A stretch of 43,598 nucleotides of DNA, taken from IMG/VR virus record IMGVR_UViG_3300005253_000059, positions 1 to 43,598 of that record. One strand, written 5' to 3'. How positions within the stretch are numbered: position 1 is the first letter of the stretch; each line of letters opens with the position of its first letter. Below are positions 1 through 43,598 of the stretch, piece by piece. The translations under genes and the position numbers were made by a program. The stretch is from a virus. The notes below the pieces were generated by a model that saw only the letters and a list, made by a program, of their open reading frames with translations, was not told the DNA's origin and ran no database searches.

Positions 1-121
1 AGACAAGCTAAGAGGGCTTAGCTCGTATTGGTCGTTTAAGCGCGTAGGAATAGCAAACGCCTGTGCTGCGTCAGTCATGGGGAATGCACCTTTCTATAGA
101 AGGTTTATCGTACTGGCGGTG
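1..121. repeat. Terminal direct repeat, left copy
   Basis: These 121 bases are identical to 43478-43598. An exact direct repeat at both ends of an assembled contig usually means a circular or circularly permuted molecule. A length of 121 is also a common assembler k-mer size, so this is more likely an assembly overlap than a biological terminal repeat. It contains the end of the tail tube gene (stop at 105) and a second copy of the first 26 codons of the tail assembly chaperone (minus strand, ATG at 78, cut off by the window edge). Confidence 0.95.
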
Positions 122-488
122 TGATTGCGCCGTTTCCATCAAACGAGATTGTGCCTTGTACGGGGTCACCGTCTTCGATAGGGGCACGTACAGCAATTTC
201 ACTGATGATGGCAGGCACAGTCCAGAAGTCAGTTGCATCTTCAAACAGTTTGAAAGTGCCTGTGTCACCAATCGCCAAGATGTCTTCAAACGGATCATCA
301 GGTTCAATGTAAAACTCAAGTGTACCGTTTGAATCTTCAACACTCTCAAGACGCTGCTTAGCGCAGTTGGTTGAGGATGAGGAAAAGACTTTAGAGTCTT
401 GGATTTGACTGAATGACCACTCTCTGATTTGAGGTATCTCAATATCATTCCAGAGCACCTTACCATTACATGCGCTTCTCACAGCCAT
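105..488 (-). CDS. Putative major tail tube protein
   Basis: A 127-residue protein, probably the subunit that stacks into the tail tube. It starts with MAVRSACNGKV and ends with a GTISFDGNGAITPP-like strand of the kind seen at the end of many phage tail tube proteins; its length and beta-rich, acidic composition fit. ATG 488 has a GGAG box about ten bases upstream. On the circle it lies directly before the tail assembly chaperone (43555) and tape measure (42881), the usual place for the tail tube gene. The assignment rests on position and general sequence character, not on a diagnostic motif. Confidence 0.6.
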   Translation of the reverse strand: MAVRSACNGKVLWNDIEIPQIREWSFSQIQDSKVFSSSSTNCAKQRLESVEDSNGTLEFYIEPDDPFEDILAIGDTGTFKLFEDATDFWTVPAIISEIAVRAPIEDGDPVQGTISFDGNGAITPPVR

Positions 489-550
489 GATTCAATCACT
501 CCAATGATCCAGCGCCGGATAAAAGGAATGCGATCAAATCAGATCAGGTC

Positions 551-1051
551 TTATACCTCACCAACTAGGGTCAACTCGTAAATAGCAGCAGCGGCTGTGA
601 CGGCTTCATGCTCAATACGTAGCAAGTCACCAGTGCCTGTTGTCACAGCATAGCCATCAAGGGGGTCTTCAATGATGATCAAGCCACCGCGCTTAAGTCT
701 GAGCTTATCAGCAACCGCACCAATTGGTGTATTAAAACCGTTGGCTGCTGCACCGAAAATCAGGAAGTCATCAACCAAGGATTGGTTAACAAGGCGCATG
801 GCCTTAATTTTTGTAAAGGTAATTGTGTCGCCAAAGGCATCAACTAGTGATCCGGCCAAATCCAATTCTTCATTGGCACCGGAAGCCAGTGATCGCTGGT
901 CGTGAAAAGATTGATTGGCTTTGCTGGCACCTGTACCGTTAGCCAATGAAGTAGTGCGGCTCAGGTTGATTGGATCAGTCGCGGTACGATCATCTAAGGC
1001 TTTCGTACCTGTGGCCTGAAAGGTTGTCTTGATCTTAGTCGTTAGTTGCAT
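551..1051 (-). CDS. Structural protein of unknown role, tail region
   Basis: A 166-residue protein that starts MQLTTKIKTTFQATGTKAL and contains DLAGSLVDAFGDTITF near residue 65-80. This layout (beta-rich, FHDQRSLA and LDLAGSL segments) is one I associate with conserved virion proteins of siphoviruses, but I cannot give a defined function. TGGAG lies eight bases before ATG 1051. It sits between the tail completion genes and the tail tube gene, which suggests a minor tail or tail-sheath-like surface role. The GAANGFNTP segment and the alanine-rich C-terminus show nothing catalytic. Confidence 0.5.
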   Translation of the reverse strand: MQLTTKIKTTFQATGTKALDDRTATDPINLSRTTSLANGTGASKANQSFHDQRSLASGANEELDLAGSLVDAFGDTITFTKIKAMRLVNQSLVDDFLIFGAAANGFNTPIGAVADKLRLKRGGLIIIEDPLDGYAVTTGTGDLLRIEHEAVTAAAAIYELTLVGEV

Positions 1052-1092
1052 GGTCGCTTACTCCAGCGGTGTGCCAGCGCCTTGGGAAGCGA

Positions 1093-1593
1093 TCATAGTA
1101 ATGCAGTGCGATCAATCCTCATCTTGACTATCACTGACAGAAGTGAAGACCAACCCTCAAGGCCCTTCAAAACCTCTGCCAAGTTTTCATCATCAGTATA
1201 ATTGGTAAGTTGGATTCTTTCAACTAGCTCTGGTATGCCTAGCTGGCAACCTACCCTGGAGAAAGCCCTTATGATGGCAAAGAACAAAGGAAAGTAGTTG
1301 ATATCCAACCTGGCTGTAGCACTAGCTGTGATAATCTCAAAGTTTTGCTGGATCACTACACCTGTGCTGGTGTTGGGTAAATCCACCAAGCCACCAGCAG
1401 GTATGACATCAATCTCAGATAAGTCGCCGTCTAACTTATCCTCTTTTGGTCGTCTAAAATCCAAGCCGTCCACTTGTTCACTAGCGCGCTTAATAAAATT
1501 CCCTGGGCGCACTACGTCAACTACATCTGGATCATTGAACAAGACTTCAATAATCTTTAGGTAAACTTCTGTGAATGGATCAGTGTTGGCCAA
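1093..1593 (-). CDS. Putative tail terminator/completion protein
   Basis: A 166-residue protein encoded directly after the gpG-like protein. The start is probably TTG 1593, placed immediately after the stop of the upstream gene (TGA-TTG) with AGAGGT nine bases before it. The sequence is mixed alpha/beta with no catalytic motif. In many phages with a gpG or gp10-type completion protein the next gene encodes the tail terminator that caps the tube, so that role is inferred from gene order only. Confidence 0.45.
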   Translation of the reverse strand: MANTDPFTEVYLKIIEVLFNDPDVVDVVRPGNFIKRASEQVDGLDFRRPKEDKLDGDLSEIDVIPAGGLVDLPNTSTGVVIQQNFEIITASATARLDINYFPLFFAIIRAFSRVGCQLGIPELVERIQLTNYTDDENLAEVLKGLEGWSSLLSVIVKMRIDRTALL

Positions 1594-2094
1594 TCAACTT
1601 CTACCTCTAGCCGTGTTTTCTATAGCGCGTTGTGCTGCCTTGATAAATTGCTTAATGATCGGACCACCTGGCTCTGGGCCAACCATCAACTCCCTGGCAG
1701 GTACACCCTTACCTGTGTGATGAACATCAGCAAGCTCAGCAATACTTAACCCAGAAGGTGGGTGATTGCCTGCACCTACCATACCTACAATAATACCGTC
1801 TCTGGTGCGTTGAAACTTATTACCAGATGCGCCTGGTGTTAGTGCATTAAACAGAAAGCCTAAGTCAATCAAGATTGATGTTGATCCTTTAGCCTCTATC
1901 GTTGACGCAGTCAAAGGTTCCCAATTACCACCGCCCCGGCTAAAGTTTCTAAAGCGACGGCGCATAGCAGCCATGTAAATAATACCCCACTGCTTGTACA
2001 TCTTGTCAAGCTGTTTGCGCTTACCGCGCAACTCTTTAAGCAACCGCTTAAGGGGTTTGTCATTGAGCTTAAATCGGGCTGTTGCGTCGGCCAC
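1594..2094 (-). CDS. Virion morphogenesis protein (Mu gpG / P2 gpS-like)
   Basis: A 166-residue protein with the hallmark layout of the phage virion morphogenesis family: a basic N-terminal helix (residues 13-35), then WEPLTASTIEAKGS, ILIDLGFLFNAL, and the pattern HHTGKGVPARELM near residue 128-140. The family acts at the head-tail joint during tail completion. The start is GTG 2094 right after the stop of the previous gene, with AGGAAGG about ten bases upstream. The following gene (1593) is a likely tail terminator. Confidence 0.75.
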   Translation of the reverse strand: MADATARFKLNDKPLKRLLKELRGKRKQLDKMYKQWGIIYMAAMRRRFRNFSRGGGNWEPLTASTIEAKGSTSILIDLGFLFNALTPGASGNKFQRTRDGIIVGMVGAGNHPPSGLSIAELADVHHTGKGVPARELMVGPEPGGPIIKQFIKAAQRAIENTARGRS

Positions 2095-2343
2095 CTATAT
2101 GGTACCTTCCTCAGTCAACTCAGTGATAGCCTGGTCACGTGCATTGCGAGCCACGCGAGCTTTGATCTTTTTTTCTCGCTCATCCTCAAGCCGTTGAGCA
2201 ACACCACGGACCTCGTTTGCATTCCATTCAGCAACGACAGCATCTTTTTCGACATCGGTTAATTCGACATCACGGTTCTTTATTCGACGTGGCCCAACGT
2301 CTGAGCGATCATGGACCAGTATGCCACTTACGATCTTAGACAT
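2095..2343 (-). CDS. Small helical protein next to fibre genes
   Basis: An 82-residue protein with a short N-terminal beta segment (SKIVSGILVHDRSDVGPRR) followed by a long charged helix rich in E, K and R (residues 28-75). I do not recognise a family. It begins one base after the end of the fibre-like gene and stops just before the gpG-like gene, so it is translated with the structural operon. A tail-fibre chaperone or a small connector protein is possible from its position only. Confidence 0.55.
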   Translation of the reverse strand: MSKIVSGILVHDRSDVGPRRIKNRDVELTDVEKDAVVAEWNANEVRGVAQRLEDEREKKIKARVARNARDQAITELTEEGTI

Positions 2344-2344
2344 C

Positions 2345-3202
2345 TTAATTCATTCCGTAAAGTTTGAAAACACCAGAAATATTGCCCGCTGATTGCAATA
2401 TTCGTACACCAGTGATCGCAATCGCAGTCTTAAATTGTCCACCACCAGAGACACTTTCACCGTTACCCGCAGCCTTTTCATACGTTCCAATCCAAGTAAA
2501 CTGTTTGTATTCTACTGCGTCATCAACTTCACCAAAGAAAATACGAAATTGTCCTACATCGGCGAGTTGATTGGAGACCTGAGTCAGGTTTAACTGTATT
2601 CTTGTATTTCCGCCAGAGCCTTCGGCTATATTGGCCCCAGCTTGAGTTGCACCTGATGCCGTATGTTGATAATCACTTGCATCGGCTTCCCAAGTTGATC
2701 CCCCTGTTTGCACACGAAGCCAAATATCCGAAAAGTTATTGACCCATGTCATCTTCTGTATAACAAGAAGGAAGTTTTTGTAGGTTGTCAAGTCAGTAAA
2801 ATCTACGGACGAAACCCCGACCGCAGTTTGTGTCTCAATTAAAACGAGATCACCACCACCACCGCCACCAACTGCTGACCATGCCGCATTGAGATATTGC
2901 TCCAATTGGTTTGTAGTTGTATTACACCACAACGCACCCTCAAAGGGGGTAGTCTCGTCCCGTTGAGTTGTTGTACCAATTGGCACCCCTAAAGGATAAA
3001 TAATCGTTGCAGGCTGAGCTACCTCAGTCCAATCGGGATCGACCCAACGGTGCATATTGGTTTCATCTGCATCACCCCGAGTCTTTGCGGGAGCAGGCAC
3101 ATCAGCGCGCAGTGTTTCACCTGCACCGGCGACCATTGGCCCTGTGCTTGCTGCTAACAAGTCACCAGTTGCCGTTTCGTATAGACCATTCTGGACAGCC
3201 AT
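2345..3202 (-). CDS. Fibre or receptor-binding-like structural protein
   Basis: A 285-residue protein. Residues 1-110 resemble phage fibre attachment regions (a LWCNTTTNQLEQY segment like those in tail-fibre headers), then comes a run of glycines at about 113-118 that looks like a flexible hinge. The C-terminal beta-rich domain ends GVFKLYGMN, an ending typical of many phage tail or fibre tip proteins. ATG 3202 has AAGGGGAA just upstream. It follows the 520-residue fibre-like gene. It could instead be a head-surface fibre, because it lies between head and tail genes. Confidence 0.6.
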   Translation of the reverse strand: MAVQNGLYETATGDLLAASTGPMVAGAGETLRADVPAPAKTRGDADETNMHRWVDPDWTEVAQPATIIYPLGVPIGTTTQRDETTPFEGALWCNTTTNQLEQYLNAAWSAVGGGGGGDLVLIETQTAVGVSSVDFTDLTTYKNFLLVIQKMTWVNNFSDIWLRVQTGGSTWEADASDYQHTASGATQAGANIAEGSGGNTRIQLNLTQVSNQLADVGQFRIFFGEVDDAVEYKQFTWIGTYEKAAGNGESVSGGGQFKTAIAITGVRILQSAGNISGVFKLYGMN

Positions 3203-3210
3203 GATTCCCC

Positions 3211-4773
3211 TTAAAGCACCAAATAGTATCCCAAATCAAACAGGTCAAGATCGACGTTGCTGTTACTCACACCATACACCACTTCCTGCGATGCGTTGAC
3301 CAGGATGTCAAATGGAATGCCGCCCAAATCGAATCCGCCCGCGTCCTTGTTCATCCCGAATCGCCTCGGCTGATCGCCTTGGGCAAGGGTCGAATCACCG
3401 TGGGCAATAGCCCAGTTGCGGTCATCGCTCGTATTGAGGGCCAGCCCATTCATCAGGGCCTTCTGGGCCGTGGGAGGCACAAGGGTATTGAGGGCCACGG
3501 TCGTCATAGCAGTTGCGCTGCCATTGTTCAAAACACGAAGATTTACCCGCGTGACATTCTGATATTCGATGATCCTTTCACGATCCGCCCCGACCATGAT
3601 GAATTCGAGGATGTTACTCGACGAATTGTTGCGGACCCAACCGACATGACGGAAGCGGGTATAGGTCGCAGGCAACGTGGGAGCCGTCGCTGAAAGCGAG
3701 AGCAACGAAGCCACAACCGGTACATCGCCGTCGATAATGTGGACGGCATACCATGTGTCGGCCGCTTCGGCTCCTGTATCAAGCCGATTTGCAGCACCAC
3801 TGAGGGCAAGATTGGCTGTGAGTACCCCCCCAGTAACGATGTCAAAGGCGTCCGTCGAATCGCGGCACTCGCCCACGCTGATGTCAACCGTCGATACGGT
3901 ATTGAACGCCAATTCCAAACCGTTGATGTGCTGAGGCGGAAAGCCCAGCATTGCCTTGACTTCAGCAACAGTCAGGTTTTGTGGGTTTGCTGTGGCGGCA
4001 TCATCGTTGCCTTTGATCGTCCTCGTGGGCATTTCAGCAAGTTTGGCATCGGTCACGTTGTCATCTGTAATATCAGCCGTAACAATGATGTCTTTACCGG
4101 CCAGCAGACCAGTGAATTTACGCCAGATCGCAGCGCCAATAGACACGTCAACAGCAGCATGGCCGTCATCAGGGAAAGGAGTAACATCATAAATATGATC
4201 ACCCAAAACCCAACCAGCAGCAGAGTCTTGCGTAGCACCAGGAGGGCCGACTTTTGTGAAAACAAGATCACCGACTGAATCAAGGTCAAGCAAAGTGGCA
4301 AGACTCGCTGGCTGTGGGTCAGCCAACTCACCAGACAAACCATCGACGTTGATTTCATCAGCGCCGCCGTTTTCGTGTGAAGTTGCATGTGTTGGCAGCG
4401 CCGTCAACTCTGAGAAAGTTAAAGACGTAACCCCCAAGGTTATGGGGTCTGGTGTAGTGAGGATGTAGATATTGCCAGCTAAGGTACTTCCACTATCACC
4501 CACAGCAAAAGCTAAGCCGTTGGTAACCTTGGCATCAGTGTCAGCATCTGCTGCGCGTACCCATGCTCCAACCGCTGAAACATAGATGCTGTTTTCGGTT
4601 GGATCAGTTTGACCAGTGACGCCTACTCTGGAAACAGAAGTAAGCAACCCATTGAGAGTCTGTTCGCCAGTCAAAGCGATATTGGCCGTGGAGACGGTTT
4701 CAACCGCTTCCTTCCAGTCAAGCACCTGGACTGCTCCAGTGCCGCCTGGGCCTATGAATCCGCCACCACTCAT
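3211..4773 (-). CDS. Long fibre-like protein with mosaic domains
   Basis: A 520-residue protein built from modules common in phage fibres: an N-terminal beta region with ENSIYVSAVGAWVRAADADTDA (about 61-82), a HATSHENGGADEINVDG element (about 128-144), and TRTIKGNDDAATANPQNLT before a short helix (about 250-270), followed by a C-terminal domain beginning INGLELAFN. GTAAAGGAAAG precedes ATG 4773. The C-terminal half (about 3211-3960) is visibly richer in G+C than its neighbours, with lines at 55-63 percent, as expected if this domain was acquired separately. It probably forms a virion fibre or tip that contacts the host surface. Confidence 0.65.
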   Translation of the reverse strand: MSGGGFIGPGGTGAVQVLDWKEAVETVSTANIALTGEQTLNGLLTSVSRVGVTGQTDPTENSIYVSAVGAWVRAADADTDAKVTNGLAFAVGDSGSTLAGNIYILTTPDPITLGVTSLTFSELTALPTHATSHENGGADEINVDGLSGELADPQPASLATLLDLDSVGDLVFTKVGPPGATQDSAAGWVLGDHIYDVTPFPDDGHAAVDVSIGAAIWRKFTGLLAGKDIIVTADITDDNVTDAKLAEMPTRTIKGNDDAATANPQNLTVAEVKAMLGFPPQHINGLELAFNTVSTVDISVGECRDSTDAFDIVTGGVLTANLALSGAANRLDTGAEAADTWYAVHIIDGDVPVVASLLSLSATAPTLPATYTRFRHVGWVRNNSSSNILEFIMVGADRERIIEYQNVTRVNLRVLNNGSATAMTTVALNTLVPPTAQKALMNGLALNTSDDRNWAIAHGDSTLAQGDQPRRFGMNKDAGGFDLGGIPFDILVNASQEVVYGVSNSNVDLDLFDLGYYLVL

Positions 4774-4786
4774 CTAAAACTTTCCT

Positions 4787-5068
4787 TTACCAAGCAAACC
4801 CAAAAACACCAGCCATGTTTGGGCCACCAGCAGGCCGTTTAATATTCACAACCTGATTATCAATCTGGATATCACCACCATCAAAAAACTCAAACGATCC
4901 TGCTGCTACGCGAATAAACGGCCCACCAGCGCCTATCTGAAAAAAGCCGGGGTTAGCGCCTTCATTGAGCACCATGATATGACGAAAGATCACATCTGGT
5001 ATAGCAGCTAATAGCGCCACAACAGTATCATCAGTTGTTGCTTTGGCTGTCTCACCACTGCTGATCAT
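4787..5068 (-). CDS. Small fibre-associated structural protein
   Basis: A 93-residue beta-rich protein with no predicted membrane segment or catalytic motif, ending GPNMAGVFGFAW. ATG 5068 overlaps the stop of the upstream gene (ATGA), and the AAAGG of the lysine-rich end of that gene can serve as its ribosome binding site. It lies between the connector genes and the fibre-like genes, so a head-fibre or decoration role is possible. No family was recognised. Confidence 0.5.
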   Translation of the reverse strand: MISSGETAKATTDDTVVALLAAIPDVIFRHIMVLNEGANPGFFQIGAGGPFIRVAAGSFEFFDGGDIQIDNQVVNIKRPAGGPNMAGVFGFAW

Positions 5069-5391
5069 TTCTTCTTACCTTTCTTCTTGCCCTTGGCTTT
5101 CTTCTTAGGCTTAGGGCCGTCAACTTTATCTGGGTCAAAAGGATCATTAGCAATTTCGTCAAGATCATCGCTTGTGTCTTCTGGCTCAGGATCAAGTAGG
5201 TCAAAATAGACCTTCACTTTGTTGAGAGTAACTTTGCTGATTGGTGAGCCAATAGCCCCAAGCATCCCCACAATCTCAATGGGTGAGGCATCATCGCCTA
5301 AGTCTTCAATCAAGTTAGCAATGATGTCAAGCTTGTTTGCTCCAGTACCAGAGCTTTTCAGGTAGTCCACAAGGCCAGCGTTGGAAGGCAT
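5065..5391 (-). CDS. Protein with acidic middle and poly-lysine tail
   Basis: A 108-residue protein. Residues 1-65 look folded (DYLKSSGTGANKLDIIANLIE), residues 68-90 are acidic, and the last 15 or so residues are almost all lysine with a few glycines. The lysine tail could bind DNA or an acidic partner. AAAGGATTAAAGC precedes ATG 5391. It follows the gp36-like connector gene. I do not recognise a family. Confidence 0.55.
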   Translation of the reverse strand: MPSNAGLVDYLKSSGTGANKLDIIANLIEDLGDDASPIEIVGMLGAIGSPISKVTLNKVKVYFDLLDPEPEDTSDDLDEIANDPFDPDKVDGPKPKKKAKGKKKGKKK

Positions 5392-5403
5392 GCTTTAATC
5401 CTT

Positions 5404-5835
5404 TCATGTAACAAAGACAGGGGCTGTTGGGTGATCATCCTCTACAAACGCAGCATTCAACCGACGCAGTTGGCCGGATAAATAGTCTTTCATTTCAGCG
5501 CGGACACGTGCCACGTCATCTTTAAGAAAGTTTGTCCTAGGTTCCTTAGGGTTATTTTGGCTGTTGACCTTTCTGAATTTGAACAGCCACCACACAGCAA
5601 GTACAACATTCCATTCCTTCACAGTCTCTTGAGCATCAGTGTCGCTAAATGAAAACGGAATGGCATAGATGCCCCTTCTGAATTGGTTGTTAATCTCTGA
5701 TTCACCGCGCCGGACAGCAACATCAACTGTGGCAGTGTCAATAGAAGTAGACTGATTGTCACGGTTAGACCAATCACGAATGTTGATCGTACCGTAAGCA
5801 TCAGTTAAGTCTTTCTCTACTGCGTACTGTCCCAT
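5404..5835 (-). CDS. Head-tail connector protein (Mu gp36/DUF1320-like)
   Basis: A 143-residue protein of the length and helical pattern of the Mu gp36 family, which joins the head to the tail. The N-terminus is MGQYAVEKDLTDAYGTINIRDW, followed by an AVRRGESEINNQFRRGI helix and a long C-terminal helical section. No strong ribosome binding site precedes ATG 5835. It is the first gene after the capsid terminator, so it may depend on read-through or on a promoter I could not identify. Confidence 0.55.
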   Translation of the reverse strand: MGQYAVEKDLTDAYGTINIRDWSNRDNQSTSIDTATVDVAVRRGESEINNQFRRGIYAIPFSFSDTDAQETVKEWNVVLAVWWLFKFRKVNSQNNPKEPRTNFLKDDVARVRAEMKDYLSGQLRRLNAAFVEDDHPTAPVFVT

Positions 5836-5850
5836 AGCATCATCTTACTC

Positions 5851-5880
5851 AAAAAACAACCCCAGCACACGGCTGGGGCT
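5851..5880 (-). terminator. Rho-independent terminator after the capsid gene
   Basis: CCCCAGC (5860-5866) and GCTGGGG (5872-5878) form a stem with a five-base loop; further pairs (CAAC/GTTG) extend it. Read on the minus strand the stem is followed by TTGTTTTTT. It separates the capsid transcript from the connector and tail genes and probably lowers their expression relative to the capsid. Confidence 0.85.
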
Positions 5881-5924
5881 GTTGCATTCCCAAACAGCCG
5901 AAACTGTCCGGCGCTGGCCAATTT

Positions 5925-7040
5925 TTATGGTGTCACATCAGCGATAAGGATTGCCGCCCCATTCATCAAAGTGGCTAGTACCGTATCACCTACAAATTGC
6001 TCGATACTCGGTGGTGAGGTTTCAACCTTGGCAAACGAGAAAGCACCGTTGACAATATCAAACTGTGCTAACGCATCCATCGCATCGGCAAAGATCATGC
6101 CCACATTTCTGGGAATAGGGTAACTGCCTTCAATCCACTCAAGCCACTCAGTAGAAGGCTCAGGTGCAAAGACCACCGTATCCGGTCCCCAAAATTCTGT
6201 AGTGCTGCCGTCTGTTTGCTCAAAGAACGCTTGATCCATCGGCCACCATTGGAAGCCGAGAAAGCCCATAGGAATTTCACCAGTACTAGAAAACGCCAGC
6301 TTATCGCGCAGGACATCAGACCTGTTAACCAATTCCTTGGTTTGGTTGTTGTCCAGAATGTGGCTGGGTACATTCTCGCCGTACAGCGCATGCACCAAAG
6401 GCATGCCCACCAACTGGCGGTATTCTTTTCTGATCTGGCGCAGTTGAGTGATGATCTTGGTTGAAGCAGTTGCCCATGATGCACTGATGATGGCGCCATT
6501 ACCCAGGATGTCCAACTGGTTCTGGTTTCCTGCAGGCACTGAAAAGTCAATGTCAACACCACCAGTTGCGGCCTGGTCAGTCAGCGCTAGATCACCGTCT
6601 GCGCTGTAACTGATCTTACCTCTAGTGAGCAAGCTGTACAGTTGGCCCATACGGCCATTCTGAAAACGCCTACCATGTTCCAACGTCTGCCTGGCCACAG
6701 TCTCAGCGCCAAGGCGCTGGCGAGTTTCATTGCCCTCTGCCAACAAGTTTTGAAGCACTACCGGATTGTGTTCGATAGTCTCAAAAAAGTGAGGTAAGAT
6801 AACAGGCGTATCTTGAATACCTTGCTTGTTTACGCGCCTGGGCTTATCACCGTAGTTAACGCGCTTGGCAACTTGCCGCGTCGATTGAATCTTGCGGTAG
6901 CTGGCTGTGTTGCCTTCAATGTTCCTGGTGTCTCTGGTGAAAGACGGCGGCAGCAGGTCTTTAGGCACACCACCTACCACAGTGCTGATCACGCGCGTTA
7001 GTTGCTTAGCAGCTAATACCTGTTGCAGCGTAGTTGTCAT
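5925..7040 (-). CDS. Major capsid protein (lambda gpE-like family)
   Basis: A 371-residue protein that forms the head shell. It shows the pattern of the phage capsid E family: an N-terminal region with VPKDLLPPSF, then KRVNYGDKPRRVNKQG and a central RQTLEHGRRFQNGRMGQLYSLL helix that leads to a beta-rich core with EFWGPDTVVFAPEPSTEWLEW. It follows the protease/scaffold and decoration protein genes, as in lambda-like and Mu-like head operons. ATG 7040 has GAGGAA eight bases upstream; this site lies inside a long inverted repeat (see 7044-7109). A terminator follows the gene. Confidence 0.85.
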   Translation of the reverse strand: MTTTLQQVLAAKQLTRVISTVVGGVPKDLLPPSFTRDTRNIEGNTASYRKIQSTRQVAKRVNYGDKPRRVNKQGIQDTPVILPHFFETIEHNPVVLQNLLAEGNETRQRLGAETVARQTLEHGRRFQNGRMGQLYSLLTRGKISYSADGDLALTDQAATGGVDIDFSVPAGNQNQLDILGNGAIISASWATASTKIITQLRQIRKEYRQLVGMPLVHALYGENVPSHILDNNQTKELVNRSDVLRDKLAFSSTGEIPMGFLGFQWWPMDQAFFEQTDGSTTEFWGPDTVVFAPEPSTEWLEWIEGSYPIPRNVGMIFADAMDALAQFDIVNGAFSFAKVETSPPSIEQFVGDTVLATLMNGAAILIADVTP

Positions 7041-7043
7041 TTT

Positions 7044-7109
7044 AGCAATTCCTCAGCTTGTGTTGAGCCATCATGCCAGCGTCAGACAAGTAGGCTGCTG
7101 AGAATTGCT
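7044..7109 (-). promoter_or_regulatory. Hairpin that can hide the capsid ribosome binding site
   Basis: In minus-strand RNA, AGCAATTCTCAGC (7109-7097) can pair with GCTGAGGAATTGCT (7057-7044), giving 13 base pairs with one bulged G and a 39-base loop. The second arm contains the GAGGAA ribosome binding site (7049-7054) of the capsid gene. The first arm begins just after the stop of the decoration protein gene, so translation of that gene could affect folding. It might instead be a processing or stability element. Confidence 0.65.
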
Positions 7110-7117
7110 ATCAGTTA

Positions 7118-7822
7118 TTACTCAAAAAAGTGATCGAACAGGAAGTTTCCTTGTCCATTGACGTTGAGTGAGTCGATAAGGTACTGCTGCAGGCCACTAT
7201 CAGATGGCCAACCAAGAATCTGAGTTGAGTCAATCTGACCAGCGATCAAAGGCAGAGTAAACTCAACATCAGTGGCTACCCTGTCACGGTCAGTGACCTT
7301 GAGAAAGATATTATCATCCACCAAGGCGACAGGTACACCACTGCCATCATCAGGTACGATGAATGATCCAGCGATAAAGGCAAGAGTAGTTGCGTCAACT
7401 GTAATGATGCCTGTACCAGTATCAATGGCAGTAAACGTCACAGATTCTGTAGCAGGTACACCAGATGCTGCAGGTGGGCCAACAAGATCGAAAGTACCAG
7501 ACGTGCCAATACGCCTTACGATTTCCAGAGCAGTGGCAACCGATACTTCCAATGCAACTGATGTGGCAATCTCAGCATTAAGGATTGGGCCAAGAATGCT
7601 GGTAGCATATTTCTTGGTTGCGGTTACCTTGCCCATCAAAGTACCTGGGCGCAGTACATCAGTATCACTGCCGTTAAGCGGATCGCGCGACAGAGTACCA
7701 TCAACAACCTTACCGGCGATAATGTACGCGCGGTTTTCAGGGGTAATCCTGATAGTGCGATCTTGAAAATCGCGCTCTTGGCCTGTCTTAACCCCTGGTA
7801 GTCCTACGATCTGTTCAGTCAT
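7118..7822 (-). CDS. Head decoration protein
   Basis: A 234-residue protein encoded between the protease and the major capsid gene, the lambda gpD position. It contains LRPGTLMGKVTATKKYATSI (about 57-76), close to the RPGTVMG pattern of phage head decoration proteins, and a beta-rich C-terminus. GGAG lies nine bases before ATG 7822. It probably binds the outside of the shell and stabilises it. It is longer than lambda gpD (110 residues). Confidence 0.65.
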   Translation of the reverse strand: MTEQIVGLPGVKTGQERDFQDRTIRITPENRAYIIAGKVVDGTLSRDPLNGSDTDVLRPGTLMGKVTATKKYATSILGPILNAEIATSVALEVSVATALEIVRRIGTSGTFDLVGPPAASGVPATESVTFTAIDTGTGIITVDATTLAFIAGSFIVPDDGSGVPVALVDDNIFLKVTDRDRVATDVEFTLPLIAGQIDSTQILGWPSDSGLQQYLIDSLNVNGQGNFLFDHFFE

Positions 7823-7864
7823 CTTTGATCACTCCGCTTTTGCAGTGTGCGGTTTGTCAGTCAA

Positions 7865-8419
7865 TTACTTACTGTCGCCAGCGCCGACCGTTGTGGGCAT
7901 CATGTCATCAAGAATGCTTTGCTGAGTTTTAGTCGGCTTGTCATCTTCCTCATCATCAGGAACAATGCGCGATAACTCCAAGTGCTGTGAACCTGTGAGT
8001 ACTTTCTTGGCAAGCTCCACAGGATTGTTTTCAGCCAGCGCTTCACAGACAACATTCAGCATGCTTTTATCTGACCCAGAAATCTTACGTGACATCGCAA
8101 AGCCGTTGCGATTACCAGCGGGGCCAATCAAAGCAGCAGCAAGTTTTTCCTTGACAGCCGGTGTGATGCGACCCTGATCGACCAAACTGTCAAGGCGCTG
8201 AGTGCCAGCCTCAACAAGATTATCTTCTACATCTGGGTCAAGCTTAAGCTTGGGCTCAGGCGCTGGCTTGTCTTTTTTCAGGTCTGCAATTTCAGTGTCT
8301 TTGGCGGTGAGCTTTTCAGCATCATCTTCAAGACGCTGGCCTAACTGATCGAGTACGTTGTCTTCGGTCAGCTTGTCGTCATCAAGCAACTCTTGCAATG
8401 CCGTCAATTCAATATCCAT
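7865..8419 (-). CDS. Possible separate scaffold from an internal start
   Basis: In-frame ATG 8419 (MDIELTALQELLDDD) would give a 184-residue acidic scaffold made of the C-terminal part of the protease gene, as lambda Nu3 is made from inside gene C and the Mu scaffold from inside gene I. GGAG lies nine bases before the ATG. The site sits in a short perfect inverted repeat (TTTGGA-GCTA-TCCAAA, 8420-8435) that could limit access. Whether it is used is unknown. Confidence 0.4.
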   Translation of the reverse strand: MDIELTALQELLDDDKLTEDNVLDQLGQRLEDDAEKLTAKDTEIADLKKDKPAPEPKLKLDPDVEDNLVEAGTQRLDSLVDQGRITPAVKEKLAAALIGPAGNRNGFAMSRKISGSDKSMLNVVCEALAENNPVELAKKVLTGSQHLELSRIVPDDEEDDKPTKTQQSILDDMMPTTVGAGDSK

Positions 8420-9361
8420 TTTGGATAGCTCCAAATCTGGTTTGTCTTTCGCTGGCATATCATAAGAGAATGCTGCAGCGTGTGTCAATCCTGAAGACAA
8501 ACTAGCAGCGATCTTTATAAAGCCATCCATGCCCGGCACTATCGGAGTGGGTGTCAAAGCAACGTGAGTAATTGCCTCACCGTAGCTGCGCTTCTTACCA
8601 TCCTTAAAGCCTTGCTCTATAAAGACTGACACGTCATTGCGAGCCACTGCTTTGATCGCATCTTCGCCAATCATTTCGCAGATTGCATACAAAGATTCAC
8701 CATCATTTTCAAGGCCCACAACATAGCCGCCAGTATTCTGGGGAGTAACCTCATGGTGATTTTCGTTATCTGAAATTGGGATAGGAATAGCCACGCCGTT
8801 ACTGATCATCTTGTCTGCCGACTGCTTCCAACTCTCGCGGCGCGACTCATCAACTTTCAATGTCCAGTCATGCACAGGATGTGTGTACGTACCGTCCCTG
8901 ATAATCTCTTTCTTGAATCGTTGTACCTTCTGGCCAGCTTCATTTTCTTTCGCTTCACCAACAGCCTCAGTTGCATCGACATTGATAGACAGAGCCATTG
9001 ACCTTTCGCGCTTCTTACGCTCTTTCTCAAGCAGGGTACGCGCTTTGGTTTGCAAGCGTTGCTTGGCTGTGGCGCTGAGGCCTGTGGCCTGGGGTATGCG
9101 CGCAATAGCGTTGCGTAGCTGGGGCAGTAGCAGCTTGCCTTCCTCATCTTTCACAGGGAATTTACGTAGACCGCGCGGCACTGTCTTACCATCTTCATCT
9201 TTCTTACCACCCTTACCAATGAGTAGAAAAGATGAATCAGGAAAGTCATTTTTGCGCTTAGTCGTCAAGACAGCTAAGCCCTTTTTCTTTTTGTCGCTCA
9301 TGCGCTGTCGAGCATTGCGAATTTTGTTAAGTCGTCTTTCGGCTTCTGTGTGCTGTGGCAT
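7865..9361 (-). CDS. Prohead protease fused to scaffold
   Basis: A 498-residue protein with three parts. Residues 38-115 form a small extra domain (FPDSSFLLIGK, RKFPVKDEEGKLLLPQLRNAI) often found at the front of phage prohead proteins. Residues 150-285 look like a Mu I-like or HK97-type serine protease, with candidate catalytic His202/203 (NHHEV) and Ser245 (NDVSVFIE). Residues 315-498 are acidic and helical and fit a scaffold. GGAG lies eight bases before ATG 9361. An internal ATG at 8419 could give the scaffold alone. It cleaves and shapes the head precursor. Confidence 0.8.
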   Translation of the reverse strand: MPQHTEAERRLNKIRNARQRMSDKKKKGLAVLTTKRKNDFPDSSFLLIGKGGKKDEDGKTVPRGLRKFPVKDEEGKLLLPQLRNAIARIPQATGLSATAKQRLQTKARTLLEKERKKRERSMALSINVDATEAVGEAKENEAGQKVQRFKKEIIRDGTYTHPVHDWTLKVDESRRESWKQSADKMISNGVAIPIPISDNENHHEVTPQNTGGYVVGLENDGESLYAICEMIGEDAIKAVARNDVSVFIEQGFKDGKKRSYGEAITHVALTPTPIVPGMDGFIKIAASLSSGLTHAAAFSYDMPAKDKPDLELSKMDIELTALQELLDDDKLTEDNVLDQLGQRLEDDAEKLTAKDTEIADLKKDKPAPEPKLKLDPDVEDNLVEAGTQRLDSLVDQGRITPAVKEKLAAALIGPAGNRNGFAMSRKISGSDKSMLNVVCEALAENNPVELAKKVLTGSQHLELSRIVPDDEEDDKPTKTQQSILDDMMPTTVGAGDSK

Positions 9362-9364
9362 GCT

Positions 9365-10336
9365 TTACACTCCAGGTTTAACGGCTCGCATGAGTATACC
9401 ACTGACGGCAGGCACATCAAAGGCCTTGCCTGGATTGAATGACCAGCCTGGGTCTGGTGTAGGTGCCACTAACTTACCATCAATCACCTTATCTCTTAGT
9501 GGCCGTTTCCTTGCCAGAGGATCGCCCCTGATAATTTCGATGGTTGTGCATCTGCAATTCCAGCCGTTGGGGGGCCAGATACTATCCCATTCTTGAGCGT
9601 TCTTAGGAAGGCGTGTGCCGTCTAGTGCTACATGGGTTGGCCTTACTCTTTCATCACCAGCAGTAACGTACTCAAAGCCCCAAAGTATTTCTTGCACATC
9701 TGGGTCTTGTAACATCTGCCAACGCGCTGCGTTGTAGGCTGTCAGTGTCTGCGTCCTAAAAATAGTTTCAAGGCGGTAAGGGTTTCCTGGGTCCAGACCA
9801 GCCTTAGCAAGCGCGGCACGTACTTGCTTAGCTGCTTGCACTGGTGGCAAGCCAGCCTCAACAGCATCAGCAATCAACTGGTTTACTTCATCACCAGTAA
9901 GATCACCAACACCATCAATAACCTCTGCCGCGCGTTCATCATAAGCTTGCCGTAAAAACTCTAGCTGTTCATCAGTAAAGTTTAGCCGTGCCTTCGATAT
10001 CGCTACAGCACGAGCATAGACAGACGGTACAGACTTTAACGGCTGAGGCGCAAAAGCAAAGCTCTTGGCCTGCTTCACTTCCTGGGTAAGAGTAGACACC
10101 ACACGAAGCCTGCCAGCCAGGTCAGCAGCAAGCATGCCTTCAACCATCAACTGACGAAACAGCACCAGTGTCCCTGCGATGGCCGCTTGAACAGGCTGGC
10201 CTTTTCTAACCGCCCTTGCTGAGAGTGTACGTAGGTCAAAGCCCAACCGTGCTGCGCCGCGCAGGCCTTTAGCTTCTAAGGTGCGTCGATCGCGCTCTTG
10301 TTTAGCGGCTAGCTTTCTGACTTTGAGGGTTGCCAT
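9365..10336 (-). CDS. Minor head protein (Mu gpF / SPP1 gp7-like)
   Basis: A 323-residue protein of the phage head morphogenesis family, present in a few copies near the portal. The signature is clear in the C-terminal half: YRLETIFRTQTLTAYNAAR (187-205), FEYVTAGDERVRPTHVALDG (221-240), and WPPNGWNCRCTTIEI (254-268). ATG 10336 has no good ribosome binding site and overlaps the previous gene by 35 bases, so translation is probably coupled. It normally follows the portal gene; here almost 4 kb separates them. Confidence 0.9.
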   Translation of the reverse strand: MATLKVRKLAAKQERDRRTLEAKGLRGAARLGFDLRTLSARAVRKGQPVQAAIAGTLVLFRQLMVEGMLAADLAGRLRVVSTLTQEVKQAKSFAFAPQPLKSVPSVYARAVAISKARLNFTDEQLEFLRQAYDERAAEVIDGVGDLTGDEVNQLIADAVEAGLPPVQAAKQVRAALAKAGLDPGNPYRLETIFRTQTLTAYNAARWQMLQDPDVQEILWGFEYVTAGDERVRPTHVALDGTRLPKNAQEWDSIWPPNGWNCRCTTIEIIRGDPLARKRPLRDKVIDGKLVAPTPDPGWSFNPGKAFDVPAVSGILMRAVKPGV

Positions 10337-10580
10337 TGAGATATGATAACTGGCGCATGGTCAGGCTGCGAATTGTTTTAATATCCATGCCATAACGTCG
10401 CATCAGCACTGTAAAGCAGCGACAGTTACTCATCCCAGAGTAGTAGCCTTCCATAGTCGCCTTTCTTACTATCGCTTCAACATCCACAGGCTTTGGCCTG
10501 GGTACTGCAAGCTTGAAAGGCAAAGCAACAACCACTACGCCTGCCATGATTGATCTTAGAAATGACCGTCTAGCCAACAT
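10302..10580 (-). CDS. Small protein with a twin-arginine-like signal
   Basis: A 92-residue protein starting MLARRSFLRSIMAG (ATG 10580, with GGGGGG seven to eight bases upstream). The ARRSFLRS motif followed by a hydrophobic stretch (residues 12-26) and an alanine/valine region resembles a twin-arginine export signal or an N-terminal membrane anchor. The rest carries SNCRCFTVLMRRYG and SLTMRQLSYLNG. The gene overlaps both neighbours and lies just before the gpF-like gene. No known family was recognised. Confidence 0.5.
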   Translation of the reverse strand: MLARRSFLRSIMAGVVVVALPFKLAVPRPKPVDVEAIVRKATMEGYYSGMSNCRCFTVLMRRYGMDIKTIRSLTMRQLSYLNGNPQSQKASR

Positions 10581-10779
10581 CAATAATCCCCCCTGCATTT
10601 TCTTTGGGCCAGACAATCTTATTAAGCTTTGAATCGTAGACATCAACCCAGTCATGGACAGTACTTAATTTGTCTGCCATCTGAATAGCCGCGCCGTAGT
10701 TATCAAAGCTCATATGAAAATCACCCATACCACCCGAGGGGTAACAGTCCGCACCACAGAATAGCCAAAAACGTTTCAT
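10570..10779 (-). CDS. Small conserved-looking phage protein, unknown
   Basis: A 69-residue protein (MKRFWLFCGADCYPSGGMGD). The compact pattern with GGMGDFHMSFDNYGAAIQMAD and DWVDVYDSKLNKIVW resembles small hypothetical proteins common in phage genomes. Its start overlaps the stop of the upstream gene (ATGA at 10776-10779), which suggests coupled translation. Function unknown. Confidence 0.55.
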   Translation of the reverse strand: MKRFWLFCGADCYPSGGMGDFHMSFDNYGAAIQMADKLSTVHDWVDVYDSKLNKIVWPKENAGGIIDVG

Positions 10780-11240
10780 TTTGAATCACTCACACACTTG
10801 CATTTCCACTCTCTGTGAATAGGAAGCAACTGCATAATAGCTTCATCAAGTGTAAATGCTTGACCCCGAAGTGTTGCGCCATGTCCTGACAGTTTAATTC
10901 TTACAAGCATTTGTTGATTAACGCTACTACGTTGAACAGCCAGTATCCATCCCTCTTTGTCTTGGATGTCACATAGCCTTTCCCACATAGTACGGGTAAG
11001 CTGTAGCGCTTTATCAATCGTTGGTGGTTTTACTTTATAGCAGTGTCGGCAAGCAATATACATTTTCTTTTTGCCGTCTTCCATGACGTAATATTCTGTC
11101 CAGTCGTGTGGTTTTGAGGATTTGTGTGTTTTCGGGTGTGCCACAATATTGCTACCGCAAGACTCACAACACTCGCAATCTTCGGGCGAATAATTCAACA
11201 CCACTTGTTGCTTGCCACATTTGCACCTGTAATGCTGCAT
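10776..11240 (-). CDS. Zinc-ribbon protein, unknown role
   Basis: A 154-residue protein starting MQHYRCKCGKQQVVL; ATG 11240 is preferred over an upstream ATG because AAAGGA lies seven bases before it. Two cysteine pairs early on (CKCG and CECCESCG) and a further CRHCYKVKP near residue 80 suggest one or two zinc-binding ribbons, often used for DNA or protein contact. It lies in the leftward unit started by the divergent switch, directly after the XRE repressor. Confidence 0.6.
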   Translation of the reverse strand: MQHYRCKCGKQQVVLNYSPEDCECCESCGSNIVAHPKTHKSSKPHDWTEYYVMEDGKKKMYIACRHCYKVKPPTIDKALQLTRTMWERLCDIQDKEGWILAVQRSSVNQQMLVRIKLSGHGATLRGQAFTLDEAIMQLLPIHREWKCKCVSDSK

Positions 11241-11251
11241 TGACTTTCCTT

Positions 11252-11473
11252 TCATTTGTTCGCCACGTCAATCTTAAGAATCAAGTGAAGGCCAAGCACA
11301 CCACACAGGCACTTGACGTTATCACTAGACATGCCGCGCTTGTCAGCCAAGTACTGGCTGATGCGATGCTGAGGCACACCCGACTTGTGGGCCAACTCAC
11401 TCTGCGTCAATCCTGATCGCTTAAACGCGGCCTTCAGTTTCTTTCTGATTTTGTTATTTCGGATGATGATCAT
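11252..11473 (-). CDS. XRE-family transcription regulator (Cro/CI-like)
   Basis: A 73-residue protein that is little more than a helix-turn-helix domain: LTQSELAHKSGVPQHRISQYL at about 22-42, typical of the Cro/C1 family. It is a good candidate to bind the three ATTACC-N4-GGTAAT operators upstream of its own transcript (12065-12178) and to switch between the two divergent units. The start overlaps the stop of the upstream gene (TAATG). It lacks a cleavable C-terminal domain, so RecA-triggered self-cleavage is not expected. Confidence 0.8.
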   Translation of the reverse strand: MIIIRNNKIRKKLKAAFKRSGLTQSELAHKSGVPQHRISQYLADKRGMSSDNVKCLCGVLGLHLILKIDVANK

Positions 11474-11841
11474 TAGTTTATAAATTCAATCTCATAGCCG
11501 TGCTTGGTAAACAACTCTGTTAGCTTACTCTCACGTGTTGTGTCGTCAATCTTGCTATCGTCGTTAATGCGCATCGCCATAAGAGCTAAGCCAGAGTTTT
11601 TCTCACCCATTACCAGGCCTACTATGGTAATGCTTTTCCATTTTTGTAAATCTATTGGCGTAAGTAATCCACTAAGCTGCTCAACTGCACAGCCTGCTTG
11701 CTTTGAGCCAAACCCCAAGCAGCACAGCCTATCGTCTATTGATCGAAAGAGCATTGACGGATCATCGTTACTGCCGTAGCTACCACGCAACCACCTTGCA
11801 CGGTCAACCACAGTCTTTTTTGGTAGCTGTAGCGTCTTCAC
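11473..11841 (-). CDS. Small cysteine-containing phage protein, unknown
   Basis: About 122 residues. GTG 11841 is chosen because AAAGGA lies six bases before it; ATG 11847 is too close to that box. The sequence contains RARWLRGSYG and DDRLCCLGFGSKQAGC, a pattern I associate with small conserved phage proteins without assigned function. The end is acidic then aromatic (HGYEIEFIN). It lies between the first gene of the leftward unit and the XRE repressor, so it may be co-regulated with the repressor. Confidence 0.5.
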   Translation of the reverse strand: MKTLQLPKKTVVDRARWLRGSYGSNDDPSMLFRSIDDRLCCLGFGSKQAGCAVEQLSGLLTPIDLQKWKSITIVGLVMGEKNSGLALMAMRINDDSKIDDTTRESKLTELFTKHGYEIEFIN

Positions 11842-12055
11842 AATCATTCCTTTCAAAGATAATCCTGAATTGGTCTGGGTCAAATTCTTGGGCCAAAGGG
11901 TCGGCAGCCTTTGAACCAACAGGCTTGGGGCCGGCGCGTACTGTATGGTGGCCTTCTTTCTGGCAATGGTCTAATGCATCGGTAAACTCATCCATCGGGC
12001 CGTCAAGCAAGGTGCGGCCGTTGGGTAGCTCGGTTGTTGTCCAGGTGTCTTTCAT
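11804..12055 (-). CDS. First gene of the leftward unit, possibly leaderless
   Basis: An 83-residue protein starting MKDTWTTTELPNGRTLLDG (ATG 12055); ATG 12061 (MSMKDTW) is the alternative. The predicted -10 box (12063-12068) is so close that the transcript should begin at or near ATG 12055, like the leaderless cI message of lambda. No ribosome binding site precedes either start. The sequence is acidic and shows no known domain. It overlaps the next gene by 38 bases. Confidence 0.5.
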   Translation of the reverse strand: MKDTWTTTELPNGRTLLDGPMDEFTDALDHCQKEGHHTVRAGPKPVGSKAADPLAQEFDPDQFRIIFERNDCEDATATKKDCG

Positions 12056-12062
12056 GCTCATA

Positions 12063-12091
12063 ATATTACCCACTGGTAATGAATTTTGCAA
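12063..12091 (-). promoter_or_regulatory. Predicted leftward promoter overlapping operator O1
   Basis: TTGCAA (12086-12091), a 17-base spacer, then TAATAT read on the minus strand (12068-12063). Operator O1 covers the spacer and the first four bases of the -10 box, exactly as O3 does for the rightward promoter. The shared geometry is the main support, because the -35 and -10 boxes each match consensus at only four of six positions. Confidence 0.6.
12065..12080. promoter_or_regulatory. Operator O1
   Basis: ATTACC-CACT-GGTAAT, a perfect six-base inverted repeat with a four-base centre. It overlaps the predicted leftward -10 box. Probable binding site for a dimeric repressor, most simply the XRE protein encoded at 11252-11473. 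Confidence 0.75.
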
Positions 12092-12115
12092 GTATCTTAT
12101 AACCCTAGTATTTTC

Positions 12116-12131
12116 ATTACCTTATGGTAAT
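12116..12131. promoter_or_regulatory. Operator O2
   Basis: ATTACC-TTAT-GGTAAT, the same inverted repeat, with its centre 51 bases from O1 and 47 from O3 (about five and four and a half helical turns). It lies between the two promoters and may allow cooperative binding. Confidence 0.75.
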
Positions 12132-12150
12132 AGCTTTTTAGCCAAACCCC

Positions 12151-12180
12151 TTGACAAGTCTTATTACCCTGTGGTAATAT
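12151..12180 (+). promoter_or_regulatory. Rightward sigma70-type promoter
   Basis: Perfect -35 TTGACA (12151-12156), an 18-base spacer and TAATAT (12175-12180). It drives the only rightward genes (12204-12934). Operator O3 covers the spacer and the start of the -10 box. Confidence 0.8.
12163..12178. promoter_or_regulatory. Operator O3
   Basis: ATTACC-CTGT-GGTAAT, the same inverted repeat, overlapping the -10 box of the rightward promoter. Binding here should block rightward transcription. Confidence 0.75.
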
Positions 12181-12203
12181 AGTAATAGAAGAAAGGAAAG
12201 AAC

Positions 12204-12428
12204 ATGACAAACAACCTAAAAAACCAGACCATGAAACTACGTAAGATATACGAAGCAGCAGATGGTACAACCATTGAATTTAGACGCATTAAAAATGTAC
12301 CGGCATGGTCTCATCGTGTTATCATCAATGGTACCGCTTGTGATTGGCTTAGCAATAACTTTAAGCCAAACAGCAAAACAGCCCAATTCTATTACGAAAA
12401 ACATAGTCCCAGAAAGGAAGGCAGCTAA
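12204..12428 (+). CDS. Small rightward protein 1, unknown
   Basis: A 74-residue protein starting MTNNLKNQTMKLRKIYEAAD; AGGAAAG lies just before the ATG. A basic, beta-rich segment (TIEFRRIKNVPAWSHRVIING) is followed by a polar end. It is the first gene of the only rightward unit, expressed from the strong promoter at 12151 that O3 should repress. That suggests an early or switch-related job such as host takeover, but no family was recognised. It ends in a one-base TAATG overlap with the next gene. Confidence 0.6.
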   Translation: MTNNLKNQTMKLRKIYEAADGTTIEFRRIKNVPAWSHRVIINGTACDWLSNNFKPNSKTAQFYYEKHSPRKEGS

Positions 12429-12640
12429 TGCGAGTCATTCACCTACCAGCAATCGACAAGACAGTGAGCCTCAAAGCTTACGTTGCTGCAATCAAGTTAG
12501 CCAAGGCCAACCCTGACCAGGAATTTAAGCACGGCCTCACTTGCTGGTGGGCTTGCACAGGCAAAGACATCATGCGTCAATTCTGGGAAGGTACACAGGA
12601 TCGAATTAACCAGGCCATCCCTTACACGGAAAGGAAGTGA
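12428..12640 (+). CDS. Small rightward protein 2, conserved-looking
   Basis: A 70-residue protein (MRVIHLPAIDKTVSLKAYVA). The stretch KLAKANPDQEFKHGLTCWW and the TGKDIMRQFWEGTQDRIN segment look like a small conserved phage protein whose function I do not know. AAAGGAAGG precedes the ATG, which overlaps the previous stop. Neighbouring genes make co-translation likely. Confidence 0.6.
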   Translation: MRVIHLPAIDKTVSLKAYVAAIKLAKANPDQEFKHGLTCWWACTGKDIMRQFWEGTQDRINQAIPYTERK

Positions 12641-12934
12641 ATGATGAAGGGACAAATGCTGTGCTCAAGTGAAGCGTACAAAAGTGCATTGCGTGTTGTG
12701 GCCATCAGTCCACTCAGAGTACACTTCGATATTATCCTGACCATTGCTCAATGCGCCGATCACCTAGCAAAGACAACGCGTTTCTCTGCTGCTGAGATAG
12801 CGCAGATGGGCGCTACCGGATGGCTACACGGTAAGTTTCGTATTGGGTTTGGTGAGCATATGGCTGCTGTAATTACATCTGCTGATGAAATGAACCTGTC
12901 CCTTAGCGATGCGTTGACTAGTTATTCAATATGA
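12641..12934 (+). CDS. Small rightward protein 3, unknown
   Basis: A 97-residue protein starting MMKGQMLCSSEAYKSALRVV; AAAGGAAGTGA precedes the start. It is largely helical (DIILTIAQCADHLAK and FSAAEIAQMGATGWLHGKF) and ends ALTSYSI. No known domain. It is the last gene of the rightward unit and is followed by a terminator at 12964-12991. Confidence 0.55.
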   Translation: MMKGQMLCSSEAYKSALRVVAISPLRVHFDIILTIAQCADHLAKTTRFSAAEIAQMGATGWLHGKFRIGFGEHMAAVITSADEMNLSLSDALTSYSI

Positions 12935-12963
12935 CAAACCCCGCCATTGGTAGTTAGCGGGTG

Positions 12964-12991
12964 CGCGCCGGCGCTGGTCGGTGCGTTTTTT
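12964..12991 (+). terminator. Terminator of the rightward unit
   Basis: CGCGCCG (12964-12970) and CGGTGCG (12979-12985) form a seven-pair stem (one G-U pair) followed by TTTTTT. Another small hairpin (CCCGC 12940-12944 with GCGGG 12957-12961) lies before it and, read on the minus strand, could help end the lipase transcript that converges here. Confidence 0.75.
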
Positions 12992-12993
12992 AT

Positions 12994-13668
12994 TTACTCA
13001 AACATTGAGACGTAATTATCGACGGCATGATCTTCGATCTTGCCCTTGAGCACAGATCGCAGCCAAGACTTGACACCCATGCGCTTGTGAAACTTGCTGC
13101 CGCACCACCACTGCAATTGCTTGGGGTGTCGATAACCCATCAGCCAGAGAGGCAAGTGGGGCACTGGATCGTTCTTGAGGTGATAGCGATAGCTCACGTT
13201 GCCTAGGATGGCGCTGTAGAGCCGCCTGAAGGTGCTGTTGCCAACCCTGGGGCAGCCAAAGGTCACCACAGCGGACGGCCTTACAGCCTGTCTGGTGAGC
13301 ATCATAGCGAATAACTCAGCAAGACCCCCGCCCAAGCTGTGGCCTGTGATGAAGACGTGACGGCCTGCAGCGTTTTGAACGTACTGCCATAGCTCAGGCC
13401 AGACCAACTCAAGCGCCATATGAAAGCCTCTGTGTACCCTGCCCCATGCTACAGGTGTCTTTCTGAATTGCAGATCAGTGATGATGTCCCTGATCTTATC
13501 TGACTCAGTACCCCTGAAGGCAAAGATGATAAAGTCTTCATCCTTGAAGCTGTAGACTTGGGTGCCGTTGTTTTCGATCAAGCTTACGCTGTAGGATGGC
13601 CAATCATCTTGCACCTGGGCAAGATCGCCATAAGCAGACTTTGACATCTTGGCTAGTGTGTTGTGCAT
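12994..13668 (-). CDS. Class 3 lipase (alpha/beta hydrolase)
   Basis: A 224-residue protein (start ATG 13668) with the full class 3 lipase signature: FAFRGTES (49-56), the nucleophile elbow GHSLGG (109-114, Ser111), PRVGN (140-144), NDPVPHLP (166-173, Asp167) and DHAVDNY (213-219, His214). The catalytic Ser-Asp-His set is complete, so it should hydrolyse acylglycerols or phospholipids. No signal peptide was seen. It follows a lipoprotein and a basic protein in what looks like a lysis cassette, so it may attack host membrane lipids. Its start overlaps the upstream stop (TGATG). Confidence 0.85.
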   Translation of the reverse strand: MHNTLAKMSKSAYGDLAQVQDDWPSYSVSLIENNGTQVYSFKDEDFIIFAFRGTESDKIRDIITDLQFRKTPVAWGRVHRGFHMALELVWPELWQYVQNAAGRHVFITGHSLGGGLAELFAMMLTRQAVRPSAVVTFGCPRVGNSTFRRLYSAILGNVSYRYHLKNDPVPHLPLWLMGYRHPKQLQWWCGSKFHKRMGVKSWLRSVLKGKIEDHAVDNYVSMFE

Positions 13669-13892
13669 CAAGATTTGATCTTTTCCAAGCGCGTACGCGT
13701 CATAGCACGAATTGTTGGATCACTTTTGAAGACCCCGCAATTAGGCTTAATACAAAACACCTTGCGGCCTTTCGACCAAACGTGTTTGCCGTCTTTGCAA
13801 GGCTTAAAGTCTGGGTCGATGTCTTTCCAGATCTTGGCCTTTACAGGCTTAGGCTTTACCTTTTTCTTTTTCTTAAACATTTTCTTAAACAT
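13668..13892 (-). CDS. Lysine-rich small protein
   Basis: A 74-residue protein whose first 20 residues are nearly all lysine, with phenylalanine and valine, then DGKHVWSKGRKVFCIKPNCG, which hints at a two-cysteine zinc site. GAGGTG precedes ATG 13892. It lies between the lipoprotein and the lipase genes. The basic N-terminus could bind membrane or nucleic acid. Function unknown. Confidence 0.55.
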   Translation of the reverse strand: MFKKMFKKKKKVKPKPVKAKIWKDIDPDFKPCKDGKHVWSKGRKVFCIKPNCGVFKSDPTIRAMTRTRLEKIKS

Positions 13893-13896
13893 GCCA

Positions 13897-14172
13897 TCAC
13901 CTCAAGGGTATTGTAACTTCGGGTTTAATGTCTTGTTTCTGCTCTGTTTTCTGACCACCTTCTAGCCAGATATCTGTTTTCCATTTCATGTTAACCACGT
14001 TGTTATCACCAATGATATAGATATTGGGATTCTTTTGCGTTGGGACTGTTGGGCTTTGCGCTGCTTGACAGCCTGTGAGGCACAACACTGTGAGTACCAA
14101 CATACTCAACGCTACAAGTACGTACAGCCCCCAGGCAATTGCACGTGCTTTGAGTGTTCGATCATCAATCAT
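13897..14172 (-). CDS. Putative lipoprotein, spanin-like position
   Basis: A 91-residue protein starting MIDDRTLKARAIAW (ATG 14172). A hydrophobic segment at about residues 13-30 ends in the lipobox LTGC (Cys about residue 34), so export and lipid attachment are likely. The remainder is polar and short. It opens the lysis-like cassette that ends with the lipase. It could be an outer-membrane spanin subunit, but no partner inner-membrane spanin was identified. Confidence 0.55.
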   Translation of the reverse strand: MIDDRTLKARAIAWGLYVLVALSMLVLTVLCLTGCQAAQSPTVPTQKNPNIYIIGDNNVVNMKWKTDIWLEGGQKTEQKQDIKPEVTIPLR

Positions 14173-14176
14173 AATT

Positions 14177-14219
14177 AAAAACCCCTTGGCCCCAGGCTGG
14201 GTTAACAAGAGGCCAAGGG
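14177..14219 (-). terminator. Rho-independent terminator after the portal gene
   Basis: CCCTTGGCC (14183-14191) pairs with GGCCAAGGG (14211-14219), a nine-pair stem. On the minus strand it is followed by GTTTTTAATT. It ends the packaging transcript and separates it from the lipoprotein/lipase cassette. The stem contains AAGGGG, which also lies close to the lipoprotein start. Confidence 0.85.
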
Positions 14220-14236
14220 TGAAAGGAAACTCAGCC

Positions 14237-15841
14237 TTACTTTGGTATCACTGGTCCTGCCTTAAACTTCACTGCTGCTGCTATCATGCGCTGGGCTGTA
14301 GCCTCAAGAATGCCTACCGCTACCAACAACTCAACACCATTATCAGGTGACATCTGATTATTTCGTACGTCAGTAAGCACATCCTTGGCCGCTGTGATCT
14401 GCGCGCCGTTGAGCTTAACGCCTTCAACAATAGTCTCAGCGCCCGCAGCCTGCTTGGATTGTGCTGGCTGCTTAGGGTCAGCAACATCTGGGTCGATGAT
14501 CTGCTTAAGCATTGGCATTAGCTCATCTTCATCATCAGTCCTAGGTATACCACTCTGATCAAGTATCTGATCAAGGGCTAGTACTGGAAACAGCAACTCA
14601 AAGCCGATTGGGCTAGTAAGTATTTTCTCCAGAAGTGAGCGCAGGAATAGCTTGTCCTGGTCGATGATTGGGCCGTGCTCAAGAAAGACCTGGCCACGCG
14701 CTTGCTCACCAAAGTTAATCACTAGAAGCTGATCGACAATGTACCAGTTAACACACCTGATCAGATCATCAAGGATGTCTTCAGCAACAGCAAACGCCAC
14801 GTCGATGTGCGCGGCAGCCTCAGCCTTGGTGCCATGCTGACCTTCAGTGATAGCGCGCTCTGGCAAGAGCCAACCACGTATTAACTGCACATCCCAATAA
14901 CGCAATTGGTCTGTAAAGTCTTTGCCGTGGTTGCCTTTGCTTTCCAGAAAGCTAATGATCCAAGGCCTGATTGATTCAGGATCAACACCGCGCCTAATCC
15001 AGTCTTGAGGATCAGCCCACTTAGCAAAGCTGTTGGGCATAGCCACACCCTTAAGCTTACTACCTAGATTCGCAAGCATATCTTGGGCAAGCTTGAAGTT
15101 GTCTTCTAACGAGCCACCAGCGTCACGGCTTTCACCTTCTGGGTAAGTAATGATTGGGATAACACCAGCAACCTTACGTCCATAGTCGCCCATTCTGATT
15201 GCTGTATCTAACCAGTTTTTCCAGACGCCGCGTATATTCTCATGGCGCGATCGACCGTAAGGGCTACCTGCCTCACTGTCATTGACATAACAAAAGACTT
15301 TCTCAGCAGGTAACTTCACGTTGCCATTCTTCAAACCTGCAAAAGCGCCTGTCTCTTTGTCGAGCAAGATGGTGGTCTTGTCCACCAGCAAAGGCTTAAG
15401 ACGCTTAAGCACGATCTGCTGACTTTCATTCAGATCAAAGATTTTTTCAAAGGAACTGTACCCATAATCCATTGCAAAGAGACTGTTATTTCTAATCCAA
15501 GGCCACATCGAAGTAAGATTGCCTTTGATAAACTCAGCCCACTCATCAGGCGCACCGTCAGTCTTACCTATTGATATGTCAGCTTTCTTGATCGGCGCTT
15601 GTGTGGCAACGCGCGCCATTGCGATTGTTGGGTTAGATCGCATCCTGCGGTAAGTCGCAAACGTACCTGGTGGCGGTTGGCTCAGCCCTGGCTGAGTAAT
15701 CAAGATGGCCATGCCGCCAGTCTGGCCTTTGGTTTGCTCGCCCATCTGTGCAGGCACAGGCGCAGCCGTTGCTGCTCTGAGTGGCTTTATTCCCTGGGCA
15801 AGACCAATGCCGTTACCATTATTGTTGCGTTTAATTCTCAT
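14237..15841 (-). CDS. Portal protein (Mu gp29/DUF935-like)
   Basis: A 534-residue protein, the dodecameric ring through which DNA enters the head. The pattern of the Mu gp29 (DUF935) family is clear: IRNNSLFAMDYGYSSFEKIFD, then PYGRSRHENIRGVWKNW (about 193-209), a long helical middle and a C-terminal region with EGVKLNGAQITAAKDVL and ATAQRMIAAA. ATG 15841 overlaps the upstream stop (ATGA). The gene follows large terminase and four small genes and is followed by a terminator, unlike most phages where the gpF-like gene comes next. Confidence 0.9.
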   Translation of the reverse strand: MRIKRNNNGNGIGLAQGIKPLRAATAAPVPAQMGEQTKGQTGGMAILITQPGLSQPPPGTFATYRRMRSNPTIAMARVATQAPIKKADISIGKTDGAPDEWAEFIKGNLTSMWPWIRNNSLFAMDYGYSSFEKIFDLNESQQIVLKRLKPLLVDKTTILLDKETGAFAGLKNGNVKLPAEKVFCYVNDSEAGSPYGRSRHENIRGVWKNWLDTAIRMGDYGRKVAGVIPIITYPEGESRDAGGSLEDNFKLAQDMLANLGSKLKGVAMPNSFAKWADPQDWIRRGVDPESIRPWIISFLESKGNHGKDFTDQLRYWDVQLIRGWLLPERAITEGQHGTKAEAAAHIDVAFAVAEDILDDLIRCVNWYIVDQLLVINFGEQARGQVFLEHGPIIDQDKLFLRSLLEKILTSPIGFELLFPVLALDQILDQSGIPRTDDEDELMPMLKQIIDPDVADPKQPAQSKQAAGAETIVEGVKLNGAQITAAKDVLTDVRNNQMSPDNGVELLVAVGILEATAQRMIAAAVKFKAGPVIPK

Positions 15842-16026
15842 GCTGAGTCTTTATGTCTTCGTGCCCATGACACCCAAAACGAAGCAGCCAACACTAAACC
15901 GACTACCACAAGTACCCAGGAGCCAAGACGCAACCCCTCAATTATTGTAGTACTGGCAATGCCAAGCATTACCAGTAAGCAAAGCGCGTAGGTCTTCGGG
16001 TCAGTTTTGGAAAGTGGCTTAGTCAT
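15838..16026 (-). CDS. Two-pass membrane protein, holin candidate
   Basis: A 62-residue protein starting MTKPLSKTDPKTYALC (ATG 16026). Two hydrophobic stretches (about 13-29 and 36-53) are separated by a short loop, and the C-terminus is basic (WARRHKDSA). Small size, two membrane segments and a charged tail are typical of holins. It lies just before the portal gene, not beside the lipase, so the lysis role is only a possibility. It overlaps the upstream stop by eight bases. Confidence 0.5.
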   Translation of the reverse strand: MTKPLSKTDPKTYALCLLVMLGIASTTIIEGLRLGSWVLVVVGLVLAASFWVSWARRHKDSA

Positions 16027-16243
16027 CACCAAACCAATCCTCAAGCTTCACGAATTGATGGAAGTCGCAATCATCATTGGGACACACAAGACTGGGCCTT
16101 ACGTAGCCGTTGTCATCAATGTCGTAGTCAGCCAGCGCACCGGCCTTACCACAGTCTGGACAACACACAGACACTTCCTCATCATTGGGGCGACCCCAAT
16201 AACCTGGCTTAACTTCGTCACCTTTTTTGATTGTCAATGCCAT
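16019..16243 (-). CDS. Small zinc-ribbon protein
   Basis: A 74-residue protein with cysteine pairs CCPDCG (about 27-32) and CPNDDC (about 54-59), a classical four-cysteine zinc ribbon. AAGGAGG precedes ATG 16243, one of the strongest ribosome binding sites here. It lies between terminase and portal. A role as a small adaptor or regulator is possible but not shown. Confidence 0.6.
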   Translation of the reverse strand: MALTIKKGDEVKPGYWGRPNDEEVSVCCPDCGKAGALADYDIDDNGYVRPSLVCPNDDCDFHQFVKLEDWFGDD

Positions 16244-16418
16244 CGTCAGAACCTCCTTGTATGGTGCCCTTCAGATAATCACGTGTCAAAATAAAAGCTT
16301 GATCACGACTAAAGCCTTCATCAACTAACCGTCTATAGAATGACCGAAGCATCGGGCACAGGCTGTCAACCACTATCGCCGCGTCTTGATCAAGGCTCGC
16401 TAACTCTTTAGGGTCCAT
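16218..16418 (-). CDS. Small helical protein, unknown
   Basis: A 66-residue protein; ATG 16418 (MDPKELASL) is preferred because AAAGGA lies six bases upstream, while ATG 16424 is too close. It contains FYRRLVDEGFSRDQAFILTRDYL, a helical segment seen in small phage proteins of unknown role. It overlaps the zinc-ribbon gene by 26 bases and follows large terminase. Confidence 0.55.
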   Translation of the reverse strand: MDPKELASLDQDAAIVVDSLCPMLRSFYRRLVDEGFSRDQAFILTRDYLKGTIQGGSDDGIDNQKR

Positions 16419-16436
16419 CGTCATTCCTTTCAGTGG

Positions 16437-17912
16437 CTAGCCCAGGATTATCCTTGCCCCTGTGCCTGGTCCTTGCATGCGCTTGGGACTGCGCACGCGT
16501 CTTAGTCTATGCACCCAATGGCCAAACGCCTCTGATGCATGGGTTATCATCTTATCAGATTTGTCTACGTTGGTGCCAGCGTCATTCCAAACCACGTTCT
16601 CAAAGTCGTTTAGTAGACGTTCACACCTGGAATGAACACGGACATGGGACACTTCCTCAAAGTCTTTTAAGGCCTCATTGGCTGATCCGATCACATCAAT
16701 AGGTGACGGATGGCTAGACGCAAAGCGCATGATGTTGGGCAAGCCAGCCTCTGTCAGTGCCTGTCTGATCACATCAATACGGGTGTGACCTGTCTCGATA
16801 GATCGCGCGCCGCCGGCAGGATCGCCATAAACATGGATCGACGGAAACGGCCCCATATTGTGATAGAAGGCAATGAAGCGTTGTAACAGCTTCTGAAGGC
16901 TAAGACCGTGATCAAATATCTCATGCACCACGTCAAACACATCATCCACTGAATCGTAATGGCCTATCTCGCCGTGCATACCTGGATTGATATTGAAGTC
17001 AAGCATCAAGCACAAGGGCTCACTTGTATTTAACTCTATTGAATCATCCACAGTGCCATCATGGTAGCGCTCGTAAGCAGCACCTACATTGACCAACTTA
17101 GGCGCTTGTTGGTATAAAGGCCACCAAGCAAAGCCGGCACTTACCTTCCTACGCGCAAGCGTTGCAACGTCATACCTTTCTGGGCAAAGAGCCTCACCTT
17201 TCTTGCGATGAAAGACAGGATCGTCTGTTTCAGCGATCGCGCTGGCGATGACATGCTTCCATTCAATGCCATGCTCATGCTCTAGGAAGTTAGTAAAATC
17301 TTTCTTGTGCCAGCGCGTCATCGTGACGATGATGGATGCTCCAGGCTCAGCGCGCGTGTCAAAGGTTGAATGAAACCAAGCCTTAAGTTTGTTTCTGTAG
17401 GTAGGGCTGTGTGCCTCTGTCCAATCCTTGATCGGGTCGTCAATGATGGCTAGGTCATAACCAAATCCAGTGATAGGACTGTTGATACCAACACACTGCA
17501 TGCCCCCACCTTCTGGAGTAATCCAATGCCCTGCTGCATCAGCGTCTTCACGAAGCTTGACCCTGATTAACTTATTAGTGCGCAACTCATCACGTACCAA
17601 CCGGCCAAACTCCCTGGCAAGCTCATTGCCATAGCTGGCAATTACGATCTTAGAGTGAGGCCTGATATCAAGTAACCAGATTGGCAGCCACTTACTGAGC
17701 AACCAACTCTTGCCGTGTCTTGGTGGCGCGTTGACAATTAGCCTGCCCTCATGCGCAAGCACTGTATCCATTGCGATGTTACCCAGATCACAGAGCCATC
17801 TGTAATCATGCCACGCACCATCTGATACTTTCTTGGCATAAGTGTGTGGATGCAGTCGCCATGCCCATTCAGGCAACTCAGGCGCTTTGGGTTTTGGTTT
17901 CTTGATTTTCAT
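16437..17912 (-). CDS. terL: Terminase large subunit
   Basis: A 491-residue DNA packaging motor. Walker A is PPRHGKS (63-69), Walker B LAIIDDP (154-160), and the coupling region TMTRWHKKDF follows (197-206). The C-terminal nuclease has candidate metal ligands Asp305 (LDFNINPG), Asp364 (VYGDPAG) and Asp453 (DKSDK). It cuts and pumps DNA into the head through the portal. ATG 17912 overlaps the upstream gene by 35 bases and has only a weak ribosome binding site, so translation is probably coupled. Confidence 0.95.
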   Translation of the reverse strand: MKIKKPKPKAPELPEWAWRLHPHTYAKKVSDGAWHDYRWLCDLGNIAMDTVLAHEGRLIVNAPPRHGKSWLLSKWLPIWLLDIRPHSKIVIASYGNELAREFGRLVRDELRTNKLIRVKLREDADAAGHWITPEGGGMQCVGINSPITGFGYDLAIIDDPIKDWTEAHSPTYRNKLKAWFHSTFDTRAEPGASIIVTMTRWHKKDFTNFLEHEHGIEWKHVIASAIAETDDPVFHRKKGEALCPERYDVATLARRKVSAGFAWWPLYQQAPKLVNVGAAYERYHDGTVDDSIELNTSEPLCLMLDFNINPGMHGEIGHYDSVDDVFDVVHEIFDHGLSLQKLLQRFIAFYHNMGPFPSIHVYGDPAGGARSIETGHTRIDVIRQALTEAGLPNIMRFASSHPSPIDVIGSANEALKDFEEVSHVRVHSRCERLLNDFENVVWNDAGTNVDKSDKMITHASEAFGHWVHRLRRVRSPKRMQGPGTGARIILG

Positions 17913-18075
17913 GCACTTGTTTCAGTTCTTTTAAGCATTCCTCAAGCATGCTGACTGCAACACCAATTTGCTTTGCAACTTTGGGGTGCTGAGACTTTGC
18001 ATTTGTTCCTTTGTCACGCAACGTCTTAGCGCCCTTAGTCCACTCATCAATCAATACTTCGTACTTGTTAGCCAT
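17878..18075 (-). CDS. Small helical protein upstream of TerL
   Basis: A 65-residue helical protein (MANKYEVLIDEWTKGAKTL); AAAGGAAAC lies just before ATG 18075. It is rich in K, E and Q with no recognised domain and lies directly before the large terminase gene, so it may help packaging or translation of that gene. Function unknown. Confidence 0.55.
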   Translation of the reverse strand: MANKYEVLIDEWTKGAKTLRDKGTNAKSQHPKVAKQIGVAVSMLEECLKELKQVHENQETKTQSA

Positions 18076-18086
18076 CACGTTTCCTT

Positions 18087-18212
18087 TCAGATCAAATCCA
18101 GAATGAGATTAAGCAACCAAGCGATAAGGCCTAGCAGGTGACACCACCAACCAAACTTAACCACTCGCTGCGCCCACTTGGTTTCAAAGTAATTGATTGG
18201 TTCACGTTCCAT
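18087..18212 (-). CDS. 41-residue membrane peptide
   Basis: A short gene (ATG 18212, stop 18087) with AAGGA ten bases upstream. It begins MEREPINYFETKW and has a tryptophan and leucine-rich hydrophobic segment in its last 25 residues (LLGLIAWLLNLILDLI), suggesting one membrane span. It fills an otherwise empty stretch between two genes and carries the GAAAGGAA box of the next gene just beyond its stop. A small holin-like or anchoring peptide is possible. Confidence 0.45.
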   Translation of the reverse strand: MEREPINYFETKWAQRVVKFGWWCHLLGLIAWLLNLILDLI

Positions 18213-18218
18213 ACGTCA

Positions 18219-18524
18219 TCATTCCTTAGAGTGGTCAGCTACCTCTATGTGTCTTTCGTTGCCATCCATGCGAAGTATGGCAAGACCTTCCTCATTGATT
18301 AAAGCTTCCCTAGGAAAGTCATCTTTCCATTCAGTAGGCTCTAACCGCACTGCACCGCAGTTGTAAACAAAGTGGATTGGTTCACCATGCACATCTTCGA
18401 CATGCACACCATTCTTTTCGATCTTTGTGACACGCAGTAGGTCACCAAGCTTTGCCATCCCTGGCGCACCAGCGCCAACCAAACGCAAGATATCACCACG
18501 TTTTACTTTTGAATAATCAATCAT
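18219..18524 (-). CDS. Small SH3-like protein, unknown
   Basis: A 101-residue protein starting MIDYSKVKRGDILRLVG (ATG 18524; AAAGGA six bases before). The KVKRGDILRLVG and GDLLRVTKIEKNGVHVEDV strands suggest a small SH3- or KOW-like barrel. The end is acidic. It overlaps the small terminase gene by eight bases. Function unknown. Confidence 0.55.
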   Translation of the reverse strand: MIDYSKVKRGDILRLVGAGAPGMAKLGDLLRVTKIEKNGVHVEDVHGEPIHFVYNCGAVRLEPTEWKDDFPREALINEEGLAILRMDGNERHIEVADHSKE

Positions 18525-19098
18525 CTTCATTCCTTTCTGTGTCAGTAGATTCAGTAGGTTCAAGTACCGTGCATTCAATCTGTTTCACTCGATCATTTGC
18601 GTTGCGCAGGTGGCGCACCAACTCTGGGTCAGACAAGGCCTTTTCAATAACAAGCCTGTCTTGCTGTAGCTCTTTGATTGATGAATCGACGCCGTGTACC
18701 AAGCGATCATTAAACTTGTCAGGCCTAGCTGCCTTGAGCAAGAACATCAGCAGTCTGTCACTGTACTCTTTGAAGGTGTCAACGCGATCACCCTGGTAAT
18801 AAACAGGATGATCAACACCATCAACAGCGCGCCTATGCGCCGCTAACTCCATGTCATCGAAAGCAATCTGTAATGCATCATCCCACTTCTGGGCAAACTC
18901 AGCATTGCGATTGCGCTCGTCATAGCAAGCACGTCTTGTTATGCCTATCTTCCTAGATGCGTAACTTACATTACCCTTAACTGCTAGGTAATAGTAAAAC
19001 TGTTCGCGCGTTGTCGCTGTGAAGTGTTGCACTGCCGAGCCTACAGGTTTCTTATCACGCGTATTATCGCGCTTTCTTTTTTTATTTTTTACTTTCAT
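18517..19098 (-). CDS. terS: Terminase small subunit
   Basis: A 193-residue protein that recognises phage DNA for packaging. The helix-turn-helix segment VKGNVSYASRKIGITRRACYDE (about 40-61) is followed by FAQKWDDALQIAFDDMELAA and RRAVDGVDHPVYYQGD, then YSDRLLMFLLKAARPDKFND. This order is characteristic of small terminases. The N-terminus is very basic (KVKNKKRKRDNTRDKK). It lies before large terminase as expected. Confidence 0.85.
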   Translation of the reverse strand: MKVKNKKRKRDNTRDKKPVGSAVQHFTATTREQFYYYLAVKGNVSYASRKIGITRRACYDERNRNAEFAQKWDDALQIAFDDMELAAHRRAVDGVDHPVYYQGDRVDTFKEYSDRLLMFLLKAARPDKFNDRLVHGVDSSIKELQQDRLVIEKALSDPELVRHLRNANDRVKQIECTVLEPTESTDTERNEDD

Positions 19099-19497
19099 TT
19101 AATCATCATCAAGAATTGCAGGCATACCAACGCCAGTTTCATCAGGTTTTAATTCTCTGGGATGAACACCTAAGCTTCGGGCTAAGGCAGCTTGACTTAT
19201 ATGTCTAGTGCGCTTTTGTTCCTTCACATTCTCAGCCATATCTTTGGCTAACTGGTTGAGTGCCTTATCTTTTTCGTTTTCTTGAAGCATTGCTTTATCG
19301 GGTGTTCTACCCCGCAAGATAACACGCTCTATGGATTCAATTTTACACTGACCATTATGGCCATTCTTTTTCTGTTTGTAATCTTTCAAAAAATCAAACA
19401 CAAGCCGCAGCACAAACAGAGCAAACAGCCCACCAGCGCCAACTTGCATCCATGTTGGTACACCAACCTCTGTTGTCTCAGCGAGTAAGTACAGCAT
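19099..19497 (-). CDS. N-terminally anchored membrane protein
   Basis: A 132-residue protein starting MLYLLAETTEVGVPTWM. A membrane segment lies at about residues 18-36 (QVGAGGLFALFVLRLVFDF), then a basic polar region and a helical C-terminus with an ALARSLGVHPRELK element that looks like a helix-turn-helix fragment. It is the first gene after the terminator at 19516 and stands before small terminase. A holin-like or membrane-tethered regulator role is possible. Confidence 0.5.
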   Translation of the reverse strand: MLYLLAETTEVGVPTWMQVGAGGLFALFVLRLVFDFLKDYKQKKNGHNGQCKIESIERVILRGRTPDKAMLQENEKDKALNQLAKDMAENVKEQKRTRHISQAALARSLGVHPRELKPDETGVGMPAILDDD

Positions 19498-19515
19498 CAA
19501 GCCTAATAGGATACT

Positions 19516-19542
19516 AAAAAGGGGCCTGCTTACGCAAGCCCC
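19516..19542 (-). terminator. Strong terminator between early and packaging blocks
   Basis: GGGGCCTGC (19521-19529), loop TTAC, GCAAGCCCC (19534-19542). On the minus strand the stem (nine pairs including one G-U, GTAA tetraloop) is followed by TTTTTAGT. It ends the replication transcript and sits just before the packaging genes. Confidence 0.85.
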
Positions 19543-19685
19543 AGGTTAGGCACCGTGTTTGGTTTCGCTCATTGGCTCACTCACGATTACTCACCCCACA
19601 TTGGCCACTGTGAGCAAGTAGGGCCTCACCACCTAAAACCGACGCACCACGTATGTCAGATGATGCGCCGGCGCTTGAATATCAA
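19543..19685. other. Intergenic stretch upstream of the packaging block
   Basis: This 143-base stretch has no gene I could support. It contains an inverted repeat (GCTCAC near 19572 and GTGAGC near 19610) and the palindrome GCGCCGGCGC at about 19670. A late promoter would be expected here but no convincing -35/-10 pair was found. Confidence 0.5.
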
Positions 19686-20078
19686 TCATTCTAACCGAAA
19701 ACCAGCCCGACGCAAACTCATCTTCAAGACAATCAGAGCAAGCTGTGCCCTTCGTTTCTTTTCTGGATCAGAAATATCATCAATCAACCGTGTGGCGATT
19801 CGTATCCCTTCCTTAAGCAACGCCTCAACCCGCGCTTTTCTATCCTCACCTAGAGCAACAGCGCCAGCCACATCACGCGCTTCCTCAGTATACTCAACCA
19901 CTTTATTCAAGGCATCATATTCTTCAGACCCAACCCCAGCCAGCGCCCTGAAGTCTCTGGCGACAGCAGCAGCTTCACTAAGCTCAGCGTGAACCACAGG
20001 CCAATCAATACCCCCGCTTGCGGAACAACCCACGGTTGTGCTCAGCCCGATAACGTACAAGATACTCAGCATCTTCAT
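19686..20078 (-). CDS. Putative lipoprotein with helical domain
   Basis: A 130-residue protein starting MKMLSILYVIGLSTTVGC; AAGGTG lies just before ATG 20078. The hydrophobic start ends at a lipobox-like TVGC (Cys18), predicting lipid attachment. The rest is helical and charged (EEYDALNKVVEYTEEARDV and KRRAQLALIVLKMSLRR). Its first 74 bases overlap the end of the CsrA-like gene in another frame. A longer reading to the right was rejected because it lacks a signal. Possible superinfection-exclusion or envelope protein, by analogy only. Confidence 0.55.
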   Translation of the reverse strand: MKMLSILYVIGLSTTVGCSASGGIDWPVVHAELSEAAAVARDFRALAGVGSEEYDALNKVVEYTEEARDVAGAVALGEDRKARVEALLKEGIRIATRLIDDISDPEKKRRAQLALIVLKMSLRRAGFRLE

Positions 20079-20391
20079 GCTTAGCACCTTGATTAACCCG
20101 GCCTTGCACTTCTTGTTTGCACACGCAGTGCGCGTGGCCATTGATGTAGGGCTCATGGTCGCGCCCATCCCAAAGCTTCTGTTTACAGATGGCACACAAT
20201 TCATTTTCATTCCTTTCGTCAGGGGTTTTGTTGTCAACCAACTCACTACGCATGATCTTAACACTACCAGGAAACTCAAAACCAATCCGCGCTTTTTCAC
20301 CGCGTATGTCACAGAGCTTTATCCGGCCTAGCTCTTTGTCGTTAACGATAATACTGATTTCTTCACCAACATACCTGCCTAATACCAACAT
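20005..20391 (-). CDS. csrA: CsrA-like RNA-binding protein with zinc-ribbon extension
   Basis: A 128-residue protein. Residues 1-53 match the CsrA/RsmA family: MLVLGRYVGE (Leu4 and Arg6 of the RNA-binding strand), DIRGEKARIGFEF and KIMRSELV (Arg48, equivalent to Arg44 of CsrA). CsrA dimers bind GGA-containing hairpins and control translation and mRNA stability. The ORF continues into CAICKQKLW and HAHCVCK, a four-cysteine zinc-ribbon-like part absent from host CsrA (about 61 residues). GAAAGGAATCGC precedes ATG 20391. The second part could be translated separately. It ends inside the next gene. Confidence 0.75.
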   Translation of the reverse strand: MLVLGRYVGEEISIIVNDKELGRIKLCDIRGEKARIGFEFPGSVKIMRSELVDNKTPDERNENELCAICKQKLWDGRDHEPYINGHAHCVCKQEVQGRVNQGAKHEDAEYLVRYRAEHNRGLFRKRGY

Positions 20392-20406
20392 TGCGATTCC
20401 TTTCGA

Positions 20407-20649
20407 TTAAGATGATCTTATGATATTACTAATAATGCACCTGCCTACTTCACTGTTAGCCATCAAAGCAGTTTCTGGGAAAGAGTCATCACACATCACA
20501 AGCCAGCCAGATCGCGTTAGCAACGTGAGGCCATCAATGCGAGTGCCCCACTTAATCCCATCAACCATGTAATCAAACACAGCCCGGCCTACAACTAGAT
20601 CAGCCACGCATTCAAATTCATTCTGTCCTGTCATTGGGTCGATGTACAT
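20407..20649 (-). CDS. Small protein, unknown
   Basis: An 80-residue protein starting MYIDPMTGQNEFEC; ATG 20649 shares a base with the upstream stop (TAATG). The C-terminal half (LVMCDDSFPETALMANSEVG) has no recognised motif. A TTG 21 bases upstream is a weaker alternative start. It belongs to a run of small genes before the CsrA-like gene. Confidence 0.5.
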   Translation of the reverse strand: MYIDPMTGQNEFECVADLVVGRAVFDYMVDGIKWGTRIDGLTLLTRSGWLVMCDDSFPETALMANSEVGRCIISNIIRSS

Positions 20650-20834
20650 TAGCCAAACACCTTTTGCCAAATCTCTTTGAGCTTTTCAGTTTGCATACCC
20701 ACCAAAGGCTGGTTTACATCAAACTGTCTAGCACATTTTTCGATAAAATCAATTTCCCAGTAGGTTAACGCGCCAGAGACATCAGCCAACAACTCATTAA
20801 CCATCTTAATCTGATCTGCAGGAAACAGCATCAT
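20649..20834 (-). CDS. Small helical phage protein, unknown
   Basis: A 61-residue protein starting MMLFPADQIKMVNELL. The pattern ALTYWEIDFIEKCARQFDV and QTEKLKEIWQKVFG looks like a small conserved phage protein of unknown function. The start overlaps the stop of the previous gene (ATGA), so translation is probably coupled. Confidence 0.55.
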   Translation of the reverse strand: MMLFPADQIKMVNELLADVSGALTYWEIDFIEKCARQFDVNQPLVGMQTEKLKEIWQKVFG

Positions 20835-21055
20835 CCACCCCGCCTGCGCTGTGCGCGTTTTTCAATCCGATTAAGAATCAACTGGCCGCGCTCACTGATT
20901 GCCCTAGCCGTCAGTCTAGGTAGCTTGGGATTAACTCGCACCTTGTAGCCTTTGGTGGTGGTCAATGTAAATCCTTTGCACCGAAAATGCTTGCCAGCCA
21001 TCAAGGCTTTTAATCGCAACAGATAAAACACGTCTTGTGATACCTCAAAATCCAT
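20831..21055 (-). CDS. Small basic protein, unknown
   Basis: A 74-residue protein (MDFEVSQDVFYLLRLKALM) with a basic C-terminus ending RIEKRAQRRRGG. ATG 21055 overlaps the previous stop (TGATG). Strands around KGYKVRVNPKLPR suggest a small barrel or nucleic-acid binder. Function unknown. Confidence 0.5.
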   Translation of the reverse strand: MDFEVSQDVFYLLRLKALMAGKHFRCKGFTLTTTKGYKVRVNPKLPRLTARAISERGQLILNRIEKRAQRRRGG

Positions 21056-21390
21056 CAACCCCCCAAGCGCTGTAGCTCGCGTCTAAGCCCTCTGGCCCGT
21101 AAGGCCTGTTTACCCGCCCGCCCAGGCCTACCTGCTCTTACGTGGGCTTCATAGGCTTTCTTTCGTCTTTCAATCCGTCGCCTCAAATCAGCAACGCGCT
21201 TAGTTGTGACCGCTTTGTTTTGCAACGCAATCTTAGGCCCATCAACCAAGCTAATGTTGGGCAGCGTCCACCACTTCGGCGCTTTCGGCACTTTCTTTTC
21301 TTTGACTGATGGCAACGTCCAAGCTGCCCCCAGCGCAGCAGCCATCAACTGTGATCGAAATGCTTTTGTGTTTTTGTTAAGCTCAACCAT
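21055..21390 (-). CDS. Basic arginine-rich protein
   Basis: A 111-residue protein starting MVELNKNTKAFRSQLMAAAL (ATG 21390; AAAGGA eight bases before). The C-terminal 45 residues are very rich in arginine (RRIERRKKAYEAHVRAGR and RARGLRRELQRL), which suggests nucleic-acid binding. A WWTLPN motif lies in the middle. No family recognised. Confidence 0.5.
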   Translation of the reverse strand: MVELNKNTKAFRSQLMAAALGAAWTLPSVKEKKVPKAPKWWTLPNISLVDGPKIALQNKAVTTKRVADLRRRIERRKKAYEAHVRAGRPGRAGKQALRARGLRRELQRLGG

Positions 21391-21640
21391 TCTCTTTTTC
21401 CTTTCTGAATCGTTCACGTATTCCTACGGCATACCCACGCAAGAATTGACTGTATGGGGTATCGTCAGTAATTCCAAACATATTTCTGACATCCAAAGGC
21501 GCACCCCGAATTTGATAACCTCTCTCAGGTTCCCAAATCACCTCAACAATTTCACGGTGATCTACGTCATTGATCTTTATCCAAAGATCACCAAATCCAA
21601 GGTGCTTTTTTAGACATCGGTAAGCTTCATCAATCGACAT
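21383..21640 (-). CDS. Small protein next to the putative origin
   Basis: An 85-residue protein starting MSIDEAYRCLKKHLGFG (ATG 21640 with AAAAAGGAAAAAAATC upstream). It has strands and helices but no known motif. It is the first gene downstream of the iteron-rich region. The iteron at 21658-21665 lies between the putative origin and this start, so it may also be controlled by whatever binds the iterons. Confidence 0.55.
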   Translation of the reverse strand: MSIDEAYRCLKKHLGFGDLWIKINDVDHREIVEVIWEPERGYQIRGAPLDVRNMFGITDDTPYSQFLRGYAVGIRERFRKEKENG

Positions 21641-21649
21641 GATTTTTTT

Positions 21650-21985
21650 CCTTTTTATACTGTTCACATCCGTAGGGGGTAGGGTGTGTGAGGTTATTAC
21701 CTTAAAGGTAATATTATTACTTATATGTTATATGTTTGTTAGTTAATATATTACTGAAAACAGTATACACCGTACCCCCCTTAGACCCGAACAGTATAAC
21801 CCGCCTCTAGACAGCGCCACAGGGGGTGCAAGGGGGGTCGAATCTTGAACAGTAAGACCGCTTAAGGGGGTCAAGTTGTGAACAGTAAGACCCATTTTCC
21901 TTTCCCTCAAAGTGATTATACTGTTCACACTCTGACCCCCCTACAAATGTCTCAAATGGGGGGTGAAACTTGAACAGTATAAACC
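21650..21985. other. Putative replication origin with iterons and AT-rich element
   Basis: The only gene-free stretch over 300 bases (21641-21987). It carries seven copies of TGAACAGTA or its reverse: 21658-21665 (-), 21758-21765 (+, one mismatch), 21789-21796 (+), 21847-21854 (+), 21880-21887 (+), 21919-21926 (-) and 21972-21979 (+). Most are preceded, about 7 bases away, by GGGGGTC-like sequence. Next to them, 21695-21756 is about four-fifths A+T. This layout of iterons beside a melting element is typical of origins, but the sites could instead be operators or phage-specific promoters, since several read AACAGTATAA. Confidence 0.6.
21695..21756. other. AT-rich element inside the putative origin
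   Basis: About 62 bases with few G or C, running from TATTACCTTAAAGGTAAT to TTAATATATTACT. It contains an inverted repeat ATTACC-TTAAA-GGTAAT (21696-21712), which resembles the switch operators but with a five-base centre. It could be where strands first open, or an AT-rich promoter region. Confidence 0.5.
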
Positions 21986-21987
21986 TA

Positions 21988-22527
21988 TTATTTGACCCCT
22001 TTGATGATCAATTCAGCGTACAATTCTTGGTAGTTGTGTACCGTCAGTGTGGCGATACCTACATGCCAGCTTTGTCGTGGATTAGACAAGCTAACAACTC
22101 CAGCCTCATTACGTAGATAAGGCCCCAACTCATCCTTATCATGGCCAATAGTGCCATCAAAAATAGTACCCAGGGGTATGTTACTGACCCATTTAGTCGT
22201 CTGGCTTTTCTCAATCCGTTGGTCAACAATCTTCATAGCATCTTTCCTTTCAGTGATAAGGGCCTCGTTCAACTGCTGGGCTCTTTCCATGGCCTTGCAG
22301 ATCACATACCAAAACTCAGGCGCTGCTTCAGGTGATCCAAACTCAGTAGTGCTCACCGCGCCCCGCATCGTCCTAAACAGGTGATACAGCGTCTGATATC
22401 TGCTCATGCGTTTGAGCCTTGGCAACTCATCAGGATACTCAGGCACCAACTGCTCAACCAACTCATCAAGTGTGCGCTCTGCTGAAGCTCCGTACATTGG
22501 GTGTTTTTTGGTTAGGTCAACCGTCAT
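21988..22527 (-). CDS. Unknown protein upstream of the putative origin
   Basis: A 179-residue protein (MTVDLTKKHPMYGASAERT) with a helical first half (DELVEQLVPEYPDELPRLK) and a mixed C-terminus containing KWVSNIPLGTIFDGTIGHD. AAGG lies before ATG 22527, which overlaps the previous stop. Its place beside the iterons makes it a candidate origin-binding or regulatory protein, but I see no DNA-binding motif. Confidence 0.5.
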   Translation of the reverse strand: MTVDLTKKHPMYGASAERTLDELVEQLVPEYPDELPRLKRMSRYQTLYHLFRTMRGAVSTTEFGSPEAAPEFWYVICKAMERAQQLNEALITERKDAMKIVDQRIEKSQTTKWVSNIPLGTIFDGTIGHDKDELGPYLRNEAGVVSLSNPRQSWHVGIATLTVHNYQELYAELIIKGVK

Positions 22528-23021
22528 GCCTTAAAGCTCCCTGTTAGCTCATACTTGATCTGCTGTATGTCATGGGTCTCAAGCCCTGTCTCTTTCAAGA
22601 ATGCAGTCAACTCACTTTCCTTGACCACATCAATATTGTTAAACACAGTCTCTGGCTGAAACCAAACAAAGACGTAATGTCGTTGCTTACTGCGCGCCGG
22701 CAAGTAGCTGTAGAGGTACACATAGATGCAGGCACCTGCCACAAATCTCTTAAAGGTCTCTAGCTCAATCCCACTCTTGGCACGTACCGCAGTAACACGA
22801 CTGTCACAGCTTGGACAGATAACCCACCTAAGCTGCCTGCCTCTGTTGTCAAGGTCAACACCAGCTTTAGCGCAGGCATTGCGCACCGTCTGTGTATTGA
22901 CGTTGTAGTGGCTAGCCACCTGAGCAACAGGGATGCCACTACCCACTAGTTTAACCATCTGCTCATGGCGCTCTGCTCTTTCCTTCTGCGTCAGCTTAGA
23001 TGGTTTTTTCTTTTTGTTCAT
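22524..23021 (-). CDS. Helix-turn-helix protein with a cysteine pair
   Basis: A 165-residue protein. The N-terminus is lysine-rich, then a helix-turn-helix of the resolvase type (VGSGIPVAQVASHYNVNTQTVRNACAKAG, about 26-54), then CPSC (69-72) as half of a zinc site and a hydrophobic beta section. It is the best sequence candidate for a protein that binds the iterons downstream. ATG 23021 follows a GGAATTGG box. Confidence 0.6.
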   Translation of the reverse strand: MNKKKKPSKLTQKERAERHEQMVKLVGSGIPVAQVASHYNVNTQTVRNACAKAGVDLDNRGRQLRWVICPSCDSRVTAVRAKSGIELETFKRFVAGACIYVYLYSYLPARSKQRHYVFVWFQPETVFNNIDVVKESELTAFLKETGLETHDIQQIKYELTGSFKA

Positions 23022-23187
23022 GGCACCAATTCCTTATTGTTTCGACTGTAATTTCGCCCTTGCCTAATTGATTAAGGTTAATCAAAGCACGTAGACGACC
23101 ATTCGACGCCTGAAACTCCAGCCAGTAGCCATCCTCTTTGATGTATAACACTAGATTGTCAGGTTTGATTTTGATTGTCTTCGACAT
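22996..23187 (-). CDS. Small basic protein, unknown
   Basis: A 63-residue protein starting MSKTIKIKPDNLVLYIKED with a GGAG box about nine bases upstream. It has a beta-strand-rich first half and a WCHEQKEK end. It overlaps both neighbours slightly. No family recognised. Confidence 0.5.
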   Translation of the reverse strand: MSKTIKIKPDNLVLYIKEDGYWLEFQASNGRLRALINLNQLGKGEITVETIRNWCHEQKEKTI

Positions 23188-23446
23188 TCCATTTCTCCAA
23201 TTCTTGTTTCAAGTCGTCAACTGCCTGCTTAAATTCCTTGGCTTGTTGTTCTGACTTAAAAAGCTTTTTAGTTACATTCATCACGTACTGTCTCTGGGCA
23301 GGATCTAGTTGAGCGCGAAGGGCATAGCACAACATAAAACTTGATTTCTGCAGCCGCTTGCGCGATCCTTTGTTCATCTCAACGCAATACATGAGACCTA
23401 AGATAAAACCAACAAAAATCGACACAATAACAATAAGCCAGATCAT
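23159..23446 (-). CDS. Single-pass membrane protein with coiled tail
   Basis: A 95-residue protein starting MIWLIVIVSIFVGFILGLMYC, a clear N-terminal membrane anchor, followed by a helical, charged cytoplasmic part (KEFKQAVDDLKQELEKW). GAGGAAGC precedes ATG 23446. It follows ThyX with a four-base overlap. It could tether another phage protein to the membrane. Confidence 0.55.
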   Translation of the reverse strand: MIWLIVIVSIFVGFILGLMYCVEMNKGSRKRLQKSSFMLCYALRAQLDPAQRQYVMNVTKKLFKSEQQAKEFKQAVDDLKQELEKWNVEDNQNQT

Positions 23447-24273
23447 GTTGCTTCCTCGTAAGGTTGCATTTTCATCCCAGAAATTTCAAGCAAACCGTCA
23501 ACGCTTGTTTCCTGGGCACCATAGAACATCAAAGGAAACTTAGCTTTGATCAAGTCATAGACCTGATTGAAGACAAGCCGTATTTCCCATTCAGCATGTC
23601 GGCTGGTGCGCATCATAACCAGGTGTCTCAAGGCTCTGATGTTCACTGACCAGCCTATCTCATTAGCTTGGCCGTTGGGCAACATGCGACGCAGGGCGCT
23701 GGTCAATTTTTTCTTTTTGTCAAAGTCTTTTATATTCTCAATACCCAGCAAAGCAACGCAAGTATGGTACGCCCTCTTAAGGTCATCCATGATTTCATTG
23801 ATAACGTATTTAACGGGTTCAAGAATTGGATCGATCACCATTTCCATATCGTTTTCTGAATCGAGCCGAACATAGCGCCCAGAGGTTTGACTAAACGCCG
23901 TGCCGATTCGATGCCTTACCAACTCATGCGTAAAAACCCGGCTGCAATCGGTCGTCACGAAATTAAGCCAACAGTGCTCAAACACGGACCCATGCCCGGC
24001 ATTAAAGCAGGCCTCAAGGTTGCTCTTGATGTCCCTGGTTTTAGTGATGTTGGGGTTGTCACCAACGCACAAGGCTTTGTAGCAGAGCTTGGCGTAAAAG
24101 CTACAGAGTATTTCGCCATCCGACAACCCATCATTCCTAGCCTGCTTAATATAGTCATCATAAAATCGTTCGTTACCTGTATCACACAGATATTGCCACA
24201 ATCCATGATCGCTACTCTCAAAGGCTATTCCTGTGCAGCCAATCAAATACGTTTTAGGTGTTACCTCTTTCAT
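23443..24273 (-). CDS. thyX: Flavin-dependent thymidylate synthase
   Basis: A 276-residue ThyX that makes dTMP from dUMP using methylene-tetrahydrofolate and FAD. HGSVFEHCWLNFV (94-106) and RHRIGTAFSQTSGRY (120-134) are clear family signatures. The loop from RHR to the serine is one residue longer than in the classical RHRxxxxxxxS motif, as I recall from mycobacteriophage ThyX proteins. The C-terminal MRTSRHAEWEIR is also typical. It supplies thymidine for phage DNA synthesis and removes dependence on host ThyA. Confidence 0.9.
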   Translation of the reverse strand: MKEVTPKTYLIGCTGIAFESSDHGLWQYLCDTGNERFYDDYIKQARNDGLSDGEILCSFYAKLCYKALCVGDNPNITKTRDIKSNLEACFNAGHGSVFEHCWLNFVTTDCSRVFTHELVRHRIGTAFSQTSGRYVRLDSENDMEMVIDPILEPVKYVINEIMDDLKRAYHTCVALLGIENIKDFDKKKKLTSALRRMLPNGQANEIGWSVNIRALRHLVMMRTSRHAEWEIRLVFNQVYDLIKAKFPLMFYGAQETSVDGLLEISGMKMQPYEEAT

Positions 24274-24604
24274 CGTTATCCGTTTCCTTTCTATGTTGAC
24301 GGAGTGCGTACAGCAGGAATGCGTAGTTGCTTAGGTCAATCAACGAATCTTCAGCCGATTCATCAGACACTTTCAACTCCCCATCATTGAAGTGAGTAAC
24401 AAGGCGCTTGATCTTGTCAACCATCCTTATGAGGATACCAATCTCAGCCTCACAAAGCCCTAGCTGCTCGCAAGACATGAGATTACCAAACACGTTTTGC
24501 CCAGAAGCCTTAGCCCCGGAATAGTCGTGGTTTTTGGCATCAATCAGGGCAGCACCCTTGCCACAAAACGTAGCGTGCAGGGCCAATAAGTCAGCGCGGT
24601 CCAT
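24254..24604 (-). CDS. Nucleotide modification-associated (DUF1599-like) protein
   Basis: A 116-residue helical protein starting MDRADLLALHATFCG (ATG 24604; AAAGGTG upstream). The pattern KNHDYSGAKA, FGNLMSCEQLG, LIRMVDKIKRL and DESAEDSLIDLSNYAFLL matches the DUF1599 layout, which is all-alpha and is linked in viruses to nucleotide or DNA modification genes. It overlaps ThyX and is consistent with a nucleotide metabolism pair. Confidence 0.6.
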   Translation of the reverse strand: MDRADLLALHATFCGKGAALIDAKNHDYSGAKASGQNVFGNLMSCEQLGLCEAEIGILIRMVDKIKRLVTHFNDGELKVSDESAEDSLIDLSNYAFLLYALRQHRKETDNDERGNT

Positions 24605-24607
24605 CAC

Positions 24608-25009
24608 TCACCTTTCCTTTCGTTTGATTTTCATCTTGGGTTTTGTTTCTAGTAAGCCAAAGCAAGCAGCATCCCTACCCATATGATCGCGTAGGCTAGT
24701 ATCAGCGCCGGCGCGCAGTAGTAGCTGTGCAGACGCATCATCACCAGCAGCACAGGCATTGATCAGAGGTGTATAGCCTTGGTTGTTTTGCCAGTTGACA
24801 TCAGCACCAGCCTTGATCAAAGCCTTAACTAATACGTGATTCTTTTTCCACACCGCGTAATGCAAAAACGTAGCCTGACTGCTTGACCGATGGCCTAGGA
24901 TAATGCTTGGGTGATCGCGCAGCAGTTGGTCAAACGCAAACCAATCACCACTGACAAAGGCTTGCTCAGCAGTGTCGATGATCTTTACTTGTTTGCGATT
25001 GATTCTCAT
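24608..25009 (-). CDS. Ankyrin repeat protein
   Basis: A 133-residue protein with at least three ankyrin-type repeats: SSQATFLHYAVWKKNHVLVK, a copy with GADVNWQNNQGYTPLINACAAG, and GADTSLRDHMGRDAA. Ankyrins bind other proteins and rarely have catalytic roles. The ends are basic (MRINRKQVK and KMKIKRKER). ATG 25009 overlaps the upstream stop. In phages ankyrin proteins may target host proteins, but the partner cannot be guessed here. Confidence 0.8.
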   Translation of the reverse strand: MRINRKQVKIIDTAEQAFVSGDWFAFDQLLRDHPSIILGHRSSSQATFLHYAVWKKNHVLVKALIKAGADVNWQNNQGYTPLINACAAGDDASAQLLLRAGADTSLRDHMGRDAACFGLLETKPKMKIKRKER

Positions 25010-25575
25010 AGCTCTGCTGCTCGCCAGTTAGCTTCATTGTCACCTAGACGCTTATTCATTTGCTCAATTGACTCGATATTCAAATGCATATCATTTACAA
25101 TCCTCAGATAACAGTGCTGCCACCAGTCTGAAACATTTTTATCTGGGTGACAGGCACCTAAGATTTGTGCAGCATGCATGATATGTGTCTGAAAATGATG
25201 AGGCATATCGTCAACCGCATCAAGGTATAGACCAAGAGCTACGTCTAACAGTGGGGTTTTTTCGCAACACAGTGGACTGCTTAACGCCGTATGGTGTGGC
25301 CACATTCTATGCGTGTTAGTGACAACACCACCTACCTCAATAATTTTTGCGTTTGTACATGGCCCTGTAAATGACCCACCACCCGGCGCATAAGGATTAC
25401 AGCATTCATCTTTTTCAAATGCTCGAATTAAAAAGCATCGGCGTACATACTTACCAATGACTTTGGCTGCGTGGTTCTTTGGTAGTCCATCCGGTCCACG
25501 ACATGCAGTAATCAAAACCGACTGCTGCATAAATGGAAGCTCACACACCCAATCCTGTAGTACCGATCTGTTCAT
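25006..25575 (-). CDS. Conserved-looking phage protein, unknown
   Basis: A 189-residue protein starting MNRSVLQDWVCELPFMQQS. It contains the pattern MQQSVLITACRGPDGLPKNH and a middle DDMPHHFQTHIMHAAQILGA with HPDKNVSDWW, which I associate with common phage proteins of unknown function. Three or more cysteines lie in the centre. ATG 25575 lies just beyond the primase stop; GTG 25584 is an alternative. Confidence 0.6.
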   Translation of the reverse strand: MNRSVLQDWVCELPFMQQSVLITACRGPDGLPKNHAAKVIGKYVRRCFLIRAFEKDECCNPYAPGGGSFTGPCTNAKIIEVGGVVTNTHRMWPHHTALSSPLCCEKTPLLDVALGLYLDAVDDMPHHFQTHIMHAAQILGACHPDKNVSDWWQHCYLRIVNDMHLNIESIEQMNKRLGDNEANWRAAEL

Positions 25576-25576
25576 A

Positions 25577-27700
25577 TCATCCACTTCCTTTCTTTTTAAT
25601 CCTCATACGTTTCTTAAGCACACCCTTGGCTTTGCCGGCGCTAACCTCAGCTTCCACACGGCGATGATCAAGACTGATCTGGGCCTTTTCCCAAAGGTCG
25701 GCTACATGCCTGGTAATCGCATAGGTAAATCGGGTGCCACGACCGAGGCTGGTTTTGGCTTCCTTGCGGGTGACCACCTTGAGCATTAACAGGTTTTCTA
25801 GGTGGCGCTCTAGGTTGCTCCTGGGAATACCTGTAGCCTCTGTGAGCTTGGCGCGATCGGAAACCCCCCCATCCATCATCAGGGCCTGTACCACGTCCAG
25901 GTGCCAGCCTATGGCCGTGTCTAAGGCCACACGCTCGACAATGGCGTAAACCTCATCATCCAAAGCAGGCTTGCTTAGAACCGACACCAGGCCCAGGGAC
26001 AGCCTCACAAGCTGCTGAGCCAGTCTGCTGCCTGATTCTTGCTGGGGCCTGTACTTGATCGTGTCCCTGTGATACTGCTCACGATCAACCTGGGCGCGTA
26101 ACAGGCCAATCAGATCACCCAGCCTGGCAATCCTGGCTTGGTACTTCTGGGGCAGAAGGGCCTTCATCACTCGATTATTGATGGCAGGTTCATTCCCACA
26201 AAAGATGGGCTTGCGTTTTAAGAATCTGGCCACACCCTCTTGCAAATCTGATTCACGCTCTGGCTCAAGGCCTATGGTGTATATGGCCTGCATACTCTGA
26301 TCGAAGCTGCTAAACAACGTCTTTTTCATAATCTGAAATTTTAAGAAACGCTCACCAATTGTGGCCTGGCTATGGCCGTGTATCTCAGATGTCACACCGG
26401 CCAACATGGTGAAGTGAGACTTGTAGCGGCGTTCAACACCATTACCAAATACGCGCTCAACCGTGCCATCGTAAGCGCCGCGCAACGTTGACCAAACTTC
26501 CTCACGTGCGTCACTACTCATGCGTAAGACTTCTGTGTAATCTTTCAGCACAAACGTCTTGGCGTCTAGTTTAGGCAAGATCGAAGGATCACCGCCCTCA
26601 CCGCGCCAGCCATTGACTAGTGATTGCCTGCGTATGGTTGATTCAAAGTGAGTAGCCTGGTGAGCGCGCATGGTGTCGAGCAGTGTTGTCTTTCCACCAG
26701 ATGCAGGCCCAACTAAGAAAAGCCAAACAGGGTTTTTAGGGATGCAAGTTGATTGTGCTGTGGCCAGCATGATCTTGATGGCCATGCGCAGATCATCATT
26801 AAGCAACAACCACTTCTCATACTTGGCCATCAATTGATCAAAGGTGATTGGCTTGGCCTTCGACTTAGCAATCTTGATCGTCAGCTTTTTAGTTTGTGCC
26901 TTGCGATGTTCAGCCCTGGTCAGCGCTTTAAGATCGCGCCAAGCTTCCTTGGTGGTTTTGGTTTCACCAACAAAATCACGCAGATCATAACCATCAGGTG
27001 ACGTGTAAGGCCAGCAAACATACTTGATACTCTTGGCCGTGCCATCTAGTAGCCTGGCTGTGCGCTCAGCACCATCATCACCCGGCTTATCATTGTCATA
27101 GATCAAAACAACATCACGGCCAACCAACCACTCGACCCATTCTTTTTTGAAGGTGCCAGCACCTGGTGTACCAACAGCAAGGCCTTTCTTACTTGCCTTG
27201 TGTAGCAGCATGTCCATCGACATTGCATCCCATTCACCTTCACAAACGTAGACAGGCCCCTTAACTTTGTTTAGTCGCTCAGCGCCACACAGGCACGTCT
27301 TAACACCTGTGGTACTGATCGTGTTTCCTCCAGAGAATATGCGCACATCCTGTATCTTGCCTTTGATGTTACGTACAGGTATTAGCCACTCTCCTGCATC
27401 ATCACGAACAAGATGCCAGCGCCTTAACGTAGCTACATCAATGCCACGTAGCTTGCTGAGCTTCTTAAGCTCTTTGCCGGTCGTGTGCTCATCACAATAC
27501 TCGATAAGCTGATCCAAGAAAGAAAGGAAGTTGCCACTAGCACCACAGCGCTTGCAAGACCACTGCCCTGTGTTTTTGTTGGCGTAGAAATGCCCCTGCT
27601 TACCGCAGAAGATGCAGTTGCCTACATACTCATCACCACTGCGATCATGGAAAGCAGTGCCATGCTGGCTGTAGGCGCGTAATGTTTTAGGTACTTCCAT
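25577..27700 (-). CDS. TOPRIM primase fused to an AAA+ ATPase/helicase
   Basis: A 707-residue protein. A zinc ribbon (Cys29, 32, 49, 52) is followed by a TOPRIM domain with CEGEWDA (153-159) and YDNDKPGDDG (201-210), the DnaG-type primase core. The C-terminal half has Walker A GPASGGKTT (331-339) and a later helix-turn-helix region near the end (SDRAKLTEATGIPRSNLERH). This resembles SF3/AAA+-type primase-helicase proteins rather than the DnaB-type partner of T7 gp4. It should prime and unwind at the fork. ATG 27700 is preferred over an upstream TTG. Confidence 0.8.
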   Translation of the reverse strand: MEVPKTLRAYSQHGTAFHDRSGDEYVGNCIFCGKQGHFYANKNTGQWSCKRCGASGNFLSFLDQLIEYCDEHTTGKELKKLSKLRGIDVATLRRWHLVRDDAGEWLIPVRNIKGKIQDVRIFSGGNTISTTGVKTCLCGAERLNKVKGPVYVCEGEWDAMSMDMLLHKASKKGLAVGTPGAGTFKKEWVEWLVGRDVVLIYDNDKPGDDGAERTARLLDGTAKSIKYVCWPYTSPDGYDLRDFVGETKTTKEAWRDLKALTRAEHRKAQTKKLTIKIAKSKAKPITFDQLMAKYEKWLLLNDDLRMAIKIMLATAQSTCIPKNPVWLFLVGPASGGKTTLLDTMRAHQATHFESTIRRQSLVNGWRGEGGDPSILPKLDAKTFVLKDYTEVLRMSSDAREEVWSTLRGAYDGTVERVFGNGVERRYKSHFTMLAGVTSEIHGHSQATIGERFLKFQIMKKTLFSSFDQSMQAIYTIGLEPERESDLQEGVARFLKRKPIFCGNEPAINNRVMKALLPQKYQARIARLGDLIGLLRAQVDREQYHRDTIKYRPQQESGSRLAQQLVRLSLGLVSVLSKPALDDEVYAIVERVALDTAIGWHLDVVQALMMDGGVSDRAKLTEATGIPRSNLERHLENLLMLKVVTRKEAKTSLGRGTRFTYAITRHVADLWEKAQISLDHRRVEAEVSAGKAKGVLKKRMRIKKKGSG

Positions 27701-28424
27701 GTATCCGATCTTTTGCAATTTCAAAATACGTTTTGTCTAATTCAATTCCAATAAATCGCCTGCCTAAGTTTTTACATGCAACACCAGTGGTGCCTGATCC
27801 CATCGCAAAATCTAAAACAGTATCACCTGGGTTGGTGTATGTCTTAATCAGGTATTCCATCAGAGCCACTGGCTTTTGGGTTGGGTGTACTCGATGGGTC
27901 TGTGGCTCTTGCTTGATGGTCTGGATACTTCTAGGGTATCTTTGAGTTGAGTCATAATTGGTGGTTTTGGTGTTATCGTTGTATACATCAGAATTATTTT
28001 TCTTATTTTTTAGTGCCCTTACTCTTCCATGCCCTTTTGTCATTTGAGGGATATAGACACATTGCTTTTCATAAAAAACCACAATATCCTCATGCGCTCT
28101 CATTGGCATTTTCTTTGCATTAAAATGGCCCCTGGCTGCTGGCTTGTCCCATACCCAACAATACTTAAACATTTTTACATTACTTAAAGTCAGTACACTT
28201 GTGAATGGCTGACTTGCGGTCATCACAATAGCAGCATTTGGTTTAACCACCTGTCTCAACTGTTCCCACATTAAGTCAAGTGGAATAATTGAATCCCACT
28301 TACAGGCAGTAGTACCATAGGGTGGGTCAGCACAAACCATATCAATACTGCCTGCAGGTATATTGGGCATGAGCTTTAAGCAATCACCCCGCACCAATTT
28401 GATTTTACTTCGTTTAATCTTCAT
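27687..28424 (-). CDS. DNA methyltransferase (adenine-N6 or cytosine-N4)
   Basis: A 245-residue amino-methyltransferase. It has DPPYGTTACKWD (motif IV, catalytic) early and DFAMGSGTTG (motif I, S-adenosylmethionine binding) late, the beta-group order. The neighbouring HPTQKP motif supports this family. It probably methylates a short specific site in phage DNA, which can protect against host restriction. ATG 28424 overlaps the stop of the next methyltransferase gene upstream. Confidence 0.8.
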   Translation of the reverse strand: MKIKRSKIKLVRGDCLKLMPNIPAGSIDMVCADPPYGTTACKWDSIIPLDLMWEQLRQVVKPNAAIVMTASQPFTSVLTLSNVKMFKYCWVWDKPAARGHFNAKKMPMRAHEDIVVFYEKQCVYIPQMTKGHGRVRALKNKKNNSDVYNDNTKTTNYDSTQRYPRSIQTIKQEPQTHRVHPTQKPVALMEYLIKTYTNPGDTVLDFAMGSGTTGVACKNLGRRFIGIELDKTYFEIAKDRIHGST

Positions 28425-29254
28425 TAGTAGTTTCGCCAGATACATTCAGTCTTTACGTCTTTGGTTTTCTTACTGCTTGCCTTGTTATCAATCTTGATCT
28501 TGGTGAGATTCCAGCCGTGCTGTCTTTGATATTTCTTGTACAGCGCGCTTGGGTATCCACTAAGCAGAAACTTGCCTTTGATCGTGGCCAGCAACTTCAA
28601 AAGCTTTATATGATCCTTCTTGGTCATTTCATGTCGATAGACTTTCTTAGCTGCTCTAGTTTCTGGTAGGTATGTCGGGTCAAGATAAAACAGTGTCTGC
28701 TTGCCATCCTGTTGCTTGATGACTTTAAGCGCATCATCATTGAGAATCACCACACGCTTTAGCCTTGCATGTACTTCAGGCAATCCTTCAATAGCACTGA
28801 GCCAAGCCGACACTTGCTCACTCATCCCGCGTCTTAAGCGATTACGGGACAGCGTTGCGAAGTCTTTGCCTAGGCCTTGACGCGACTGCCTTACATTGAT
28901 AAATAAGTTAAGGGCTGCATGCCAATCACCTTCAGGATCAGTAATAAGAGCGGGATATACGCAACAGCTTGCTTGCTGCCAAAATTCCTGACCAAAAGGC
29001 GTAGCTTGAGCACCACGTTCAAACTTGGAAAACTGTCTAGGGCTCTGCAATACCCGCCAGAAGTTGGTAAGTGGTAGATCAGTATCGTTAACAACTTCGC
29101 TGATGCCTTTGTGGTGCCAATTCCAAAACTCACCAAGCCCACCACCATGAGTGATAACCCTGTGCTTGTAGTCAGTCTTAGCAGCAAGCCTGTGGATGTG
29201 CTTGGCTAGGTAATACTTGCCGCCGTGTGTTTTTAGTGGCTGTCTGATTTTCAT
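28424..29254 (-). CDS. Dam-like DNA adenine methyltransferase (D12 family)
   Basis: A 276-residue protein of the Dam/D12 alpha group: HGGKYYLAKHIHRLAA at the start, GGGLGEFWNWHHKG as the S-adenosylmethionine loop, and LDPTYLPETRAAKKVYR as motif IV. The catalytic motif reads DPTY instead of the usual DPPY. Later GKFLLSGYPSALYKKYQ and TECIWRNY are typical. The target is likely adenine-N6. It lies next to a second methyltransferase, so the phage may modify two sequences. Confidence 0.75.
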   Translation of the reverse strand: MKIRQPLKTHGGKYYLAKHIHRLAAKTDYKHRVITHGGGLGEFWNWHHKGISEVVNDTDLPLTNFWRVLQSPRQFSKFERGAQATPFGQEFWQQASCCVYPALITDPEGDWHAALNLFINVRQSRQGLGKDFATLSRNRLRRGMSEQVSAWLSAIEGLPEVHARLKRVVILNDDALKVIKQQDGKQTLFYLDPTYLPETRAAKKVYRHEMTKKDHIKLLKLLATIKGKFLLSGYPSALYKKYQRQHGWNLTKIKIDNKASSKKTKDVKTECIWRNY

Positions 29255-29526
29255 GCCTTACCTGTAATTTTAGAGGTATAGACATGCCACACATAAGGCA
29301 TGCACATAGCCGTGCCTAGGTATATACCAAGTGTGGGTACTTGATTACCTGTGCCTACTATTGCAAAAGCCACTTCCTCTTTTGGTGCATTAGGATCGAC
29401 TTCGTACCAAAGAGTGGGCGTACCACCTTGATCAGCAGCTACATGCAACAGCTTTGCGCCTCTCGGTACGGTTCTTACGCACACAGTATCATGCAGATTC
29501 AATGGATATTTATATATAACTTTCAT
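29251..29526 (-). CDS. Small conserved-looking phage protein (DUF7352-like)
   Basis: A 91-residue protein (MKVIYKYPLNLHDTVCV). The layout (VPRGAKLLHVAADQGG, LWYEVDPNAP, FAIVGTGNQ, and a VWHVYTSK end) resembles a small phage family I would place near DUF7352. AAAGGAATTGAG precedes ATG 29526. It is encoded between the polymerase and the Dam-like gene. Function unknown. Confidence 0.55.
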   Translation of the reverse strand: MKVIYKYPLNLHDTVCVRTVPRGAKLLHVAADQGGTPTLWYEVDPNAPKEEVAFAIVGTGNQVPTLGIYLGTAMCMPYVWHVYTSKITGKA

Positions 29527-31403
29527 AACTCAATTCCTTTCGGCTTGGCCCATGATTCTTTGATAATCGAAACGTCAACAGGCGTGGCAACATCAAACAT
29601 GCCCTGATTATCTTCCATCAAGGCTTTGATCTTTCTAAGAAACGGTTTGTGGTAATGCTTCCTGTGAAACTCAATGACTAGCTCATCGTGAATCTGTAGC
29701 ACAATCCGCGCATCAATACTGTTGTGTCTTATCCAGCGATCAAGTCTAACCATTGCATCCTTGATTAAGTCTGCTGCCTCTGATTGACAGGTATAGGCTA
29801 CACCTTTGTAATTCAACTCAGGATCAATTGGCAGCATCCGGTTGTACCGCGTGATGATGTGGCCATGCTCTTTTACCTCTTTCATTCGATCACGCATAAA
29901 GCCGTTTATTCTGGGAAAGGTTGTATCAAGCGCTTCTAGAATCTCATAGGCCGCGTCCAACTCAACACCGAGCCGCATAGCCAGAAGCTTTTTGCTCATG
30001 CCGTAAAGACAACCTAGGAAGTTGTGCTTGGTTGTGTCGCGCCATTCTTGGAAAGCATCATCCTTAGATTCATCTTCAATGCTCAGATCGCGTGGTGTGC
30101 CCATGCCGGTCATGTCAGTAATCACAATGGCCAACTCAGCATAGACATCACGGCCCTCAGCAAAGGCCTTAAGCATTGTTTCCTCATCAGCTTCCTCAGC
30201 AAAGATACGCGCCTCAACTTGCTTGTAGTCATATGCTGCCCAGAGGTGCCCTTTCCTGGGACCAAAGGGGGCACGCGCTTGGTAAAGCCAGCCTTCCTTA
30301 TCTCGGTTGGGCACGTTTTGTAGTGGTGGATTTGAGGATGAGAAACGACCTGTAGGCGCGCCTATCTGATTGAAGTTAGGGTGCAGTACACCATCATAGG
30401 TGTGCTCATTGTAGTTGTTGAGATAGGTACCAATCAGCTTGCTTAGCCGTCGATAATCCTGAATGCGCTTGATCTTTGGCTTTAGCTCTGCATAATAATC
30501 AAGTACGTCTTTATCCAGGGAAGGCCTGCCTGTGCGCGTGCTCTTGATCGACTTAAGCTTCAGGCCTTTCTTACCAAAGAAATACCTAGTGAGTGAATCA
30601 GACGGGTTTAAGTTGATACCCGGAAACTCAGTCTTTATTTCTTTAACCAACCTGGTGGCTTGCCTGTGCTTGCTGCGCAGAATTTTTAGGTTAACACTAA
30701 CACCACCTTCCTCAATAGCATTGAGCACAGGCCACAGCTTACGCTCGCGTTGATAGGTGCATAAAGCTTGCTCAGCGCCTTGCTCGTTAGAATCCATCCA
30801 TTGGCTGTACATCTTAAAGAGCTTCATAGTACGTACAGCATCAAGCACGGCATACTTTCGGCACACGTTGCGTGGTATGTTTTTCTCTTTTGCGTAAGCT
30901 GGGTCAGCCCGCCACACTTCAGTGGGTGCCCAGTAGTCTGCTTGTGTGTCTTTATCAAGATTCCAGCCAGCACGCCGGCCGAACCGTCTAGCAGTGTTGA
31001 CAGCCTTTTTTAGTTTTGTTTCATCATCAACATCAATGCCCAGGTAGCGGACAGCTAAAAGCTTCAGGCCCTTCAGATCATTACTCTTACAGGCATGGGC
31101 CATAAACATGGTGTCATGGACATTACCCAGAGTTTCAATACCAAAGCCCATCAAGATCATTCTGATATCAAACTTATGATTGTGAAATACTTTGGTGATG
31201 TGTTTGTTTTCCATCACCTTCCTGATGGCTTTAAGCCACTTACGTTTTGGTTTTGGCTGGCGCGTCATAGGATCAACAGCAAACTCAACACACGCTGTCT
31301 GTAAACGCTCATTGCAAAACGAAAACATAAACGGCCTAACACCTGCCCAGGGGTTGAGGCCTGGTGTCTCTGTGTCCACAGCTATAACCCTACCGCTGAT
31401 CAT
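29523..31403 (-). CDS. Family A DNA polymerase with 3'-5' exonuclease
   Basis: A 626-residue replicative polymerase. The exonuclease domain has DTETPGL (10-16), HNHKFDI (74-80) and YAVLDAVRT (184-192). Polymerase motif A is YDYKQVEAR (391-399, catalytic Asp392), motif B runs RDTTKHNFLGCLYG (455-468), and motif C is QIHDELVIE (570-578). The residue equivalent to E. coli Phe762 / T7 Tyr526 is Leu463. No 5'-3' exonuclease domain is present. ATG 31403 overlaps the stop of a small zinc-ribbon gene. Confidence 0.95.
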   Translation of the reverse strand: MISGRVIAVDTETPGLNPWAGVRPFMFSFCNERLQTACVEFAVDPMTRQPKPKRKWLKAIRKVMENKHITKVFHNHKFDIRMILMGFGIETLGNVHDTMFMAHACKSNDLKGLKLLAVRYLGIDVDDETKLKKAVNTARRFGRRAGWNLDKDTQADYWAPTEVWRADPAYAKEKNIPRNVCRKYAVLDAVRTMKLFKMYSQWMDSNEQGAEQALCTYQRERKLWPVLNAIEEGGVSVNLKILRSKHRQATRLVKEIKTEFPGINLNPSDSLTRYFFGKKGLKLKSIKSTRTGRPSLDKDVLDYYAELKPKIKRIQDYRRLSKLIGTYLNNYNEHTYDGVLHPNFNQIGAPTGRFSSSNPPLQNVPNRDKEGWLYQARAPFGPRKGHLWAAYDYKQVEARIFAEEADEETMLKAFAEGRDVYAELAIVITDMTGMGTPRDLSIEDESKDDAFQEWRDTTKHNFLGCLYGMSKKLLAMRLGVELDAAYEILEALDTTFPRINGFMRDRMKEVKEHGHIITRYNRMLPIDPELNYKGVAYTCQSEAADLIKDAMVRLDRWIRHNSIDARIVLQIHDELVIEFHRKHYHKPFLRKIKALMEDNQGMFDVATPVDVSIIKESWAKPKGIEL

Positions 31404-31519
31404 TCGTCTTCATCCTCATCAGCAGGAAGCTCATCAATTTCAGTTTCGTAATAATCTTGGCCGCAGGTAATGCACTCATCATCAATGACGGTACCACCAC
31501 AGCACATACATATAGGCAT
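31400..31519 (-). CDS. 39-residue zinc-ribbon protein
   Basis: A short gene (ATG 31519, TGA 31400-31402) with GAAAGGAAGG upstream. MPICMCCGG and ECITCG give four or more cysteines in zinc-ribbon spacing; the C-terminus is acidic. It overlaps the polymerase start by four bases (ATGA), so it probably couples polymerase translation. It is too short for automatic gene callers, but its start, spacing and overlap all support it. Confidence 0.6.
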   Translation of the reverse strand: MPICMCCGGTVIDDECITCGQDYYETEIDELPADEDEDE

Positions 31520-31541
31520 ACCAGTACCTTCCTTTCAAGAG

Positions 31542-31591
31542 AGAAAAAGAAAATGCTGGCCCCCGGTCGTCAGGCTTTCGGGGGCTCAGCA
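31542..31591 (-). terminator. Terminator or attenuator after the SSB-like gene
   Basis: TGCTG-GCCCCCG (31554-31565) pairs with CGGGGGC-T-CAGCA (31579-31591), a 12-pair stem with one bulge. On the minus strand it is followed by TTTTCTTTTTCTC. It lies inside the replication operon, right after the SSB-like gene and before the polymerase, so the upstream gene products would be made in larger amounts. Confidence 0.8.
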
Positions 31592-31608
31592 CAAAAGGAA
31601 GGTCAGAG

Positions 31609-32547
31609 TTAGTCCACAAGTTCAAGGATCGCGTGATCAATGTTCTTGTGGGTCTTGCCGTCATCATCCTTGATACTGACGGTCCCTTCATCCTCATTCA
31701 GTTTGATCACCTTACCCACAAACTTTTTGCGGCCTTTCTTAAAGCTGACCGTCATGCCCTTGCTGATATCAAGCTCATCTTCATCATCGTTATCATCTGT
31801 GTCATCTTCATCTGATTCGTCTGACTCATCTTCATCATCGTCATCGGCATCAAGTAGCGCGATATCAGCCCACGCTAAGCCTGCTTCCTTGTCACCATCA
31901 TCAAACTCAACAGAACAAAGCTCTTTGGCCTTGCTTGATCGCGTCACTTTGCCTGGGTATTTCTCACCGTCGCCTAACTCGACTTCAACGCGATCACCCT
32001 TAGCTGGCGCGTAGTCACTATCATCTTCATCATCGTTGTCATCATCTTCATCATCACTGTCATCATCTTCGCTTTCGTCTTCATCCTCATCCTCATCGTC
32101 TGTGTCAACATCTTCGCCGTCAATGTCCAGGTCTTCAGCTTCCTCATCAGTGAAGATTTTGTTGCAATAGACATTGACAAAATCATCTTTCTCGCTGACA
32201 CGCACCTTGGCTAGGGGCTTGTCGCCCACCAACTCATCAAGCGCCTTATAGACACTCTTTTCGGATTTGAAGTCATCCATCTCAAAACCGGCAGTAGCAA
32301 GAAACTCAAGCAAAAAGCTAAGGCGCTCTTCGCTTATCTCAAAGTACTTGCTGAATTTTCTACCAGAAAACTCACCATCAACGATCAGAAACGTGACGCT
32401 AACGTACGTGCCTTTCTTACCTGTTCCTTTTGTGTAGCCGACAATCTTGCAGATGTGTGTGCCCACAGGCGCGTCTTGAAAGCGGGCCTTGCGCGCTTTG
32501 GTCGCTTGCTTCCTGGCTTTTGAGAATGCGTTTTTATTGATACCCAT
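31609..32547 (-). CDS. SSB-like protein with acidic linkers and Tudor/SH3-like modules
   Basis: A 312-residue protein starting MGINKNAFSK (ATG 32547; AAAGGAAAG upstream). Residues 25-130 resemble the DUF669-type single-stranded DNA binding fold (KFSKYFEISEERLSFLLEFL). Residues 134-179 are nearly all Asp and Glu, then a small barrel (183-233, GDRVEVELGDGEKYPGKV), a second acidic stretch (234-260) and a second barrel (263-312, GMTVSFKKGRKKFVGKV). Acidic tails on SSB proteins recruit partners; the tandem barrels are unusual. A terminator follows, suggesting high expression. Confidence 0.65.
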   Translation of the reverse strand: MGINKNAFSKARKQATKARKARFQDAPVGTHICKIVGYTKGTGKKGTYVSVTFLIVDGEFSGRKFSKYFEISEERLSFLLEFLATAGFEMDDFKSEKSVYKALDELVGDKPLAKVRVSEKDDFVNVYCNKIFTDEEAEDLDIDGEDVDTDDEDEDEDESEDDDSDDEDDDNDDEDDSDYAPAKGDRVEVELGDGEKYPGKVTRSSKAKELCSVEFDDGDKEAGLAWADIALLDADDDDEDESDESDEDDTDDNDDEDELDISKGMTVSFKKGRKKFVGKVIKLNEDEGTVSIKDDDGKTHKNIDHAILELVD

Positions 32548-32584
32548 TGGTCTTTCCTTTCCTGCGTGTTTGATCAAAATGAAA

Positions 32585-33418
32585 TTACTTATCTTTCTTC
32601 ATGCGCAACTTGCCCTTCCGTTTGAATCGCTTTGACTTACCCCCTTCCTTCCGTTTGACCTTGGTGTGCTCTTGCTTGTTGTCAAAAGCGCTTAAGAGAT
32701 TCCTGTAAGCTTCCTTTGGCGAGCTACCCATTGGAATTTCTTTAACCCGTTTACCTTCTGGTGTCTGAAAATGCTTGGCGTGTTCACTCATTCTGTGCCC
32801 AGCGCCTGTGCGCTCGTCACCTTGAATTATCAGAATACGCTGGGTGCCAATATAATCGTAAGCAAACCAACCATCTACTTTGCCAGCAACAATTTCTTCA
32901 GCACCCGACTTAAGCAGGGGCACCAGCTTAGATACCTTTGGTCCGCTGCGCGTTTCTACCTCTTGCCATCGGCTGTGACAAATAAACCACACACCACAGG
33001 GCAGAGCCAGTACCTTGTCGATGTACTTTGCAAATTCGTGTTTGAGCATGTCCCAGCCTTTGCCGTAAGCTTCATCGCGCGGATGCTCGACACCAAGTTT
33101 AGCGCAAACATAATCCTGGCAAAGACGGTAAGCGATATCAACGCCGTCAATTACAATGCGCTTATACGGGAAGTCTTTTTTCTTAGCTTCCTTCATCAGC
33201 AGACCGACATACTTTGTGAGGGCTGGCCAAGTACCAACGTGACGCTGCAGCACGCGCAGCGCTTTCTGGGGTGGATCAAAGGTCAACAGCAGCACACCTG
33301 GCTCTTGTAAAGCCAGCGTAGTCTTGCCAATCTTTTTCTCACCGTGTATGAGAATCAGATAATCATTGATATCGTCTGACACCTTAGACAGTTTTTTGGG
33401 TAGGCTTATCTTTTTCAT
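32585..33418 (-). CDS. Sak4-like RecA-fold ATPase
   Basis: A 277-residue P-loop ATPase: Walker A GEKKIGKTT (26-34), Walker B RIVIDGVD (87-94), and WFICHSRWQEVE near residue 143-155. The layout fits the phage Sak4 or AAA_24 group, single-domain RecA-like proteins that act in strand annealing or recombination with SSB. The C-terminal 30 residues are very basic. It lies between nuclease and SSB-like genes, as in other phage recombination modules. GGAAGG precedes ATG 33418. Confidence 0.75.
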   Translation of the reverse strand: MKKISLPKKLSKVSDDINDYLILIHGEKKIGKTTLALQEPGVLLLTFDPPQKALRVLQRHVGTWPALTKYVGLLMKEAKKKDFPYKRIVIDGVDIAYRLCQDYVCAKLGVEHPRDEAYGKGWDMLKHEFAKYIDKVLALPCGVWFICHSRWQEVETRSGPKVSKLVPLLKSGAEEIVAGKVDGWFAYDYIGTQRILIIQGDERTGAGHRMSEHAKHFQTPEGKRVKEIPMGSSPKEAYRNLLSAFDNKQEHTKVKRKEGGKSKRFKRKGKLRMKKDK

Positions 33419-33707
33419 CTGCCAGACCTTCCTGTAAGAGAATGCAATTTTCGGTGATCAGATCACAGCGTATGATCTTAAATGTGGGCACCACAATGTT
33501 AGGCACGTCTTCATTAGCGATCTTACCCATGACTTGACAGGCGCTGAGTACGTCAGTTGCAATGATGTTGTACTGTAGTGTGGCTTCCTTAGCCTGCTCA
33601 CCCTCTTGCGTACCGTCCCGTAGTAGTGAGTCATCAGCCGGGTTAACTGTAGCAACAAAAGTAAACCCAGCCACGACGCGATATACATTTGATGATTCTA
33701 CGTTCAT
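33384..33707 (-). CDS. Unknown protein in the recombination module
   Basis: A 107-residue protein starting MNVESSNVYRVVAGFTFVAT; GGAG precedes ATG 33707. It has alternating strands and helices (ATLQYNIIATDVLSACQVMG) and an acidic tail, with no known domain. It overlaps both neighbours slightly, so it is translated with the nuclease and Sak4-like genes. Confidence 0.55.
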   Translation of the reverse strand: MNVESSNVYRVVAGFTFVATVNPADDSLLRDGTQEGEQAKEATLQYNIIATDVLSACQVMGKIANEDVPNIVVPTFKIIRCDLITENCILLQEGLADEKDKPTQKTV

Positions 33708-34699
33708 GCTTCAAGCTCCGAAAATACAACATCACGGCGGTAAAGACCGTTGAAGTTGTTATCAACAATTGCGTTGAACATTTCACACCGGCCATACTTA
33801 CCCACCAGTGCGTGGGGATTCATGTAATGCCTTGGGGTGCTGTCATCAAGACCTTGCCACCACTCAAGCAAGTTACTTATCATCGGCCATAATGTCTTGT
33901 CAGACCACTCAAGAATCTCAGACCGGGTTATAGGCATTGGAAAGCGCATGAAATAATGAGCGTATTTTTTGCTGACATCTTTCTCAATACGCTTGATGAA
34001 GTCACTGAGCGTTTCTTTAACGCCTTGTCTTAGCCCAGGTCTGCGCAACACGTTGTAGAGCACACCACCTATCTTGTGTTCTGGGTAGGTGCGCACCAAA
34101 GCGTACAGGTAAAACATCACCTGCAGATCAAATGGCAAAGAGGCCTGGATATCATTCTGATCTATACGGCTGAGATTCTTGGTTTCAAATAGCCAGAGCC
34201 TGCCTTTGTCATCAAGGAATACGCCGTCGAACATGCCACGCAAAACAGCTTGGTTGGATTCAACATCAAAGGGTATCTTAAATTTATGCTCAAGCGCCAG
34301 CCATTTTTTGGTTTTGAAGTCATTGAAAGGCTTGTCTTTTTTCTGTATGCGCCGCAGGTAGTGGGGCATGATCGAATCAAGCATGCCTAAAACCAAGTCA
34401 TGTTGGGCCAGCAATTTCTGGGGAATAAAGGTGGTCTGCCTTTCTTTTCGCCAGAGCTTGTCAAACTCAGCGATTGATTTTTTAATCGTTAATTTGCGCT
34501 CATACATCCTGCGCAAGACGTGGTGTGATGCAGAGCCGTAATGCAATGGTAGTGGATTGCCTTTGGCAGACCAGCCCTCAACATACTTCAACCTGAATTG
34601 CTCGCGGCATTGCAGCCAGAGGCCCAGCGCAGACTGCGTTAAGCCGTCTGTGTAGGGACTGTAGGCGTAGGAATGCTTACGCCGTCTTTTGATTTTCAT
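33704..34699 (-). CDS. PD-(D/E)XK nuclease (Cas4/RecB-like)
   Basis: A 331-residue nuclease. Motifs fit the family: GSASHHVLRRM with His59, RGMFDGVFLDDKG (Asp158), LWLFETKNLS (Glu172-Thr-Lys174) and QVMFYLYALV (Gln193). Only two cysteines (CREQ near 31 and GRCEMF near the end) are in positions where Cas4 has four for an iron-sulphur cluster, so a cluster is uncertain. It probably resects DNA ends for recombination with the Sak4-like protein. No cas genes or arrays accompany it. Confidence 0.8.
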   Translation of the reverse strand: MKIKRRRKHSYAYSPYTDGLTQSALGLWLQCREQFRLKYVEGWSAKGNPLPLHYGSASHHVLRRMYERKLTIKKSIAEFDKLWRKERQTTFIPQKLLAQHDLVLGMLDSIMPHYLRRIQKKDKPFNDFKTKKWLALEHKFKIPFDVESNQAVLRGMFDGVFLDDKGRLWLFETKNLSRIDQNDIQASLPFDLQVMFYLYALVRTYPEHKIGGVLYNVLRRPGLRQGVKETLSDFIKRIEKDVSKKYAHYFMRFPMPITRSEILEWSDKTLWPMISNLLEWWQGLDDSTPRHYMNPHALVGKYGRCEMFNAIVDNNFNGLYRRDVVFSELEA

Positions 34700-35276
34700 T
34701 AAGTGGGTGACCTTCTTTTGCTATCTTGACGTACATGGCCAGCTTTCGGACAAAATTTTGAAACTCATCTGAGCCTTCACCACCGCGCCTAAGAATGTAA
34801 GCGGGGTGCCTAAGCTCGCACCAGTATATTTCTTTCGGCATGCCTGTCAAACCAAGTGTACTGGGCAATCGGCCAAGCGCAATCACTGTCTTAGCTTTTG
34901 ATATCTCAACTATTTGTATCAGCCTTGGCCTGCATGACATCACTTCAAGTTGCGTCGGCTGCCGATTGTATCCGCCAGAAGTTGGGCGACACGCCACAAG
35001 GTTTGTGATGAAGTAAGTAAAGCTACGCTCAGCCATCACAATCTCAATGGCCTTGTTAAGTAATTGGCCGGCGCGCCCACAGAAAGGCTTGCCTGTCAGG
35101 TCTTCTGTCTCACCAGGTGCTTCACCGATCATCAGAATATCAGCAGGCAACTTGCCACGACCAAAGACGTAGTTAGTCTTTGTTTTGTGAAGACCACACG
35201 ACATGCAACAAGACCACTTGGCCTTGTGTCGTTTCCAGCGCTCGCTGGTGCTCAGGATTTTTCTGGCAATCCTCAC
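34677..35276 (-). CDS. Family 4 uracil-DNA glycosylase (iron-sulphur)
   Basis: A roughly 199-residue enzyme (GTG 35276, sharing GTGA with the upstream stop; GTG 35318 is an alternative). It has CCMSCGLH near the start, IGEAPGETEDLTGKPFCGRAG as motif A, then ACRP and SCRP (four cysteines for a 4Fe-4S cluster) and ELRHPAYILR as motif B. The family removes uracil from DNA. It overlaps the nuclease start. A phage with ThyX and its own DNA synthesis may need it to remove uracil or for recombination-linked repair. Confidence 0.85.
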   Translation of the reverse strand: MRIARKILSTSERWKRHKAKWSCCMSCGLHKTKTNYVFGRGKLPADILMIGEAPGETEDLTGKPFCGRAGQLLNKAIEIVMAERSFTYFITNLVACRPTSGGYNRQPTQLEVMSCRPRLIQIVEISKAKTVIALGRLPSTLGLTGMPKEIYWCELRHPAYILRRGGEGSDEFQNFVRKLAMYVKIAKEGHPLNENQKTA

Positions 35277-35692
35277 TGTCCACGTATTTCCAGTGCTCGA
35301 ATTAAAACCTTGACCCACTTTTTGAATTGAGTTGGGCTGTTGCTGTGAGGCACGTACTTAGTGCGCAAAACTTTAATTACATCAGTGATATCAGGCATGT
35401 CGCCCATACAATAGCTGATACCCATTCTGAGGTAATTAAGCCAATTGAATTTATCTTCAGTTGCCTTATCAAATGAGGTTGATCCAATACTTTGAGCGAT
35501 AGATGCACCCGATCTTTGAGCCATGATTGTACCCGCAAAACATACCTCACAACAGCGACCGTCAGCGTTTGGCCTGTGCCAATAAGACATATTGATTGTA
35601 TACTCTGGGTCACGCTCACAAGCCTTAAGATCACACAGCGCAACCTTCAACAGCGCGCTTGGTTTTCTTGGTAGTCTCAGTGCAGTTCTCAT
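35273..35692 (-). CDS. Unknown conserved-looking phage protein
   Basis: A 139-residue protein starting MRTALRLPRKPSALLKVALC (ATG 35692; AAGGAAGG upstream). The pattern LKACERDPEYTINMSYWH and RCCEVCFAGTIMAQ looks like a conserved phage protein without assigned function. Several cysteines could form a zinc site. It is encoded between the resolvase and the uracil-DNA glycosylase. Confidence 0.55.
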   Translation of the reverse strand: MRTALRLPRKPSALLKVALCDLKACERDPEYTINMSYWHRPNADGRCCEVCFAGTIMAQRSGASIAQSIGSTSFDKATEDKFNWLNYLRMGISYCMGDMPDITDVIKVLRTKYVPHSNSPTQFKKWVKVLIRALEIRGQ

Positions 35693-35695
35693 CAC

Positions 35696-36202
35696 TCACC
35701 TTCCTTTCGGTTTGTTCGGAAACCATCCTTTTAGATGCAACCCAATACCAACCGCGTCAGTCTCATGCTCGCGGTACTTTTGTTTCATAAGCTTTGTAAC
35801 GCGCTCAGTCATAAGCTTTTTTTCTAGCTGCCCATTCCATTTACCAACCGGCACAAAGATTAGGTTGTATTCGCAATCGACAACAACTTTAGCTAAGCAA
35901 CCAACAACAAACACCAACTTAGTAAATGCCTCTGATCGCGCAGCAACTCTACCCTTGCGTGTGTCAAGATACTTTGGCAGTTCGATTGCAACGTGATCTA
36001 CCCCATGGTGCTCCCGCAACACACCCTCAAACTTGTCAGCAATACGTAATGCTTTATTGGCCCAGAGTACCTTAGCTGATGATCTGATAACACCGCTATC
36101 TGTAGGCCTTTCAAGCTTATTAAACCCTGGCCCGTCATACCCAGAAAACACAGCCCAGCCACAGGCATCAATACTAGGATCAACAGTCATAATATCTGTC
36201 AT
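35696..36202 (-). CDS. RuvC-like Holliday junction resolvase
   Basis: A 168-residue RNase H-fold nuclease. VDPSIDACGWAVF (7-19, Asp8), VAIELPKYL (71-79, Glu74) and HETDAVGIGLH (146-156, Asp149) are the expected acidic metal-binding positions. It cuts four-way DNA junctions formed in recombination or replication before packaging. GAGAGG precedes ATG 36202. Confidence 0.8.
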   Translation of the reverse strand: MTDIMTVDPSIDACGWAVFSGYDGPGFNKLERPTDSGVIRSSAKVLWANKALRIADKFEGVLREHHGVDHVAIELPKYLDTRKGRVAARSEAFTKLVFVVGCLAKVVVDCEYNLIFVPVGKWNGQLEKKLMTERVTKLMKQKYREHETDAVGIGLHLKGWFPNKPKGR

Positions 36203-37521
36203 GCCGCCAACCTCTCGCTAAAGTTTTTCAGAATCATTCTTTTCAACAGTTGATTGCTTACCAGACCTTGCTGAAACTTCTTAGTCTTGATCGCTGTTAA
36301 GATATCAACGTCAACTGTATCCTTGACGACAAGATCAATGATCAGCTTGTCGCGTTTCTGTTTAGGGTGTATGAAACGCTCTTGGCTCTGCAAGTTAATG
36401 TTGGCATCGAAGTAGCGAGAAAAATAAATCATGGTATCTGAGTTAGAGCAATCAAGGCCATACTTTGCGCAGGCAGCTTGAGCAAGCAATACACGCGCCT
36501 TGCCTTGCGTAAACTTTTTAAGTCGAGCCTTGCGGACTTTGATTGGTACATCACCATAGATCGACACAGCGTTGCCAATCTTTTTCTGGCAAGCAAATAA
36601 CTCATCATTGAATCGAAACCAAACGATAACCTGCTCACCTCTCAACTCACCACCAAGCAGCCCTAGCAACTCTTTGAGTTTGGCTTTGTGCTTTAGGCCT
36701 TCCATCGCACAACCGCCAGCAATCTTCTGTAGCCACAACATCTGAGTAAGCTTGCAAGCCGTCTCATAGTCATCAACTGCCCACTTGTCCTCAAGGTGTT
36801 TGTATTTCTTTCTGATTGGTGATGGTAGATCAAGCCAACGGGTTTGATGCACTGGCGTTGATCCAACGCCTACATCCTTACGGGTTAAAACATAAGAGCG
36901 TTTATGCACTGTGCCAATAATCAAGTCTCTTGACTTTCGTTTGATATGAAGGTCATAGCCCACAGAATTAAAGTGAGCATCAGCAAAGTGCCAGTAATTA
37001 TTGAAACCTAGAAACTCGCCAAACAGAAAACGCATCTGCTCAAAAAAGTCAAGGAAGCTTTCAGGGTTAGGCATCCCTGTCAGCGCTGCGCGGTAAGGTA
37101 TGTGCTGACACTCATTGACAAGCAGCTTGGTGATCTGCGCTTTAGGCTTGCGTATGGTCACTGATTCATCAAGGATCAAGCAGTCCCATTTAAGATCAAA
37201 CAGCCAAGGGCTAAGCCGCGCGCGTTCATAGTTAGTGAGGTACCAGGTGTGTGATTGATCAAGCTTGTGACGCCACTGCTTTTCTGGCCCCAGAAGTGTT
37301 GCTGCCAGCCAGACACCTTCCTGTCTTAATTCCTCTTGCCATGTTGGCACAACAGTCAACGGCGCTATCACCAGGATTTTCTTACAGCCTTTGTTTTGTG
37401 CCCAACGAATAGCTACCAGCGTCTTGCCTAAGCGCATGCGCATAAACAAGGGTATCCTGTTCCTGGGAAAAGCCCACTCTAATGCCTTAGCTTGGTGCGC
37501 CAGCGCCTTGCGTTTCTTCAT
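36199..37521 (-). CDS. SNF2-like DNA helicase/translocase
   Basis: A 440-residue SF2 protein. ATG 37521 (MKKRKALAHQAKALEWAF) is preferred because AAGGA lies five bases before it; a reading that begins at 37716 overlaps the previous gene. Motif I is a relaxed MRLGKT (29-34), motif Ia APLTVVPTWQEEL, motif II LDES (117-120), and motif VI QSQERFIHPKQKR near residue 385. It lacks a clear accessory DNA-binding domain. A role in replication restart or remodelling of recombination intermediates is likely. Confidence 0.85.
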   Translation of the reverse strand: MKKRKALAHQAKALEWAFPRNRIPLFMRMRLGKTLVAIRWAQNKGCKKILVIAPLTVVPTWQEELRQEGVWLAATLLGPEKQWRHKLDQSHTWYLTNYERARLSPWLFDLKWDCLILDESVTIRKPKAQITKLLVNECQHIPYRAALTGMPNPESFLDFFEQMRFLFGEFLGFNNYWHFADAHFNSVGYDLHIKRKSRDLIIGTVHKRSYVLTRKDVGVGSTPVHQTRWLDLPSPIRKKYKHLEDKWAVDDYETACKLTQMLWLQKIAGGCAMEGLKHKAKLKELLGLLGGELRGEQVIVWFRFNDELFACQKKIGNAVSIYGDVPIKVRKARLKKFTQGKARVLLAQAACAKYGLDCSNSDTMIYFSRYFDANINLQSQERFIHPKQKRDKLIIDLVVKDTVDVDILTAIKTKKFQQGLVSNQLLKRMILKNFSERLAA

Positions 37522-37537
37522 CACCATCCTTGGGGTT

Positions 37538-37879
37538 TCATTTGCATTTGCAGTCGTTGTAGCGTTCTTCACAGCCTTCACAGGTTGGACCACCAACACA
37601 ATCACAATCTTCATAGCGTGACTCACACTCGCCACAAAGGTAGTGTGATTCTGATTTTCTAAATCTGCTTTTCTTTTTAGTCGTCGGCTCTTGATCAGAG
37701 GTGTGAATGGTGCCACTTATAGCGATCACCCCAGCTTTGTTTACTTTGCCACGTTTGTCAATGGTAATTTCGTCGTCACTGACATCATCAAATTCTTTCT
37801 GGACACATCGCCTTACGTATTGGTCAATTGCTCTGGTTACTTCCTCATCAGTTAAATCAACCTTGAATGTCACCTTCAT
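37538..37879 (-). CDS. Protein with two CxxC-CxC zinc knuckles
   Basis: A 113-residue protein starting MKVTFKVDLTDEEVTRAID; AAAGGAAAAAAG precedes ATG 37879. The last 32 residues carry two near-identical units, CGECESRYEDCDC and CEGCEERYNDCKC, each likely to bind zinc. The N-terminal half is mixed alpha/beta. It follows the RHH regulator and may bind nucleic acid. Confidence 0.6.
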   Translation of the reverse strand: MKVTFKVDLTDEEVTRAIDQYVRRCVQKEFDDVSDDEITIDKRGKVNKAGVIAISGTIHTSDQEPTTKKKSRFRKSESHYLCGECESRYEDCDCVGGPTCEGCEERYNDCKCK

Positions 37880-38009
37880 CTTTTTTCCTTTCGACGTAGA
37901 GCTTAAGAATGCGGTGAATTACAGCGCAGAGTGTGCGGTCTTCCTGATCTGCCAATGCCTTTAATTCAGAGTGATCATCGGCCCTAATTCTGACTGTGAT
38001 ATATTCCAT
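37857..38009 (-). CDS. Ribbon-helix-helix regulator (50 residues)
   Basis: A 50-residue protein, ATG 38009 to TGA 37857, missing from longer-gene lists. MEYITVRIRADDHSELK, the helix ALADQEDRTLCAVIHRIL and a basic end fit the Arc/CopG/MetJ ribbon-helix-helix fold, in which a beta strand enters the DNA groove. It is the first gene of the replication operon and may control it. AAGG lies about eight bases before the ATG. Two TGACA repeats lie in the upstream region. Confidence 0.65.
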   Translation of the reverse strand: MEYITVRIRADDHSELKALADQEDRTLCAVIHRILKLYVERKKDEGDIQG

Positions 38010-38171
38010 GCCAAAACCTTACATATAATGTCACACAGTGTCAAACCCTGCTTAACTGACTTTGTGGTATATGGTTATAGCGATTTGCCGGCAAATCCCC
38101 TCAGATCGCTTCTAAGGGCCTGGTGTCTTAGGCGGTCTGATCACCGGACCAGGCATCAGAAACAGTAGGCG
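38010..38171. promoter_or_regulatory. Regulatory gap upstream of the replication operon
   Basis: A 162-base gap with several signals: direct repeats TGACA-N5-TGACA on the minus strand (38033-38029 and 38043-38039, ten bases apart) that include a perfect TTGACA (38044-38039); a perfect 16-base palindrome GATTTGCCGGCAAATC (38082-38097); and an inverted repeat GCCTGGT (38118-38124) with ACCAGGC (38148-38154) that could end tail-gene transcription. No good -10 box sits at normal distance from TTGACA, so the replication promoter here is only inferred. Confidence 0.5.
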
Positions 38172-38465
38172 CTAGGCCTGCCAGTGGTCTTCTGGGCACC
38201 TGTTGCGACGGCCTGCAGACAACAGGACCAGCTTACAGCCACAGCCAGCCCCAACAGCCACGGCTTTCATAAAGCCCCCACAGCAGCGCGCTCGACCGTT
38301 AGGACGGCACGGCCTGGCCAACCCGCTGGGACACTGCGCGCACACGGCTAGACGCTGGGCTTGTACTTTAGATTCAACACGATCAATGCGCAGGATGTGC
38401 TTGACAATTTCAGGCGCAGCGACCGTAACTAGCTTAATGATTTTTCGTCTTGATAATCGTGACAT
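38172..38465 (-). CDS. Cysteine-rich protein at the end of the tail block
   Basis: A 97-residue protein (ATG 38465, MSRLSRRKIIKLV; AGG seven bases upstream). It has many cysteines in the pattern CAQCPSGLARPC, RCCGGFM and CGCKLVLL followed by CPEDHW, likely two zinc sites. The same style of small cysteine-rich protein often ends phage tail gene clusters. It is the last gene before the regulatory gap. Confidence 0.55.
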   Translation of the reverse strand: MSRLSRRKIIKLVTVAAPEIVKHILRIDRVESKVQAQRLAVCAQCPSGLARPCRPNGRARCCGGFMKAVAVGAGCGCKLVLLSAGRRNRCPEDHWQA

Positions 38466-38472
38466 GCTGTGC

Positions 38473-39627
38473 CTATAGCAGTTGCCAATTGATCGCAAGC
38501 GTTGCCTCATCAATTGACCAAAGGTTTGGCCCTTGCTCATTGCCGGGCCCAAACTTCAACTGATCATCAGCGCCTAGAAAGATATCTGTTCCATCAGCTG
38601 CCACCGCATTTAAGAACACCGGGGTTGTATCGTAAGGCGGGGGAAGCAGCGCACCAATATCAAGTGTCTTAGTTGGAGCGCCAAACAAGCCTGCTGTAAA
38701 CGGCACCTTCTGAAATACCGTTAGGGTTGGGGATGGCCCGGCGTGGTGAACGATATAACAGTCATCACCTATAACCCAAAGGTCACCGCGAAAACCAGTT
38801 GGCAATGTAAGAAAATTATTTCCATTGGGAAGGAAAGTATCAAGCACCGCACCCGTAGCAGTGTTAAATGCCATGAGCTTGGTTAAGACATCGCCTACCA
38901 CGTCTCGCTCAAACCCGAGTGCAAAAATGGCGCTGGTACCCAAACCTAACCGAGTTAAATCGCCCCGTAATAAGGTACCAAAGGGATTGGTTTGCCACAC
39001 AAAGCCGAGTGGATCTGGCCCGCCAGCGACAGCCGACGTTCGCTTCATAATGCTCGCGTGGATTGGCTGACCCACAATTGCATGGGTTTGTCCAGAAAGA
39101 TACCACACATCATTTGGCGAATCATAAATGATATCCCGTACTCGAATGATTGTTTCTGTGTAGGCGGTCCCGCCGATGTCAACGCCTGTTGTGTCATTGA
39201 TAGTAAAAACATTTGATGCTACTACCGCAACACTTGCTTTGAATCCAGCCCAAGAAAATATAACAGGGGATACGTTTGAATTGCGAGCGCCAATTGACGG
39301 ACCTACAGCGCTTCTGGAGTCTGACCATTGCTGCACGCCAAGGGTATTCACTTTACGGATCGTCGCCGGGACAGGAGAAATAATACGTTCTTCTGACCAA
39401 TAGGTATCAACACCGTCACGAAATAAGCGAAGAAAAGTTTTAGGCTCAAAAACCCAATTTGGACCTGCCCCGGTTGCTTTTATGTACTGACCTTGATCAA
39501 TGTGGTCAGTGCCTGGCGCATCAAGGATGTCTCCTGTTGCCCAGATATGCGTACCGTCAATCTCAATGTCAATGATTCGTGACAAGTCTACTGCACAACA
39601 TCCGCAAGCACCGTGAAGCCAACTCAT
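38473..39627 (-). CDS. Beta-propeller-like tail protein
   Basis: A 384-residue protein starting MSWLHGACGCCAVDLSRII, with ATGA overlap to the gene before it. It is beta-rich with recurring W/Y-D-G elements (DGTHIWATGDILD, DSPNDVWYLSGQ, GDLWVIGDDCYIVHH and DGTDIFLGADDQ) that look like propeller blades. A role in host recognition at the tail tip is plausible. The CGCC motif near the N-terminus may bind a metal or form disulphides. Confidence 0.55.
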   Translation of the reverse strand: MSWLHGACGCCAVDLSRIIDIEIDGTHIWATGDILDAPGTDHIDQGQYIKATGAGPNWVFEPKTFLRLFRDGVDTYWSEERIISPVPATIRKVNTLGVQQWSDSRSAVGPSIGARNSNVSPVIFSWAGFKASVAVVASNVFTINDTTGVDIGGTAYTETIIRVRDIIYDSPNDVWYLSGQTHAIVGQPIHASIMKRTSAVAGGPDPLGFVWQTNPFGTLLRGDLTRLGLGTSAIFALGFERDVVGDVLTKLMAFNTATGAVLDTFLPNGNNFLTLPTGFRGDLWVIGDDCYIVHHAGPSPTLTVFQKVPFTAGLFGAPTKTLDIGALLPPPYDTTPVFLNAVAADGTDIFLGADDQLKFGPGNEQGPNLWSIDEATLAINWQLL

Positions 39628-40406
39628 GTGCAAGTCCCGTCGTCAACATTCTCGAATTGAATGGTATAAAAACGGTTGCGAGCACTGTCGAAATTTTCAT
39701 AGAGCTTAACAATAGGATTTCCACGATCTGGCGGTTGAACATCAAAACCACCTGGATAATCTGTGCCATCAATGTCAACACCATGCCCTTCAATATCCGC
39801 TGCGTCGTTAGGGTCTTCAATTGAGTTTATTGCAAAGTCTACAGTGACAGTGCCAGTCAATGCTGTCCAAGGCGTAGCGATGAAAGATGTAGTACTACGA
39901 ATTTTCTCAGTCCACGCTAGTTTCCAACGATTGGACGGCGCACTGATTTCAGAGTTAGCAGTTAATTCAACCCAAATCCAACGCAATGGCGCGTCAAACT
40001 CAAGAGCAAGTAATCCATCTGCCAACACGACATGATCACTTGGTTCAAGAAAAACAACCTCATCAAGATGGATTGCTTTGCGTCCTGTTCTTTCCCAGGC
40101 TTCACCTAGCACAGTATGTGTTTGGCCGACGGTTGAATCTTTCCAGTCTTTTGTTGTTGTATCCCACTCGACTTGTGTGAATTGAAAAAATCCATCATCA
40201 GTGCCACGACCTGTTAGACGTACAGGTATTTTTCTGATGTCAATAATAGGCTGGCGACCTAGAATACCAAGTGAGCCATTGAAGTAAGCACCTCTTGGTA
40301 GGCCGGCATATTGAGCTTTGATGCTTCTGTTAACAGACTGTGCCCACCTGGCAGTGACGGCGCTGCCTGCTTTTGGATTACCTAAATCAAATGGATCAAG
40401 ACCCAA
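39624..40406 (-). CDS. Tail tip or baseplate protein
   Basis: A 260-residue protein with a probable TTG start at 40406 right after the previous gene. It begins LDPFDLGNPKAGSAVTARWA and is beta-rich in the middle, with DFAINSIEDPNDA near the end. No enzyme motif was found. It lies between the tape measure/distal tail genes and the propeller-like protein, so it probably belongs to the tail tip. Confidence 0.5.
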   Translation of the reverse strand: MGLDPFDLGNPKAGSAVTARWAQSVNRSIKAQYAGLPRGAYFNGSLGILGRQPIIDIRKIPVRLTGRGTDDGFFQFTQVEWDTTTKDWKDSTVGQTHTVLGEAWERTGRKAIHLDEVVFLEPSDHVVLADGLLALEFDAPLRWIWVELTANSEISAPSNRWKLAWTEKIRSTTSFIATPWTALTGTVTVDFAINSIEDPNDAADIEGHGVDIDGTDYPGGFDVQPPDRGNPIVKLYENFDSARNRFYTIQFENVDDGTCT

Positions 40407-40407
40407 C

Positions 40408-41382
40408 TTAAGTGCCCTGCCTCAGAAGTAATTGAGTAAAGTCTGCTTCCTGATAAATATTAACGCGCTCACCCGCGACATCAGAAAGTGACTGCGTAAT
40501 TGAGAGTGCGTCATAGTCAGATACCTCTTGTCGCCAAACACCATTCCAACCTAACTCACCCAACGGCGCAGGCCCACCACCTATAGCACTGTCACGCGCA
40601 CTAACACGCGTCCTACGACTAAAGCGACAAGTCAACTTCCAACTCTGTGCGCCCTCAGTTGTGAAAGTACGGAAGGCATTGAATGAAGAATACAGCAAAG
40701 TGTTTTTTATCCAGTTGCGGCCAAACTTCTGGGAACGAATATCGGCAATATTGATCTTGCCTAGGTGATCAAAGAATGAATCACGAATTGGGTCAAGCAC
40801 GTTGAAGTAGGTAACAATCCAACCTAGGCTAATCTCAAGTTTACTAGGCACTCCGATAGGATCAATGATCGCTCTCTTAGTACCTGGGTTGGCTTCGCGC
40901 GATCCAGATTCCCAAACTAAATCTTTGCGCTCAACACTTATGTTTTCTGCCTCAGGCTCAAGAGATTCTTCGATAACAATATCCGGTGATTCTTCAGTGC
41001 CAGCACCACCTGTGTCATCACCAAAGCGCCCTGTACGATACTCGACTGTCATTAAAGCAAAGGCATACGCAGCTACGCGGCCACTACCATCAGCATCCTG
41101 TGTCTTATCATCAAAAGGTGCGATACCAATACTTCTGGCAAACAAGGGAGTGACTATGCCATCATCCTGATCAAACGTATCAGGATTAACTATAAGCTGC
41201 TCACCTGTGTCACCATCTGTAATAGAAGTTAAGCCGAGTAGTTCACGAAAAAAAGCATAACGATCATCCCAAGCGCATTTCAGTCGGCGCACTACGCGTC
41301 TACCTTCCTCATCAATAGTCTCTTGAGGTGACCCAGTTATTTCTTCGTGGTCAATTGTCAATGTGGTTGGGACGCTAGGCAT
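40408..41382 (-). CDS. Distal tail protein candidate
   Basis: A 324-residue protein starting MPSVPTTLTIDHEEITG, directly downstream of the tape measure, where Dit-type proteins are usually encoded. It is mixed alpha/beta with an acidic middle (EESPDIVIEESLEPEAEN) and a WRQEVSDYDALSITQ section near the end. A tail-tip hub role is inferred from gene order only. Confidence 0.5.
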   Translation of the reverse strand: MPSVPTTLTIDHEEITGSPQETIDEEGRRVVRRLKCAWDDRYAFFRELLGLTSITDGDTGEQLIVNPDTFDQDDGIVTPLFARSIGIAPFDDKTQDADGSGRVAAYAFALMTVEYRTGRFGDDTGGAGTEESPDIVIEESLEPEAENISVERKDLVWESGSREANPGTKRAIIDPIGVPSKLEISLGWIVTYFNVLDPIRDSFFDHLGKINIADIRSQKFGRNWIKNTLLYSSFNAFRTFTTEGAQSWKLTCRFSRRTRVSARDSAIGGGPAPLGELGWNGVWRQEVSDYDALSITQSLSDVAGERVNIYQEADFTQLLLRQGT

Positions 41383-42881
41383 TAGTCTGGTGCTCCAGGT
41401 TGAAACTCAGTTGACAAATCAAGCTCACCAATTGCTTCAACTAAGGTGTTGTTGTTAGTCTTGCCCGCAGCCTTGAGGGCATCAATGCCTTTCTTAACAT
41501 CAGCAACAGCCTTGGTGGTTTCTTTTTGGGCAGCGATAGGATCATCCTTGGTTTTAATACTTTCTTGAATGCGCCTAAGTACGTCTTCAGGGGCCTCTAA
41601 AATGATCTTTGCTTTTGCTGCTCTTGCTGCACCGGGTATTTTCGGCAGGGTTACTTTAACTTCAGGGGTCTCACGTTTGGTTAGACCAAGTAAGTCTGTA
41701 AAGTCTTTGACCTGATCAACCACAGCACCTAACGCGAATAAAAGTTTAATGCTGTTAATTTCTTTTTCGATAGCCTTTTTCTTTTCTCCAAGTCCCTTAG
41801 CAAAGTCATCAACAACACCAATGACTTGATCAAATGCAGCGGGATCAGCTTTGATCTTACCAAAAGCCAATACCTCAACAGCCGAGCTAAGCTGCTTAAA
41901 CGCTGTAAGAATAACCGACACAACTTGCGCAACAACTTGGCCAAAAGCTACAAGCGCCTTTTGGATGTTAAGAAATACCTTGAGTAAGAATCCTTCAAGT
42001 TGCCTAGCGCCTATCTGCGCATCCTCAAACCCAAGTGATTTTGCTAGGCCTTCAGCACCAGCTTGTACAGTCTGAACAATACTACCTATGATACGTGCTA
42101 TGATGCTCGCCACTGCTCGTACAATAGGTACTACAGTCTCGAAAAAGTCTTGAATGCTGTTAAACGCATCAGCTAAACCAACGGCAAAACCTTTACCTAC
42201 TTCCTCAAGCAGATCACCAAACGCGTTAGCTAGTTGCCTTAGTTTACCTGTGGGTGTTTTTGCTAGCGCTGCATTGACGCCACCTAGTTGAGACTCTATT
42301 TCTTCAAGGATAATAACTTGTGCCTCAAAAAGTTTTCCTTGTGCAACTAAGACACTAATTTGCTCAATTACTTGATTAGTAAAGCCAACACCAGCCTTAC
42401 GTAGCATCGTAACGCCTTTAACAGGGTCGTTAAGCGCCTTGGCAAACAACTCTGCTGTAGTTGCAGCGTCTTGGCTTTTTAGTGCAGCAAGATCTAATGC
42501 AGCAGCTAAGCCACGTAAAAAAACCTCACCTCGTATGTTGGTAAATGTCAGCAGAATCGCCTCTGCATTTAACACCACTTCATCGCCAATAACACCAACC
42601 TTTTGAAATGCTTGAGCAAGTTTATTGAGTTGTTTGAATGTGAATCCAGCAGCCTCACCTGTTTGAGCCAACACAGCAGCTACCCTGGCTTGCGCAGCTT
42701 CCTGCTCAATAGCACCACGTATCGCAACGCGTGCTCCGAAGACAGCAGCTAAAGGCCCAGCAATTTTAAGTACACTTGATCTAAGTGAGTTTAGGCTAGT
42801 TCTGATACGTGTGAGACTTTTGCGCAGACCTTTATCGACTGAAGTAAATTCGACCTGTGCTGTTGCTAACCTAAACGCCAC
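41382..42881 (-). CDS. Tail tape measure protein
   Basis: A 499-residue protein (probable GTG start at 42881), long, helical and repetitive in character, with hydrophobic segments around residues 255-280 (VRAVASIIARIIGSIVQTV). It sets tail length; at the usual 0.15 nm per residue it predicts a tail near 75 nm, short for a siphovirus. It follows the tail assembly chaperone with an 11-base overlap. It ends in the first base of the next start. Confidence 0.85.
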   Translation of the reverse strand: MAFRLATAQVEFTSVDKGLRKSLTRIRTSLNSLRSSVLKIAGPLAAVFGARVAIRGAIEQEAAQARVAAVLAQTGEAAGFTFKQLNKLAQAFQKVGVIGDEVVLNAEAILLTFTNIRGEVFLRGLAAALDLAALKSQDAATTAELFAKALNDPVKGVTMLRKAGVGFTNQVIEQISVLVAQGKLFEAQVIILEEIESQLGGVNAALAKTPTGKLRQLANAFGDLLEEVGKGFAVGLADAFNSIQDFFETVVPIVRAVASIIARIIGSIVQTVQAGAEGLAKSLGFEDAQIGARQLEGFLLKVFLNIQKALVAFGQVVAQVVSVILTAFKQLSSAVEVLAFGKIKADPAAFDQVIGVVDDFAKGLGEKKKAIEKEINSIKLLFALGAVVDQVKDFTDLLGLTKRETPEVKVTLPKIPGAARAAKAKIILEAPEDVLRRIQESIKTKDDPIAAQKETTKAVADVKKGIDALKAAGKTNNNTLVEAIGELDLSTEFQPGAPD

Positions 42882-43059
42882 GCCTTAGCTCTTTCGCTTT
42901 ACGGTTTGCTTCACCCAGAGACTGCACCTGCACTGTCTTTGGTTCCGCGTACTTCTTGTCTTTCATGTACATTATCAGTTGGGGCAGTGTCAGACTGCCC
43001 ACCATTTTTGGTCCCCATCCGTACATCCGCGCCATCATCATCATCACCTTGCCCCAATC
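42871..43059 (-). CDS. Frameshifted C-terminal part of the tail assembly chaperone
   Basis: The +1 frame from 43059 gives 62 residues, DWGKVMMMMARMYGWGPK and GSLTLPQLIMYMKDKKYAEP, which look like the folded C-terminal (lambda GT-like) part of tail assembly chaperones. Joined after Phe165 it makes a 227-residue protein ending at 42871, inside the tape measure start. Such frameshift pairs are conserved in tailed phages; lambda uses -1, but +1 and -2 forms are known. Confidence 0.75.
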   Translation of the reverse strand, partial: DWGKVMMMMARMYGWGPKMVGSLTLPQLIMYMKDKKYAEPKTVQVQSLGEANRKAKELRRGV

Positions 43060-43555
43060 GAAAGGGCTTGCCAACGGCGCTGCCTTTCGGCTTTGGGTTA
43101 AGGTCTGCGTCATCAACATCTTCAACAGTAAATCCACTGACTGTGAAGACATCGACTACAGCTTCCATAAGACGCTGCTTGTCTTTGATGGTAAACATGC
43201 CGTCAACATCTTCTGGAGAAAGCTTAGGATGCTTGGTCTTCAACGACAGCCACAGGATATAAGTCATCATACCCGGGTCATTCAGCATCCTGGTCATTTC
43301 TAGGTCAGCTTCCTCATTACCTTCCCTAACACCAAACATGCTGATGGATGTAGCTACCTTAAAAGCGCGGTCCATAATCAGGCTCTTATCCGCTTGGGAC
43401 AAAGTTTGATCCTTAATCATTTCCTTGCCCAGAGCAACAACCTTTGACTTGATCCTTTCATCAAGTCTACCAATGTCAGACAAGCTAAGAGGGCTTAGCT
43501 CGTATTGGTCGTTTAAGCGCGTAGGAATAGCAAACGCCTGTGCTGCGTCAGTCAT
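42911..43555 (-). CDS. Tail assembly chaperone, unshifted form
   Basis: A 214-residue protein starting MTDAAQAFAIPTRLNDQYEL; AAAGGTG lies eight bases before ATG 43555. It lies just before the tape measure gene. The last 49 residues of this frame (after Phe165) are hydrophilic and disordered (QGDDDDGADVR), which suggests this frame is overprinted by the real C-terminal domain in the +1 frame. It corresponds to lambda gpG, which holds tape measure protein for tail assembly. Confidence 0.75.
   Translation of the reverse strand: MTDAAQAFAIPTRLNDQYELSPLSLSDIGRLDERIKSKVVALGKEMIKDQTLSQADKSLIMDRAFKVATSISMFGVREGNEEADLEMTRMLNDPGMMTYILWLSLKTKHPKLSPEDVDGMFTIKDKQRLMEAVVDVFTVSGFTVEDVDDADLNPKPKGSAVGKPFRLGQGDDDDGADVRMGTKNGGQSDTAPTDNVHERQEVRGTKDSAGAVSG
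43058..43066 (-). promoter_or_regulatory. Candidate +1 frameshift site CCC-TTT-CGA
   Basis: In the chaperone reading frame the codons are CCC TTT CGA. Both CCC (to CCT) and TTT (to TTC) can re-pair after a one-base forward slip, and the next codon CGA is often slowly read. The slip gives PFDW and enters the +1 frame that encodes the second chaperone part. Confidence 0.65.
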
Positions 43556-43598
43556 GGGGAATGCACCTTTCTATAGAAGGTTTATCGTACTGGCGGTG
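43478..43598. repeat. Terminal direct repeat, right copy
   Basis: Identical to 1-121. Joining the two copies closes the genome at about 43,477 bp and gives complete, correctly ordered tail genes across the join (tail tube, then tail assembly chaperone). Confidence 0.95.

Follow-up and report, generated by a model that had tools for sequence, protein, structure and literature searches.

A stretch of viral DNA of 43,598 nt (IMG/VR record IMGVR_UViG_3300005253_000059; the whole stretch is called the window below) carries a csrA gene whose open reading frame continues past the CsrA domain into a Cys/His tail. With a probability of about one half, we read it as the gene of a phage CsrA-family RNA-binding protein, probably derived from Planctomycetota, the frame of which became joined to a zinc-finger-like module that was formerly a separate downstream gene. 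The observations behind this reading are a CsrA domain with its RNA-binding positions kept, an open frame, and a ribosome-binding site with an ATG, relic or still active, at the join. The relevant features are as follows.

20005..20391, minus strand: open reading frame of 128 aa with CsrA domain and Cys/His tail (ATG at 20391, stop ending at 20005)
20230..20391, minus strand: CsrA domain, residues 1-54, with L4, R6 and R48 kept (Pfam, AlphaFold, Foldseek)
20398..20403, minus strand: Shine-Dalgarno sequence AAAGGA of the csrA frame (from sequence)
20211..20216, minus strand: internal Shine-Dalgarno sequence AAAGGA at the CsrA/tail join (from sequence)
20202..20204, minus strand: internal ATG, 6 nt past that AAAGGA, in a frame used by neither CsrA nor tail
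20197..20199, minus strand: codon L65 (TTG), equivalent to the TerS stop in a matching junction and the sole in-frame candidate start for the tail alone
20119..20196, minus strand: zinc-finger-like segment C66-A-I-C69-x18-H88-C-V-C91 (sequence, weak PHROG match, 1.9% of shuffles)
19686..20078, minus strand: downstream gene whose product has a signal peptide and a lipobox (LSTTVGC); own AAGG-N8-ATG start

The csrA frame starts behind CGAAAGGAATCGCA-ATG, a ribosome-binding site of the type usual for this phage. Residues 1-54 matched Pfam PF02599 with E = 9e-10 or, counting only the domain, 1.2e-10; the score of 38.8 bits exceeds the curated cut-off of 27. The PHROG profile 'CsrA-like regulator' matched with E = 2e-6. 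The NCBIfam equivalog models gave only weak matches below their cut-offs (TIGR00202, 32.7 against the required 70.1) and, judged by these scores, the protein is therefore a diverged member of the PF02599 family, not a CsrA equivalog. The first-pass annotation had pointed to L4, R6 and R48 as kept RNA-binding positions and had proposed a structure prediction. These positions indeed lie in a genuine CsrA domain and, together with E50, are invariant across 29 aligned viral CsrAs. The AlphaFold monomer model shows confident strands and a short helix over residues 1-53 (pLDDT 87-97 at residues 1-50), i.e., a CsrA fold, and the 15 best Foldseek matches in the PDB were all CsrA, RsmA or RsmE chains; the best viral match was a phage CsrA. 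With E. coli CsrA, Pseudomonas RsmE and B. subtilis CsrA the domain shares the fold, the RNA-binding positions (R48 corresponds to R44 of E. coli CsrA) and a start of the form MLVL-x-R-x-VGE, whereas it differs from them by G5 and Y7 instead of the usual T/S5 and K/R7, by a four-residue hairpin insertion and by the 74-residue tail.

CsrA proteins act as dimers that occupy A(N)GGA sites in mRNA leaders and so block ribosomes. As such a dimer, the window protein would bind A(N)GGA in leaders and prevent translation. Phage mRNAs, including that of csrA itself, are plausible targets because the phage Shine-Dalgarno sequence GAAAGGA contains a site of the A(N)GGA type; host mRNAs may be targets as well, so the protein could tune both the late genes of the phage and host messages. 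An ANGGA motif occurs within 30 nt upstream of 19 of 48 window genes, against about 9% expected from its overall frequency, but this excess is a by-product of the Shine-Dalgarno sequence (AAGGA) and not independent evidence of regulation.

The core domain points to an origin in Planctomycetota. It matched in 46 of 198 genomes of one class of this phylum (best E = 1.1e-8), against 21 of 249 for Pseudomonadota (best E = 3e-5) and none of 241 for Verrucomicrobiota. Chromosomal CsrAs of Planctomycetota (MLALTRRIGEEIVIGDPxxPLG...FDFP) have the closest cellular core, with 43% identity over 63 aa, and share the hairpin insertion and an F-x-FP motif; unlike the window protein they are 64-76 aa long and have no cysteine tail. 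TerL gave matches in the same class up to E = 3e-111, where the portal, MuF and protease-like genes also occur in the same order, and its best score was 373 bits in this class versus 164 bits, among the matches listed, for isolated phages; a search of IMG/VR for TerL relatives found none. Because both the CsrA core and the terminase point to Planctomycetota, the host is probably a planctomycete of that class.

The planctomycete prophage relatives (L238-L244) do not have the same csrA locus: none carries csrA beside TerS, and a plain CsrA is present in L242 alone, some 10 kb away. In the window phage csrA is thus an accessory gene. Among cellular sequences, one Pirellulaceae genome (G011, reached via L151) had twelve CsrA matches, several of them in long open frames. 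In a planctomycete region (L208, frame from base 99), CsrA continues in frame into a receiver-like domain, named by eye (LVVDDDANEREML...LLDIRMPNCDG), possibly giving a phospho-controlled CsrA; as judged from this frame, in which CsrA is followed by a response-regulator receiver, CsrA fusions with other domains do occur. Elsewhere in the window we noted a Class 3 lipase gene (12994-13671, minus strand; PF01764, E = 3e-26) in the late region between the portal and MuF/protease genes, and a small ankyrin-repeat-like protein, named by eye (24608-25009, minus strand).

The tail contains the cysteines C66, C69, C89 and C91 and the histidines H86 and H88. The first-pass annotation had described it as a four-cysteine zinc ribbon. 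An in-frame Cys/His segment is present, and a motif of this kind appears in 1.9% of tail shuffles, but the separate profile searches that recovered PF02599 in the first part recovered no significant zinc-ribbon or other zinc-domain family in Pfam or NCBIfam for the second (best DUF6743, E = 0.063). The likeliest zinc set would be C66-C69-H88-C91 (CxxC-x18-HxxC), with a set of four cysteines about as probable. A PHROG of unknown function, phrog_29627, matched residues 61-96 weakly (E = 0.004-0.006; 0.0044 with the tail alone as query). AlphaFold confidence was low across the tail; modeled alone, it had a mean pLDDT of 60 with the zinc ligands unplaced, which is uninterpretable, and this model was rejected as structural evidence. 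Searches for relatives gave no homologue of the tail or the whole protein among phage records, even with E values up to 10 admitted, and none in a peptide scan of IMG/VR; plasmid matches were restricted to the CsrA part and not significant, and 298 genomes of the host class gave two weak partial matches, neither spanning the tail. Functionally, the tail may fold into a zinc-stabilized knob and give the C-terminus of CsrA one more contact with protein or RNA. In B. subtilis, FliW targets the C-terminal extension of CsrA (PMC7366521), so such a knob could add or block a partner.

Could the tail instead be non-functional, csrA having lost its stop and reading into sequence that is non-coding in this frame? 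A codon score trained on the phage of the window was used to compare frames in four segments of the gene. Frame 0 was best in all four, with +30.7 for the CsrA part, +5.7 for the linker, +2.3 for residues 66-104 and +8.2 for residues 105-128. The third value is low: among true-frame windows of equal length only about 3% do no better, and stop-free wrong-frame windows reach it in about 4% of cases. Synonymous codon bias alone was rejected as an arbiter, being too weak in this genome. The last 74 nt of the frame, covering the segment of residues 105-128, overlap the lipoprotein-like gene downstream. This long overlap, the weak score of residues 66-104, the low model confidence and the failure to find a tail homologue would suit a meaningless read-through. 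On the other hand, the Cys/His spacing is infrequent in shuffles, the weak PHROG match falls on the same residues, and frame 0 leads the other frames, clearly so at residues 105-128. We regard a non-functional tail as very improbable, and the coding signal of the tail is probably real. We also rejected, as a gene, the +1 frame that leads from the internal ATG into the lipoprotein: it scores negative for coding, and the lipoprotein is already provided with a start and a signal peptide of its own. The lipoprotein-like gene lies alongside a one-TM holin-like protein that adjoins TerS (19099-20078, minus strand), and these are possible lysis genes.

The join itself bears on whether one protein or two are made. 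It reads GACGAAAGGAATGAAA-ATG-AATTG, with the ATG at 20204, 8 nt ahead of the C66 codon. The minus strand of the window has 17 AAAGGA-N4-9-ATG sites, one of them at the join; of the remaining 16, 13 lie at predicted gene starts (assigned by the analyst's judgement), one at a plausible 66-aa frame and two elsewhere. A very similar arrangement marks the boundary between TerS and gene 18219 in the same genome, GACACAGAAAGGAATGAAG-ATG-ATTGA with the ATG at 18524, in which the TGA stop of TerS aligns with the TTG of L65. The near-identical boundary sequence of 18490-18545 and 20190-20220, GAAAGGAATGAARATGAWTK, suggests a reused junction element. Because the join copies the TerS/18219 junction and the TerS stop matches L65, csrA probably once ended at 64 codons, with another gene beginning at 20204; 64 aa is also the median length of the distinct viral CsrAs in our IMG/VR sample, among the matches listed. 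This layout favors either two genes or a recent, private fusion.

As the sequence is written, translation of csrA would run into the tail. To read the window protein as a single polypeptide is nevertheless unsafe, because a standard phage ribosome-binding site and an out-of-frame ATG sit at the join in the manner of TerS/18219. The first-pass annotation had named evidence for two separate proteins as a ground for giving up the fusion; such evidence was found in part, in the complete phage-type ribosome-binding site and ATG, but the frame stays open.

The strongest competing explanation is accordingly one of two overlapping genes, a csrA of about 64-70 aa followed by a small zinc-finger gene from the ATG at 20204, the apparent fusion being a one-base contig error or a private mutation. 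We hold this to be a substantial possibility, although not the favored one. It would account for a complete start signal placed exactly at the join, for the copied TerS/18219 layout and for the typical length of viral CsrAs, and in L002, L007, L025, L086, L115, L166, L171 and L172 a small zinc-finger frame opens right at the csrA stop or no more than a few tens of bases from it. However, in the sequence as written the ATG and the tail are in different frames, which forces one to postulate an error or mutation, and inspection of the window, short of a systematic frameshift scan, revealed no second broken gene. Moreover, zinc-finger frames trail 1.5% of phage genes of any kind, so their adjacency to csrA is only weakly enriched (5 of 93 csrA genes against 15 of 969 phage genes in general, p = 0.025, three of the five from one family, among the matches listed). 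We make no claim of a general enrichment of zinc-finger genes after csrA, since the signal is weak and driven by one family.

The internal Shine-Dalgarno sequence also permits a third arrangement, in which one frame gives two products, the full-length fusion and the tail alone from the TTG at L65. The AAAGGA lies 11 nt before this in-frame TTG, and several long frames of the window open with TTG or GTG; yet 11 nt is a long spacing and the better placed ATG of the other frame (6 nt) would compete, which makes dual products improbable.

The analysis also covered csrA in other viruses. That CsrA-like genes occur in some phages, as the first-pass annotation stated, is documented (PMC7366521, PMC9144972), and we found csrA in 185 phage records. 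A 2020 survey reported it in 30 of 2517 phages, with a 'highly variable' C-terminal extension (PMC7366521), and the CsrA of JC1 is possibly associated with the virion (PMC9144972). With the phage-borne genes of Pseudomonas F116-type phages, Burkholderia JC1 (gp47) and Vibrio phages, the window gene shares its status as an accessory csrA in a dsDNA phage (PMC7366521, PMC9144972). A generic CsrA pattern applied to an unselected IMG/VR sample returned at least 120 stretches, and 112 of the 118 that were read were CsrA. In contrast to the window protein, most of these measure either 55-90 aa or, where a non-zinc extension is present, 122-124 aa, among the matches listed. None of 93 distinct CsrAs with downstream sequence had a CxxC tail, and eight of the 93 reach 100 aa with other extensions, again among the matches listed. 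The phage CsrAs of 122-124 aa (L021, L047, L054 and similar) share a second domain of about 65 aa, which is conserved but not of a zinc type and probably corresponds to that of Pseudomonas RsmM. PHROG 14733 was considered as a CsrA family and rejected. The window also has uracil-DNA-glycosylase-like, Cas4-like nuclease and PolA genes, 14 kb from its csrA, and csrA lies near relatives of these genes in L012, L014, L033, L039 and L113.

Targeted IMG/VR scans for CsrA followed by CxxC (ATG starts, CxxC within about 5-28 residues of the domain) found in-frame fusions, besides the window, only in L012 (78 aa, tail motif CDSCHGAGCEGC) and in L167/L174 (100 aa, tail motif CxHG..CxxC). Like the window protein, these phage frames place a Cys/His motif directly after CsrA, but they are shorter, use other motifs, have no in-frame start at the join and carry clearly independent tails. 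The tails of L167 and L174 differ with dN 0.076 and dS 0.75. Since the join of L167/L174 lacks an in-frame start and their tail is under purifying selection, CsrA-zinc fusions exist in phages as selected proteins. Although L164 also has a CxxC, its sequence does not resemble a normal CsrA. L167 is Mu-like in appearance, with a large transposase-like and an AAA-type protein beside csrA.

The architecture was found in none of the bacterial CsrAs examined, which bears out the first-pass view that the segment is absent from bacterial CsrA. A CsrA-plus-CxxC pattern run on 84,980 genomes (ATGCTN starts, one spacing) gave 26 stretches and no in-frame bacterial fusion, and the L167-type tail had no convincing match in 369 genomes of one class. 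The fusion had been called unfamiliar, and our literature search found no paper on a CsrA-zinc fusion; it is not confined to the window, though, as a zinc-type tail on CsrA occurs in two further viral lineages. Zinc tails on phage CsrAs are rare, whereas csrA genes themselves are ordinary in phages. A broader idea, that phages have equipped CsrA with zinc-binding tails time and again (three or more unrelated cases: the window, L012 and L167/L174), the module choosing new RNA or protein partners or blocking host control, seems to us rather unlikely.

That phages carry csrA was already known; the zinc tail is a new variation, with real doubt whether the window copy is one protein. Phage csrA is widespread, and the literature searched gave no account of its role. 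A CsrA with a zinc module, if real, would offer a handle on partner choice. It would also place csrA in planctomycete viruses, a poorly studied group whose hosts can hold a dozen CsrA copies. If two genes are present instead, the locus would show how fusions start, with a small gene that overlaps the csrA stop losing its boundary.
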